A program made the position numbers and the translations under genes. Below the pieces are notes generated by a model that saw only the letters and a list, made by a program, of their open reading frames with translations, was not told where the DNA came from and did not search any database. A stretch of 64,000 nt of DNA from Sulfurovaceae bacterium (GTDB lineage: Bacteria > Campylobacterota > Campylobacteria > Campylobacterales > Sulfurovaceae): contig JAQTLV010000007.1 of the NCBI GenBank assembly GCA_028714675.1, positions 1-64,000 of the forward strand. The letters run 5' to 3'. Below, piece after piece: positions 1-64,000 of this stretch (position 1 is the stretch's first letter; each line of letters begins with the position of its first letter).

Positions 1-1758
1 AGTGTTAAGTGAATAAGTTACGCTATCCCCATCTTCATCAATATATATAGGCAATATCCCATTATATATAGTATCTTCTGCAACAGTAATAACATCATTA
101 CTTGCCACAGGCGAATCGTTAACATCAGTTGTAACTGGCGGTATAACATTAACTGTATTGCTTGATGTTAATCCTGTTGTACTTTGTGCTGTTACATTAA
201 ATGCTGGTAAATCAGCTCCACTATTTACTATTGCAGCACCAGCTAATGTAAGTGTAACAACACCAGTTGTTGTATTGATTGTATAGTTAATTGTATCATC
301 TATAGAGTAAATGATATCTCCACCATCTACATCACTTGCACTGCTTGTTGCAACAACAGTTCCTTCGCTTACACTATCTTCAATAATAGTAGTAACTGGT
401 GTAACTGTGAGGTTTAGTGGGTCGTTAATATCCTCTGCTAATGATTTAATTGCTTTTGCAAATTCATATACATCTATAACCTCGTATGTACCCCCCGTAT
501 TAACCACATTATCATCTTCATCATCACCATCAATTATCGTATTCCCTGTGCTTATCATTAAGGATACAAATTCATCTTGAGTTAAAAGTCTGCCAATATC
601 TCTCATGGCTATCTCTTGTGCTAAAGCGACTAGTCCTGTTATATGAGGAGCAGCTTGACTAGTTCCTGCCATAGTAGAAAGACCGCCCCCAATTCCAGCT
701 GCTGTGATAAGAGCTCCTGGAGCAAATATATCTACCATTGTCTCACTTCTATTGGAAAAACATGTTATCCTATCTTCGTCCGTTGTATAGTCTTGTGCCC
801 CATCTGCATATAATATAGAGCCTACATTGGCATCATATACAGCACCTACTGATATAACACTAGGGTCAGCCGCAAGAGCAGAAACACCTTCTTCTTGAAA
901 TTCATAATAATCATTCCCTGCAGCAACTACAACCATTACGCCCATATTTTTCAAAATTTGCAATTCATCAGAAAGGGGACTTATATACTCTGTGGAAGTC
1001 CAACCATAACCTAAGGACATATTAACTGCAACTATATTATATTCAACGGCATTATCTATTAACCACTTTAAAGCATTTTCAATACCCAAAGTACTTCCGC
1101 CACCACTGCTATTTAAAACTTGTAAAGCTATGATATCTGCACCTGGTGCAACACCTGCATACTGTGAATCACTTGACGCGGCTATAGAGCTTACATTTGT
1201 TCCATGCCCATTTGTATCATCGGCTGTATCACCTTCGCTTGTAAAATCATAACTATAAACTATCCTATCTGAAATACCATCATTATTTTCATCTGGACCA
1301 AAAAAACTATTATTTAAATCTATACCCGAGTCAAGTATTGCTATTGCAAATCCACTACCATCCATACCAGCAAACTCTACATCATTTTTTAAGTCATTCA
1401 ACCCAATAATATCAAATGATTGTATGGTATTTGCACTAAACTCATCTGTTTGAATAGATATGACTTTCTCTATAATATCAAGATGAAAATCACAATCTGG
1501 ATTTAATTCACTATAGCAACCTTTGTCTGTATCCATAAAATATAGTTTTGCTTGAGCAATAGAAAGAATATCTGATATTTTGGTCATATTGTCTGCATCA
1601 TATATAAGATATGCTTTTTCAGGATTATTGGAGAATATACTTTGAACTTTTGACTCATATGCATTATGTACATTGTTATAATATTCATTCAAAAATATAT
1701 TATTATTTAGTTGTGATTCGCTATCATCAGACTCAAAATTATTTTTCTTTTTCCACAT
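1..1758 (-). CDS. Subtilisin-like (S8) serine protease with C-terminal cadherin/Ig-like repeats, partial
   Basis: This is an open frame of 586 codons from an ATG at 1758 that runs off the left edge, so the C-terminus is missing. The subtilase triad is visible: Asp143 in ILDSGID, His185 in NGHGT and Ser367 in AGTSQAAPH, with the oxyanion-hole motif VVVAAGND between. After about residue 430 the sequence becomes Thr/Val/Asp-rich with cadherin- or VCBS-like features (TTTGVVTLTLAGAA, DSPVASNDVITVAEDT). The N-terminus (MWKKKNNFESDDSESQ) has no signal peptide, so export would have to be by a C-terminal-signal route such as type I secretion; that is inference. It lies near another putatively type I-secreted protease at 2289-5297. 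A calcium-dependent extracellular protease or adhesin-protease is likely. The substrate is unknown. Confidence 0.9.
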   Translation of the reverse strand, partial: MWKKKNNFESDDSESQLNNNIFLNEYYNNVHNAYESKVQSIFSNNPEKAYLIYDADNMTKISDILSIAQAKLYFMDTDKGCYSELNPDCDFHLDIIEKVISIQTDEFSANTIQSFDIIGLNDLKNDVEFAGMDGSGFAIAILDSGIDLNNSFFGPDENNDGISDRIVYSYDFTSEGDTADDTNGHGTNVSSIAASSDSQYAGVAPGADIIALQVLNSSGGGSTLGIENALKWLIDNAVEYNIVAVNMSLGYGWTSTEYISPLSDELQILKNMGVMVVVAAGNDYYEFQEEGVSALAADPSVISVGAVYDANVGSILYADGAQDYTTDEDRITCFSNRSETMVDIFAPGALITAAGIGGGLSTMAGTSQAAPHITGLVALAQEIAMRDIGRLLTQDEFVSLMISTGNTIIDGDDEDDNVVNTGGTYEVIDVYEFAKAIKSLAEDINDPLNLTVTPVTTIIEDSVSEGTVVATSSASDVDGGDIIYSIDDTINYTINTTTGVVTLTLAGAAIVNSGADLPAFNVTAQSTTGLTSSNTVNVIPPVTTDVNDSPVASNDVITVAEDTIYNGILPIYIDEDGDSVTYSLNT

Positions 1759-2055
1759 AATTTTTCCTTTTTTTGTAATGTATAATTTTGATTGCAACCA
1801 ATAGCTAATATAAATTCTTGGTAGAGTAAATTAAAAAAATGGAATTTCGAAAGCTATAAGCCAAAGCATTTTCTTATCTAATAAATATTATCGATTAGAC
1901 TATGATAGTAAATTTAATATTAATTTACTATTAATTATTAAATAATAGTAAATATTTTTATAATATTTTTAATTTTTAAAATATTACAATTTGCCATAAA
2001 AATTATAATTAACAAAAATATAATTTATAATCTCGTAAATATAAAAAGAGAATTT
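1759..2055. other. AT-rich divergent control region between the subtilase and the HTH gene
   Basis: About 300 bp of very AT-rich DNA with no open frame of note. It holds the start region of the subtilase (minus strand) and, at its right end, an operator-like site (1982-1998) and a TATAAT box at 2019-2024 for the HTH gene at 2056. A run of TAATTTACTATTAATTATTA-type AT repeats between 1915 and 1960 forms imperfect palindromes, but no function can be assigned. Confidence 0.6.
1982..1998 (+). promoter_or_regulatory. Operator-like site upstream of the HTH-only gene (third, diverged copy)
   Basis: The sequence TATTACAATTTGCCATA matches 15 of 17 positions of the core TATGACAATTTGACATA found upstream of the S24 repressor gene and recA. 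It is centred at 1990, about 41 bp upstream of the start expected from the TATAAT box at 2019-2024. The flanking A/T arms are less conserved than in the other two sites. Binding is inferred, not shown. Confidence 0.55.
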
Positions 2056-2274
2056 ATGGAATTTGATAAAATTATAAAAAGACTTAGAATCGTATTGTCA
2101 GATAATAATTATGCACAAAAAATATATGACAAAGATATTGCATCCGCACTTAATCTTGAAGCACAATATTTTGCTGTTATGAAAAAAAGAAAAAAGATCC
2201 CTTTTAAAGAAATTGCAATATTTTGTAATAAAAATAATATAAGCATCAATTGGATTTTATTTGAATCTAATTGA
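2056..2274 (+). CDS. Small helix-turn-helix protein, HTH-only paralogue of the S24 repressor
   Basis: A 72-residue protein made only of a DNA-binding domain. Over about 48 residues it is roughly half identical to the N-terminus of the S24-type repressor at 27334-27984: both have K-I-[YF]-DKD, FA-x-MKKR, P-[FY]-KE, FC and IS-x-NW in the same order and spacing. It lacks any peptidase or dimerisation domain. No strong Shine-Dalgarno is seen (AAGAGAA before the ATG). A TATAAT at 2019-2024 and an operator-like site at 1982-1998 precede it. It converges on the RTX protease gene with a 14-bp gap. It may compete with the full-length repressor for the same operators or act like a Cro or antirepressor; that is inference. 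It could also be a truncated relic, although the reading frame is intact. Confidence 0.75.
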   Translation: MEFDKIIKRLRIVLSDNNYAQKIYDKDIASALNLEAQYFAVMKKRKKIPFKEIAIFCNKNNISINWILFESN

Positions 2275-2288
2275 TGCTAACTATTATG

Positions 2289-5200
2289 CTATATCACGAC
2301 AAAATCAGTATAACTAATAGTTGGATGTGTTGTCCCACTATTAAGCAAAGCAAATACCATTGCGCTATTAGAGCCACTTCCATCACTATCATAACTCAGT
2401 TCACCAGTAGTTGTATTATAGAGTATATAATCGTTATTATCAAGCGCACTTCCACTCGCACTAGATAGGAAGTTCTCTTGAGATATTATGCCAATACTTG
2501 TAAATATATCAAATATAACATTGTCTATTTGAATAGTGTCATATACTGATGAAAAATTCAATATAATGTCGATATTATCTAAAATCAATGCTTGATCAAA
2601 TATAAATATATCATTCCCAACCCCACCATCAATTGTGTCATTTCCTGCTCCACCATTGATGATATCATTTCCTGCTCCACCGATAATAGTGTTATCATTA
2701 TCATTTCCGATTAATGTATCATTGTATTTAGAGCCTGTTAGATTTTCAAAGTTGGTTAGAGTATCATTTCCTGAACCAATTGTATTTTGTATGGTTGTTG
2801 TTGAGAGATTAACAGTTACAGCAGCTACTGCTTGTTCATAAGATATAGTATCTATTCCATCTCCACCATCAAATATATCATCTGTTTTACCAGTACCTGC
2901 TATTATAGTATCATCGCCATCAAGTCCATTTATTTCACCAGATAATTTACCACCTTTTAGAATGTCATTATAGTTTGAGCCTGTTAGATTTTCTATATTT
3001 TTTATAATATCTTTTTCTGTACCTTGAATGGTTTGTGCAGTTGTTAATGCTAAGTTTACAGTTACTCCAACTGTTGAACTTTCATAAGTTACAGTATCTA
3101 TTCCTGCTCCGCCATCAAGTGTGTCGTTGCCAAGACCACCATTTAGGATGTCGTTGCCAAGCCCACCAAGAATAATATTGTTTAGAGTATTTCCTTTTAG
3201 TGTATCATCATAGTTTGAACCTGTTAGGTTTTCAAAGCCAGTAATTGTATCAATACCTTCGCCTATAGTGTTTTGTGCATCTTCATTTGATAAGTCTACA
3301 CTTACAGACGAAGAAGAAAGAGCATAAGATAGTGTGTCTATTCCTGTCCCACCAATTAGAGTATCATCTCCTAGCCCACCTTCTATGATGTCATTACCAA
3401 CTCCGCCATCTATAATATTATTACTATCATTGCCTGTTAGTATATCATTGTATTTAGAACCTATTAGGTTTTCAAAGTTAGATACAGTATCAGTACCACT
3501 TCCACCTGTTACTTGAGCTGATGTATTAGATAAATTTACTTTTACAGTTGCTGTTGCTGTTGCATAAGAGAGAGTATCCATTCCATCTCCACCATCAAGT
3601 GTATCATTCCCAACCCCACCATCAATTGTGTCATTTCCTGCTCCACCATTGATGATATCATTTCCTGCTCCACCGATAATAGTGTTATCATTATCATTTC
3701 CGATTAATGTATCATTGTATTTAGAGCCTGTTAGATTTTCAAAGTTGGTTAGAGTATCATTTCCTGAACCAATTGTATTTTGTATGGTTGTTGTTGAGAG
3801 ATTAACAGTTACAGCAGCTACTGCTTGTTCATAAGATATAGTATCTATTCCATCTCCACCATCAAATATATCATCTGTTTTACCAGTACCTGCTATTATA
3901 GTATCATCGCCATCAAGTCCATTTATTTCACCAGATAATTTACCACCTTTTAGAATGTCATTATAGTTTGAGCCTGTTAGATTTTCTATATTTTTTATAA
4001 TATCTTTTTCTGTACCTTGAATGGTTTGTGCAGTTGTTAATGCTAAGTTTACAGTTACTCCAACTGTTGAACTTTCATAAGTTACAGTATCTATTCCTGC
4101 TCCGCCATCAAGTGTGTCGTTGCCAAGACCACCATTTAGGATGTCGTTGCCATTTTCTCCATATAAAAGATCATTGCCATTTCCTCCATATAAACTATCG
4201 TTGCCATCCCCACCATTAATGGTATCATTTCCGCCTTTCCCCTCTAAAACATTATCAACTTGATTGCCTGTTATTTTATCATTTGCTTCTCCACCTATGG
4301 CATTTTCTATAATAGCTCCATAAGCTATGCCTAGATTACTCATATTGTCTACATATTTTCCTAAATATGTGTCATATCCTCTAAAACGAGATGTTTGAAT
4401 AACAGAATATGCCCCTTCGTTTAAATTGATTGTATTTGGATTTATTGATCCTTCAACTGAAATTGTATCATTTCCTCCACCATCCCAGATAGTCATCAAA
4501 AACGGCGCTGTGTTTTCATCAAATAGATACATATCATCAGCGTTATGATATAACATATTCGCCCCGTAGAGATATTGCATAGCAAGGATGTCATATATCA
4601 TCGGGGTTTGAGCATTCACGGTTACATAATACTCTGTGTTTTCTATATCATCCCATGCATACCTATAACTAATATGATTATATGCATCATTATAAGACAT
4701 TACACTATATAATTGACTATCTTTATCACTACTCAAATATGGAGCTTCATCGCCTTCTCCATAATATCCAGGATGCTTAAGTCCTAAAGCATGTCCAAGT
4801 TCATGTATTAATGCGTTATATCCATAACCGCCAACCGAAAAATCTAAATTGCTTTCATCCATATTTGGATTTATCCATATATCTCCAGCCTCTGGATCAT
4901 TGCTTGGCAGATATGACCACCCCCACGCATCTTCAACAGCAGATGAGAATGCAAATCTTATGTCCCCTACAATACTTCCACTCTCAGCTAATTGGGTAAA
5001 AGTAATATTTGCTATATTTGCCCATGCCTGCATAGCAGAAACTGCCGATATCATCTGTTCTGCACTTAAACCATAATGTTCAGATGCATATGGCTCTTGA
5101 TATGTATAATAGTATGAAAGATAATCCGTATCCCACTGTGCTGTAGAATTTGTAGTCCATGGAAAACTATATGTCAAATTTATGGCTGTTCCTACGCTAC

Positions 5201-5297
5201 TAGTTTCCCACTTGATTCCACACAATAAAGTATTTATAGTGGGGTTGGATGCATCTGGAACATTAGATACAGATTTTCCATTGTAGTAGTACGCCAT
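2289..5297 (-). CDS. Serralysin-type M10 metalloprotease with RTX repeats
   Basis: A 1002-residue extracellular zinc metalloprotease. The catalytic domain is N-terminal: HELGHALGLKH at residues 165-175 is the M10 zinc site (HExxHxxGxxH) and M200 in SVMSYND is the Met-turn. From about residue 340 to 930 the protein is built of RTX nonapeptides (GGxGNDxLxGG type) that bind Ca2+ and fold outside the cell, interleaved with spacers of the form VTVNLS...NxENLTGSKYND. The C-terminus ends in a hydrophobic/acidic stretch (YTDFVVI) typical of an uncleaved type I secretion signal, and there is no N-terminal signal peptide. Two blocks, residues about 383-566 and 714-897, are encoded by perfectly identical DNA. 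No type I secretion genes are in the window. It converges with the small HTH gene. Confidence 0.92.
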   Translation of the reverse strand: MAYYYNGKSVSNVPDASNPTINTLLCGIKWETSSVGTAINLTYSFPWTTNSTAQWDTDYLSYYYTYQEPYASEHYGLSAEQMISAVSAMQAWANIANITFTQLAESGSIVGDIRFAFSSAVEDAWGWSYLPSNDPEAGDIWINPNMDESNLDFSVGGYGYNALIHELGHALGLKHPGYYGEGDEAPYLSSDKDSQLYSVMSYNDAYNHISYRYAWDDIENTEYYVTVNAQTPMIYDILAMQYLYGANMLYHNADDMYLFDENTAPFLMTIWDGGGNDTISVEGSINPNTINLNEGAYSVIQTSRFRGYDTYLGKYVDNMSNLGIAYGAIIENAIGGEANDKITGNQVDNVLEGKGGNDTINGGDGNDSLYGGNGNDLLYGENGNDILNGGLGNDTLDGGAGIDTVTYESSTVGVTVNLALTTAQTIQGTEKDIIKNIENLTGSNYNDILKGGKLSGEINGLDGDDTIIAGTGKTDDIFDGGDGIDTISYEQAVAAVTVNLSTTTIQNTIGSGNDTLTNFENLTGSKYNDTLIGNDNDNTIIGGAGNDIINGGAGNDTIDGGVGNDTLDGGDGMDTLSYATATATVKVNLSNTSAQVTGGSGTDTVSNFENLIGSKYNDILTGNDSNNIIDGGVGNDIIEGGLGDDTLIGGTGIDTLSYALSSSSVSVDLSNEDAQNTIGEGIDTITGFENLTGSNYDDTLKGNTLNNIILGGLGNDILNGGLGNDTLDGGAGIDTVTYESSTVGVTVNLALTTAQTIQGTEKDIIKNIENLTGSNYNDILKGGKLSGEINGLDGDDTIIAGTGKTDDIFDGGDGIDTISYEQAVAAVTVNLSTTTIQNTIGSGNDTLTNFENLTGSKYNDTLIGNDNDNTIIGGAGNDIINGGAGNDTIDGGVGNDIFIFDQALILDNIDIILNFSSVYDTIQIDNVIFDIFTSIGIISQENFLSSASGSALDNNDYILYNTTTGELSYDSDGSGSNSAMVFALLNSGTTHPTISYTDFVVI
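2609..3159 (-). repeat. Direct repeat copy 1 (551 bp) inside the RTX protease gene
   Basis: Read base by base, 2609-3159 is identical to 3602-4152. The offset is 993 bp, which is 331 codons, so recombination between the copies would delete or add 331 residues in frame. This copy encodes residues about 714-897 of the RTX protease. Confidence 0.95.
3602..4152 (-). repeat. Direct repeat copy 2 (551 bp) inside the RTX protease gene
   Basis: Identical partner of 2609-3159, encoding residues about 383-566. The identity breaks sharply at both ends (before 3602 and after 4152) and includes synonymous positions, so the duplication is recent or is kept uniform by gene conversion. Confidence 0.95.
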
Positions 5298-5407
5298 AAT
5301 AATCCTTATTGATAAAAATATATAGTGTTATGATAGTAGATTAAGTATTAATTTTATATTAAATGATTTGATTGCTTTTATAAGGTTTGTATAATATTTA
5401 GAATAGG

Positions 5408-5432
5408 CTCAAGCCAAAATCTTTGGCTTGAG
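5408..5432 (-). terminator. Hairpin downstream of fusA
   Basis: A perfect 11-bp stem CTCAAGCCAAA/TTTGGCTTGAG with a 3-nt loop starts 8 bp past the fusA stop on the minus strand. There is no clear U-run after it, so it may stabilise the 3' end or act as a weak terminator. The rest of 5298-5440 is AT-rich DNA upstream of the RTX gene's start region with nothing else recognisable. Confidence 0.55.
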
Positions 5433-5440
5433 AAGAGAGA

Positions 5441-7522
5441 TTAGCCGTTTCTTTTTGCGATAATCTCTTTTTCGATATTTTTAGGAACTTCTTCATAGTG
5501 ATCAAATTCCATAGCATATGTTGCTCTTCCTTGTGTCATAGAACGAAGATCAGTTGAGTAGCCGAACATTTCAGAAAGTGGAACAAATGCATCAACTATT
5601 TTATTTCCGCTTCTTTCATTCATGCCATTAACTTGTCCTCTTCTTTTTGAAATATCCCCGATAACATCACCCATGAAATCTTCAGGTACTTCAACTTCAA
5701 CTTTCATAATAGGCTCAAGTATTACTGGATTTGCAGCTCTTGCACCTTCTCTGAATCCCATAGAACCAGCAAGTTTAAATGCCATCTCAGATGAGTCAAC
5801 TTCATGATAACTTCCATCATAAAGTGTAACTTTGATATCTTCAACAGGATAACCAGCCTGGATACCTCTTTGCATTGCTTCTTGGATACCTTTATCAACA
5901 GCAGGAACATATTCTTTTGGAATTACACCACCTTTAATCTCATCAACAAATGTATATCCACTACCTGGCTCTTGTGGCTCAATTTTAAGATAAACATGTC
6001 CAAATTGTCCACGACCGCCTGATTGTTTGGCATATTTGTACTCTTTGTTTACAGAACTTCTAATTGTTTCTCTATAAGCAACTTGTGGAGCACCAACTTC
6101 TGCCTCAACACCAAATTCACGCTTCATACGATCAACAATAATTTCAAGATGCAATTCACCCATACCAGCGATTAGTGTTTGTCCTGACTCTTCATCAGTA
6201 CTTACTCTAAATGATGGATCTTCGCCAGCTAGTTTACCAAGAGCAATACCCATTTTTTCTTGATCTGCTTTTGTTTTTGGCTCAACTGCAACAGATATAA
6301 CTGGAGCTGGGAATTCCATTTTCTCTAGTATCACTCTATCTTTATCGCCAGCCAAAGTATCGCCTGTAAGAGTAGATTGAAGTCCTACAACTGCTCCAAT
6401 TTCACCTGCATATAAAGCATCAATTTCTTCACGCTTATTTGCATGCATTTTAACAATTCTGCCGATTCTCTCTTTTTTATCTTTTGTCGTATTATAAACA
6501 TAAGAACCTGATTGTAAAACACCTCTATAAACACGAACGAATGTAAGTTGGCCAACAAATTTATCAGTCATAACTTTAAATGCAAGACCTGCAACAACAC
6601 CATCATCAGTAGATTCTACGATAACTTCATCTCCATTTTCGTATTGACCTTTCATCTCTGCAACTTCTGTTGGAGCTGGAAGATAATCAATTACAGCATC
6701 AAGAAGTGTTTGAACACCCTTGTTCTTAAACGCAGTTCCACAAGTCATAGGAATCATAGTAATTGCAAGTGTAGCTTTTTTAATACCAGCTTTAATTTCT
6801 TCTTGAGTTAAAGCCTCACCTTCCATGAATTTCTCCATCAAATCATCATCACATTCAGAGATAGCTTCAATTAATTTTTCACGATAAGCTTCTGCTTTTT
6901 CAAGCATATCAGCAGGAATATCTACTACTTCGAACTCTTGACCCATTTTAGTTTGGTCATCATCCCAAATTGTTGCTTTCATTGTTACTAAGTCAATAAT
7001 ACCTTTAAAGTTCTCTTCAGCACCTATTGGTAACTGAATAGGAACAGCATTTGATTTTAGTCTGTCGTTGATTTGTCTTTCTACTTCAAAAAAGTCTGCG
7101 CCAGTTCTATCCATTTTGTTAACAAAAACCATTCTTGGAACACCATATTTGTTTGCTTGTCTCCAAACAGTCTCTGATTGTGGTTGAACACCACCAACAG
7201 AACAAAATACAGCAACTGCACCATCAAGCACCCTCATTGATCTCTCAACTTCAATAGTAAAGTCAACGTGGCCTGGAGTATCTATGATATTTATTTGGGT
7301 ACCTTTCCACTCACAAGTTGTAGCAGCAGAAGTAATTGTAATACCTCTTTCTTGCTCTTGTTCCATCCAGTCCATAGTAGCTGCACCATCATGAACTTCG
7401 CCAATTTTATGTGAAACTCCAGTATAAAATAAAATTCTCTCTGTAGTTGTAGTTTTACCAGCATCAATATGTGCTGCAATTCCAATATTTCTAACTTTTT
7501 CAAGTGGATGTGATCTAGCCAT
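5441..7522 (-). CDS. fusA: Elongation factor G
   Basis: A 693-residue translational GTPase that drives ribosomal translocation and, with ribosome recycling factor, subunit splitting. The P-loop AHIDAGKTT is at residues 17-25, followed by the G3 motif DTPGHVDFT and G4 NKMD. Domains II to V continue to the end at the usual length for bacterial EF-G (about 690-700). It is last in the str-type cluster rpsL-rpsG-fusA, with a 12-bp gap to rpsG. The ATG at 7522 follows a weak GGTATAAATC. It is followed by a hairpin at 5408-5432. Confidence 0.98.
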
Positions 7523-7534
7523 GATTTATACCTT

Positions 7535-8011
<477 letters not shown>

Positions 8012-8103
8012 TCAATCTTTTATTTATTTGATTTACTCAAGCATTACTCCAATAAGGATATTAGTAATACCTGTATTTAGTCTACTATGAGACAAACTTT
8101 AAC

Positions 8104-8481
8104 TTATTTAGCCTTTGGTTTTTTTGCACCATATTTAGAACGAGATACTGTTCTTTTGGCAACCCCAGCAGTATCAAGCGCACCACGAACAATGTGATAT
8201 TTAACACCTGGCAAATCTTTTACCCTACCGCCACGTACTAATACGATTGAGTGCTCTTGAAGATTATGTCCTTCTCCTCCAATATAAGAGATTACTTCAA
8301 ATCCACTAGTCAATCTAACTTTAGCAACTTTTCTAAGAGCCGAGTTAGGTTTTTTTGGAGTTGTAGTGTAAACTCTAGTACAAACACCTCTTCTTTGAGG
8401 ACATTTAACCAGTGCCGGTGATTTTGATTTCTTAACCACTTTTTTACGTTCTTTACGAATCAATTGATTTATAGTAGGCAA
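8104..8481 (-). CDS. rpsL: 30S ribosomal protein S12 (TTG start)
   Basis: A 125-residue protein of the decoding centre. The family N-terminus [12 protein letters not shown] begins immediately after a TTG at 8481, which has AAAGGA six bases upstream, so TTG is chosen as start. The frame stays open upstream to 8538 but adds residues unlike S12. The hallmark loop [19 protein letters not shown] is present; the Lys in PKKPNS is the position where streptomycin-resistance changes arise in other bacteria and is unchanged here. It is the first gene of rpsL-rpsG-fusA. Confidence 0.96.
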
Positions 8482-8670
8482 ATCGTTTCCTTTCTTTTTT
8501 TGTTTTTGAATAAAATCTGGGTGAAATACACCACACAAAACTATCCATTGATAACTTTATGTGTCATATTATGCAGAAAAAATGGTACTTATTATATCTA
8601 AAAATGCTTATTTTATACTTATCCATAAAAATTAATGGCATTGGAATATTTAAACAGGCAAGGTTTAAAA

Positions 8671-8757
8671 GAGCAGACAGCTACGAGAGCCGACTGCTAA
8701 AGTCCTGATGTTTCTCAAAGAGAGTGCCAAGCACAAAGAACTTTGCTCAAAACATCC
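8671..8757 (-). ncRNA. GC-rich structured intergenic element, copy A of a dispersed repeat
   Basis: Between the rpoC stop and rpsL there is an unusually GC-rich stretch for this genome. In plus orientation its core GCTACGAGAGCCGACTGCT (8680-8698) matches 30153-30171 at 17 of 19 positions. On the minus strand it can fold as a long stem closed by GATGTTT/AAACATC (8707-8756), followed by a hairpin closed by AGCAG/CTGCT and then CTCTTTT. That end looks like a transcript terminus, so it may be the rpoC terminator or a small RNA. Function is unknown. Confidence 0.35.
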
Positions 8758-8759
8758 TA

Positions 8760-17433
<8,674 letters not shown>

Positions 17434-17561
17434 CTAACCTTGTGTTTTAGTTATGGGAGTAAATTTTATTTTTTTGTCCGTAGACACACAAAAAAACTAT
17501 TAGCGTAGGGTATGAAAATGTCTCCGAATAGTTTATCGCTATCTCTAGCGGACTGGAATAA

Positions 17562-17587
17562 TTGCGAAAAGAAAAATCTTTTCGCAA
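17562..17587 (-). terminator. rplL-rpoB intergenic hairpin (probable attenuator)
   Basis: An 11-bp perfect stem TTGCGAAAAGA/TCTTTTCGCAA with a 4-nt loop begins 9 bp past the rplL stop. On the minus strand it is followed by TTATT, so termination may be partial. A smaller hairpin (CGCT/AGCG, 17537-17550) follows before rpoB. In E. coli the same interval carries an attenuator and a processing site; a similar role here is inference. Confidence 0.65.
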
Positions 17588-17595
17588 AAAGCAAA

Positions 17596-17967
17596 TTATT
17601 TAAGTTCGCAAGAAGCTCCAGCTTCTTCAAGTTTTTTCTTGATATCTTCAGCTTCAGCTTTGCTAGCACCTTCTTTAATTACTGTTGGCGCATTATCAAC
17701 AGCATCTTTAGCCTCTTTAAGACCAAGACCTGTCACTTCTCTTACTACTTTAATAGCATTGATTTTTTTCTCTCCACCAGAAGTAAGAACAACGTTGAAT
17801 TCAGTTTTTTCTTCAGCAGCTTCAGCCACAACAGCTCCGCCACCAGCTACAACTGTAGCTTGTGCAGAAACACCAAATTTCTCTTCAAATTCTTTTACTA
17901 GTTCGCTTAGCTCTAAAACAGTTAAGTTAGAGATAAATTCAATTACATCTTCTTTTGTGATTGCCAT
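17596..17967 (-). CDS. rplL: 50S ribosomal protein L7/L12
   Basis: The 123-residue flexible stalk protein that recruits translational GTPases. The N-terminal dimerisation domain ([27 protein letters not shown]) is followed by an Ala/Gly/Val-rich hinge ([17 protein letters not shown]) and the globular C-terminal domain with the GTPase-contact region [15 protein letters not shown]. The start is preceded by GGAAATAAT. It follows rplJ as in most bacteria. Confidence 0.98.
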
Positions 17968-18033
17968 ATTATTTCCTTTCTATATATTAATCAATTTAGA
18001 GTTTATTAAACTCAACATTACATTACTTTATTA

Positions 18034-18519
18034 TTAAGCAACTTCTGCTCTTTTTGCAGCCAATGCTTGAAGTCCAATAGCAAAGCTTCTTGCAGGACCA
18101 TTCCAAACATTAAGCAACATACCAAGAAGTTCTTCTCTGCCTGGAAGTTTCGCCATAGCGATAACTGTTTTAGCATCAACTACACTTCCTTCTAATATAC
18201 CTGATTTAACAACGAATTTATCTTTATTCGCAGTTGTAGCACGGTCAGCTACTTTACAAGTTGTAAGTTGGTCATTACCCCAAATAACTATATTAGTATC
18301 TTTAATTTCTAAAGATTCTTGTCCAGCTTCTTTTAGGGCAATTAGAGCTAAAGTGTTTTTAACAACTCTAACTTTAGCATCATTTTCTCTTGCATCAGCT
18401 CTCAAAGCTTCGATTTGGTAACAAGTCATACCTTTATAGTCACAAACTACAATTGCACTTGCTTCTTTAAACTCAGTTGTAAGTTCACTTACAAGTTGTT
18501 GTTTTTCTGCTTTAGTCAT
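18034..18519 (-). CDS. rplJ: 50S ribosomal protein L10
   Basis: A 161-residue protein that anchors the L7/L12 stalk on 23S rRNA. The start chosen is the ATG at 18519 (MTKAEKQQLVSELT), which has AAAGGAGAG just upstream. An upstream in-frame ATG at 18540 would add MRSKGER, encoded by the Shine-Dalgarno itself, and is unlikely. The C-terminal alpha-helix that docks L7/L12 dimers ends in ALAAKRAEVA. It is preceded by a leader of about 115 bp. Confidence 0.97.
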   Translation of the reverse strand: MTKAEKQQLVSELTTEFKEASAIVVCDYKGMTCYQIEALRADARENDAKVRVVKNTLALIALKEAGQESLEIKDTNIVIWGNDQLTTCKVADRATTANKDKFVVKSGILEGSVVDAKTVIAMAKLPGREELLGMLLNVWNGPARSFAIGLQALAAKRAEVA

Positions 18520-18634
18520 TCTCTCTCCTTTCGACCTCATATAGGGTTGTCATACGACGCTCAAGTAAACTTGAAATTAAGCTTTTAGCCCCTATATTCT
18601 TAGACCTAAGATAAACACAGCAAAAGCTGTTATT
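18520..18634 (-). promoter_or_regulatory. rplJ leader, candidate L10 autoregulatory region
   Basis: A 115-bp untranslated interval between rplA and rplJ. It begins with a hairpin ACAGC-TTTT-GCTGT right after rplA and contains further self-complementary segments (TCTTAGGTCTAAGA; AAGCTTAATTTCAAG with CTTGAG). In many bacteria the L10-L7/L12 complex binds the leader here and represses rplJ-rplL. The position and length fit, but the kink-turn consensus was not verified. Confidence 0.4.
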
Positions 18635-19339
18635 TTATTTGATATCCATTAATTCTTGAGTACTCAATTTTATAGATGGACTCATAGTTAATGAAACAGC
18701 TGCATTAGTGATATATCTTCCTTTTGCAGCAGCTGGCTTAGCTTTATTGATAGTTTCAACAAAAGCTACCAAGTTTTCTTTGATTTTTTGTTTTTCAAAA
18801 CTAACTTTACCAATACCCGCGTGTATATTACCTTTTTTGTCAACTCTAAAGTTTACTTGACCATTTTTTGCATTTTTAACAGCAGTTGTAACATCAGCTG
18901 TTACTGTTCCTGTTTTTGGATTTGGCATAAGTCCTTTTGGTCCAAGTATTCTTGCAACTTTACCTAAAACACCCATCATATCAGGTGTTGAAATAACCAT
19001 ATCAAAATTTATATTTCCTGCTTGTATTTGTTCAATCAAATCATCGCTACCAACTAAGTCAGCTCCAGCTGCTTTTGCTTCATCAGCTTTTACATCCTTA
19101 GCAAATACTGCAACTCTTACACTTTTACCTGTTCCGTTTGGAAGTACAACTGAACCTCTAATCATTTGATCAGCATGTCTTGGATCTACATTTAGATTCA
19201 ATGCAATTTCAACAGTTTCGTCAAATTTAGCAGATTTTAAATCTCCTAAAAGCTCGACAGCCTCTTCAACATTATATACTTTTGTTTTATCTATTTTATT
19301 TTTTAGAGCTTCTGCTCTTTTTGTTTCTTTTTTTGCCAT
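18635..19339 (-). CDS. rplA: 50S ribosomal protein L1
   Basis: A 234-residue protein of the L1 stalk, involved in release of E-site tRNA. The ATG at 19339 ([14 protein letters not shown]) is chosen because CGGAGAG lies just upstream and the resulting length matches the family; the longer frame from 19366 would add MGANKAERK across the Shine-Dalgarno. The signature [11 protein letters not shown] is present. It forms an operon with rplK, where L1 commonly represses its own mRNA. Confidence 0.97.
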
Positions 19340-19391
19340 TTTTCTCTCCGCTTTATTTGCTCCCACTAATTTTTAAATCCTGTGGTAAAGA

Positions 19392-19817
19392 TTAGTCTAC
19401 TATTTCCACGCCCATGCTTCTGCATGAACCGGCTATAATTCTAGCTGCCATTTCTCTATCAGTTGTATTTAAGTCAACGATTTTTTGGTCTATTATCTCT
19501 TCTAGTTTAGCTTTTGTTATAGTGCCAACTTTATTTAAAAGAGGATTGTCTGTACCTTTTTTTATATTCGCTGCTCTGAAAATTAAATCAGTAACAGGTG
19601 GTTGTTTTGTTTCGAATGTAAAAGTTTTATCAGTATAAACAGTAACTATTACAGGTATTTTAAATCCTGCTTTGTCTTTTGTTTTTTCATTAAAAGCTTT
19701 ACAAAACTCCATTATATTAATCCCTCTTTGACCACACGCAGGACCTACAGGTGGAGATGGATTGGCTGCACCAGCTGGTATTATCAGCTTGAATTTTGTT
19801 TGTATTTTTTTTGCCAT
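19392..19817 (-). CDS. rplK: 50S ribosomal protein L11
   Basis: A 141-residue protein of the GTPase-associated centre, also needed in many bacteria for RelA-type stringent signalling. It starts [43 protein letters not shown], with the Pro-rich N-terminal switch segment seen in all L11 proteins. The C-terminal rRNA-binding domain ends at [12 protein letters not shown]. It follows nusG by 21 bp. Confidence 0.98.
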
Positions 19818-19838
19818 TTATTTTCCTTATAAGCGATT

Positions 19839-20369
19839 TTATATAATTTTTTCTACTTGTGTGTACAAGATTTCTACTGGTGTATTTCTGCCAAAAATTG
19901 AAACATTAAGTTTCAATTTCCCATGATCAAGATCATATTCTTCAACCATACCAGTAAAGTTTGCGAATGGTCCATCGATAATACGCACCATTTCACCACT
20001 CTCAAAGTCAACTTTTGGTCTTGGAGCTGATTTTTTCTCCATCTTACTCAAGATAACATTGATATCAGCTTCACTAAGTGGTGTTGGTGTTTTTTGTTCA
20101 CCGATAAATCTAGATACTTTAGGTAAACTTTGTATCTTATGCCAAAGACTAGTATCCAGATCTATATGTGCAAAAGCATATCCTGGATAGAGCGATCGCT
20201 CAGAAATTTTTTTAGTGCCATTTTTTACTTCAATAACTTCTTCTGTAGGTACTACAACTTGCTTGATTTGTTCTTGCAAACCATAATCAATACTTAATTG
20301 TTCTATTGAACGCTTAACTGCTTGTTCACTACCAGCATAAGTCTGAATTGCATACCATTGATAAGCCAT
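19839..20369 (-). CDS. nusG: Transcription termination/antitermination factor NusG
   Basis: A 176-residue elongation factor that binds RNA polymerase through its N-terminal NGN domain (starting YQWYAIQTYAGSEQAVKRSIEQL) and contacts Rho or ribosomal S10 through the C-terminal KOW domain (GEMVRIIDGPFANFTGMVEEYD). It lies directly after secE in the conserved secE-nusG-rplK order. Confidence 0.98.
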   Translation of the reverse strand: MAYQWYAIQTYAGSEQAVKRSIEQLSIDYGLQEQIKQVVVPTEEVIEVKNGTKKISERSLYPGYAFAHIDLDTSLWHKIQSLPKVSRFIGEQKTPTPLSEADINVILSKMEKKSAPRPKVDFESGEMVRIIDGPFANFTGMVEEYDLDHGKLKLNVSIFGRNTPVEILYTQVEKII

Positions 20370-20378
20370 TTTAAATCC

Positions 20379-20558
20379 TTATATAACTGATGAGACAATT
20401 AGAGACATAATAAAGTCTACTAATGCCAAAAATAGTGCAATAGCAGTAACTACTATCATCACGGCAAAAAATGCTTGTCTTACTTGTATTTTTGTAGGAA
20501 ATATAACTTTATATAATTCCTCTTTTGTATTAGCAACAAATGTTGTAATCTTTTTCAT
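20379..20558 (-). CDS. secE: Preprotein translocase subunit SecE
   Basis: A 59-residue membrane protein read directly from the sequence. It starts MKKITTFVANTKEELYKVIFP and has a single transmembrane segment at about residues 30-52 (FFAVMIVVTAIALFLALVDFIM). This minimal one-helix SecE clamps SecY in the SecYEG channel. It sits between tRNA-Trp and nusG, its conserved location. Confidence 0.95.
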   Translation of the reverse strand: MKKITTFVANTKEELYKVIFPTKIQVRQAFFAVMIVVTAIALFLALVDFIMSLIVSSVI

Positions 20559-20576
20559 AATCTAATTACCTTAATG

Positions 20577-20652
20577 TGGCAGGCCCAGAGGGACTCGAAC
20601 CCCCGGCACCTGGTTTTGGAGACCAGTGCTCTACCAACTGAGCTATAGGCCT
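20577..20652 (-). tRNA. trnW: tRNA-Trp (CCA anticodon)
   Basis: A 76-nt cloverleaf with an encoded 3' CCA. The acceptor stem pairs AGGCCTA with TGGGCCT, the D-arm is AGCTCAGTTGGTAGAGC, the anticodon loop contains CCA, and the T-arm is GGGGGTTCGAGTCCC. It lies between rpmG and secE, as in other Campylobacterota. Confidence 0.97.
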
Positions 20653-20673
20653 ACATTTAGCTAAGAGTAAAGC

Positions 20674-20826
20674 TTATAGCTTCATCTCTTTATGTACTGT
20701 ATGTTCTTTACACCATTTGCAATATTTTTTAAGTGCAAGTTTTTCAGTTGTATTTTTTTTATTTTTTGTAGTGTGATAGTTTCTTCTTGTGCACTTTTCA
20801 CAACCCAAATGTATATTTTCTCTCAT
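20674..20826 (-). CDS. rpmG: 50S ribosomal protein L33
   Basis: A 50-residue protein found between tuf and tRNA-Trp. It begins [12 protein letters not shown] and has the zinc-ribbon cysteines CEKC (9 and 12) and CKWC (36 and 39), so this is the zinc-binding form of L33. The order tuf-rpmG-trnW-secE is conserved in the phylum. Confidence 0.95.
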
Positions 20827-20882
20827 AATTTCTCCATGAGCCTAATATATTTTCTGATGTTAAAACATCAGAAAATTATAAA

Positions 20883-22091
20883 TTAAGCAATAATTTTAGT
20901 TACAACGCCTGCACCAACAGTTCTACCACCCTCACGGATAGCAAATCTTGTACCGTCTTCAAGTGCGATTGGATTGATTAATTCAACATTAACTTTTACG
21001 TTATCGCCTGGCATAACCATTTCTGTACCTTCTTGAAGTTGTACTGAACCTGTAACATCAGTTGTTCTTACATAGAATTGTGGTCTATAGTTATTGAAGA
21101 ATGGAGTATGTCTACCACCCTCTTCTTTTGTTAGAACATAAACTTCTGCTTCAAACTTAGTGTGTGGAGTTATTGATTTTGGTTTACAAAGAACCATACC
21201 TCTTTGTACATCATTTTTATCAATACCTCTGATTAGAACACCACAGTTATCTCCAGCTTCTCCACAATCCATCTCTTTACGGAACATTTCAACACCAGTT
21301 ACAGTTGTACTTTGAACGTCTTTGATACCAACGATTTCGATTTGGTCGCCAATGCAAACTTTACCTCTTTCGATTTTACCAGTTACAACTGTACCACGAC
21401 CTTGAATTGAGAAAATATCTTCGATTGGCATCAAGAAATCTTTATCAGTTTCACGAATTGGTTCTGGGATGTAAGCATCAACAGCAGCCATAAGCTCTAA
21501 TATTTTATCAGCCCATGGTCCAAGGTTGCCAGCTTTAGCTTCTTCAAGAGCTTGGAAAGCAGAACCAGCGATGATTGGTGTATCATCACCTGGAAAATCA
21601 TATGAACTTAAAAGCTCTCTAACTTCTAGTTCAACAAGTTCTAACATCTCTTCTTTGTCTTCGTCATCAAGTTGATCTTCTTTGTTCAAAAATACTACTA
21701 TATATGGAACACCTACTTGTTTTGAAAGAAGAATATGCTCTCTAGTTTGAGCCATTGGTCCATCAGTAGCAGCAATAACGAGGATAGCGCCATCCATTTG
21801 AGCAGCACCAGTAATCATGTTTTTAACATAGTCAGCATGCCCTGGGCAGTCAACGTGTGCATAGTGTCTATTATCAGTTTCGTACTCAACGTGTGAAGTA
21901 GCGATTGTGATACCTCTTTCTCTTTCTTCTGGAGCGTTATCAATTTGATCATAATCCATAAATGCAGAGTTGTTTTTAGTAGCTAATACAGCTGTGATAG
22001 CAGCAGTCAATGTAGTTTTACCGTGGTCAACGTGACCAATTGTACCGATATTAACATGCGGCTTATTACGCGTAAATTTTTCTTTTGCCAT
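20883..22091 (-). CDS. tuf: Elongation factor Tu
   Basis: A 402-residue GTPase that delivers aminoacyl-tRNA to the ribosome. Motifs: P-loop GHVDHGKTT, switch [14 protein letters not shown] and NKEDQLDD (an NKxD equivalent). Domain II ([13 protein letters not shown]) and domain III ([12 protein letters not shown]) follow. Length is slightly above the 394-399 typical of the family. It is downstream of a tRNA cluster and probably co-transcribed from the promoter at 22765-22793. Confidence 0.98.
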
Positions 22092-22213
22092 TTTTTTCTC
22101 CTAGTGAATTTTAAAATACGGCTGATATTATATCAGATTTTACTTAGACCCCATACTAATAATATGGACAAAACTATTACCATACAGTAATACTTTTGTC
22201 CATAAATACAATC

Positions 22214-22288
22214 TGGAGCCCAGAAGCGGGATTGAACCGCCGACCTCTTCCTTACCAAGGAAGTGCTCTGCCACTGAGCTATCTGGGC
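22214..22288 (-). tRNA. trnT: tRNA-Thr (GGT anticodon)
   Basis: A 75-nt cloverleaf with encoded CCA. The acceptor GCCCAGA pairs with TCTGGGC; the anticodon stem CTTCC/GGAAG encloses loop TTGGTAA, giving anticodon GGT for Thr codons ACC/ACT. It is last in the four-tRNA array upstream of tuf. Confidence 0.96.
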
Positions 22289-22425
22289 ATATAATTAGTG
22301 TACTAAATACACTAAAATATGTCACACCTATTTTTGTCTTTATGTTTATATTTTGCAAAATATAATATACTTGGAAAGCTTGAAAGTGAAGAAGTTAATG
22401 TTAGTTCTCACAGCTCCCAGATATA

Positions 22426-22502
22426 TGGAGCGGGAAACGGGACTCGAACCCGCGACCCTCAGCTTGGAAGGCTGATGCTCTAGCCAACTGAGCTATTCCC
22501 GC
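22426..22502 (-). tRNA. trnG: tRNA-Gly (TCC anticodon)
   Basis: A 77-nt cloverleaf with encoded CCA. The acceptor GCGGGAA pairs with TTCCCGC; the anticodon loop TTCCAAG gives TCC, reading GGA/GGG. It is third in the tRNA array. Confidence 0.96.
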
Positions 22503-22523
22503 ATCTCTAATTGTTACGACAAG

Positions 22524-22608
<85 letters not shown>

Positions 22609-22656
22609 TTATATTATTGTCGTACCGGTCAAACACTGATAAATTTTATTTATTTA

Positions 22657-22732
22657 TGGAGCTGGTGAAGGGACTTGAACCCCCGACCTGCTGATTACAA
22701 ATCAGCTGCTCTACCAACTGAGCTACACCAGC
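22657..22732 (-). tRNA. trnT: tRNA-Thr (TGT anticodon)
   Basis: A 76-nt cloverleaf with encoded CCA. The acceptor GCTGGTG pairs with CACCAGC; the anticodon stem GCTGA/TCAGC encloses TTTGTAA with anticodon TGT, reading ACA/ACG. It is the first transcribed gene of the array. Confidence 0.96.
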
Positions 22733-22764
22733 ACCTTTTTAGTGCCATTCAAAAATGGAACATA

Positions 22765-22793
22765 ATTATATAGAAAAAAAAATTAAATGTCAA
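22765..22793 (-). promoter_or_regulatory. Consensus sigma-70 promoter of the tRNA-tuf operon
   Basis: On the minus strand TTGACA (22788-22793) is followed after exactly 17 bp by TATAAT (22765-22770). Both hexamers are perfect, which is uncommon in Campylobacterota, where the -35 box is usually poor. The first tRNA starts about 26 bp past the expected transcription start. A strong constitutive promoter is expected for the tRNAs, tuf and genes behind them. Confidence 0.85.
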
Positions 22794-22832
22794 GTATTTT
22801 GTTTGATTTTTAATAAAGTTATTAGTAGTTTG

Positions 22833-22859
22833 CAAAAGAGTCAAAAAATGACTCTTTTG
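22833..22859 (-). terminator. Terminator hairpin after the CydA-like operon
   Basis: An 11-bp stem CAAAAGAGTCA/TGACTCTTTTG lies 10 bp past the stop of the 22869-24062 gene on the minus strand. It separates that operon from the tRNA-tuf promoter. On the plus strand the same hairpin is followed by ATTTTTT, but no plus-strand gene precedes it. Confidence 0.65.
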
Positions 22860-22868
22860 ATTTTTTAT

Positions 22869-24062
22869 TTATAGCGTATTTTTAAATAGAGCGACTATGC
22901 CCCAAGCAAAATAGACTGCTGTCCATAAAATAAATATTGCCAATGTAGCATTAGCAAGTTTTGTTACTGCGACATCTTTGCTAGCATCGAAAACACCTTC
23001 TCTTTTACCAACTTTCCATGCCATAGTAAGTATAAATGCGATACCAGTAAATCCTAAGATCACAAAAGTAAGTAAAAACATTGTTATAGTTTCTATCTCT
23101 AAATTCATGTGATATCCATAAAGATCATATCCAAGACCTGACATGATATTGTATCTAACAAGCTCTCTAACTCCTGAAATAAATAGTGCTACAACCACAA
23201 GTATACCTGTAGTTACATAACTGTTTTTATTTCTCATAGCCAATAGAAGTAATACAACAACAGAAACTATAGTTGCCAATACTACTGGATTAAGAAGCAA
23301 GCCTTCTTTTAACATCCAAACAACAAACAATACAGCACTTATAAGCAAACCGACAACAGCTAGTTTAGTACCAAGATTTTTTACAAATGTAAGATACTCT
23401 GATGAAAAATCTTTTCTTGTGCTTAAAAAGTCACTATAGTTTTGCATGAATATTCCAACTACTGGGATAGTCAAACTAACCATAAATGCCAGTCTAATGA
23501 TATCAATGTGAAAATTAAATCCAGAATTATTGATAACACCATTTGGTGCATACCATTCCATCCACTTAGTAGGCGAAATTGACTCAACTGCAAAGTTATG
23601 CATCAAAATACCACAAAAAACAAGTATAGCAAAAGAGATAAGACCAATTATGGTATTGCCTGATTTGCCTTTTTTATTTGCTGCAGCATACCAATAAAAC
23701 ATCATATATCCAGTTATAAGTGAATATATAAAAATAAATACCCATGCGCCAGAAAGCGTATTTGCCACATACCAACCAGAATCATATATGACCTGAGTAA
23801 ATAAGAGCGGGGCAATTCCAAGTAAGATTAGCATAGATACACTAAATTTACCCGTCATAATAAGATGTGGATTGAAAATCTTCCAATTACTATCAGTTTT
23901 TTGTTTAGTACTTCCATATAACGAAAGTCCAAAAGCGCCTAGTGCCAATAAAACAAAGGCTGCATGTAGAGCCCATGTTAAAATATAGAGTCCCTGAAAA
24001 ACGACCGGGAAAAACGGTACGCCTGCAGGGTCTTTCATTAAATTTATTAAAGTTGCATCCAT
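22869..24062 (-). CDS. CydA-like membrane subunit lacking the acidic proton-channel residues (CydA'-like)
   Basis: A 397-residue protein with about nine hydrophobic segments. It aligns by eye with the neighbouring CydA-like protein: the segment GAWVFIFIYSLITG corresponds to ATEWVFFIYEVIG there, with both glutamates replaced. It has no heme c motif and no resemblance to classical CydB. It starts 12 bp after the upstream gene, so the two are an operon and probably one complex. A CydAA'-type arrangement, in which CydB is replaced by a degenerate CydA paralogue, is the best reading. Whether the complex reduces O2 or another substrate cannot be told from sequence. Confidence 0.7.
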   Translation of the reverse strand: MDATLINLMKDPAGVPFFPVVFQGLYILTWALHAAFVLLALGAFGLSLYGSTKQKTDSNWKIFNPHLIMTGKFSVSMLILLGIAPLLFTQVIYDSGWYVANTLSGAWVFIFIYSLITGYMMFYWYAAANKKGKSGNTIIGLISFAILVFCGILMHNFAVESISPTKWMEWYAPNGVINNSGFNFHIDIIRLAFMVSLTIPVVGIFMQNYSDFLSTRKDFSSEYLTFVKNLGTKLAVVGLLISAVLFVVWMLKEGLLLNPVVLATIVSVVVLLLLAMRNKNSYVTTGILVVVALFISGVRELVRYNIMSGLGYDLYGYHMNLEIETITMFLLTFVILGFTGIAFILTMAWKVGKREGVFDASKDVAVTKLANATLAIFILWTAVYFAWGIVALFKNTL

Positions 24063-24074
24063 GTTCTCACTCCT

Positions 24075-25430
24075 TTATTTTACTTGCGTGGCCATCCAAG
24101 CAGCCATCGCATCATACTCTTCATCTGGAAGAGCTATTTTTGGCATATAGGAAACAGCGCCTGTACCAATAACATTTTTCATATAGTTATTAATGGTTGC
24201 TGCGTCTTTACCAGGCAACTTAGTGGCAATTAGAGTAGCCATAGGTCTATATTTCCCATTTGTTTCTAAGGAGTGACAATTTGAACATGCTCTTTTTGTA
24301 AGCATTTCACCAACTTCAAGTTTATTCTCTGGGGTTATAGTACGAAGTCTCTCAGGCACCCATGGATCTACTTTTAAAAATCCTTTGGCAGCAAGAATTG
24401 GAACTTCACTTTTAATACCTTTTCCAGGGACATCTCTAGCTATAATATTATTACTATAGATATATTGTCCAGCAACATATGGTTTACGCATAGACTCTCT
24501 TAGTTTTTCTCCAGGCCAAACACCACTAATACCTATAACAAATAGCATTACTATAGCTAATGTTCTGCTAATCCATTGTGGTTTAAATATAGCCACAAGA
24601 AAGTAAACAGAGAATAAAATAGCAAGAATGATACGTTGTAAAATAATACCAGAGTTTGAAGGCAAGGCAAGTATTGCACTAGCATTAGCTGGCAATGTCA
24701 TAATGTACCACATAAAGAAGAACATAGTCACAAAACCACCAAGTAAGCTCACTATACCCATTTTTTGAGTTAGTTCTTTTGACAATGCTGCATTATCTTT
24801 TTTCATTGCACTAGATATAATCATACCAATAATACCAGACATCATAATCATAAACCCTATTCTTAAAAACATATGAGGGAATGTGTTCATGCCAAAAAAT
24901 GCATCACTTGCACTTCCTGTATTATAGAATGCATCATTACCAGGCCACATCATAAAGCTTATGATTCCTATAATTAATGCTAGAGTTCCAACCGAAGCAA
25001 TAGCAAATGTATAAGTCAGTTTAAGATGAGTTTTGCGGTCTATTTTATCTATAAAATAAACAAGCGCAAATACGCCAATTACCTCATAAATAAAAAATAC
25101 CCACTCAGTTGCCCATACCCATACAAAGTTATGAATCAATGCGCTAATCCCCCTTGGACTTGCCGCAGTTGCTGTGTACCAAATACCAGGTCCAGTAATA
25201 GAACCGATAACATAAGAAAAAATAAGCAAGAACATGCCATATCTTTTCATATAATCATATAACTCCGGTCTATCTTCCTTATATGCTTTGTGTGCCAAAA
25301 AGGCAAATAACATACCAGCACCAACAGATGTATGAGACGCAAGAATGTGAATCGTACCCGTCAGCCCCATAAGCCATGCTGAACCAAAATTAGGAACATA
25401 AAATACAGGATAAAGTCCCAACATTTCCAT
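24075..25430 (-). CDS. Cytochrome bd-superfamily subunit I (CydA-like) fused to a C-terminal cytochrome c domain
   Basis: A 451-residue membrane protein. The ATG at 25430 is chosen because AAGGAGG lies just upstream; the open frame extends to 25475 without another ribosome site. The N-terminal part resembles CydA: conserved His in GTIHILASH, a GPGIWYTATAASPRG loop, and the pair of glutamates in TEWVFFIYEVIG matching the proton-channel acids of CydA. The C-terminal 110 residues form a cytochrome c domain with CSNCH at 382-386 and a likely Met axial ligand in SYMPKIALPDEEYDAMAAWM. A classical quinol-binding Q-loop is not evident. It probably takes electrons through heme c or from a periplasmic donor. 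The partner is the next gene. Confidence 0.75.
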   Translation of the reverse strand: MEMLGLYPVFYVPNFGSAWLMGLTGTIHILASHTSVGAGMLFAFLAHKAYKEDRPELYDYMKRYGMFLLIFSYVIGSITGPGIWYTATAASPRGISALIHNFVWVWATEWVFFIYEVIGVFALVYFIDKIDRKTHLKLTYTFAIASVGTLALIIGIISFMMWPGNDAFYNTGSASDAFFGMNTFPHMFLRIGFMIMMSGIIGMIISSAMKKDNAALSKELTQKMGIVSLLGGFVTMFFFMWYIMTLPANASAILALPSNSGIILQRIILAILFSVYFLVAIFKPQWISRTLAIVMLFVIGISGVWPGEKLRESMRKPYVAGQYIYSNNIIARDVPGKGIKSEVPILAAKGFLKVDPWVPERLRTITPENKLEVGEMLTKRACSNCHSLETNGKYRPMATLIATKLPGKDAATINNYMKNVIGTGAVSYMPKIALPDEEYDAMAAWMATQVK

Positions 25431-25480
25431 AAAATCCTCCTTGAAAAAATTTACCATCATGAAAATAATATACAATATTT

Positions 25481-25486
25481 ATTATA
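25481..25486 (-). promoter_or_regulatory. -10 box of the CydA-like operon
   Basis: TATAAT on the minus strand lies about 50 bp upstream of the chosen ATG at 25430. A weak TTACTT lies 17 bp further upstream. No FNR-type palindrome was found beside it. Confidence 0.5.
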
Positions 25487-25624
25487 TAACTATTTTCATT
25501 AGCAAGTAACACTTTACATCTATTTTGTTAATTTAGCGTTAAGTTGAAGTTATAATTTAGATTTTTATTTTAAGAAAAAATAAATAGTGTATTTTGAAAT
25601 ATTTTAAATGGTAAAATAATATTT

Positions 25625-26365
25625 ATGAAAATACTATTAGCTCCAAGTGAAACAAAAACATTATATAAAGATACTGTTTTTGATATAAATAATCTATTAT
25701 TTACAGATCTCTTGCCACATAGAAAAGATATAATAGAAGAATACAACAAAATTATAGAATACAATAATCCAAAAGAAATTAGAGAAATGTTTGGTCTAAA
25801 AAAAGATAGTGATATATTGCAATATTTAAAAATAATAAATGACAAATCTATAGCTTGCAAAGCAATAAAATTATATACTGGCGTAGCATTTGATTATCTC
25901 GGGTATGATTTGCTTGAAACAAAAGCAAAAAATTATATAGAAAAAAATGTCATAATATTTTCAAACCTTTTTGGACCAGTATCAGCAGGTGACAATTTGC
26001 CACTTTATAGATTACAACAAGGAAAAAATGTTAGGAATCAAAAAACAGATGAGATATACAAAAAATATAGTTCTAGTTTGCTTGATGAATATTTAAAAGA
26101 TGATGATATACTTGATATTCGTGCAGGATATTATGATAAGTTTTATATCCCAAATAAAAACTATACAATTCTAAAATTTTTAAAAGATGGAAAAGTTGTC
26201 AGCCACTGGGCAAAAGCCTATAGGGGTAAAGTACTACAAGAGTTAGCCAAAAATGACATTCAAAATATAAATGATTTTTTGGCTTTAAATATAGATGGTT
26301 TGCAAATCGTTGAATTACAAACGAAGAAAAATAAAACCGAGATAATCTATAAGATAGGAATATAA
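25625..26365 (+). CDS. yaaA: YaaA-family peroxide stress protein
   Basis: A 246-residue protein beginning MKILLAPSETKTL, close to the family start (ILLSPAKTL-type), with the mid-region VIIFSNLFGPVSAGDNLPLYRL and the late motif DIRAGYYDKFYIP, matching the family core. In E. coli YaaA lowers intracellular free iron during peroxide stress and has a DNA-binding fold. The gene is divergent from the CydA-like operon. No clear Shine-Dalgarno precedes the ATG. Its stop abuts a 31-residue ORF (TAAATG). Confidence 0.85.
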   Translation: MKILLAPSETKTLYKDTVFDINNLLFTDLLPHRKDIIEEYNKIIEYNNPKEIREMFGLKKDSDILQYLKIINDKSIACKAIKLYTGVAFDYLGYDLLETKAKNYIEKNVIIFSNLFGPVSAGDNLPLYRLQQGKNVRNQKTDEIYKKYSSSLLDEYLKDDDILDIRAGYYDKFYIPNKNYTILKFLKDGKVVSHWAKAYRGKVLQELAKNDIQNINDFLALNIDGLQIVELQTKKNKTEIIYKIGI

Positions 26366-26461
26366 ATGAAATTACCTAGCGATGATACTATATATAAAAT
26401 TTATGTTTTTTTAATTGTACTTGTAGCAGTTCTTGGACTTATATTTGATACTGATTTTTAG
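26366..26461 (+). CDS. 31-residue single-span membrane protein
   Basis: A tiny ORF starting MKLPSDDTIYKIY and continuing into a hydrophobic stretch VFLIVLVAVLGLIF, ending DTDF. The ATG directly follows the yaaA stop (TAAATG) and the stop lies 8 bp before the next start, so translation is probably coupled. One transmembrane helix is predicted by eye with a short polar N-terminus. No family is recognised. It could be a small membrane modulator or a chance ORF, but the tight packing between two real genes argues for translation. Confidence 0.5.
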   Translation: MKLPSDDTIYKIYVFLIVLVAVLGLIFDTDF

Positions 26462-26469
26462 GAGAATAT

Positions 26470-26799
26470 ATGAAAAAAAATATTTTTGAGATGGGAGCCT
26501 CTTGGGATAATGGCTGGAGCTCAGACAATAAAACTAAAGAATCAAAAACTACAAATGAGATAAAACCACGAGATAAGCATCAACTTCATTTTGCCAAAGA
26601 AAAAAGAAATGGCAAAACCATTACAATTGTAAAACCATTTTTTCTCTCTCGTGAAGATATGGAGCAAACTCTGAAAACTATAAAAAAATCACTTGCAACT
26701 GGAGGCACCATAAAAGAAAACTCACTTGAATTTCAGGGCGAAGTAAGTGAAAAACTAAAAGCAGAGCTCATCAAACTTGGATTTAATCTTAAAAAATAA
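26470..26799 (+). CDS. SUI1/YciH-family translation initiation factor-like protein
   Basis: A 109-residue protein with an AGGAGA ribosome site. The C-terminal half has the SUI1/eIF1 fold signature: RNGKTITIVKPFFLSREDMEQTLKTIKKSLATGGTIKENSLEFQGE, where LATGGTI matches the basic-GG loop of the family. Bacterial members (YciH) influence initiation-codon and initiator-tRNA discrimination. The N-terminal 45 residues are polar and low-complexity. Confidence 0.88.
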   Translation: MKKNIFEMGASWDNGWSSDNKTKESKTTNEIKPRDKHQLHFAKEKRNGKTITIVKPFFLSREDMEQTLKTIKKSLATGGTIKENSLEFQGEVSEKLKAELIKLGFNLKK

Positions 26800-26911
26800 A
26801 ATATTTATGACGATAAAGTCACATAAACTTGAGCTTTTCTGATAAATCATACAATTTTACTCTTAAATAATATATTTTAAAGGCTACTATTAAGTTAGTA
26901 TTGATAAACTT

Positions 26912-26926
26912 TGAAAATAATTATCA
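26912..26926 (+). promoter_or_regulatory. Fur-box-like site upstream of the NifX-like gene
   Basis: TGAAAATAATTATCA matches the 7-1-7 Fur consensus TGATAATNATTATCA at 13 of the 14 defined positions and lies 16 bp before the start codon. It sits within a larger inverted repeat (TATTGATAA at 26899-26907, TTATCAATA at 26921-26929). Campylobacterota Fur boxes vary, so this is a candidate only. Confidence 0.45.
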
Positions 26927-26941
26927 ATAAAGGAAAAAATT

Positions 26942-27337
26942 ATGAAAGTAGCTATACCAGTAATAGATGATAGCTTAAGAATTGCAAAAAATGCAGGACA
27001 CACACCATTTTTTGCTGTATTTAATATAGGTGGAGGAATGTTTAAGACTATCACCCTTGAAGAACTTAGAGCAAACCCAAAAATGGCAGGGCATGAAGTA
27101 GATGAAGAAGAACATAGTGGAAAACATGTGTGTGAACACGATGCCGATGATATGGAACATATCAAAGCACATGATTTAATGTCTGAAGCAATAAAGGATT
27201 GCGAATATCTAGTCATAAAATCAGCATGTAAAAATACTGCAAATTCTATGAAAGAGTTTGGCATAAAGATGAAAAAATATACTGGCGAAAAAACAAATGC
27301 CAAAGAAGCACTTGGGGAACTTTCAAAAGAGTTCTAA
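26942..27337 (+). CDS. NifX/NifB-type iron-molybdenum cofactor-binding domain protein with His/Cys-rich insert
   Basis: A 131-residue single-domain protein of the dinitrogenase Fe-Mo cofactor-binding family (MKVAIPVIDDSLRIAKNAGHTPFFAVFNI...; late motif DCEYLVIKSACKNTANSMKEFGIK). Residues about 50-80 form an acidic, His-rich insert with one Cys (HEVDEEEHSGKHVCEH, then HIKAHD) that looks metal-binding. No nif genes are nearby, so the role is probably handling of Fe-S or other metal clusters rather than nitrogenase. A Fur-box-like site overlaps the leader. The stop overlaps that of the convergent repressor gene by 4 bp. Confidence 0.8.
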   Translation: MKVAIPVIDDSLRIAKNAGHTPFFAVFNIGGGMFKTITLEELRANPKMAGHEVDEEEHSGKHVCEHDADDMEHIKAHDLMSEAIKDCEYLVIKSACKNTANSMKEFGIKMKKYTGEKTNAKEALGELSKEF

Positions 27338-27984
27338 AGGCTCTCTATATTCCCAACCACTTTACCAACAATACTTACCTCATCAGGAGTGAGAACTTCT
27401 GGCGAATATGCTTTGTTGTCACTTATTAACTCTATCATACCATCTGCTCTTTGACGAATTCTTTTTATAAAAAGTCCTGCTGTTGTAGAAGCTATAAAAA
27501 TACCATCTTTGTTTATATTTGTCTGTTCACGGTCAATAAAAACAATCGAGCCATCGCTGAGTGTTGGCTCCATAGATTCACCATCGACATGAATAGCTTC
27601 TAATTTGGTATTTCCAAATCCAACCATATTTTGTACAATTGTTTTATCAACATTTAAAACTTCATAATCTTCACCAAATACTTCTGCACCACCTCCAGCA
27701 CTAGCTCTAATATCTGCAAAATATCTGATTTGGAAAAATTTATCAGTTTCAGCTTTTAGCATGTCAACTGCTTGATCAAAAAAGAGCCAATTTGCACTTA
27801 TTTTCTTAGTGGCACAAAATTCTAATAATTCTTTATATGGCACAGAGTTTCTCTTTTTCATGGTTGCAAAAGTAGTTTGAGGTATTCCAAGTATATTCGC
27901 CACATCTTTGTCGAAAATCTTATTTTCTTTATTGGTAGATATTACATCTTTTATCTTTTCAATAACTTCTGATAAATCAATCAT
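27334..27984 (-). CDS. S24-type (LexA/CI-like) transcriptional repressor
   Basis: A 216-residue regulator. The ATG at 27984 is chosen for the AAAGGAGT just upstream. Residues 1-72 form a CI-type helix-turn-helix domain (FDKDVANILGIPQTTFATMKKRNSVPYKELLEFC). Residues 88-216 are an S24 peptidase fold with a candidate scissile Ala96-Gly97 in RASAGGGAEVF, nucleophile Ser137 in GESMEPTL and general base Lys174 in GLFIKR. The 37-residue Ser-Lys spacing equals that of LexA (Ser119-Lys156). RecA-stimulated self-cleavage is therefore expected from family knowledge. The gene is followed by no phage genes. An operator-like palindrome at 28033-28061 overlaps its -35 region and recurs upstream of recA. Confidence 0.9.
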   Translation of the reverse strand: MIDLSEVIEKIKDVISTNKENKIFDKDVANILGIPQTTFATMKKRNSVPYKELLEFCATKKISANWLFFDQAVDMLKAETDKFFQIRYFADIRASAGGGAEVFGEDYEVLNVDKTIVQNMVGFGNTKLEAIHVDGESMEPTLSDGSIVFIDREQTNINKDGIFIASTTAGLFIKRIRQRADGMIELISDNKAYSPEVLTPDEVSIVGKVVGNIESL

Positions 27985-28013
27985 TTTAGACTCCTTTTTG
28001 ATTATTTTAGACA

Positions 28014-28019
28014 ATTATA
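28014..28019 (-). promoter_or_regulatory. -10 box of the S24 repressor gene
   Basis: TATAAT on the minus strand, about 30 bp upstream of the ATG at 27984. The matching -35 position (near 28037-28042) lies inside the operator-like palindrome. Confidence 0.65.
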
Positions 28020-28032
28020 ACATATTTTATTA

Positions 28033-28061
28033 AAAAAATATGACAATTTGAAATATTTTTT
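28033..28061 (-). promoter_or_regulatory. Operator-like palindrome upstream of the S24 repressor gene
   Basis: A 29-bp near-palindrome with A-tract and T-tract arms around the core TATGACAATTTGAAATA. It is identical at 28 of 29 positions to the reverse strand of 47774-47802 upstream of recA. Its centre is about 40 bp upstream of the repressor's expected transcription start and it also lies upstream of the divergent 35-codon ORF. It lies between divergent genes, so it is not a terminator. Autoregulation by the repressor is the simplest interpretation. Confidence 0.75.
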
Positions 28062-28117
28062 AATTATTTTTAAATTTTTATATATTATTTGAAATATATT
28101 TACAAAAAGGATTTAAA

Positions 28118-28225
28118 ATGATTTATACTAAAAGCAGCTCAATATTTCAAGAAGCAATAAAAGCAGGATGTATTAGTGTATCAGATTTTGCAAATTATGT
28201 TAAAAACATTAAAAAATCTGCCTAA
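28118..28225 (+). CDS. 35-residue ORF divergent from the S24 repressor
   Basis: An ORF reading MIYTKSSSIFQEAIKAGC and ending YVKNIKKSA, preceded by AAAAGG at a suitable distance. It is transcribed away from the repressor gene across the shared operator region, and its stop overlaps the convergent moeA stop by 4 bp. The composition suggests one or two short helices. No family is recognised. It may be a small product controlled by the repressor, in the position that cro occupies relative to cI in phages, but it is too short to be called Cro-like. Confidence 0.4.
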   Translation: MIYTKSSSIFQEAIKAGCISVSDFANYVKNIKKSA

Positions 28226-29421
28226 AATATCAAAATATCAACCTCATCGCCAATATTCTTGATTTTATCGGTTGGATTTAGCATCATCAAAGCACTATTC
28301 CCTAATATATTTGTCAAAATAGCACTTGTTCCTTGTTTTTTATGGGCAAAATCAATTTTATATTTGCCTTCTTCTAAATAGTAATTGCAAGCAATGAATT
28401 CTGTTTTATTTGATTTCTTTGTATATGCTTCAAGCATTGTTGCTTTTATGTTGGTTAAAGTAGTTGAATAATTTATAAATTTTCCCATTAATGGTAATAA
28501 ATAAATGAGTGCTGTAACTGTACTTGAATATGCAAATCCTGGCAATCCAAGTATAAACTTATCTCCTTTTCGAGCCAACATTATATGTTGCCCAGGTTTT
28601 AGATTAACGCCTTGGAATAAAACTTCAAAATCCATTTCCCGTATAACATCTTTTACAAAATCATAATCCCCTACGCTAACGCCACCTGTTGTAACAACTA
28701 TATCGCTTTGCTTTAGTGCTTTTCCCATCATGGCACTAATACTTTCTTTATCATCTTTGATACAACCAAATCTTAATGCTTCCCCACCGTATTTTTTTAC
28801 AATTGCTTCAATAATAAAATGATTAGAACTTCTTATTTGAGAAAATGATGTCTGCTCCTCCCCTACATCTAAAAGCTCGCTTCCAGTTGCAAATATGCCA
28901 ACTATTGGTTTTTTATAAACATTGACTGTAGATATATTTAGACTTGCCATCACCCCAATTTGTGGAAAATCTATTTTTGTACCATTTGATATCAAAAGTT
29001 CATTTTTAGCATAATTTTCACCGATCTCTCTTACATGACTTCCTTTTTTTACTGATAATATTATTTCTATTTCATCATCTAAAACTTTAACATTTTCTAT
29101 TGGAATTAGCGTATCAGAGCCTTTTGGCATCAATGAACCTGTGAAAGTTTTTATGCATTCGGAATTTTTAATCTCAAAAATATCTTTTGAACCTGCGGGA
29201 TTTATACCACCTATTTTTAGTCTGTCTACATTTTCTTTATATTTAAATGCATAGCCATCCATCGCAGAAGTTGGTGCTAGCGGAGAGCTTTCAAATGCTA
29301 CAATATCATTTGCTAAAATATAATCTAGAGAATCGCTTAGCTTAACGATTTTAGTTCTATATGATGAAATTTTGATATTTCTTACAACTTTTAAACTATC
29401 ATTGAAATCAATAAATGCCAA
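28222..29421 (-). CDS. moeA: Molybdopterin molybdenumtransferase MoeA
   Basis: A 399-residue enzyme that inserts molybdate into adenylylated molybdopterin to give Moco. Family blocks: SPLAPTSAMDGYAF, PKGSDTLIPIE, GIFATGSELL and TTGGVSVGDYDFVKDV. The start is TTG at 29421, preceded by AAGGATTAAT overlapping the end of moaE. It forms a minus-strand operon with moaD and moaE. MoaC is encoded elsewhere (57570). Confidence 0.95.
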   Translation of the reverse strand: MAFIDFNDSLKVVRNIKISSYRTKIVKLSDSLDYILANDIVAFESSPLAPTSAMDGYAFKYKENVDRLKIGGINPAGSKDIFEIKNSECIKTFTGSLMPKGSDTLIPIENVKVLDDEIEIILSVKKGSHVREIGENYAKNELLISNGTKIDFPQIGVMASLNISTVNVYKKPIVGIFATGSELLDVGEEQTSFSQIRSSNHFIIEAIVKKYGGEALRFGCIKDDKESISAMMGKALKQSDIVVTTGGVSVGDYDFVKDVIREMDFEVLFQGVNLKPGQHIMLARKGDKFILGLPGFAYSSTVTALIYLLPLMGKFINYSTTLTNIKATMLEAYTKKSNKTEFIACNYYLEEGKYKIDFAHKKQGTSAILTNILGNSALMMLNPTDKIKNIGDEVDILIF

Positions 29422-29422
29422 A

Positions 29423-29869
29423 TTAATCCTTTTTAGACATTAGCCCTGCACCATTCATAGCAGTACTTCTAGCCTCAGCATAAATTCTTTCGCCATCAAT
29501 TACATCATATTTCCAAATAGGAGCATTTGCTTTAAAATCTTCAACAAACTCATCTATAAGGTCTAACGCTATACGCCTTTTGGGTGACATTACTGCAGAA
29601 ATATATGAAGATGTAAATACTGGTACAACTCCTCTTGAATGTGCCATCTTTAAAATTGCGCCTTTCTCTTTGGCTTTTTTTTGCCAATCATCAAACCATT
29701 TTTCCAAAATAGGTTCATATATATCAAAACTTAGAGCTTCTATGCCATCCTCTTTTCTTACAATTCCTACAAATGGTATAAAAGCTCCCCAATTTTTACC
29801 ATTTATTTCATCTAACCATCTTGAAATTACTTCTTTTACATCCAGTGGACCGTTGTAAATCTCAATCAT
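29423..29869 (-). CDS. moaE: Molybdopterin synthase catalytic subunit MoaE
   Basis: A 148-residue large subunit of molybdopterin synthase, which with MoaD thiocarboxylate converts cyclic pyranopterin monophosphate to molybdopterin. Family features include GAFIPFVGIVR near residue 35, FDIYEPILEKWFDDW, HSRGVVPV and the late SPKRRIALDLIDEFVEDFKANAPIWK with conserved basic residues. It is placed one base from moeA and 3 bp from moaD. Confidence 0.95.
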   Translation of the reverse strand: MIEIYNGPLDVKEVISRWLDEINGKNWGAFIPFVGIVRKEDGIEALSFDIYEPILEKWFDDWQKKAKEKGAILKMAHSRGVVPVFTSSYISAVMSPKRRIALDLIDEFVEDFKANAPIWKYDVIDGERIYAEARSTAMNGAGLMSKKD

Positions 29870-29872
29870 ATC

Positions 29873-30094
29873 CTATCCACCACAAACAGGAGGCAAAATT
29901 GAAATTTTATCTCCATCTTTTAACTCTATATCAAGAGAGTTTACTATCATATCATTAAGCGCAACCGCTGATTTTTCAAGCCAAATAGATATATTTTCAT
30001 CTTTATTTAACTCTTTTGAGACATCGTTCAAGTTTTTTACATCAAGCAAAATAGGTTCTTTGCCTATTGGACCCAAAAATTCAATTTTTACCAT
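29873..30094 (-). CDS. moaD: Molybdopterin synthase sulfur carrier subunit MoaD
   Basis: A 73-residue ubiquitin-fold protein whose C-terminal Gly-Gly (PPVCGG) is adenylylated and converted to a thiocarboxylate, the sulfur donor for molybdopterin. MVKIEFLGPIGKEP is the start. It is the first gene of moaD-moaE-moeA. Confidence 0.94.
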   Translation of the reverse strand: MVKIEFLGPIGKEPILLDVKNLNDVSKELNKDENISIWLEKSAVALNDMIVNSLDIELKDGDKISILPPVCGG

Positions 30095-30140
30095 AAGAAA
30101 AAACCCTCTGTTTTAATTTATTGAATATCCATTGGATATT

Positions 30141-30213
30141 AAAGAGTGGCTAGCCACGAGAGCCGTCTGCTGAAGACCTAATTTTGGGCTTTGCCAAAAA
30201 TTTGAGAACCAAT
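30141..30213 (-). ncRNA. GC-rich structured intergenic element, copy B of a dispersed repeat
   Basis: It lies between moaD and mqnA. In plus orientation GCCACGAGAGCCGTCTGCT (30153-30171) matches copy A at 8680-8698. A hairpin follows (AATTTTGG/CCAAAATT type, 30180-30202) whose sequence differs from that in copy A. On the minus strand it would end in GGCTAGCCACTCTTT and form a leader of moaD. It is not a recognisable Moco riboswitch. Function is unknown. Confidence 0.35.
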
Positions 30214-30234
30214 AATAGTATAAATATATTTTTG

Positions 30235-30240
30235 TATAAT
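30235..30240 (+). promoter_or_regulatory. -10 box of mqnA
   Basis: TATAAT after a T-rich stretch, 22 bp before the TTG start codon of mqnA, giving a short leader of about 16 nt. Confidence 0.6.
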
Positions 30241-30262
30241 GTAGCTTAAAAAAGGATAACTC

Positions 30263-30919
30263 TTGTTATTTGGCGCTATTGACTATCTAAACCTATTGCC
30301 ATTTCAAATTTTTTTGAAAAAATACATCAAAAATAGTGGTTTACATTTAGGAATAAGAAAGCATCGTGATGTTCCTAGTAGTGTCAATAGTGCTTTTCAT
30401 AAAGGCAAAGTAAATGCTGCATTTATATCTTCTATTACATCAAAAAATTGTAAATGTACCGATTTTGGAATTATAGGCAAAGGAAAAGTATATAGTGTTT
30501 TATTGGTTGCTGGAGAACAAAAAGACGATAGTGCTTCGCAAACTTCAAATGCTTTAGCTAAAGTTTTACATTTAGACGGAGAAGTTTTAATAGGCGATAG
30601 AGCTTTAAAATATTATCTTGATGATGGAAAAGCTATAGACTTATCAGAAACTTGGTTTAAAAAAACAAAACTTCCTTTTGTGTTTGGAAGACTCTGTTAC
30701 AATAAAAATGAAAAATTTATCCAAAAAATGGCAAAAAGTTTTGGAGGTAAAAAAATATTTATACCACAGTATTTATTGAAAGAAGAGGCATCTAGAAGAA
30801 GTATAAACCCGAATGATGTTAAATGGTATCTAAAACATATAAATTACAAAATGGACACAAAAGCTAAAAAATCACTAAAAATATTTTTAACAAAAGCAAA
30901 AAGAGCAAAACTTATCTAA
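30263..30919 (+). CDS. mqnA: Chorismate dehydratase MqnA (futalosine menaquinone pathway)
   Basis: A 218-residue enzyme that converts chorismate to 3-[(1-carboxyvinyl)oxy]benzoate, the first step of the futalosine route. It starts with TTG (AAAGGATAAC upstream) and reads MLFGAIDYLNLLPFQIF. The family features are N-terminal IDYLNLLPF, DVPSSVNSAF, AAFISSI and the late LPFVFGRLCYN. MqnD at 49724 belongs to the same pathway. It converges with the UbiB-like gene 4 bp away. Confidence 0.9.
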   Translation: MLFGAIDYLNLLPFQIFLKKYIKNSGLHLGIRKHRDVPSSVNSAFHKGKVNAAFISSITSKNCKCTDFGIIGKGKVYSVLLVAGEQKDDSASQTSNALAKVLHLDGEVLIGDRALKYYLDDGKAIDLSETWFKKTKLPFVFGRLCYNKNEKFIQKMAKSFGGKKIFIPQYLLKEEASRRSINPNDVKWYLKHINYKMDTKAKKSLKIFLTKAKRAKLI

Positions 30920-32409
30920 TTTTTCCTATACCAAAGAAGTATGGCTCCAGAAAAAAATAAAACTAAGGAAAAAGATTTTAAATTTTCAAAATTTATCATA
31001 AAAAATGCCGATAACATTAAAATAGCTGGCAACACTAAAGATGCTATATAGTTTTTTATCTCTTTTGCGACAAATCTAAGTTGATCATTCGATAATTCTA
31101 CTTTTAAATCATCATTGGCTATTTTTTTGAAAGTATACCTTATATCTTGTATAACAAATGGTGTGTCTTTAATCAAACTAATTATGTTTTCAAAAATTCC
31201 ACCTTTTGCGTTAATTGCTTTTGGTATATTGTCTTTTAGTATTGGTAAAATATCTTTTATCCCATTAAAATTTTCTATATATGTTGTGCCAAGCCCCTCT
31301 ATGATAGCACTTACTCTAAGTATATAAATGGCATCGCTTGGTAATTTAAATGGCAAATTTTTTGTTGTTTCTAATACTTCAAATGCAAGCTTTTGCATAG
31401 ATTCATTACTTAAATTTTCATTAGAAAATATCGCAAACATTTTGGCAGTAAATTCTGCAAGCTCTGTTGTTGGTGCCTCATAAGCAATTGTGCCCAATCT
31501 TTTGTTGGCACTAATGTAAAGTTCATAATCTTGATCATTCGCGGCTTTTATCAGTTCTATTATAGCGATTCTTGTATGATTGGGAACTCTTTTAACCATA
31601 CCAAAATCAAGCAGAATTAACTCTCCCCTAGTATTGACCAACAAATTACCAGGATGTGGATCTGCATGGAAAAAACCATTGATTAGCATCTGTTGAGTAT
31701 AAAAATTAACAAGCTTTGAAATAAGAAGCTTAAAGTCAATATTGTATTTTTTCAAATTCTCTTTGTCATCAAATCTAAACCCTTCTTCATAACTCATAAC
31801 CAGAGCATCATCACTACAAAACTCATCATACGACATAGGGAATATTACATTGCTTGCATCATATATTTTTGAAAACTCTTTTAAATTGCGAAGTTCATTA
31901 TCCAAAGAAACTTCTTCTTGAATCATTTTTGAAAATTCACCGATAACAGCTTCTATGGAATTTTTTGTGTAAGTAGAAAATAATGGGCGAAAAATATGGT
32001 TAAAAAAAGAAATTATTTTTATATCTGCTTTGATTCTATCTTTGATGCCTTCTCTTCTTAATTTCACAGCAACTTTAGTATTGTCTGGCAAATATGCAAT
32101 ATGAACCTGACCTATAGATGCAGATGCAATTGGTATCTCTTCAAAGAATTTAAATATGTTATTTTTACCAAAGGCACAATTGTAAACTTTGTCAAAATCT
32201 TGCTTTTCCATTGGCGGCAAACTATCATGAAGCTCTTTTAGCTCATCAAGGTATTCTGAAGAAAAAAAATCAGATCTTGTTGCCAATACTTGAGCAAGTT
32301 TTATAAAACTTGCTCCGAGTGCAATTATGCTTTTTTTAAGATCTGTGGGAGTTAAAGGTTTTATACCCAAAAAACTACTTTTCTTTTTTATTAGCAAATA
32401 AAGAGACAA
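30916..32409 (-). CDS. ABC1/UbiB-family atypical kinase
   Basis: A protein of at least 497 residues with UbiB hallmarks: FIKLAQVLATRSD (the KxGQ region, here KLAQ), the Ala-rich loop IASASIGQVH, HADPHPGNLLV and LLDFGMVKRV (DFG), plus two C-terminal hydrophobic helices for membrane anchoring. Family members support ubiquinone biosynthesis or lipid homeostasis; this organism appears to use menaquinone, so the client is unknown. The only canonical start is TTG at 32409 without a Shine-Dalgarno. The frame upstream to the stop at 32470 encodes family-like residues (KTIKYYNPYRIYIVFLF), so a rare ATA/ATC start is possible. It is downstream of the phasin-like gene. Confidence 0.85.
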   Translation of the reverse strand: MSLYLLIKKKSSFLGIKPLTPTDLKKSIIALGASFIKLAQVLATRSDFFSSEYLDELKELHDSLPPMEKQDFDKVYNCAFGKNNIFKFFEEIPIASASIGQVHIAYLPDNTKVAVKLRREGIKDRIKADIKIISFFNHIFRPLFSTYTKNSIEAVIGEFSKMIQEEVSLDNELRNLKEFSKIYDASNVIFPMSYDEFCSDDALVMSYEEGFRFDDKENLKKYNIDFKLLISKLVNFYTQQMLINGFFHADPHPGNLLVNTRGELILLDFGMVKRVPNHTRIAIIELIKAANDQDYELYISANKRLGTIAYEAPTTELAEFTAKMFAIFSNENLSNESMQKLAFEVLETTKNLPFKLPSDAIYILRVSAIIEGLGTTYIENFNGIKDILPILKDNIPKAINAKGGIFENIISLIKDTPFVIQDIRYTFKKIANDDLKVELSNDQLRFVAKEIKNYIASLVLPAILMLSAFFMINFENLKSFSLVLFFSGAILLWYRKN

Positions 32410-32462
32410 TAAAAATAGAAAAACAATATAAATCCGATAAGGGTTATAATATTTGATTGTTT

Positions 32463-32726
32463 TTATTTTTTATCCTCTTTGAGTTTTTCAATATCTTCTT
32501 TGGTTGCAACACCAAGCTCATCAAGAACTTCTTTTATCATTTTTTTAAAATTATCTTTGAACTTTTGCTCTTCTTCTACCCCTTTTTCCTCTAAAGATTT
32601 TAAAAAGCTTTTTGTGTCCTCTGTTTTTATTTTCCCTTTTTCTTCAAGTTTTTTCAACTCTTCTTCTACTTTTTCTCCAATTGCAGCAACAACTCCAAAA
32701 CCAGTGTGTATAATTTCTTTAAACAT
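32463..32726 (-). CDS. Phasin-family-like coiled-coil protein
   Basis: An 87-residue highly charged protein from the ATG at 32726, which has AAGGAGC upstream; the frame is open to 32762. A short amphipathic N-terminus (MFKEIIHTGFGVVAAIGEKVEEELKKLEEKG) is followed by Lys/Glu-rich heptads typical of coiled coils and ends in DELGVATKEDIEKLKEDKK. The layout resembles PHA granule-associated (PhaI/PhaF-type) phasins. Such short proteins often accompany UbiB-like kinases, and the next gene is one. No PHA synthase is in the window. Confidence 0.65.
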   Translation of the reverse strand: MFKEIIHTGFGVVAAIGEKVEEELKKLEEKGKIKTEDTKSFLKSLEEKGVEEEQKFKDNFKKMIKEVLDELGVATKEDIEKLKEDKK

Positions 32727-32854
32727 TTTATGCTCCTTTTTTCTAATCTTATCACAATACAATCAACTATTTAATAAAAAATATAATTGATTTAAAATAT
32801 TAAATAAATTTTTTATATACAAAATGTCGAATTTATCATAGTATTTTACAATGC

Positions 32855-32875
32855 TAGAGGACTTAATGTCCTCTA
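32855..32875 (-). terminator. Hairpin overlapping the metE stop codon
   Basis: TAGAGGAC and GTCCTCTA form an 8-bp perfect stem around a 5-nt loop. The stem includes the last sense codons and stop of metE, so the end of the coding sequence is constrained by structure. No U-run follows, so it may be a 3' stabiliser rather than a terminator. Confidence 0.4.
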
Positions 32876-35130
32876 ATTTCTTTGACAGCTTGAACCATAT
32901 TTTTCAAACTTGGTATTACCTCATCATACTTTCTCGTTTTTAAACCACAATCTGGATTTATCCATAGTTGTTTTCTTGGCAAAACTTCAAGTAATGCAAT
33001 TATTTGATTCTTCATTTCTTCCACACTTGGCACTCTTGGAGAGTGTATATCATAGATTCCTGGTCCAACTTCTTGCTTATACCCAACCTCTTTAAAAACT
33101 TTAAGTAGTCTGTTGCCACTTCTTGCTGTTTCAATTGATATTACATCTGCATCCATTGCTTCAATGGTCTTTATGATATCATTAAATTCACTATAACACA
33201 TATGAGTGTGTATCTGTGTCTCTTTCAATGAAGAAGATACAGATAATTTAAAACTATCTACTGCCCACTTTTCATATCCTGCTCTTTTTTCAAATCGAAG
33301 TGGATAACCCTCTTTAAATGCAGCTTCATCTACTTGAATTATTTTTATTCCATGTTTTTGTAAATCATCTACTTCATCACTAAGTGCTAAAGCAATTTGT
33401 GTTGCAATTTGACTTTTTGACACATCTTCCCTAACAAATGACCAATTTATCATTGTAACAGGTCCGCTTAGCATTCCTTTTACAAGCTTTTTGGTTTTAC
33501 TCTGTGCATAAACTATCCACTCATAACCAAGTGTGTCCTTTCTGCTCACATCTCCATATATAAATGGTGGCTTTACACATCTACTCCCATAGCTTTGAAC
33601 CCATCCATTGGAACTGAAACCATATCCATCAAGTCTTTCCGCAAAAAATTCGACCATATCATTTCTCTCTGGCTCTCCATGCACAAGCACATCAAGACCT
33701 ATGTCTTCTTGTATTTTGATACATTCGTCTATATAAGATTTTATATAATCCTCATATACACTTTTTGAAATTTCTCCTTTTTTAAATTGCAGTCTTTTAG
33801 CTCTCAATTCTGGTGTTTGTGGGAATGAACCAATCGTTGTTGTTGCTAAATTATCATACTTTAAAGCCTTTCTTTGTAAGATAATCCTATCTTCATATTT
33901 TCCATCTCTTTGAAATTTATCCAATGAAGCAATTCTATTTTTTATATATATGTCATTTAACAAAGAAGAGGCGGATTTTTTAATCAAAATATCTTTTGTT
34001 TTGTTATAATATTTAAGTCCATCGTAATTTAAGCTATCAAAACCATCAAAAAATATTTTTGCAATCAATGCTACTTCGTCAAGTTTTTCAATTGCAAAAC
34101 TAAGCCAGTTTTTTATCTCGGTATCCATTTTTATCTCATTTGCGGTAGTATACGGAGAATGCAAAAGAGAACAACTAGTAGAGACCAATATCTTATCTTT
34201 TTTTATAGTTTTCCCAATTATTCCTAAGAGTTCCAACGAATCATCAATATTGTTTTTCCAAATATTTCTTCCATTTACCACTCCTGCAATAAGATATTTT
34301 CCACTTTTTTCTATAATATCCAAAGCTTGCAAGTTATCCTTGCCATGAACAAAATCAAGCCCTATAGCCCATATAGGAGTATCACAAAGAGTTGTTATGG
34401 AGTCATTTATATGTTCAAAATATGTTACAACTGCTATTTTAACTTTTGGAGAAACCATACCAAGTCTATCATATACTTTTTTTAGATTTGCTAGTAATAT
34501 ATCATTAGCCCCACAAACCAAAATAGGTTCATCAAATTGCACTATAATGTCATCATCAAGCTTTGAAAGCAATTTAAGTAACTCTTCATAAATTGGCAAC
34601 AACTTATCTACTAAATCATAATAATTGCTATTATCACATTTACTAAGTCCTAAATATGTAAGTAATCCTATGATGTTAACTTTTGTCTTAACTCCAATCT
34701 CTTTTGCCTCATTATATTCGTTAATAATCTTTGTTGCATCAAGCTTAAACTCTATATTTTCACTAAGTTCTGGAACAATGTAGTGGTAGTTTGTATTAAA
34801 CCATTTAGTCATCTCCATAGCGGGTGAATCTTTATCCCCTCTCGCCATTGAAAAATATTGCTCTTTAGAATTTAAATGTTTAAATCTATCTGGAATTGCC
34901 CCCAACATAAAAGTTGTATCAAGCATATTGTCATAAAACGAAAAATCATTTGAGCTTATATGCTCAATATTTGCATTTTTTTGATAATTCCAATGTTTTT
35001 GCTTTAGTTTTTTTGCAACCATATCAAACTCATCAAATGAAATTTTGCCGCTCCAAAAGTCTTCAAGAGCAAATTTTAATTCTCTTTTTTCTCCAATTCT
35101 TGGAAAACCGATAATGTATGTTTTTCCCAT
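32863..35130 (-). CDS. metE: Cobalamin-independent methionine synthase
   Basis: A 755-residue enzyme that transfers a methyl group from 5-methyltetrahydropteroyl-tri-glutamate to homocysteine. Two related barrels: N-terminal GFPRIGEKRELKFALEDFW and C-terminal TTIGSFPQTPELRAKR. Zinc ligands are recognisable in HTHMCYSEF and NPDCGLKTRKY. Length matches the family (about 755). The ATG at 35130 has GAAGGAAAAA upstream. It follows a small hypothetical gene and gltX, all on the minus strand. No SAM or cobalamin riboswitch was seen in the 24-bp gap. Confidence 0.96.
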   Translation of the reverse strand: MGKTYIIGFPRIGEKRELKFALEDFWSGKISFDEFDMVAKKLKQKHWNYQKNANIEHISSNDFSFYDNMLDTTFMLGAIPDRFKHLNSKEQYFSMARGDKDSPAMEMTKWFNTNYHYIVPELSENIEFKLDATKIINEYNEAKEIGVKTKVNIIGLLTYLGLSKCDNSNYYDLVDKLLPIYEELLKLLSKLDDDIIVQFDEPILVCGANDILLANLKKVYDRLGMVSPKVKIAVVTYFEHINDSITTLCDTPIWAIGLDFVHGKDNLQALDIIEKSGKYLIAGVVNGRNIWKNNIDDSLELLGIIGKTIKKDKILVSTSCSLLHSPYTTANEIKMDTEIKNWLSFAIEKLDEVALIAKIFFDGFDSLNYDGLKYYNKTKDILIKKSASSLLNDIYIKNRIASLDKFQRDGKYEDRIILQRKALKYDNLATTTIGSFPQTPELRAKRLQFKKGEISKSVYEDYIKSYIDECIKIQEDIGLDVLVHGEPERNDMVEFFAERLDGYGFSSNGWVQSYGSRCVKPPFIYGDVSRKDTLGYEWIVYAQSKTKKLVKGMLSGPVTMINWSFVREDVSKSQIATQIALALSDEVDDLQKHGIKIIQVDEAAFKEGYPLRFEKRAGYEKWAVDSFKLSVSSSLKETQIHTHMCYSEFNDIIKTIEAMDADVISIETARSGNRLLKVFKEVGYKQEVGPGIYDIHSPRVPSVEEMKNQIIALLEVLPRKQLWINPDCGLKTRKYDEVIPSLKNMVQAVKEIRGH

Positions 35131-35154
35131 ATTTTTTCCTTCAAAATAATAATT

Positions 35155-35514
35155 TTATGTTTTTGTTTTGTATAAAATGATTAAAAAATTAAGGGGAGGA
35201 TGCACGCCTGTTCGCCTGAAGGCATACCATGTGGTATAATAAGGACATCTTGGAATGAAATGATTAAGCAGAAGTGTTAAGCGGGCTTTATGATAATAAG
35301 CTTTAGCACAATTACAAATCTTTGTATTTGTAAGAAATATATCGTTTGGCGGGTCTTCTTCTTCATCATTAATCTCAGCATTTATGACTTTTTTGCCAAA
35401 CTTTAAAAAAGAAAATGCCACTTCTTGTGAATTAAGTTTTATAGCAGTAGAGTATGCAACTATAGATGAGAGTTTAAAATATCTCTTACCAAAACCTTTT
35501 ATAAATCGTCGCAT
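35155..35514 (-). CDS. Hypothetical Cys/His-containing protein between gltX and metE
   Basis: A 119-residue ORF starting MRRFIKGFGKRYFKLSSIVAYST, 11 bp after the gltX stop, with AAGAGAAT before the ATG. The N-terminal 50 residues look protein-like (IKLNSQEVAFSFLKFGKK). After EEEDPPNDIF the sequence becomes Cys/Tyr/Pro-rich (ICNCAKAYYHK, PRCPYYTTWY) and reads less like a stable fold, which may mean an old frameshift. No family is recognised. Confidence 0.45.
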   Translation of the reverse strand: MRRFIKGFGKRYFKLSSIVAYSTAIKLNSQEVAFSFLKFGKKVINAEINDEEEDPPNDIFLTNTKICNCAKAYYHKARLTLLLNHFIPRCPYYTTWYAFRRTGVHPPLNFLIILYKTKT

Positions 35515-35525
35515 ATTCTCTTCTT

Positions 35526-36905
35526 TTAATTTTTAATGATATTATCTATCCTAATTAAACACTCATCAAGTCCAAGTATTTCCATAATTTCATCAAGTCC
35601 AGCCCCACTAAGCTCTCCAAGAAGTGCAAGGCGTAGTGGTTGTGCAATTTTGCCAAAACCTATAGAGTTTTGTGCCACAAAATCTTCTAGTGCCTTGTGA
35701 TAATCTTCTTTGGATTTTGGATTTGCAACTTTTAAATTATCGCCAAATGCTTTTAAAAGTCCTTTTGTATTTTCATCCTTAAAAGCTTTGGCAAATGATT
35801 TTTCATCATAATTGCTAGGGGTTTCCAAGATAAGTTTAATTTGAGAAGAGAGTTCTTTCAGAGTTTTTGCTCTCTCTTTTGTCGCATTTAATATAATTGA
35901 TTTTTTAGGATGATTTACGATATTCACACCAAAACCAACAAGCAAAGATGACAACTCTTCATCACTTTTTTGTTTTATATAATGAGAATTTAGCCAATAC
36001 AATTTGTCTAAATTGTAACTTGATGAGCTTTTATTTATATCTTTTGGATCAAAAAATTCTATCATCTCTTCTATGCTAAATATCTCTTGGTCTCCATGAC
36101 TCCAGCCAAGACGAACCAAAAAGTTTAAAAGTGCTTCACTTAAAAATCCATTTTGCTTATACTCCATAACATCAATAGCGCCATCACGCTTACTTAGTTT
36201 TTTGCCTTGCTCATTATTTATCATCGCAACATGAGCAAATCTAGGAATTTTAAATCCTAGAGCATCATATACTACTATCTGTTTTGGAGTATTGTATAAA
36301 TGATCATCTCCTCTAATTACATCTGTGATGCCCATAAGTGCATCATCAATTGCTACTACAAAGTTATATGTTGGCGTACCATCACTTCTAGCTATGATAA
36401 AATCATCAACTTCACTTGCTGATATGTTTATCTCTCCTTTAACGCCATCTATAAAAGTAATAATGCCATCAAGTGGTGCTTTTATACGAACCGCTGGCTC
36501 TATTCCAGCTGGTGGAGTACCATTAAAATCTCTATATCTACCATCATATCTAGGTCGTTCTTTTTTTGCCATTTGCTCTTCACGAAGAGCATCAAGCTCT
36601 TCTTTGCTCATATAGCATTTATATGCCTTGCCTTCACTCAAAAGTTGATCTATATATTTTTGGTATATATCAAATCTTTTTGACTGATAATAAACCTCTT
36701 CATCATAACTCATACCAACCCAACTAAAAGCTTTTATGATAGCCTTTAGGGCTTCTTCGCTATTTCTAGCCATATCCGTATCTTCTATACGAAGTAAAAA
36801 TTTGCCGCCATTTTTTCTAGCCCAAAGCCATGAAAAAAGAGCTGTGCGGAGTCCTCCTATATGAAGATATCCTGTTGGACTTGGAGCAAAACGAGTAACA
36901 ATCAT
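35526..36905 (-). CDS. gltX: Glutamyl-tRNA synthetase
   Basis: A 459-residue class I aminoacyl-tRNA synthetase. It begins MIVTRFAPSPTGYLHIGGLRTALFS, with the HIGH-type motif HIGG and the KMSKS-type motif KLSKRDG near residue 240. Members of this phylum often have two GltX paralogues with different tRNA specificities (Glu versus Gln); which one this is cannot be decided here. The gene precedes the hypothetical ORF and metE. Confidence 0.95.
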   Translation of the reverse strand: MIVTRFAPSPTGYLHIGGLRTALFSWLWARKNGGKFLLRIEDTDMARNSEEALKAIIKAFSWVGMSYDEEVYYQSKRFDIYQKYIDQLLSEGKAYKCYMSKEELDALREEQMAKKERPRYDGRYRDFNGTPPAGIEPAVRIKAPLDGIITFIDGVKGEINISASEVDDFIIARSDGTPTYNFVVAIDDALMGITDVIRGDDHLYNTPKQIVVYDALGFKIPRFAHVAMINNEQGKKLSKRDGAIDVMEYKQNGFLSEALLNFLVRLGWSHGDQEIFSIEEMIEFFDPKDINKSSSSYNLDKLYWLNSHYIKQKSDEELSSLLVGFGVNIVNHPKKSIILNATKERAKTLKELSSQIKLILETPSNYDEKSFAKAFKDENTKGLLKAFGDNLKVANPKSKEDYHKALEDFVAQNSIGFGKIAQPLRLALLGELSGAGLDEIMEILGLDECLIRIDNIIKN

Positions 36906-36979
36906 CTCTTATACCTTGCGAATATTATGCGAAATTATAGCCAAAAGACATTAATCTATTAAAGATATAAGCGTGCTTA

Positions 36980-39151
36980 TCAGCGTTTGAGCTTGTATAT
37001 CTTGCTGTATGGCGATGAGACAACAAGTTCAAAGAGATTTTTATCATAATTACCAACCAAAAACATTTGAATATAGGCGGAATTAAAAGTTTTATCATCT
37101 GCAATATAAAATGTTCCCATTTCATCTTTATAAATAATACTATATGATGCATCAGGATTAAACTCCTGTTTTATCTGGATGTTTTTGTCATTCACTCTAA
37201 TAAATTGCTTCAAAGGAAAAGATTGATTTTTGGAACTTATAGTTCCATTGTTTAAATCAACAATAAACCCATTACTAAGCACAAGTACACCATTTTCTTG
37301 TTTTTGTAAAGTTGCTGACATAATTTGCATATCGTTTGTATTTTCACCAGTTTTTAAGTTTTGATAACCAAATGATGCAATAGTTGGAAAAATATCAAAC
37401 ATTCTATAAGGCATATACAGATAAATATCTGCACTTTTTGGCGGCAACTTAAAATTATCTTCTTCTAAACTTGATAATACAACAGAAGGCTCAAGTTGAT
37501 CTTTTTGTTTATTTTTCAATATAACATCAATGGCATCTTGATAGCCAAGCTCTCCATACATTTTACTTTTGTCTGTTATGTTGCCATCTTTATTTGCACT
37601 TTTGACAATATTCACAAATTTTATATACTCTTCTACTGATAAAGATGCTAAATTATAAACGAATCTGCTCGAAGGACTAAGCATTATTTGAGAAACTACG
37701 AAGTTATCATGATGATGCTTGCCGCCATCGATCAATGTATTTCTACTAGTATAGTACCAAAGTGGATATCCATAATCCCACCAACTAATAACATAATCAC
37801 CATTTTTTGAAATTTCTTTAAGCTTTGTGAGGTCATTAACTTCGGTACTTGTAAATACTGTTGGCATATCATAATTATAAAGATGAATTATATTTGGTAT
37901 AAGTAAAATTGTTGTAGCTATAACTATAAATGCTTTTTGTGCTATTTTAGATTCAATAAATTCTGAGATGTAAAATACAAAAAAACCTGCCCCAAGTGCT
38001 GCTATTGGTGTTGCATAAACAGTAAAACGAAGTCCTCCAATAAGAGAAAAAATTCCGATTCCCAAAAGTGGTAATGCTATGATGAGTGCTCTATGCTTTC
38101 TGACTAACAACACATAACCTATAACGGAAATAATAAGCCCATAAAGTGAGCCACTAATTCTATTGGACATTGTTAAAAAATCGATTGGGTTTGCTTCTTG
38201 AACTGTTTGAACAACTCCAAAAAATTTTAATCCCTCAACTAAATTTGTAGAAGTATATCCTGTTATTTTCCCAATCATTATATTAAATACATTTCCAAAA
38301 TATAAAAATAATATAAAAAGTAATATTGAAGTTAAAATGAGTATTTTTTGTGAAAAATGTTTTGCACCAAAAATTTTATAAACAATAAAAAGAAGTGCTA
38401 CTTGACCCATATATCCATATGGTAAATTATAAGCAGAAACCATTGAACCAAAAGGAATAATGCCAAGCAATAATAAAACCATTGCTTTATATGTAAATTC
38501 CTCTTTTCTGTAAAATAATAATTTATACCCGATATATGTCAAGCTGAGAGAATACACAACAGCTGCGCTTGAAGAGTAAACAAATGAATAAAAAACTAAT
38601 GTAAGAGAAGCAAAAAACAACATTTCCCATGATGAATCTTCTAAGCTTCTTAACATAAAATACAGTGCTAGTGTTGGCAGCCAAATTGCAAACATATCAG
38701 TATCATAATATCCAGCCATTGTACGATTATAGTAACTCCAAGCAATTACAGCAATAAGAGCGGACACAAAGCCCCACCATAAACGACCATATAACTTACC
38801 AATTAATATAACAGGTATTACAATCAAACTAGAAATAAAAACTGGCATAAAAAAAAGTGTAGTGTCTAGAGAAAATGGCGAAATGTACACAAGCAATGCA
38901 CTCACATAAATCATGCCTTGATTATACATATCCCAAAGTCTAGGATTTAGCTCATGACTACCATTCAAGAGTTTATCAACTCCACTCGCAAAAAAGTAGC
39001 CATCGTTCGTTGTAAGCATAAGAGAGCCATTGTATAAAAAATTCGGTTCATTTCCAAATTTAAAAACCCAAATCAATCTAAATAAAACTCCAAAAGAGAA
39101 TGCTATTAAAATCAATAGTAATGTGGTTGTATTTTCATTTTTTATTTGCAA
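36980..39151 (-). CDS. pglB: STT3/PglB-type oligosaccharyltransferase
   Basis: A 723-residue membrane enzyme that transfers an undecaprenyl-linked glycan to Asn in extended sequons in the periplasm. About 11-13 hydrophobic segments occupy residues 1-430, followed by a soluble C-terminal domain with the catalytic WWDYG at 457-461, the same position known for C. jejuni PglB. An early acidic motif TTNDGYF provides the metal-binding Asp region. The start is TTG directly after the pglF stop (TAATTG), with AAGGAAAAT upstream. It pairs with pglF; other pgl genes are not in the window. Confidence 0.93.
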   Translation of the reverse strand: MQIKNENTTTLLLILIAFSFGVLFRLIWVFKFGNEPNFLYNGSLMLTTNDGYFFASGVDKLLNGSHELNPRLWDMYNQGMIYVSALLVYISPFSLDTTLFFMPVFISSLIVIPVILIGKLYGRLWWGFVSALIAVIAWSYYNRTMAGYYDTDMFAIWLPTLALYFMLRSLEDSSWEMLFFASLTLVFYSFVYSSSAAVVYSLSLTYIGYKLLFYRKEEFTYKAMVLLLLGIIPFGSMVSAYNLPYGYMGQVALLFIVYKIFGAKHFSQKILILTSILLFILFLYFGNVFNIMIGKITGYTSTNLVEGLKFFGVVQTVQEANPIDFLTMSNRISGSLYGLIISVIGYVLLVRKHRALIIALPLLGIGIFSLIGGLRFTVYATPIAALGAGFFVFYISEFIESKIAQKAFIVIATTILLIPNIIHLYNYDMPTVFTSTEVNDLTKLKEISKNGDYVISWWDYGYPLWYYTSRNTLIDGGKHHHDNFVVSQIMLSPSSRFVYNLASLSVEEYIKFVNIVKSANKDGNITDKSKMYGELGYQDAIDVILKNKQKDQLEPSVVLSSLEEDNFKLPPKSADIYLYMPYRMFDIFPTIASFGYQNLKTGENTNDMQIMSATLQKQENGVLVLSNGFIVDLNNGTISSKNQSFPLKQFIRVNDKNIQIKQEFNPDASYSIIYKDEMGTFYIADDKTFNSAYIQMFLVGNYDKNLFELVVSSPYSKIYKLKR

Positions 39152-40897
39152 TTAATTTTCCTTGTTATTTGTTTGATGATTAAACTCTGGAACTATGGTG
39201 TTTAACATCTCTATTTTATTTTTCTCAGTTATTAATTTTTTTATATCTTTGTTTAGTTTGCTGATATTATAATTTGTTTTTTTCGCTATCATTATTGATG
39301 AGTACTCCGTAATAGCGTCAGCATCATCTAACAATAGTTCTTCATAAAGCTTTTCACCTTTTCTAAGTCCAGTAAACTCTATACCAATATCATCTCTCTC
39401 GCTAAGTTCTATCATTTTTTTTGCTAAATCTACAATTTTGATAGGCTCACCCATATCAAGTATAAATATTTCTCCACCTTTGCCAAAACTGGCTGCTTGC
39501 AAAACCAATTCACAAGCTTCTGGGATAAGCATAAAATACCTTGTAATTTCTGGATGCGTTACTGTAATTGGTCCTCCAGATTCTATTTGGGCTTTGAATT
39601 TTGGTATCACACTACCGCTACTTCCGAGTACATTGCCAAATCTAACCACAACAATTTGGGTATCTCCACTTTTTATATTTTGAGCATAAAGTTCACAAAT
39701 TCTTTTTGTTGCCCCCATAACATTTGTAGGTCTGACTGCTTTGTCTGTTGAAATAAGAACAAATTTTTGGGCTTTATATTTTATTGCCATATCAATTGTA
39801 TTTTTAGTCCCTATAACATTATTTATAATACCCATTTCAATATTATCTTCAACAAGTGGCACATGCTTATAAGCTGCTGCATGTATAACGATATCTGGTT
39901 TATATTTTTCAAATGTAGAATCTAACATATCGAGATTTATAACTGACTGCATAACAAAAGAAGTGTCAAAATCATTTAACTCCTCAGCTATAGAGTATAA
40001 GTTAAATTCACTATGATCAACTAATATAAGCTTTTTTGCTTTATATTTTGCACATTGTCTAGCAATTTCACTTCCAATGCTTCCTCCGGCTCCAGTTATA
40101 AGAACAATTTTATTTTGTATAAAATTTGAAATCGCATTCTTATCTAAATCTTTTGGATGACGTGCGAGTAAGTCCTCAACTGATATATTTTTTAACTGTT
40201 TTGCAAAATCCTTATCTCTTTTTAGTGTTTCATTAAGAGATGGTAGAATTTTTATTGTTTGAAAATATGGTTTTAAATCATTATATATATCACGAATAAT
40301 ATTTCTAGGAACGGAAGGCATTGCTATAACTAATAAATCTATTTTTGAGCTATTCATTGTTTCTATAGCTTCATCTTTGGACACTATTCTAACGCCATCA
40401 ATTGTTCTTTTTTGTAAACTTGGATTATCGTCTATAAAATATTTTACTTTATAGCTACTATTTCTATACTCACTCTCAAGCTTAAGTCCAGCCTGCCCTG
40501 CACCGTATATTACAACTTCTTTGGTTTTTGCAACTTTACTCTTATTTACAACAAAATAGTAAACATAAACAATAAATGTAATCATAAAAAGGTAAAAGAA
40601 TAACTCTGATACTAAAAAGGACAAAGGCACCACTCCATAAAGGAATGGAACATAAAATACAAATGCGCTTATATAAACAATGCTTTTTATAATATATGTT
40701 TTTTGAGATGCCTTTGACCAAGATTGAGTATAATCTCTAAGTATAAAAAAAGATGCAAATATCCTAACGAGTGCGACACCAGAAACAATAAGAGGAACAA
40801 AAGGTTTATGAAATATAAAAAATGTCCAACCAAAGGTTATAAATGTTAATACAAAAATAACTAAAAAATTTATTGCTCTTTTGTCTATTAATCTCAT
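39152..40897 (-). CDS. pglF: UDP-GlcNAc 4,6-dehydratase PglF
   Basis: A 581-residue membrane-bound nucleotide-sugar dehydratase that starts the bacillosamine pathway for N-linked glycans. Four hydrophobic segments (residues about 10-120) are followed by a CoA-binding-like domain (VIYGAGQAGLKL) and an extended SDR domain with GAGGSIGSE at 269-276. The active-site segment STDKAVRPTNVMGATKR has Met in place of the usual Tyr, as in the FlaA1/PglF family. The pglB start follows immediately. Confidence 0.93.
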   Translation of the reverse strand: MRLIDKRAINFLVIFVLTFITFGWTFFIFHKPFVPLIVSGVALVRIFASFFILRDYTQSWSKASQKTYIIKSIVYISAFVFYVPFLYGVVPLSFLVSELFFYLFMITFIVYVYYFVVNKSKVAKTKEVVIYGAGQAGLKLESEYRNSSYKVKYFIDDNPSLQKRTIDGVRIVSKDEAIETMNSSKIDLLVIAMPSVPRNIIRDIYNDLKPYFQTIKILPSLNETLKRDKDFAKQLKNISVEDLLARHPKDLDKNAISNFIQNKIVLITGAGGSIGSEIARQCAKYKAKKLILVDHSEFNLYSIAEELNDFDTSFVMQSVINLDMLDSTFEKYKPDIVIHAAAYKHVPLVEDNIEMGIINNVIGTKNTIDMAIKYKAQKFVLISTDKAVRPTNVMGATKRICELYAQNIKSGDTQIVVVRFGNVLGSSGSVIPKFKAQIESGGPITVTHPEITRYFMLIPEACELVLQAASFGKGGEIFILDMGEPIKIVDLAKKMIELSERDDIGIEFTGLRKGEKLYEELLLDDADAITEYSSIMIAKKTNYNISKLNKDIKKLITEKNKIEMLNTIVPEFNHQTNNKEN

Positions 40898-40956
40898 GTA
40901 TACTTTCTTGTGACTTGAATATTAGAAGTCATTTTAACATTTTTTATGTTACAGGA

Positions 40957-41250
40957 TTATTTTTCAAACAGATTTATTTTTTTCTTTTTCTTGACTGGTG
41001 GTTCTATCCCACTTTTATAAATATCATTTTTGATATTATTCATTAGAGACACTCCAACTCCTTTAACACTATCAAGCTCTGACATATATTTAAAAGGTCT
41101 TGCTTTTATGATAGCAATTGCTTTCTTTTCCCCGATTCCTTTTATCTTCATTAAGTCTTCTTTAGATGCACTATTAATATCATCCAAATTCATAGCATAT
41201 GCAATAATTGATGTAAAAAATAATATAAATATAATGGATTTAAAGCTCAT
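40957..41250 (-). CDS. ComEA-like helix-hairpin-helix DNA-binding protein
   Basis: A 97-residue protein with an N-terminal signal peptide or anchor (FKSIIFILFFTSIIAYAM) and a tandem helix-hairpin-helix domain (INSASKEDLMKIKGIGEKKAIAIIKAR then LDSVKGVGVSLMNNIK). ComEA proteins bind incoming DNA in the periplasm during natural transformation. The C-terminus is Lys-rich. The ATG has GGAGAAATT upstream. Confidence 0.88.
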   Translation of the reverse strand: MSFKSIIFILFFTSIIAYAMNLDDINSASKEDLMKIKGIGEKKAIAIIKARPFKYMSELDSVKGVGVSLMNNIKNDIYKSGIEPPVKKKKKINLFEK

Positions 41251-41389
41251 AATTTCTCCTGTGTGTATTTAAATTTTATTTTAAAATAAAATTTTAAGAT
41301 ATTTTATATAAAAATATCTCATAGTTTATATTTTGGGTGAGCATGTTATAATAATAAATACAATCAAAAAATATCTAAGGAATAAAAGT

Positions 41390-41953
41390 ATGGGACTTAA
41401 AAGCGATAGCTGGATAAGAGAAAAATCTCTAAAAGAAGAGATGATAAAACCATTTTGTGAAGCGCTCGTTGGCGAAGGTGTGGTAAGCTTTGGTCTTAGT
41501 AGTTATGGCTATGACATAAGAGTGAGCGATGAATTTAAAATTTTTACAAATATAAATGCTCAAGTTGTGGATCCAAAAGATTTTGATGATGCAAATGTTG
41601 TGGATTTTAAAGGAGATGTTTGTATCGTTCCTCCAAACTCATTTGCACTAGCTAGAACAGTTGAATACTTTAAAATGCCACATGATACATTGGCAATTTG
41701 TTTAGGAAAAAGCACATACGCAAGATGTGGAATAATAGTAAATGTTACGCCATTTGAACCAGGATTTGAGGGGCATATAACCATAGAGATATCAAACACC
41801 ACACCTCTTCCTGCAAAAATATATGCAAATGAAGGAATAGCTCAAGTGTTGTTTTTACAAGGGGATGAGCCATGCGAAACAACATACAAAGATCGTAAGG
41901 GTAAATACCAAAATCAAACTGGCATTACTTTGCCAAGAATTTTGAAAAAGTAG
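41390..41953 (+). CDS. dcd: dCTP deaminase
   Basis: A 187-residue trimeric enzyme making dUTP from dCTP for thymidylate synthesis. The ATG at 41390 ([13 protein letters not shown]) is chosen because TAAGGAA lies upstream and the length then fits; the frame is open from 41333. Core motifs: [26 protein letters not shown] and the catalytic [33 protein letters not shown]. Confidence 0.96.
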
Positions 41954-42031
41954 TATACAGACCTAAACTTGTCTTTTATTTTATTTTCTTTTGTGTTACA
42001 ATACCACAAAAATTTTTAGAAAGTTATTTTA

Positions 42032-44236
42032 ATGACAGATTTGATTATAGTAGAGTCCCCAGCAAAAGCTAGAACTATTGGCGGTTTTTTGGGGAAAGGC
42101 TACAAAGTAGTTGCTTCAAAAGGGCATATTAGAGACTTGCCTATAAGTAAATTCGGCATAGAGATAGATGAAAAAAGCGGTGATTTTATACCGCAATACA
42201 CTATCTCCAAAGAAGCTTCATCAACCGTCAAAGATTTAAAATCATTAGCAAAAGATGCTCAAAATATATATATAGCTACCGATGAAGATAGAGAGGGGGA
42301 GGCGATAGGATATCATATAGCAACGGCTATTGGCAAAGATCCTTTGTCCCTTCCTAGGATTGTTTTTCACGAAATTACAAAAAATGCTATAAATCATGCC
42401 ATGCAAAATCCACGAACTATAGATATGGATAGTGTTAATGCTCAACAAACTAGAAGGTTACTTGATAGGATAGTTGGATACAAATTATCTCCTTTGCTGG
42501 CAAGTAAAATTCAAAAAGGATTGAGTGCTGGAAGAGTTCAAAGTGCAACACTTAAACTTATTGTTGACAAAGAAAGAGAAATAAATGCTTTTGAAAGTGT
42601 TGAATATTGGAATATAAACGCTTTATTTGAAAAAGAAATTGAAGCTAGTATAATTAGTTTTAAAAATGAAAAGATAGATAAATTATCTATAAAAAATGAA
42701 AATGATGCAAAAAACATAGAAGCTATTGCAAAAAATGATAGTTTTGTAGTTGGGGAAATAGACAAAAAATCCAAAAAAACAAAAACCCCACCACCTTTTA
42801 TGACTTCTACTTTGCAACAAAGCGCATCAACACAGCTTGGCTTTTCTCCTAAAAAAACTATGATGATAGCTCAAAAACTATACGAAGGTGTCAAAACAGA
42901 CAAGGGAACCGCTGGTGTTATTACTTATATGAGGACTGACAGTTTAAATCTGTCATCAGAAGCAGTAGAAAAAGCTAGAGATTATATAAAAACAACTTTT
43001 GGGGATGATTATCTTCCAGCAAAACCAAAAATATATACAACAAAATCAAAAGGTGCACAAGAAGCTCATGAAGCGATAAGACCTACAATGATAGATTTTG
43101 ATCCAACCAAAGCTTCTGCATATTTAAGTGGCGATGAACTAAAACTCTATAGATTGATATACAATAGATTTTTAGCATGTCAAATGAACGAAGCGATAAT
43201 AGAATCACAAAGTATCATATTTAAAGGACTTAAAACAAGCTTCAAAGCAAATGGTAAAAAATTACTATTTGATGGTTTTTATAAAGCCACAGGCTACAAT
43301 GAAAAAGACAAATTATTACCAAATTTAACGCCAAATGCACCTGCAATACTGACTGAAGTTATAGCAACACAACATTTTACTGAGCCGCCAGCAAGATACA
43401 ATGAGGCTAGTTTAATTAAAATGCTTGAATCTCTTGGCATCGGAAGACCTAGTACCTACGCACCAACTATAACCATACTAGACACTAGAAAGTATATAGA
43501 GATAAAAGAAAAAAGAATATATCCAACAGAAATAGCAAATATTGTTATAGAACTTTTAGAGAAGCACTTTGCTGAAATAGTAGATAGTGGTTTTACGGCG
43601 CAAATGGAAGAAAAGCTAGATTTAATAGCAAGCAATGAACAAGATTGGCAGCAGATGCTAAAAGACTTTTATGCTCCATTTATGGCAAAAATAGATGATG
43701 GTAAAAAAAATATTGCAAGCCAAAAAACAGCAATACCAACTGGAGAAATGTGCCCAGAATGTGGAAGTGAGTTATTGCTTAGAAAAGGTAGATTTGGCGA
43801 ATTTGTAGCATGTGGTAATTTCCCAAAATGTAAATATACAAAAAACACAAATGAACAAAAAGATGACATAGACAAAAAAGTTGTAACAACGAATGAAATT
43901 TGTGACAAATGTGGTTCGCCAATGGTTATAAAAGGAAGTAGAAGGGGAGAATTTTTGGCTTGTTCAGCATATCCTAAATGCAAAAATGCAAAACCTTTAA
44001 ATCCTCCAAAACAACTTACAACCCCTTGTCCAGAATGTGGTGGATTATTGCAAGAAAGAAATGGGAAAAGGGGTGCATTTTATGGGTGCACTAACTATCC
44101 TAAATGTAAATTTATTTCAAATATTGAGCCAGTTGATAGAAAATGTAGTCAATGTGGCTATACAATGGGTGTAAAAAAACTTAAAAATAAAACAGTATAT
44201 GAGTGTTTAAAATGTAAACACAAGGAAGAACAATGA
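42032..44236 (+). CDS. topA: DNA topoisomerase I
   Basis: A 734-residue type IA topoisomerase that relaxes negative supercoils. The TOPRIM domain starts LIIVESPAKARTIGGFLG with DEDREGEAI. The catalytic Tyr299 is in ITYMRTDS. The C-terminus carries four zinc-ribbon modules (CPECGSELLLRKG, CDKCGSPMVIKG, CPECGGLLQERNG, CSQCGYTMGVKK). The stop overlaps the bioB start by 4 bp (ATGA). Confidence 0.97.
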   Translation: MTDLIIVESPAKARTIGGFLGKGYKVVASKGHIRDLPISKFGIEIDEKSGDFIPQYTISKEASSTVKDLKSLAKDAQNIYIATDEDREGEAIGYHIATAIGKDPLSLPRIVFHEITKNAINHAMQNPRTIDMDSVNAQQTRRLLDRIVGYKLSPLLASKIQKGLSAGRVQSATLKLIVDKEREINAFESVEYWNINALFEKEIEASIISFKNEKIDKLSIKNENDAKNIEAIAKNDSFVVGEIDKKSKKTKTPPPFMTSTLQQSASTQLGFSPKKTMMIAQKLYEGVKTDKGTAGVITYMRTDSLNLSSEAVEKARDYIKTTFGDDYLPAKPKIYTTKSKGAQEAHEAIRPTMIDFDPTKASAYLSGDELKLYRLIYNRFLACQMNEAIIESQSIIFKGLKTSFKANGKKLLFDGFYKATGYNEKDKLLPNLTPNAPAILTEVIATQHFTEPPARYNEASLIKMLESLGIGRPSTYAPTITILDTRKYIEIKEKRIYPTEIANIVIELLEKHFAEIVDSGFTAQMEEKLDLIASNEQDWQQMLKDFYAPFMAKIDDGKKNIASQKTAIPTGEMCPECGSELLLRKGRFGEFVACGNFPKCKYTKNTNEQKDDIDKKVVTTNEICDKCGSPMVIKGSRRGEFLACSAYPKCKNAKPLNPPKQLTTPCPECGGLLQERNGKRGAFYGCTNYPKCKFISNIEPVDRKCSQCGYTMGVKKLKNKTVYECLKCKHKEEQ

Positions 44237-45081
44237 CAAACCAAGTTTACCTGTGTGCTATAAATAATATTTTAAGTGGCTCATGCAATCAAGATTGTTC
44301 ATTTTGTGCGCAAAGTGTAAAATATCATGCAAATATAGATAGATATTATTTTAAACCAATTGAGCAAATCATCTTTGAAGCCAAAAAAGCAAAAGAAGTT
44401 GGTGCCTTGGGATACTGCCTTGTTACTTCTGGGCTTGGACTAGATGATAAAAAAACTGAATTTATAGCCAAAACTGCAAAAGCAATAAAACAAGAGATAA
44501 ACGATATTCACTTGATTGCTTGCAATGGAATAGCATCCATGGAACAACTTAGATACTTGAAAGAAAGTGGAATTGATAGCTACAATCACAATTTAGAAAG
44601 TAGCCAAAATTACTATAAAAAAATATGCTCTACTCATAGTTGGGATGAGCGTTATCAGACTTGCTTAAATGCAAAAAGTGTCGGACTATCACTTTGTAGT
44701 GGAGGAATTTTTGGTATGGGAGAAGAAATTGAAGACAGAATTGATTTTATAAAATCAATAAAATCATTAAACCCAGATGCTGTTCCTATTAATTTTTATC
44801 TACCAAATGATGCATTGCCTCTAAAATCAAGTAATCTTACAAAAAATGAAGCTATAAAGATAATTGAAGATGTAAAAAATTCTTTGCCTGAAGAGACAAT
44901 TATAATGATAGCTGGCGGTAGAGAACTTATTTTTGGCAAAAATTTAAAAGAGATGTTTGAGGCAGGTGCAAATTCCATGGTAATTGGCAATTATCTAACA
45001 ACAGAAGGGGAACTTCCAGATTTTGATAAACAAATACTTGGTGAACTCAATCTGGAAATTGCAACAACCTGCCCAAATTAA
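44233..45081 (+). CDS. bioB: Biotin synthase
   Basis: A 282-residue radical SAM enzyme that inserts sulfur into dethiobiotin. The SAM [4Fe-4S] cluster ligands are Cys18, Cys22 and Cys25 in CNQDCSFCAQS. Other family blocks are LVTSGLG, HNLESSQNYY, GLSLCSGGIFGMGEE and a late IIMIAGGRELI. It is a short form (E. coli BioB is 346 residues), as seen in Campylobacter. It is translationally coupled to topA and converges with ftsB, overlapping it by 4 bp. Confidence 0.93.
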   Translation: MTNQVYLCAINNILSGSCNQDCSFCAQSVKYHANIDRYYFKPIEQIIFEAKKAKEVGALGYCLVTSGLGLDDKKTEFIAKTAKAIKQEINDIHLIACNGIASMEQLRYLKESGIDSYNHNLESSQNYYKKICSTHSWDERYQTCLNAKSVGLSLCSGGIFGMGEEIEDRIDFIKSIKSLNPDAVPINFYLPNDALPLKSSNLTKNEAIKIIEDVKNSLPEETIIMIAGGRELIFGKNLKEMFEAGANSMVIGNYLTTEGELPDFDKQILGELNLEIATTCPN

Positions 45082-45317
45082 TTATTATCATCTTTTGGTT
45101 CAAGTTGCTTGAGAGAAAAATACTCTTTTTGTAACTTTTGATTGCTCTCTTTGAGACTTTCTATCTCTTTTGTTAAATTTTTTTTCTCTTTGTCTATCTT
45201 ATACAATGCGAGGATTGAATTTTCTCCAAACAACATTATTCCTAAATATATACCAGCAAAAATAATTATGCTAACTATATAAATTTTTTTTCTTAAGGAA
45301 ATTGAGTCTAAAGACAT
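45078..45317 (-). CDS. FtsB/DivIC-like cell-division protein
   Basis: A 79-residue bitopic protein: short cytoplasmic N-terminus, one transmembrane helix (IYIVSIIIFAGIYLGIMLF) and a periplasmic coiled coil (KIDKEKKNLTKEIESLKESNQKLQKEYFSLKQLEP). This layout is the septum-formation initiator family (FtsB). It follows eno 19 bp downstream, a conserved position in the phylum. Confidence 0.82.
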   Translation of the reverse strand: MSLDSISLRKKIYIVSIIIFAGIYLGIMLFGENSILALYKIDKEKKNLTKEIESLKESNQKLQKEYFSLKQLEPKDDNN

Positions 45318-45336
45318 TTTTTGCTCTGCTTCAACA

Positions 45337-46626
<1,290 letters not shown>

Positions 46627-46668
46627 TTATGATGGTATTTTAACAAATTTTATATTAGAGTGTGCCTC

Positions 46669-47709
46669 TTAATCTTCAATGCCCATTTCATTTTCACTAA
46701 TTGAAAGCATATCACTCACGCCAAGGGCTTCTCTGATTTTCTCTTCTATCTCGCGTCTAAGTTCATTATTTTCTTTTAGAGTTTGTTTTGCACCCTCTTT
46801 TCCTTGTCCCAATTTATGCTCTTTATAACTAAACCATGCACCTGCTTTATCTATGATATCTAGTTTTACACCATAGTCAACCAATTCACCTTCACTGCTT
46901 ATGCCTTCTCCAAACATGATATCAAACTCTGCTTGACGAAATGGAGGAGCAACTTTATTTTTAACAACTTTTGCTTTTACGCGATTGCCTATTTGTGCTT
47001 CCCCTTGTTTTAATGTGGCTATTCTTCTGACATCTATTCTAACTGATGCATAAAACTTTAGGGCATTTCCACCTGTTGTGGTTTCAGGCGAACCATATCC
47101 CATTGTTCCTATTTTCATTCTGATTTGATTTATAAATATTACAGTTGTATTTGTTTTATGTAATACTGCTGTTAATTTTCTCAATGCTTGGCTCATAAGT
47201 CTCGCCTGAAGCCCCATATGGCTATCACCCATATCCCCTTCTATCTCACTTTTTGGGGTAAGTGCAGCTACCGAGTCAACAACAATCAAACCAACGGCAC
47301 CGCTTCTGGCTAAAGTTTCAAGAATATCTAGTGCTTGTTCGCCAAAATCAGGTTGACTAACGAGGAGATTTTCCACATCAACGCCTAGATTTTTAGCATA
47401 CTGTACATCCAGTGCATGCTCGGCATCAATAAATGCACATATGTCTCCATTTTTTTGAGCCGATGCGATTACTTGTAGAGACAATGTGGTTTTTCCTGAT
47501 GATTCTGGTCCGTATATCTCTATAACTCTACCTTGTGGAACACCACCAATACCTAGTGCTATATCAAGCCCCAAAGATCCTGTACTAATCGATGCTAATG
47601 GTTCAATTTCTTTATCACCAAGTCGCATAAGCGTACCTTTGCCAAATGTTTTATCAATCTGTTTGATAGCCATCTCAAGTGCTTTTTCTTTTTGCGCATC
47701 CATTGCCAT
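46669..47709 (-). CDS. recA: Recombinase RecA
   Basis: A 346-residue recombinase that forms ssDNA filaments and in many bacteria triggers self-cleavage of S24 repressors. Walker [10 protein letters not shown] is at 67-75 and Walker B is LIVVDSV. The ATG at 47709 ([14 protein letters not shown]) has AAAGG six bases upstream; an ATG two codons earlier at 47715 is also possible. The C-terminus is acidic (SENEMGIED). The upstream region contains the 29-bp operator-like palindrome shared with the S24 repressor gene. eno and ftsB follow in the same direction. Confidence 0.97.
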
Positions 47710-47773
47710 ACTCATCCTTTATCCTTTATATTGAAGTTATAATACCATTTTAAACTATTTTGGACAAGTGTTT

Positions 47774-47802
47774 AAAAAATATGTCAAATTGTCATATTTT
47801 TT
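47774..47802 (-). promoter_or_regulatory. Operator-like palindrome upstream of recA
   Basis: A 29-bp palindrome: arms AAAAAATATG and CATATTTTTT are perfectly complementary and flank a centre TCAAATTGT, so 13 of 14 base pairs are symmetric. On the minus strand its core reads TATGACAATTTGACATA, and the 29 bp differ at one position from 28033-28061. Candidate recA -10 boxes are TAAAAT (47747-47752) and TATTAT (47739-47744), placing the centre about 48 or 56 bp upstream of the start. It also lies upstream of the divergent dsrE-like gene. Confidence 0.75.
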
Positions 47803-47814
47803 AAATAATTTTCT

Positions 47815-47834
47815 TATGTGACTTTTGTCACATA
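47815..47834 (+). promoter_or_regulatory. CRP-type operator upstream of the dsrE-crp pair
   Basis: A perfect palindrome containing TGTGACTTTTGTCACA, which is TGTGA-N6-TCACA, the full CRP consensus. Its centre (47824.5) lies 41.5 bp upstream of the transcription start expected from the TATAAT at 47854-47859, the position used for class II activation. The CRP-family regulator encoded at 48387 has the recognition-helix residues expected for this half-site. Confidence 0.8.
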
Positions 47835-47853
47835 CTTAAAATTTATAAATTTT

Positions 47854-47859
47854 TATAAT
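47854..47859 (+). promoter_or_regulatory. -10 box of the dsrE-crp pair
   Basis: TATAAT in plus orientation, giving an expected start near 47866 and a leader of about 43 nt before a strong GGGAGGG ribosome site. Confidence 0.7.
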
Positions 47860-47908
47860 TCGTCTTAGCATTTACATAATGCTAATTTTAAAAAGGGAGG
47901 GTTTATAA

Positions 47909-48343
47909 ATGAACCTCAAAATATTTTATACAGGATTAATAACTTTTGCTTTGGCTACATGTAGTCTTCATGCAAATCCAAATCAAGATGCACCAAAAAA
48001 GATTGTTGTTACTATAACTTCATCTTCAATTAATCAATCAGGATTTGGTTTGGCGGTTGCTAATGCTATGCAGGATGCTGGAGTAAATAGTACGGTATTT
48101 GTAGCAGGTGATGCGGTAAAATATGCTTTAAACAATAGTGTTAATCCAAAATTTGCAGGCTTTACGCCAAAAGATTTAATACAAGCTCTTATAAAAAAGG
48201 GTGGTAAAGTGATGATTTGCGAAGGATTTGTAAAACTTGGCAATATCAAAAAAACAGATATGGTACAAGGTGTGCAAGTAGCAACTCCAAGTGATTTGGC
48301 GGGTGCTCTATATGCTCCAAATTCAAAAGCTATGACATTTTAA
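47909..48343 (+). CDS. Periplasmic DsrE-family protein
   Basis: A 144-residue protein with a cleavable-looking signal peptide (MNLKIFYTGLITFALATCSLHA). The mature part has the DsrE-like alpha/beta fold (KIVVTITSSSINQSGFGLAVANAMQDAG, VFVAGDAVKYAL, LIKKGGKVMICEGFVKLGNI) with a single Cys in MICEG at the position often used by DsrE/TusD relatives for sulfur handling. A role with sulfur species in the periplasm is inferred. It is followed 43 bp later by the CRP-family gene and likely co-expressed from the promoter carrying the CRP-type site. Confidence 0.8.
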   Translation: MNLKIFYTGLITFALATCSLHANPNQDAPKKIVVTITSSSINQSGFGLAVANAMQDAGVNSTVFVAGDAVKYALNNSVNPKFAGFTPKDLIQALIKKGGKVMICEGFVKLGNIKKTDMVQGVQVATPSDLAGALYAPNSKAMTF

Positions 48344-48386
48344 AGCAAATTTTTTGCTATACTTTTTTTGATGAAAGGAGTTTCAA

Positions 48387-49043
48387 ATGAAACTAGAAGA
48401 TTATCAATTTTTTGCTTCACTAGAATCTGATTCATTGAAAAAAGTCAAGCAGGATGCCAAAAGAGTCTCTTTGGGTGTTGGTACTTTTTTATATTACCAA
48501 GGCGATGTGAACGATGGTATTTTATTTTTAGAAAAAGGTAGTGTGAAGGTATATATAAGTTCAGACGAAGTGGGTCGTGGCGAGATAACTTTATATTATA
48601 TTACTCCTGGTGAACAATGCTTAGTTAATACACTCAGTACTGTTTCTCAAACACCTGCAACAGCCACTGCAATAGTAGACGAAAGCATTGAGGGATGGGT
48701 TATCCCATATAAAACCATTAAATGGTTAATTGACAACTCACCTGCATATAGGGAATTTAAAGTTTCATTTTGCTCCCAGAGACTTTCTCAAATTTTACAT
48801 CTGGTTGAAGAATTAAGATTTAAAAGGATGGATCAAAGATTACTTAATTGGTTGTATGTTCAAGGCATGGAAACTATTCATACTACTCATGAACAAATTG
48901 CTCAAATACTTGGAACCTCTAGAGAAGTTATAAGTAGAATTCTAAAAAACCTTGAAAAAGAAGGCTTTGTAAAACTACACAGGGGAATGATATCATTGCT
49001 AGTATATAAAAGCGAGAGCTTAAATGTAAAAAATGGATTATAA
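48387..49043 (+). CDS. CRP/FNR-family transcriptional regulator
   Basis: A 218-residue regulator with AAAGGAGT before its ATG. Residues 1-115 form the cyclic-nucleotide-binding-like sensor domain (GTFLYYQGDVNDGILFLEKGSVKVYI). Residues 150-215 are a winged helix with recognition helix GTSREVISRILKNLEKEGFV, carrying the Arg-Glu-...-Arg pattern of CRP that reads TGTGA. The sensor lacks the FNR-type N-terminal cysteine cluster and the cAMP-binding Arg pattern is not obvious, so the ligand is unknown. It probably controls its own operon through the site at 47815-47834. Confidence 0.92.
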   Translation: MKLEDYQFFASLESDSLKKVKQDAKRVSLGVGTFLYYQGDVNDGILFLEKGSVKVYISSDEVGRGEITLYYITPGEQCLVNTLSTVSQTPATATAIVDESIEGWVIPYKTIKWLIDNSPAYREFKVSFCSQRLSQILHLVEELRFKRMDQRLLNWLYVQGMETIHTTHEQIAQILGTSREVISRILKNLEKEGFVKLHRGMISLLVYKSESLNVKNGL

Positions 49044-49091
49044 AATCGATAAAAATACTGTATACTATATATAAATAAATAGAGAGTTTTA

Positions 49092-49667
49092 ATGTCTAGA
49101 ATTTTAGAATTTTTCATAAAATTACTTTTTGCAACTTTTATTTTAGCATTCCTTGTAGTGGTAATTTATTTATTATTGCATAATTCAGATACAAAAAACA
49201 TCGACTTGCAACCTACTCTTAAAAAAGAACAAAAATATCTTGATAAGGATAAAAATTCTTCTACTTTTATTAAACAATTTAATAAAAAAGATAAAAAAAT
49301 ACAAACTCTAATCTCTTTTGCAGAAAGCAAACTTGGTAGTAATTATAAAGAAGGTGCAGTTGGACCAGATAGCTTTGACTGTTCTGGATTTATATATTAT
49401 GTTTTTAAACAAAATGGCATTGTTCTACCAAGAACTTCTATAGACCAATCTTTAATAGGGGAAAAGTTAAATAAAGATGAAATAAATAAGGGCGATATCC
49501 TCTTTTTTGATACTGCCGAAAGAGGGCATGTCAATCATAGTGGACTTTATTTGGGAGATAATAAATTTATTCATGCAAGTTCAGGCAAAGCAAAAAGTAT
49601 AATTGTGTCTGAACTTGACTATTGGTATAAAGATAAATTTTTATGGGGAGTTAGAGTTTTTCATTAA
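49092..49667 (+). CDS. NlpC/P60-family cell-wall hydrolase
   Basis: A 191-residue membrane-anchored or exported endopeptidase acting on peptidoglycan stem peptides. The N-terminal helix (LFATFILAFLVVVIYLLL) is followed by a charged linker and the NlpC/P60 domain with Cys97 in DCSGF, His149 in NHSG and His161 in FIHASS as the catalytic triad. Confidence 0.9.
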   Translation: MSRILEFFIKLLFATFILAFLVVVIYLLLHNSDTKNIDLQPTLKKEQKYLDKDKNSSTFIKQFNKKDKKIQTLISFAESKLGSNYKEGAVGPDSFDCSGFIYYVFKQNGIVLPRTSIDQSLIGEKLNKDEINKGDILFFDTAERGHVNHSGLYLGDNKFIHASSGKAKSIIVSELDYWYKDKFLWGVRVFH

Positions 49668-49690
49668 ATTAGGCTACAACTGCTTTTTGC

Positions 49691-49696
49691 TATAAT
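49691..49696 (+). promoter_or_regulatory. -10 box of mqnD-murB
   Basis: TATAAT preceded by TTTTTGC, 28 bp before the mqnD start codon, likely driving the mqnD-murB pair. Confidence 0.6.
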
Positions 49697-49723
49697 GTGC
49701 TCTTATTGAATTTGGAGCAACAA

Positions 49724-50587
49724 ATGAAAATCAATTTAGCACATTCGCCAGATGCGGATGATATATTTATGTACTACGCTATAGCCTTTGGATGGGTAGA
49801 TACCAAAGATTATGAGTTTTTAAATACTCCACTTGATATTGAAACGCTAAATGTCGAGGCACTTAAGGGCACTTTTGATATAAGTGCTATTAGTTTTGCA
49901 TTGTATCCCAAGATCAAAGATGATTATGCTCTTCTTAGAACAGCTGTTAGTTTTGGCGATGGGTATGGACCAAAACTTATTAAATTAAAAAATAAAAAAC
50001 TCAAAAAAAATTTCAAAGTAGCGCTTTCTGGTAAACATACAACAAATGCTATGCTTTTTCGAATATATTATCCTGAGGCAAGAATTACATATATGGATTT
50101 TTTAGAAATTGAAAACGCGGTCATAAAAGGCGAAGTAGACGCTGGTGTTCTTATACATGAATCTATTTTAAATTTTAGTGACCTTCTTGAGGTTGAAAAA
50201 GAGATTTGGGATATTTGGTGTGAGCTTAGTGGTGGCGATTTACCGTTGCCACTTGGTGGTATGGCACTGCGTCGCTCAATACCTCTTAATCGTGCGATAG
50301 AAATAGAAGACATATTGATAGATGGTGTTAAAGTTGCCAATGATAAAAAAGCAGAACTATCAAAAAAACTAGAAGATGAAAAACTTGTAAGAATTGATGG
50401 CAAACTACTTGAAAGATACCTTGATATGTATGCTTCTAATGATTCTATAACATTAAGTGAACTTCAGCTCAAAGCTATAAACAAACTCTGTGAGATAGGT
50501 TATAAAAATGGAGAATATAGCTTTTTAATTGAAAATATTAGTGATTATCTTATACCAAGTGAATATCAAAATTTGAGAAACAATTGA
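49724..50587 (+). CDS. mqnD: 1,4-dihydroxy-6-naphthoate synthase MqnD
   Basis: A 287-residue enzyme that cleaves cyclic dehypoxanthinylfutalosine in menaquinone synthesis. The ATG at 49724 (MKINLAHSPDADDIFMYYA) has TTGGAG upstream; the frame from 49697 is longer but begins upstream of this site. Family features: SPDADDIFM, DISAISFALYP, FGDGYGPKL, HTTNAMLFR and LPLPLGGMALRR. The stop overlaps the murB start (TGATG). Confidence 0.93.
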   Translation: MKINLAHSPDADDIFMYYAIAFGWVDTKDYEFLNTPLDIETLNVEALKGTFDISAISFALYPKIKDDYALLRTAVSFGDGYGPKLIKLKNKKLKKNFKVALSGKHTTNAMLFRIYYPEARITYMDFLEIENAVIKGEVDAGVLIHESILNFSDLLEVEKEIWDIWCELSGGDLPLPLGGMALRRSIPLNRAIEIEDILIDGVKVANDKKAELSKKLEDEKLVRIDGKLLERYLDMYASNDSITLSELQLKAINKLCEIGYKNGEYSFLIENISDYLIPSEYQNLRNN

Positions 50588-51363
50588 TGTTTGTAAAAAC
50601 TATAGATTTTAGTAAGTTTACAAGTATAAAAATAGGTCCAAAAGTTGATGTTCTTGTCATTGAAAAAGATGATGTCATACCAAAAGATAGATATCTTGTT
50701 GGACATGGCAACAACTTACTTATATCCCCAAATCCGCCACTACTTATGATGCTAGGGGATGATTTTGATTTTATAAAAATTGAAGATGATTATCTATATG
50801 TTGGCTGTGCCACACCAACTGGTAGATTGATTTCATTTGCCAAAAAGCATGATTTAAGCGGATTTGAATTTATATCAAAACTCCCTGGTAGTATTGGCGG
50901 AATGGTTGCTATGAATGCTGGAGTAAAAGAATATGAGATTTTTAACATACTTGAAAGTATTAGAATTAACAATGAATGGATAGAGGCAAAAGCGATAGAG
51001 CATGGCTATAGATTTGCAAAATTAAATGGTATTGCTACTGAAGTTAAATTTAGAATCAAAAAAGGTTTTAGCAAGGAGCTGTTAAATACTCTTTTGTCCC
51101 TAAGAAACAATCAACCAAAGTTTCCAAGCGCTGGGTCTCTTTTTAAAAATCCTCCAAATGAATTTGCAGGAAAACTTATAGAAGATGTTGGGCTAAAAGG
51201 AAAACAAATTGGAGGGATGGCCTGGAGCGAAATGCATGCTAATTTTTTGGTAAATAAAGGTAATGGTATTTTTGAAGATGCAATAACTCTGATAAATCTA
51301 GCTAAAAAATTGGTTTTAGAGCAATACAACATTGCTCTAAAAGAAGAAGTTAAAATACTTTAA
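50587..51363 (+). CDS. murB: UDP-N-acetylenolpyruvoylglucosamine reductase
   Basis: A 258-residue FAD enzyme reducing UDP-GlcNAc-enolpyruvate to UDP-MurNAc. The ATG at 50587 overlaps the mqnD stop. Motifs: FTSIKIGPK, GHGNNLLI, LPGSIGGMVAMNAG, and the proton-donor region PSAGSLFKNPP, then AGKLIEDVGLKGKQIGGMAWSEMHANFLVN. It is the short type of MurB, about 260 residues. Confidence 0.95.
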   Translation: MFVKTIDFSKFTSIKIGPKVDVLVIEKDDVIPKDRYLVGHGNNLLISPNPPLLMMLGDDFDFIKIEDDYLYVGCATPTGRLISFAKKHDLSGFEFISKLPGSIGGMVAMNAGVKEYEIFNILESIRINNEWIEAKAIEHGYRFAKLNGIATEVKFRIKKGFSKELLNTLLSLRNNQPKFPSAGSLFKNPPNEFAGKLIEDVGLKGKQIGGMAWSEMHANFLVNKGNGIFEDAITLINLAKKLVLEQYNIALKEEVKIL

Positions 51364-51375
51364 ATATGCCTATAA

Positions 51376-51873
51376 TTATTTTTTAATGCATCTAACGCAT
51401 CTGATATAATTTGATTGGCTTACTGGTCTATCATATCTAAAGCCATCAACGGTGAATACCGTATAATATTTACCGCTGTCGCCAGGAGTTGATGTCCAAA
51501 AATCAGCACCTCTATTGTTTTTAAATACTTTACTTTCTCTAGAGATTTCCATCAGCTCATCAGAAGTAGGCAATCTCCAGTCTGTATATCCAGCGTAGCT
51601 TAGTGTAGCACAGTAGTTTTTAGCATGTGACAAGTCACCTGCCTTACAAGCAGATCTATTCTTTTTGTATGCGCCATCACTTGCATCGCTAAACCCAGTA
51701 TCTTCCCACATTAAATTTGTTTTATTGTCTATGTAATAACTATTGTTAGGGCACCCTGATTGACAATCTTCAATTGGCAAAACAACGTCATAAATTTTCA
51801 AATCCCCACCAGCATAAGACAATGCAAAACCAAAACTAGCAATCAACAAAAGACCTTTTATAAACTTATTCAT
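51376..51873 (-). CDS. Secreted DUF1566 (Lcl-like) domain protein
   Basis: A 165-residue protein with an N-terminal signal peptide (MNKFIKGLLLIASFGFALSYA). The mature part has the DUF1566 pattern: YYIDNKTNLMWEDTGFSDA, AKNYCATLSYAGYTDWRLPTSDELMEI, then FWTSTP and YIRCVRCIKK. Six cysteines likely form disulfides. This fold is C-type-lectin-like and is common in surface or periplasmic proteins of this phylum. The ligand is unknown. Confidence 0.82.
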   Translation of the reverse strand: MNKFIKGLLLIASFGFALSYAGGDLKIYDVVLPIEDCQSGCPNNSYYIDNKTNLMWEDTGFSDASDGAYKKNRSACKAGDLSHAKNYCATLSYAGYTDWRLPTSDELMEISRESKVFKNNRGADFWTSTPGDSGKYYTVFTVDGFRYDRPVSQSNYIRCVRCIKK

Positions 51874-51921
51874 ATTTAAACCTCACCTTTTTTTATAATT
51901 GTAACATAAAATCGTAAGTTT

Positions 51922-52509
51922 TTATGCGTGTATCTCTATGGTTACCCCAAGTCCAACGCTTTCCCACAAAAATTCCATAGCACTATTTGGCACAGCTATG
52001 CAACCTTCTGTCCAATCATACTTTAATGTGTAAGCATCTCCCACTCCACTTGCATTCCATTTTGGCTGCCCATGTATAGTTACCAAACCTCCAGGATCTT
52101 TTCCTAAGGATTTACATCTAATACAATCTTCTTTACTTGGATATGATATCAATAAATTTCTAAAAAGCCTTGAATCGCATTTTTTTCTAACAATTTTATA
52201 TGTTCCCTCTGGTGTTCTATAATCACCTCTTTCAATTTTGTGTCCATTGAGTCCATTTTTACCCAAAGAGATAGGAAATTCTTTTACAACCTTACCATCT
52301 TTGTACGCATAAAGTTTTTTTTGAGATTTATACACAACAATCTTATCAATTTTCTCTTGCTTGATATCTTTTTTGTATTTCAATTCATTCAGACACTCTT
52401 TTATATCATATGGTGTATTATCTGGTTTGTATGTAATGGTTGGCTCTTTTTTACACCCTGTTATCAAAACAGCAAATAAAATTACCAAATAAAATATAAT
52501 CTTTTTCAT
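51922..52509 (-). CDS. L,D-transpeptidase (YkuD) lipoprotein
   Basis: A 195-residue lipoprotein with lipobox LITGC (Cys19). The YkuD domain covers residues about 50-195, with VVYKSQKKLYAYKDGKVVKEFPISLG and the catalytic motif ending HGQPKW ... WTEGCIAVPNSAMEF, giving His and Cys catalytic residues. Such enzymes crosslink peptidoglycan or modify it. It is followed downstream by the DUF1566 protein and preceded by a charged hypothetical protein 12 bp away. Confidence 0.9.
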   Translation of the reverse strand: MKKIIFYLVILFAVLITGCKKEPTITYKPDNTPYDIKECLNELKYKKDIKQEKIDKIVVYKSQKKLYAYKDGKVVKEFPISLGKNGLNGHKIERGDYRTPEGTYKIVRKKCDSRLFRNLLISYPSKEDCIRCKSLGKDPGGLVTIHGQPKWNASGVGDAYTLKYDWTEGCIAVPNSAMEFLWESVGLGVTIEIHA

Positions 52510-52521
52510 GCTACTCCTTTG

Positions 52522-52902
52522 TTAGTCTTCGTTTGAAGCTTTAGATTTATGCTTGTCTTTTTTGTAGTTATTATTATTTTTTAATTTTTGCAATCTATTC
52601 AAATTACTCATTTCAACATCTCTAATCTCATCAAATATTATATCATCAAACTCTTGATTTTCAACCTTTGAATTAATTTGATTTATATATTCTTTTAATT
52701 TTTTATGGTACTCACCATCAAATCTTATTTCGTCTCTCTCTTTTAGCTTTGAAACTAGTAATAGTATTTTTGTCTTGAATTCGTTGGAGTTAACATTTTT
52801 ATCCCGAAACATACGAAATAGATTCTTTGATATTTTTTCCATTTCTGATATATATTTTTGACGATTATATTTATCTATTTGTTTTTGAGTATATTTTGCC
52901 AT
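52522..52902 (-). CDS. Hypothetical charged helical protein
   Basis: A 126-residue protein rich in Lys, Asn and Glu, with no signal peptide or membrane segment. It reads as mostly helical (QIDKYNRQKYISEMEKISKN, LLLVSKLKERDEIRFDGEY) with a low-complexity polar tail (NNNNYKKDKHKSK). No family is recognised. It is just upstream of the YkuD lipoprotein gene and could share its operon. Confidence 0.6.
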   Translation of the reverse strand: MAKYTQKQIDKYNRQKYISEMEKISKNLFRMFRDKNVNSNEFKTKILLLVSKLKERDEIRFDGEYHKKLKEYINQINSKVENQEFDDIIFDEIRDVEMSNLNRLQKLKNNNNYKKDKHKSKASNED

Positions 52903-52995
52903 TATTTATCGGTTTAAAAAATTTTGAGATATTGTACAATAAAAACTTATTGATTCAAAATAGAAGTTAAATTCATTGCAAAACAAGAAAGTAGT

Positions 52996-53029
52996 CAGCC
53001 TCTCTAAAATATTTTTTAGAGACAAGCTG
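52996..53029 (-). terminator. Hairpin downstream of tpx
   Basis: Nested inverted repeats CAGC/GCTG and TCTCTAAAA/TTTTAGAGA form a stem about 30 bp past the tpx stop on the minus strand. No long U-run follows, so termination strength is uncertain. Confidence 0.5.
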
Positions 53030-53059
53030 ATAATTTTTTAGTCTTGTAAAATAAACAAG

Positions 53060-53575
53060 CTACAGAGCTTGTTTTGCTGCTGCTAAAGCTTCTTCGTAGT
53101 TTGGTTCAGATGTAATTTCTGGAACTACCTGTTTGTATTCTACTTTGCCGTCTTTGCCTATTACAAATACAACTCTTGCTGTAATACCAGCCAAAGGTCC
53201 ATCGGCCAAGAGAACACCATAAGCATTTGCAAAATCTTTGTTTCTAAAATCTGAACATACTTTTAGATTTTCGATTCCAGCAGCGCCACACCATCTAGCT
53301 GCTGCGAATGGTAAGTCCATAGAAACTGTTATTACTTCTACGCCATCTAAACTAGCGGCCTCTTTATTGAACCTTCTTGTCTCTGCATCACAAACGCCTG
53401 TATCTAGAGAAGGCACAGCTACAACTAGTTGAACTTTGCCTTCACCTCCAATGGTCTCGTCTTGAAGCATTGGGTTACAATTTACTACTGTAACAACAGG
53501 AGCTTTGTCTCCTACTTTTATTTCATTACCAGCTAGATTACATACTATATCATTTTTAAATGTTACTGTTGCCAT
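53060..53575 (-). CDS. tpx: Thiol peroxidase Tpx
   Basis: A 171-residue atypical 2-Cys peroxiredoxin that reduces hydroperoxides in the cytoplasm. Peroxidatic Cys62 lies in PSLDTGVCD and the resolving Cys96 in AAARWCGAAG, matching the E. coli Tpx pair (61/95). The catalytic Thr and a downstream Arg (TARVVFVIG) are present. It is a single gene with a hairpin after it. Confidence 0.95.
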   Translation of the reverse strand: MATVTFKNDIVCNLAGNEIKVGDKAPVVTVVNCNPMLQDETIGGEGKVQLVVAVPSLDTGVCDAETRRFNKEAASLDGVEVITVSMDLPFAAARWCGAAGIENLKVCSDFRNKDFANAYGVLLADGPLAGITARVVFVIGKDGKVEYKQVVPEITSEPNYEEALAAAKQAL

Positions 53576-53647
53576 TATTTTTCCTTTTTTTTTAATTACA
53601 ATACAATTATTGCGTAAATAGGATAAAAATAGTCTTAATTTAAAATT

Positions 53648-54034
53648 TTATTTTACAATTGTGTTTATCTTCGCGGCAACCCTATTAATCGCGCCTGACA
53701 AATCTTCTTTAAAATCACTTTGAACACGATATAGTCTATTGTTATTGTCTTTAATTTCAAGATATACATAACCATCAAAATCAGTGCCATAAGTCTTTGC
53801 TTGTAAGCTAATACATTTTACACTATTGTGTATGTATCCTTTTAATTTATATTTGCAATTCTCTTTTGGTACAAATTCAATTTCCTCTTTTAATTCATTT
53901 GAAAGCTTTGTGTCATTTATATCTAAATCTAAACATTCAAAAGTTTTTTTATCAGTTGAAAACTCTTCATACACAGGAAAATTTTCGCAACCACTTAAAA
54001 AAAATAAGAAGAAAATCAAAGTTAAGAATTTCAT
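53648..54034 (-). CDS. Hypothetical lipoprotein
   Basis: A 128-residue protein with a lipoprotein signal (MKFLTLIFFLFFLSGC, Cys16). The mature part has four further cysteines (FECLDLD, ENCKYKLKG, VKCISLQ) and a beta-rich tail (YVYLEIKDNNNRLYRVQSDF). No family is recognised. The start overlaps the upstream flavoprotein stop (TAATG), so it is translationally coupled and may work with it. Confidence 0.7.
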   Translation of the reverse strand: MKFLTLIFFLFFLSGCENFPVYEEFSTDKKTFECLDLDINDTKLSNELKEEIEFVPKENCKYKLKGYIHNSVKCISLQAKTYGTDFDGYVYLEIKDNNNRLYRVQSDFKEDLSGAINRVAAKINTIVK

Positions 54035-55197
54035 TATATTCCTGCTATTCTAGGGATTCTTCCCAATTTTGAATTCTTACAGTACCATCCCCATCCAAGC
54101 TTCAACCAGTGTCCAATAATTGGCATCGGTATCATAATTGCTTTGGTATTACTACGATAAACGAATGCTGCACCATCTCCCGTGTCCATTATGCAAATAA
54201 TATTTAAATGCTCTATATAGCTTTTTTTATTTTTTGGATTTTTTATATTGTGTGCAACATTTCTTGCCATTATTTCAGCAACATGCCCCTGTTTTGCTTT
54301 CCAATCATTTTCACCAAGCAACATTACACTATCACCAATGGCATAAACACCGCTCATACCATCTACTTCACCATATTCATTTGCAAGCACAAACCCTGCT
54401 TCACTCAATGGCAAATCGGAACTTTTTATAACGCTATGCCCACTTCCAGCACCTATAAAAATTGTCAGATCAGACTCCAAGTGTGTCCCATCTGCAAAAT
54501 TTATCCCGTTTTTATCAAAAGACTTTATGGGACTTCCAACTTTTTTTGTTATTTTGGTCATACCGAACATTTTATCTATCATAGAGAGAGCTTTGGATCC
54601 CATTTTTTCACCTGGACTAGCCATTGGTGCAAAAAAAGCAAGCTCAAATTTATCTCTAAGCCCAAGTTTTTTTAACTGATTATGAACATTAAACATCACT
54701 TCAAATGCTGGACCTCCTCTAATCGTTGATTTGTCTTTCGGATTGCCACCAAAGCCAAATGATATTTTTCCTTCATCTTTTTTAATAAGTAAATCTATTC
54801 TCTTCTTAATCTCTTCTGCTTCTTCTGGCTTGCCACATATCGATAAAGTATGCTCTTTCATGCCATCAATTTCTACTTTTTCTTGCCCAAGAGCCACTAT
54901 GATATACTTGAATGTGTCCAATATACTTCCATTGGCAAGTGTTATTTTTTTTTCTTTTGCATTTATGTTGGTAACTGCGTTAACTATAGTATTAAAATTA
55001 TGTGCTTTTGCAATATCTGAGAGTTTGACACTCACCTCCTCTTTTGTTTTATCTCCAGTTGGAATCCAAATAGAAGTTGGATAGATGTAAAAATAGTCTC
55101 TATCACTAACCAATGTTACATCAATATTCTGTTTTTTTAAAAATATGGCTGCTTCTATGCCAGCAAATCCGCCACCCAATATAAGTGCTTTATTCAT
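54034..55197 (-). CDS. SQR/NDH-2-type FAD-dependent oxidoreductase
   Basis: A 387-residue two-dinucleotide-binding-domain flavoprotein: first Rossmann motif GGGFAGIEAA at 8-17, second in the middle, and YAIGDS at 285-290 binding FAD. Cysteines are at 121, 335 and 373. Canonical sulfide:quinone oxidoreductases use a redox pair near the flavin, one around 156-160 and one near 347; residue 121 and 335 could match the first and last, but no Cys is found near 156. It may therefore be an SQR-like enzyme with altered chemistry or a type II NADH dehydrogenase. A C-terminal amphipathic region (IIGHWLKLGWGWYCK) fits membrane attachment. Confidence 0.75.
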   Translation of the reverse strand: MNKALILGGGFAGIEAAIFLKKQNIDVTLVSDRDYFYIYPTSIWIPTGDKTKEEVSVKLSDIAKAHNFNTIVNAVTNINAKEKKITLANGSILDTFKYIIVALGQEKVEIDGMKEHTLSICGKPEEAEEIKKRIDLLIKKDEGKISFGFGGNPKDKSTIRGGPAFEVMFNVHNQLKKLGLRDKFELAFFAPMASPGEKMGSKALSMIDKMFGMTKITKKVGSPIKSFDKNGINFADGTHLESDLTIFIGAGSGHSVIKSSDLPLSEAGFVLANEYGEVDGMSGVYAIGDSVMLLGENDWKAKQGHVAEIMARNVAHNIKNPKNKKSYIEHLNIICIMDTGDGAAFVYRSNTKAIMIPMPIIGHWLKLGWGWYCKNSKLGRIPRIAGI

Positions 55198-55253
55198 TAA
55201 AATTTCTCCAATAATTTTTATAATTTAATATTATCTTTTTTAGAATTAAAGGT

Positions 55254-55287
55254 TATAGCAACTTTAGTAAAATCTAAAGTTGCTATA
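55254..55287 (-). terminator. Hairpin downstream of ccoG
   Basis: A 14-bp perfect stem TATAGCAACTTTAG/CTAAAGTTGCTATA with a 6-nt loop, 25 bp past the ccoG stop and before the flavoprotein gene. The minus-strand sequence after it lacks a U-run. Confidence 0.6.
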
Positions 55288-55311
55288 TATTTGAGTAAGG
55301 TGAAAAATAAA

Positions 55312-56778
55312 TTAATCTTCTGAATGATTTTCTGAATCTTCAAGTAAGTCGATTCGTGGATATGTAAACACTGTATCTCTTTCTACAACAATATTTTTCT
55401 TATCATCAACTGCATAAGCTTTTATTTTTATAGGAAGTGGGGTGTCTTTTGTTGCATCATTAACCAATACTTTGTCCGTTTTAATGACTACCACACTTTT
55501 TTTCTTTTTGCCAGCACCTATTTTAAATGGCTCTGTTGGGCGAATGATTTTTAAATCTTTATTGCCAACAATTTCAAAATAATATTTATGGGCTTTGCTA
55601 TCTGTATTTGTAAATAAAAATATATAGTCGTTTTCAACAACTTTATCATCATCTATTTTGTACAATCTTGTTGTTTTATTTACATTTAGAAGCATATTTT
55701 CTTTTTTGCTTCCTACTATAAATAGTGTTATTAGAACCAAAGTTAGAGCTACAAAATAAAGAACTGTTTTTGTTCTTAAATATTTTGTTTTCCCCTCTTG
55801 TGCAATTGTTTCTTTTTCGCTCGACCATCTTACCAAGCTTGGTTTACCTAATGCTCCCATAACTTTTGTACAAGCATCCACACACTCTAAACAATTTATA
55901 CATTCAAGCTGTAAGCCTTTTCTGATATCAATGTGTGTTGGACAAACAGTAACACAACTTTCGCAGGTTGTACATTCTGCATTTGGCTCCACCGCAAGCA
56001 ACTCTTTTTGTTTGGAATAAAGCTTGTGTCTCTCTGGTCCTCTACCATCATATATCTCTCCACCTCTGTGTGTATCATATATGGCCATTACTGTATCTTT
56101 ATCGTATAAAACAGATTGAACACGGCTATATGGGCATATATACACACAAAAATCTTCTTTGATAAATACAACATCAGCAACTAAAAATAGTGCAATGCCT
56201 ATAATAAATCCTAAAAGAACGGTATGCTCAGCAGGGTTTGCTAAATATCTAAAGAAATCTTCTGGCGGAACAAAATACCACATAAAACTTGATGCTGCCA
56301 ACAAAGACAAAGCCGACCATAAAAGTATAGCAACAACCCTTTTGATTTGATTTGATGGTTTGCTATAATCAGGCTTTTGTTGTTTGTTTGAAATTCTTTT
56401 TCTTAATCCCAAAAGTTTTGTCTCTATAATATCTCTATAGACTACTCTGAATATTGTTTGTGGACACGCCCAACCACACCAAGCTCTTCCTCCAATAGCA
56501 GTAAGCGCAAAAATTCCTAGAAATAGCAACATAAGCATAAATGGCATTAGATACAATTCTTGCATATCAAATGCTATTCCACCTAGATGAAGCTTCTTTT
56601 GATCAAAATTTAACAAAAATAGATGATTGCCATTTATTGTTATCCATGGCAACATAATACCAACAACCGTAACTCCTAAATAAAACCAATATCTTTTTAT
56701 TTGATATGGAACCCAACCAGACAAATACTCTTTGCCTTTATTTTTTTTGTCACTCTCTTCAATAGTAACGTCCGACAT
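55312..56778 (-). CDS. ccoG: Cytochrome c oxidase accessory protein CcoG (FixG/RdxA)
   Basis: A 488-residue polytopic membrane protein needed in copper handling and assembly of cbb3-type oxidase. It has four to five hydrophobic segments, a CGWACPQTIFRVV motif, CVYICPYSRVQ, and a cytoplasmic di-cluster ferredoxin domain (CTTCESCVTVCP and CINCLECVDACT). The C-terminal 120 residues form an Ig-like periplasmic domain. It is 2 bp downstream of a resolvase-like gene, so the two are co-transcribed. Confidence 0.95.
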   Translation of the reverse strand: MSDVTIEESDKKNKGKEYLSGWVPYQIKRYWFYLGVTVVGIMLPWITINGNHLFLLNFDQKKLHLGGIAFDMQELYLMPFMLMLLFLGIFALTAIGGRAWCGWACPQTIFRVVYRDIIETKLLGLRKRISNKQQKPDYSKPSNQIKRVVAILLWSALSLLAASSFMWYFVPPEDFFRYLANPAEHTVLLGFIIGIALFLVADVVFIKEDFCVYICPYSRVQSVLYDKDTVMAIYDTHRGGEIYDGRGPERHKLYSKQKELLAVEPNAECTTCESCVTVCPTHIDIRKGLQLECINCLECVDACTKVMGALGKPSLVRWSSEKETIAQEGKTKYLRTKTVLYFVALTLVLITLFIVGSKKENMLLNVNKTTRLYKIDDDKVVENDYIFLFTNTDSKAHKYYFEIVGNKDLKIIRPTEPFKIGAGKKKKSVVVIKTDKVLVNDATKDTPLPIKIKAYAVDDKKNIVVERDTVFTYPRIDLLEDSENHSED

Positions 56779-56780
56779 TT

Positions 56781-57434
56781 TTACCCCTTTGTAATATTTT
56801 TTTTGTCAAATGGACATATAATAAGTTTATCACTTAATCGCTTTGATGGCTCTTTTCCAAGATTAGAATCATTTAAAATATCTTTTATTCCTCTTGATTG
56901 TATATAATCTTTTAGTGAACTTCTGCTCACATTAAACTCTCTAGCTATTAAACTAACTGTATCGCCATTATTTAACATTTTTAAAATTTGGGAATACAAT
57001 GAATCAAATTTAGAATTTGATCTGCTTCCTTTTGGTCTACCTATAGTTTTAGAAACTTTTTTTTGTGCATCTCTCAGGTCATTCAAATATGGCAAAAATT
57101 CTCTCAAGCTTGTTTCCTTGCTAATGCTTGTTCGCGAATTGGCTACCCAAGCCTCAACGCCTCTGCTTATCAAACAAGTAATGACTTTAACAACATCTTC
57201 CGCCGATGAACTCAATATTGATATATCGCTTAGTACGATAATATCTCCTTTTTTGAGAGTATGTACAAATTTCTCAAACTCCAATCTTTCTTCTACCGAT
57301 ACATTTTTTGTAGTGTACTCAATTACCTCTTTGTTTATACTAATTGACTTTTTTAATGCAAAAGTTGCAATTGATTTTCGCTGCTGGGATACAGATTCTG
57401 AATTTAGATACTGTCTCATATAGGCATAAATCAT
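56781..57434 (-). CDS. Resolvase-like protein lacking the catalytic serine
   Basis: A 217-residue protein from the ATG at 57434, chosen for AAAGGAGATGTT upstream. Residues 1-130 match the serine-recombinase fold (IYAYMRQYLNSESVSQQ; later KGDIIVLSDISILSSSAEDV), but the YARVS motif that carries the nucleophilic Ser is replaced by YAYMR. The C-terminal part is a resolvase-type helix-turn-helix (GRPKGSRSNSKFDSL; ILKMLNNGDTVSLIAREFNVSRSSLKDYI). Recombination activity is therefore unlikely. It lies 2 bp before ccoG in an operon and no inverted repeats flank it, which points to a domesticated DNA-binding role. Confidence 0.82.
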   Translation of the reverse strand: MIYAYMRQYLNSESVSQQRKSIATFALKKSISINKEVIEYTTKNVSVEERLEFEKFVHTLKKGDIIVLSDISILSSSAEDVVKVITCLISRGVEAWVANSRTSISKETSLREFLPYLNDLRDAQKKVSKTIGRPKGSRSNSKFDSLYSQILKMLNNGDTVSLIAREFNVSRSSLKDYIQSRGIKDILNDSNLGKEPSKRLSDKLIICPFDKKNITKG

Positions 57435-57569
57435 AACATCTCCTTTTGGCATTGTGTCGATTATACATAATTTGATGATAAAAGTCAATTAAATTATATT
57501 TTTTTCGTCAAATATTTTTTAAACTATCAAGTAATTAATGGTAAAATTAATCAAACAAAAGGAGTGAGC

Positions 57570-58043
57570 GTGGAATTAACTCATTTAGATGAAAATGATA
57601 AACCAAAAATGGTTGATGTAACAGAGAAACAAAACACAACTAGAGTTGCAACAGCAAGTGGTGTTATACAAGTAAGTAGTGATGCTTATGTTGCTGTGAT
57701 TACAAATAGTGCGAAGAAAGGTCCTGTTTTGCAAACTGCTGTAGTTGCTGCTATTATGGGGGCTAAAAAAACGAGTGAGCTAATCCCCATGTGTCATCCT
57801 TTGCTTTTAACATCTATAAAAACAGATATAGAGGAGTTGCCAGATTTGCCAGGATTTAAACTTTTTGTAACAGCAAAATTAAGTGGACAAACCGGCGTAG
57901 AAATGGAAGCACTTACTGGTGTAAGTATAGGACTGCTCACAATATATGATATGCTAAAAGCAATTGATAAATCTATGATAATTAGTAATATACAATTAGA
58001 AGAAAAAAAGGGTGGGAAATCAGGCGACTTTATTCGCCAATAA
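57570..58043 (+). CDS. moaC: Cyclic pyranopterin monophosphate synthase MoaC
   Basis: A 157-residue Moco-pathway enzyme acting with MoaA on 3',8-cyclo-GTP. GTG at 57570 (AAAGGAG upstream) gives [20 protein letters not shown]; a GTG two codons earlier overlaps the Shine-Dalgarno and is less likely. Family motifs: [47 protein letters not shown], and the end GGKSGDF. Confidence 0.95.
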
Positions 58044-58115
58044 ATTCTTGCCAACGGCAAAGCTTTAGTGAGAGGAATTTTTGCAAGGCTTTGTTTTACA
58101 AAAAGGAGACATACA

Positions 58116-58388
58116 ATGATTACATTAGACGATAAAACAGAAGAAAAACCAGAAATTGAGTATCCAACTGGATGGGGATTTAAGATTATTGGAAAAAGTA
58201 GAGAAGATTTACATGCCTGCATAAAAGAAGTGCTTGGAGACAAAGAACATCTTTGCTCATATGGCAATGAATCGAGCAAGGGCAAATTTCACAGTTATAA
58301 TGCGAGCTGTGTGGTCATTTCAAAAGAAGAGAGAGATGCCATATTTAAAGCTTTTCAAGATCATCCATCGGTTAAAATTGTGATTTAA
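58116..58388 (+). CDS. DUF493 (YbeD-like) protein
   Basis: A 90-residue small alpha/beta protein with AAAAGGAGA upstream. Core: YPTGWGFKIIGKSREDLHACIKEVLGD, then KFHSYNASCVVISKEERDAIFKAFQDHPSVKIVI, matching the ACT-like DUF493 fold. Function is unresolved; a ligand- or protein-sensing role is inferred from the fold. It follows moaC at a 72-bp gap. Confidence 0.82.
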   Translation: MITLDDKTEEKPEIEYPTGWGFKIIGKSREDLHACIKEVLGDKEHLCSYGNESSKGKFHSYNASCVVISKEERDAIFKAFQDHPSVKIVI

Positions 58389-58404
58389 ATTTATATTAAA
58401 TTGG

Positions 58405-58857
58405 CTATTTTTGCTTTTCTCTATTCTTTAGCCAAAACTCATAAATCAAAAACCAGCCAATTGCAAAATCTATCATCACATCTGCAAAATTAAAAACGGC
58501 GAAATCAAACCCACAATGCCATGCTACATAATCCACAACACCGCCATAAACAAATCTATCGCTCAGATTACCAAGTGCTGCTCCAACCAAAACTCCAGCA
58601 GGAATAGAGTATTTTTCAAGATATCCATCTTTAATCATAAAAAATGCCAATACCCCTACTAATGCCAATTGTAACCATTTTAGATTTTCGCCCAAAAAAG
58701 CCAACATAGAAAATGCGACTCCATTATTATAGTGAAGCTCCAATGATATGCAGCTACTTTGCAACTCAAATCCGCTAACAAAAATTGATTTAATAATTTG
58801 ATCGGCTATAAATATAGAAAAAACTGCTATTGTAAAGAATACATAGTTATTTTTCAA
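58405..58857 (-). CDS. lspA: Lipoprotein signal peptidase
   Basis: A 150-residue inner-membrane aspartyl protease that removes lipoprotein signal peptides after lipidation. Four transmembrane segments. Catalytic Asp residues lie in [20 protein letters not shown] and FNFADVMID. The start is TTG overlapping the glmM stop (TTGA), so it is translationally coupled. It converges with the DUF493 gene. Confidence 0.95.
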
Positions 58858-60191
58858 GCTAATGCCTTGGTAAAATATGCCTTTGCCTCTTCCATCGTTG
58901 CTTCTAACTCTTTTTTGTTTTTGCCTTCTAAAAGCAATCTTATTTTATTTTCTGTTCCAGAATATCTAAATAGGTGTCTTATGCCTGCATTTTCTATTTT
59001 TGCACAAAACTCATCAAAACCCTCAAGCGATGATAACTCTTTTTTGTGTGAAATAGAAAGATTTACTAAAATCTGCGGATAAGACTCATATGGATTAAAT
59101 GCTTTACTCGCTACAACACCACTTTGAACTAAATATGCAAGTGCCTGAAGCCCGGAAGAGAGCCCATCGCCTGTTTTTGCATAATCACTGAAAATTATAT
59201 GTCCACTTTGCTCACCGCCAAAATTAATACCATTTTCCTGCATCATTGAAACCACATGCTTATCCCCAACTGCACTTCTAAGAAGTTTTATATCGTGTCC
59301 TGCCAGATACTCATCAAGTCCTTGATTGCTCATAACAGTAGCTACCATTGCTCCACCTTTTAGCATATTTTGGTTTTTAAGATAAATCGCCAAAACGCCC
59401 ATCAGTTTATCGCCATCTATGACTTTACCTTTTTCATCAACCATAACAACTCTATCAGCATCTCCGTCAAGAGCAATTCCTACATCTGCCCTATACTCTA
59501 ATACTGCTTTTGACAAAGTTTCAGGATACATGGCACCACAGCCATCATTTATATTAAATCCATTTGGCTCATTACCTATGACTATCACATCGGCTCCAAG
59601 CTCTTGTAATATAGTTGGTCCTGCTATATATCCGGCTCCGTTGGCACAATCAATAACCACTCTTTTACCAGCAAGGGTTAAATGTTTTGGAAAAGAATTT
59701 TTGATATGCACTATATATCTTCCTATTACATCATCTATTCTTTTAGACTTTCCTATGCCTTTATCTGTTGCCTGATTTTCATCAATCATAGTTTGATTTT
59801 TAAATATTGCTTCTATTTCAATCTCATTTGACTTGTCTAACTTGTTTCCGTTAGAATCAAAAAATTTTATTCCGTTATCACAAAAAGGGTTATGGCTTGC
59901 CGAAATCATAATTCCACCATCACATCTCATATCTTCTGTTAAAAATGCTACAGCAGGAGTAGGCATAGGTCCTATTTGAATTACATTAAACCCAACAGCA
60001 GTAAGCCCAGAAACCATGGCATTTTCAACCATATAACCACTAATTCTGGTGTCCTTACCAACTAAGATTTTATTTGTCTTTGATGTTTTTTTAAAATAAA
60101 TCCCTGCTGCCATGGCAAGCTTCATTACATCAAAAGCATTTATCTTAGCTCCGGCTTTTCCTCTTACTCCATCAGTTCCGAATAATGCCAT
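58854..60191 (-). CDS. glmM: Phosphoglucosamine mutase
   Basis: A 445-residue enzyme interconverting GlcN-6-P and GlcN-1-P for cell-wall precursors. The ATG at 60191 ([17 protein letters not shown]) has GAGGTAAAA upstream; the frame is open to 60230. The phosphoserine motif is [20 protein letters not shown], the metal site DGDADRV, the sugar loop [10 protein letters not shown] and the phosphate loop [10 protein letters not shown]. The stop overlaps lspA. Confidence 0.97.
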
Positions 60192-60257
60192 TTTTACCTC
60201 ATTATGTTTAATTGGGAAAATTGTAACCAAAGTTTGATTAAAAATCTAGAAATATAG

Positions 60258-60263
60258 TATAAT
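60258..60263 (+). promoter_or_regulatory. -10 box of rpsT and its long leader
   Basis: TATAAT after AAATATAG, expected start near 60270, giving a leader of about 118 nt before the rpsT ATG. The leader contains TTAGC/GCTAA-type inverted repeats (near 60274 and 60310). S20 regulates its own translation in E. coli; a similar use here is only suggested. Confidence 0.55.
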
Positions 60264-60387
60264 TCCGATATACCTTAGCAAAACTATTAAACTTTATTTA
60301 ATGTTATTTTAGCTAAAATTCGCGAACTTATTGTCTAAATTAGATTACAGACATATCATAACAATAGAAATTTTTTAAGGAAAAAAA

Positions 60388-60657
60388 ATGGCACATCACA
60401 AATCAGCAAAAAAAAGAATTTTGCAAACTGCGGTTAAAACAGAGAGAAATAGATATTACAGAACTAGAATCAAAAACATAACAAAGGCTGTACTAGAAGC
60501 TGTTGAAAAAAATGACAAAACAGCAGCTGCTGAAGCATTTAAATTTGCAAATCAACAAATTCATTCACTTGTTAGTAAAGGTTTTATCAAAAAATCTACT
60601 GCATCAAGAAAAATTAGTCGTTTACACAAAAGGGTAAACGCTGTAGAAGCTGCGTAA
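60388..60657 (+). CDS. rpsT: 30S ribosomal protein S20
   Basis: An 89-residue, very basic, all-helical protein of the 30S body ([21 protein letters not shown]; ending [17 protein letters not shown]). TTAAGGAAAAAA precedes the ATG. It is 44 bp upstream of prfA, its usual neighbour in this phylum. Confidence 0.97.
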
Positions 60658-60701
60658 GCAGTTTCTTAAACTACAACCTCTTTTAAAAATACTTAATAAT
60701 A

Positions 60702-61769
60702 ATGTTTCAAGATAAATTATTACCTTTTATAACTAGATATAATGAGATTACAGAGCTATTAAGCGCTCCTGATATAGCAGATGACATCAAAAAGATGACA
60801 GAGCTTAGCCGTGAACAATCAAACCTAAGTGAGATTGTAGAAAAAGCAAAAAGATATATATCAGTATCAGAATCTATCACCGAAAACAAAGAGCTTTTGA
60901 GCGACCCTGAACTTGGTGAACTTGCAAAAGAAGAATTGCCTCTACTAGAAGAAGAGATTGCCTCCCTTGAAGAAGAGATAAAAGTTCTAATGATTCCAAA
61001 AGATAAAAATGATGATAAAGATATCTTTATAGAACTTCGTGCTGGAACTGGCGGAGACGAAAGTGCCTTGTTTGTTGCAGATGTGTTTAAAATGTATTTT
61101 AGATACGCTGAAATTCAAAGATGGAAAGTTGAGATTGTAAGCTCATCTGAGGGAAGTGCTGGCGGATACAAAGAGCTTATTTTCCAAATCAAAGGAAATG
61201 GTGTTTACTCAAAGTTAAAATATGAGGCTGGAACACATAGGGTACAAAGAGTGCCAGATACCGAAACTCAAGGCAGGGTACATACATCTGCTATTACTGT
61301 TGCGGTTATCCCTGAAGTAGATGATGTAGAAGTTGATATAAAACCAAATGAGATAAGAATGGATGTTTACCGCTCAAGTGGATGTGGCGGGCAGTCTGTA
61401 AACACAACAGACTCTGCTGTTAGACTTACTCATATACCAACAGGGATTGTTGTGGCAATCCAAGATGAAAAATCTCAACACAAAAATAGAGATAAAGCTA
61501 TGAAAGTACTAAAAGCTAGAGTTTACGAACAAGCTATGCAACAACAGCTAGATGCCGCATCTGCAGATAGAAAACTTCAAGTTGGAACTGGAGATAGAAG
61601 TGAAAAGATAAGAACATACAACTATCCTCAAAACAGGCTTACAGATCACCGCATAGGACTTACAATATATGCTCTTGATGATGTGATGGAAAATGGCAAT
61701 CTTAAGCTTGTCGTGGATCCTCTCATCGCTCATGCACAAGCAGAAGCCATTACTGCCGCTGGGTTGTAA
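60702..61769 (+). CDS. prfA: Peptide chain release factor 1
   Basis: A 355-residue factor terminating at UAA and UAG. The GGQ motif is in [20 protein letters not shown] and the codon-recognition tripeptide region follows the pattern of RF1. No good Shine-Dalgarno precedes the ATG at 60702. Probably co-transcribed with rpsT. It converges with the polyferredoxin gene. Confidence 0.97.
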
Positions 61770-61773
61770 AAAA

Positions 61774-62823
61774 TTATTTTATATCTTTTGCTAAAGTGAA
61801 TAAACTACTGTTATTATTTGCAAAATCTATACATCTTTTGCAAATCTTCTCATCTTCTTTTTGTGGAAAACTTACTTTGCATTCAGAACAGATAATAAAA
61901 TGATTTTCTATCAAAACTTCTGCACGGCTAAATGCTAGCGAGACTACATCAAAACCATCATCACTGCTAAATGATTTTTGTTTACAAATATCGTCACAAA
62001 TTCCACACGCTATACATCTAAGTTGCATAAAAAGAATTTTTGTCTTATCTGATGTGAATGAAAGTGCGTTTGTAGGGCAAAATTGCACACAATCACCACA
62101 ATTATCACAACTTTTAAAATCTATATTTTTGTGTGTAAAAAAGCTAAATTTATCATTTATCTTTTCTGTTGGCAAGGTATCTACAATAGCTTTAAGAGAA
62201 TTTTGGAAGATGGCTCTTGATTTTGGCAATGTCTCTTTTGGATCAAAAAGCATATCAATACTATCGTCTTGCACATCGAGAGAGCTTACATCTTTGACAA
62301 AAGATTTAAGTGCTTGACGTCTAGATATCTCTATAGTTTCTTTGTTTATCGTGATAGTTTTTTGGTTTATGTGACCTAAAAATCTATTGGCTTCTTCAAT
62401 ATTTTTTTCTATTGCATCCGATACTTTACTCTCGATATTTAATTTACATTCTTCGCATTTTGACATATCACAAGTTACGCTTTTGGCTCTCAATCCAAGC
62501 GATATCAACTCCTCGCTTTTGAAAACGCTGATGCAATTTTTACTATTGTTGCAAGTTAGATTAAGCTCTTGATTAAATCCACTTTTAACTATAAATGCCG
62601 ATGTATCAAACCCACTATTTATGATTGTACTTGTAGGACATACGCCTACACATACATTACAGCCAATGCATTTAGTGCTATCAATTGCTATCCTTTTTGC
62701 CACCAAATTTATCGCTGTTGTGGGGCAAATATCTATACATTTCGAACACTCATTATGATAATACTCACCTCTCAAACACTTTAGAGGCTCTATCTTTATA
62801 CCATCGTTACTTAGAAAGCTCAT
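61774..62823 (-). CDS. Polyferredoxin-type [4Fe-4S] protein
   Basis: A 349-residue protein with at least four cluster motifs: CSKCIDICP and CIGCNVCVGVCP near the N-terminus, CDNCGDCVQFCP and CIACGICDDIC near residue 250-290, plus two zinc- or cluster-like pairs (CEEC; CSEC...CKRC). The start at 62823 is six bases from GAGG; the ATG at 62826 is an alternative. No Tat or Sec signal, so probably cytoplasmic. It overlaps the TorD-like gene, which suggests electron transfer or cofactor maturation for a molybdo/tungsto-enzyme such as formate dehydrogenase outside the window. Confidence 0.85.
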   Translation of the reverse strand: MSFLSNDGIKIEPLKCLRGEYYHNECSKCIDICPTTAINLVAKRIAIDSTKCIGCNVCVGVCPTSTIINSGFDTSAFIVKSGFNQELNLTCNNSKNCISVFKSEELISLGLRAKSVTCDMSKCEECKLNIESKVSDAIEKNIEEANRFLGHINQKTITINKETIEISRRQALKSFVKDVSSLDVQDDSIDMLFDPKETLPKSRAIFQNSLKAIVDTLPTEKINDKFSFFTHKNIDFKSCDNCGDCVQFCPTNALSFTSDKTKILFMQLRCIACGICDDICKQKSFSSDDGFDVVSLAFSRAEVLIENHFIICSECKVSFPQKEDEKICKRCIDFANNNSSLFTLAKDIK

Positions 62824-63385
62824 CATTAACCTCTTCAAAAAGACTACTGTAGTCTTCAAACATAAAGTCTATTGTGAAATCACATATATCTTTATAAAAT
62901 GGGTTATCACTCATCTCTTTTGTTGAAATTAGATATGGTGGTACCCATACCATAAGATGTTCTTCGTAAAATTTTATTTGGGCTAATTTATCTTTTTGTA
63001 GTACTAAATTTTGCATGAAGCCAAATTCTATTGCCAAATGATCTGGAACATGAAGAGATGATGCTGCCAAATTCAAATCGTAGCCATGATTAAAATAAAA
63101 TTGCATTACTGGATTTTGAAGACCTACAAGTATCTCATTTTTAGCATCAATTACTGCCGATTCCACTGGATGGTTATTTGTAACAAAAAGAGAATGAAAT
63201 GCCACATTAAGTTCTGCTAAAAGCTTTTCTTCATCATTTTGTTTTAGATATTTGTATGCATTTTCTCCTATAGTTTTAAGCAAATCCTCATTGGCTTGAA
63301 TCTCGTTTAAAAGTTTTTTTTCTATATGTGAGCTAAAAATTCTAGAAAGAAATGCAAAAATATATGCTCTTATTTTATTGTCCAA
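62807..63385 (-). CDS. TorD/DmsD-family chaperone
   Basis: A 192-residue all-helical protein. The frame extends to 63439 without an ATG; TTG at 63385 is chosen because GGAG lies seven bases upstream and MDNKIRAYIFAFLSRIFS resembles family starts. The core shows YFNHGYDLNLAASSLHVPDHLAIEFGFMQNLV, matching the family motif E(F/Y)xxP-DHL. TorD proteins bind twin-arginine signals and guide insertion of molybdenum cofactor. It overlaps the polyferredoxin gene. Confidence 0.85.
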   Translation of the reverse strand: MDNKIRAYIFAFLSRIFSSHIEKKLLNEIQANEDLLKTIGENAYKYLKQNDEEKLLAELNVAFHSLFVTNNHPVESAVIDAKNEILVGLQNPVMQFYFNHGYDLNLAASSLHVPDHLAIEFGFMQNLVLQKDKLAQIKFYEEHLMVWVPPYLISTKEMSDNPFYKDICDFTIDFMFEDYSSLFEEVNDELSK

Positions 63386-63486
63386 AAAAATCTCCAAATT
63401 AAGTTTAGTTGTAGCATATCTAAAAAAATATAATACCAAAATAATTTACAATGTATACCTAAATATATATTGGAAAATATTTTAAA

Positions 63487-63510
63487 TTTCTCTAGCTTTA
63501 GCTAGAGAAA
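63487..63510 (-). terminator. Terminator hairpin after the lipoprotein gene
   Basis: A 10-bp stem TTTCTCTAGC/GCTAGAGAAA with a 4-nt loop lies 5 bp past the stop of the lipoprotein gene on the minus strand, followed by TTTAAAATA. It separates that gene from the TorD-like gene. Confidence 0.65.
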
Positions 63511-63515
63511 ATATT

Positions 63516-63971
63516 TTACAAACATCCCTTAAAGAATGATTTTGCTGGTGGTGGTGGAGCTTCATAATTTTTTACAATTATTGTTTTATTATTGTCAGAC
63601 AAATCTCCTTTTATCATCACCTGATCTTTACTTATACCTTCTTCGATGAGTCCTGCTACATTTTTAAACTTAGATATATCCAATTTATAATATTGCAAAT
63701 CATCATGAGAATAAAGAACTAATTCCGTCTTTTCTTCATCTCCAACTTCCCATTTTTGATAACATTCACCCTCTCCACAAACTACACTTTCCAGTCTACA
63801 ATCTTGGAACATTCCTTGATCCATACACCATTTTGTCGTTAAAAAGCCTTGCTTCTCGAAAGTTCCATTAGAGTCCGCTGAAGCTTCGGAACCATTATTA
63901 TCTCCTCCACCTTTACCACATCCAACGATTATCAAAGAGGCAAACAATAAACTTAATATACTTTTTTTCAT
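63516..63971 (-). CDS. Hypothetical lipoprotein with conserved-looking cysteines
   Basis: A 151-residue protein with a lipoprotein signal (LLFASLIIVGC, Cys18), a Gly/Ser/Asn-rich linker (GKGGGDNNGSEASADSNG), and a compact domain with Cys in KWCMDQG, QDCRLESVVCGEGECYQKW and the terminal FKGCL. The Pro run EAPPPPAKS near the end is distinctive. No family is recognised. It is upstream of the TorD-like gene but separated from it by a terminator. Confidence 0.72.
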   Translation of the reverse strand: MKKSILSLLFASLIIVGCGKGGGDNNGSEASADSNGTFEKQGFLTTKWCMDQGMFQDCRLESVVCGEGECYQKWEVGDEEKTELVLYSHDDLQYYKLDISKFKNVAGLIEEGISKDQVMIKGDLSDNNKTIIVKNYEAPPPPAKSFFKGCL

Positions 63972-64000
63972 TTTTCAACCCCTGCTTTTAATGTTTTTAG

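Follow-up and report, generated by a model that had tools for sequence, protein, structure and literature searches.

A captured phage-type S24 repressor as the probable SOS regulator of a Sulfurovum-like bacterium and its family

Introduction

In the Bacteroidetes, a phylum described as being without LexA, a global SOS-type regulon is governed by non-canonical LexA-like repressors, which join an S24 domain with an Ala-Gly bond and a Ser/Lys dyad to a phage-CI-type HTH, use CTAA-N5-TTAG among their boxes and have been reported as exclusive to that phylum (PMC8565304). FddR of Francisella, in which LexA is also absent, is an autoregulated phage-type S24 repressor accompanied by a divergent gene of unknown function; it binds GTG-N11-CAC, and its network is very small and leaves recA uninduced (PMC13148647). 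HdiR of the Streptococcaceae and UmuDAb of the Moraxellaceae are further non-LexA S24 regulators answering to DNA damage and are described as controlling mainly error-prone polymerases (PMC8565304). The epsilonproteobacteria have been stated to have no LexA (PMC2390758), Helicobacter pylori has been suggested to lack an SOS response (PMC2912397), and these organisms have been stated to lack LexA or an SOS response (PMC5665897). A search of the literature on SOS and LexA in Sulfurovum, Sulfurospirillum and the Campylobacterota, with subscription papers mostly outside its range, returned no report of the system described here.

The system centres on an S24 repressor gene at 27334..27984 (minus strand) of the window, the whole 64,000-nucleotide stretch of DNA that was analysed, from a Sulfurovum-like bacterium. 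With a probability of roughly 0.87, its product acts as master SOS repressor in this bacterium and its family, a captured repressor of the phage CI type in LexA's role; we infer from sequence comparison that it binds DNA, that RecA triggers its cleavage and that damage induces its regulon. Compared by description, the protein has the same domains, scissile bond and dyad as the Bacteroidetes repressors, and its predicted regulon is likewise global. The Sulfurovaceae system differs from theirs in its box, TATGWCA-N3-TGWCATA, in a regulon weighted towards recombination and transformation genes, and in two attachments, a divergent ORF of 35-42 aa and a paralogue with a DNA-binding domain only. With FddR the system has in common the phage-type S24 repressor, putative autoregulation, the divergent gene and the absence of LexA, but its box is a different one and stands at recA and many repair genes.

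If this reading is correct, an SOS response exists in a bacterial group described as being without the LexA regulator. The absence of SOS would then not be a property of the whole group, with sister lineages having an SOS response under a different repressor, and the system would add another independent example in which SOS was rebuilt around a repressor of phage type. Families with a repressor-polymerase pair only would represent a possible intermediate stage. The defined box makes the system testable at once.

The S24 repressor and its self-cleavage apparatus

The repressor gene encodes 216 aa from an ATG at 27984, and its layout was assigned from Pfam, the orthologue alignment and a fold search. 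The protein consists of a phage-CI-type HTH (residues 7-69), a hinge with Ala96-Gly97, and an S24 domain (residues 94-210) with Ser137 and Lys174. In Pfam, both Peptidase_S24 (PF00717, E 8.6e-20) and Phage_CI_repr (PF07022, E 3.1e-6) score above their curated cut-offs, and the latter is found in place of a LexA DNA-binding domain, for which there is no Pfam match in the protein. The DNA-binding domain is of the phage CI type, not the LexA winged helix. The candidate cleavage bond Ala96-Gly97 sits within ADIRASAGGGAE, while Ser137 lies in DGESMEP and Lys174 in LFIKRIR (numbering from the Met at 27984).

The original prediction, made from the DNA letters alone, had placed these residues in the S24 ORF and had likened the Ser-Lys spacing to that of LexA. 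Both points are borne out: the residues lie where they were claimed, and Ser137 and Lys174 are 37 residues apart. The LexA dyad is Ser119-Lys156. Across 89 distinct repressor orthologues, A94, S95, A96, G97, G98, G99, S137 and K174 are invariant, which points to selection and not to chance. The Ala-Gly bond with the Ser/Lys dyad is a hallmark of LexA, and the union of an S24 domain bearing these elements with a phage-type HTH is that of a non-LexA S24 SOS repressor.

As a member of LexA proper, the protein was rejected, with 32.6 bits against the TIGR00498 cut-off of 110.95. Searches of 59 relatives with the same model returned no LexA above the curated cut-off, and the control genomes were found. 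The repressor shares with E. coli-type LexA the self-cleavage apparatus, the 37-residue spacing, putative autoregulation, and recA and ruvA as predicted regulon members; it differs in that LexA has a winged-helix domain and another operator.

The AlphaFold model of the repressor is of moderate confidence (mean pLDDT 82.9, pTM 0.56). The top folds matched by this predicted model are a lambda-186 hybrid repressor, Thermotoga LexA, the phage 186 repressor, RecA-bound LexA and the lambda repressor.

The operator and its sites in the window

The repressor promoter carries the pseudo-palindrome TATGTCAAATTGTCATA. In relatives, the strikingly conserved AAAATATGTCAAATTGTCATATTTT upstream of the repressor gene corresponds to the pseudo-palindrome TATGWCA-N3-TGWCATA, a box of 17 bp, or 27 bp with its A/T flanks. 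With at most two mismatches it is present in 75 of 88 repressor control regions (perfect in 51); its most frequent position in these promoters is 18 bp ahead of the -10 box. Inspection by eye showed one or two additional copies in the repressor regions of many relatives, one of which lies towards the divergent small gene.

In the window, the exact consensus has two matches, against 0 of 100 shuffles; for the relaxed palindrome by itself the count is not significant, its three matches being reached by 7 of 100 shuffles. The operator TATTTCAAATTGTCATA (28039..28055, minus strand) occupies the repressor's own promoter region, between the repressor and the divergent small ORF. A degenerate second copy, TATATTTCAAATAATATA (28089..28106, minus strand), was recognized by eye at a position where many relatives have a better copy, and was not detected in the window scan at up to four mismatches. 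A further operator, TATGTCAAATTGTCATA (47780..47796, plus strand), lies upstream of recA and is conserved at recA in relatives, and TATGGCAAATTGTAATA (1982..1998, minus strand) lies upstream of the paralogue. The palindrome at the repressor's own gene is a putative autoregulatory operator, as would be expected of a non-LexA S24 SOS repressor.

Predicted regulon

Box sites were collected genome-wide by pattern searches together with the stretches around the matches. At no more than one mismatch from ATGTCAAATTGTMATA, the 1.75 Mb genome holds nine occurrences, compared with two for the reversed-pattern control. The nine sites precede recA, ruvA (on two contigs), comM/YifB, yraN (UPF0102), radA, a Y1-type transposase gene, the repressor gene and the 72-aa paralogue. 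The distance from the box to the gene that it precedes is 51-65 bp for recA, ruvA, comM, yraN and radA, and 40 bp for the Y1 transposase gene. The two-mismatch scan is near control level (13 versus 7), so the weak sites are not to be counted; the six weak loci in this genome were set aside as chance. The ruvA/murJ region, present on two contigs and identical around the operator (C2:304610 and C9:12799), reflects either assembly duplication or contamination.

In the window, recA (46669..47715, minus strand; 348 aa, PF00154 E 2.5e-138, TIGR02012) is a predicted regulon member, and the divergent 144-aa gene next to it (47909..48343, plus strand), which shares the operator region, is a possible one. 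In relatives, the recurring genes downstream of the box, counted as protein rows, are recA (13), comM (9), Y1 transposases (8), radA (7), C5-cytosine methylases and ORF6N proteins (5 each), ruvA, recQ and radC-like genes (4 each) and comEA-like genes (3), with single cases before recG, dprA and rmuC. In several relatives, genus mates included, the box or a close variant of it stands 57-80 bp upstream of Y-family polymerase genes. No Y-family polymerase was detected in the present genome; whereas HdiR and UmuDAb act mainly on error-prone polymerases, the predicted regulon here is one of recA, ruvA and radA. The collected box targets do not include uvrA, recN and some other classical SOS genes. 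The operator at recA and at DNA-repair genes is a further feature of a non-LexA S24 SOS repressor, and it is very probable that recA and a full suite of repair genes are under the repressor's control.

The comM, dprA, radA and comEA-like targets serve natural transformation as well as repair, and IrvR of Streptococcus mutans is reported to be LexA-like yet to deviate from the RecA paradigm (PMC7101444). A regulon of recombination and transformation genes could be run by the repressor with another trigger in place of RecA-stimulated self-cleavage at DNA damage, either a cue such as redox state or competence, or inactivation by another protease. We consider this unlikely: the scissile bond and the dyad do not vary among the 89 orthologues, recA itself is a box target, and in genus mates so are Y-family polymerase genes.

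Y1/RAYT-type transposase genes repeatedly have the operator 1-40 bp upstream (six loci), which suggests damage-induced transposition. In four relatives, a conserved protein of about 113 aa is preceded by the operator at about 40 bp; the one copy checked has no Pfam match, and the protein is possibly a new damage-response protein.

Accessory genes

The divergent ORF beside the repressor, MIYTKSSSIFQEAIKAGCISVSDFANYVKNIKKSA (28118..28225, plus strand), encodes 35 aa and is likely co-regulated. Over 420 non-independent pairs, its substitutions at codon positions 1, 2 and 3 number 2913, 1296 and 6646, and codons with a single difference comprise 4425 synonymous and 1341 non-synonymous cases, likewise non-independent. 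By this substitution pattern, the ORF is protein-coding. Its sole Pfam match is a sub-threshold LCCL, and neither it nor the 72-aa paralogue has an NCBIfam match. As a guess, its product is a damage-induced microprotein acting as a checkpoint or modulating repair. Different ORFs of 27-34 aa occupy the same divergent position in other families (three loci).

The 72-aa paralogue of the repressor's DNA-binding domain (2056..2274, plus strand) has its operator upstream at -74, and similar genes with a box upstream occur in several relatives (three loci). Its recognition region, QYFAVMKKRKKIP, is similar to that of the repressor, QTTFATMKKRNSVP. Lacking an S24 domain, the paralogue would escape cleavage; were it to bind the same box, it could restore repression or act as a competitor.

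Proposed mechanism

In the undamaged cell, a repressor dimer on the 17-bp box would block transcription. The genes held in this state here would be recA, ruvA, radA, comM, yraN, the Y1-type transposase gene, the repressor gene, the divergent small ORF and the paralogue; in relatives, recQ, recG, dprA, rmuC, radC-like and Y-family polymerase genes would be blocked as well. Upon damage, RecA filaments on single-stranded DNA are proposed to induce the Ser137/Lys174 dyad to cut the repressor's own Ala96-Gly97 bond. The dimer would then fall apart and the regulon genes would be turned on, and autoregulation of the repressor would reset the circuit.

Genomic setting of the repressor gene

Among 72 related loci, moeA adjoins the repressor orthologue in 69, and moaE and moaD are each near it in 62. 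The NifX-like neighbour is not conserved, being common to only 8 of the 72. The best phage relatives of the repressor, from Campylobacter and Helicobacter, are at most 36% identical to it. These CI-type repressors (e.g. of phage CAM-P21) have the same domain order, but are encoded in phage genomes and form a separate long branch in the repressor tree, in which the Sulfurovaceae form one well-supported clade. The original prediction of a chromosomal regulator, as opposed to a prophage repressor, agrees with the moeA linkage, the low phage identity and the separate phage branch. The gene encodes a phage-type repressor that has long had its place in the chromosomes of Sulfurovum and related bacteria.

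A prophage remnant was ruled out by the linkage to moeA, moaE and moaD, by the identity of 36% or less to phage proteins and by the separate branch. Two other S24 genes of the same genome do sit in prophage-like regions (L425, 7099-7743; L426, 7968-8669), one surrounded by Mu-like transposition genes and the other by phage replication-type genes, according to inspection of the ORFs by eye.

A relic repressor of a prophage or plasmid, acting on a local target alone, would share the CI-type HTH and the match of the S24 protein to the PHROG transcriptional repressor family phrog_4 (E 8.2e-34), and related plasmid copies do face DNA polymerase IV genes. This reading of the gene is exceedingly improbable in view of the moeA linkage, the distant phage relatives and the operators that stand, at a great distance from the repressor gene, before recA and repair genes.

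Co-occurrence of box and repressor across families

The survey covered 298 genomes of the class, each at least 90% complete, with a strong repressor orthologue defined by E of at most 1e-60. The 97 genomes with a strong repressor hold 172 boxes (reversed-pattern control, 10), and the 201 genomes without one hold 18 (control, 14). The association gives a Fisher P of 1.4e-17 and a Mann-Whitney P of 2e-19, values that ignore kinship; related genomes are not independent, and the Fisher value therefore overstates significance. Outside the Sulfurovaceae, 80 repressor-positive genomes hold 67 boxes (control, 5). In a one-mismatch search, the exact-form box is absent from three orthologue-bearing genomes (G005, G028 and G174); relaxed versions are seen at recA in G005 and G028.

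In families f16, f8, f20 and f6, matching boxes occur at the repressor and recA promoters in most tested genomes, and the box drifts jointly at both, e.g. to TATTTCA-N3-TGAAATA in f20 and f6. Family f20 is taken as the Sulfurospirillaceae, since the coordinates of an S24 gene on contig 2 of G054 coincide with those on a Sulfurospirillum diekertiae plasmid. The joint drift and the co-occurrence over the 298 genomes also bear on which protein binds the box. Another factor might be the binder, for instance the 72-aa paralogue, with its similar recognition region and a box at its own gene, so that the S24 gene would belong merely to that factor's regulon. Given this covariation with the S24 gene, and given that most orthologues have a box in the promoter of the S24 gene itself, such an arrangement is very unlikely. 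The best explanation is that the captured S24 repressor serves as SOS regulator in the Sulfurovaceae and in several sister families, as a counterpart of the non-canonical LexA in the Bacteroidetes.

In f15, f18 and f4, and in the f20 genome G108, recA has no box, so the large regulon does not extend to all families. In these three families and G108, the repressor faces an apparent divergent Y-family polymerase start in most sequences (ten loci, mostly by eye), and the f15 and f18 repressor promoters have a different, TTAACAA-N-TTGTTAA-like palindrome (by eye). The repressor-polymerase pair is possibly an ancestral local module, and the families look like a series from this local pair to a global regulon, the direction of change being a proposal. 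A strong repressor orthologue is missing from most genomes of f10 and f13, which, judging from their size and number, are probably the Campylobacter and Helicobacter families.

In a wider scenario, several free-living Campylobacterota families would have a true RecA-governed SOS response under the captured phage-type repressor. It would have grown from the local repressor/Y-family-polymerase module, still present in f15, f18 and f4, to a global regulon with recA, and in the majority of genomes from two large families it would either have been lost or never have become global. Its accessories would be a non-cleavable DNA-binding-domain paralogue able to damp the response and a damage-induced microprotein. 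We regard this scenario as evenly poised between holding and failing. The plasmid-borne repressor copies that face DNA polymerase IV genes are found in Aliarcobacter cibarius and Sulfurimonas aquatica.
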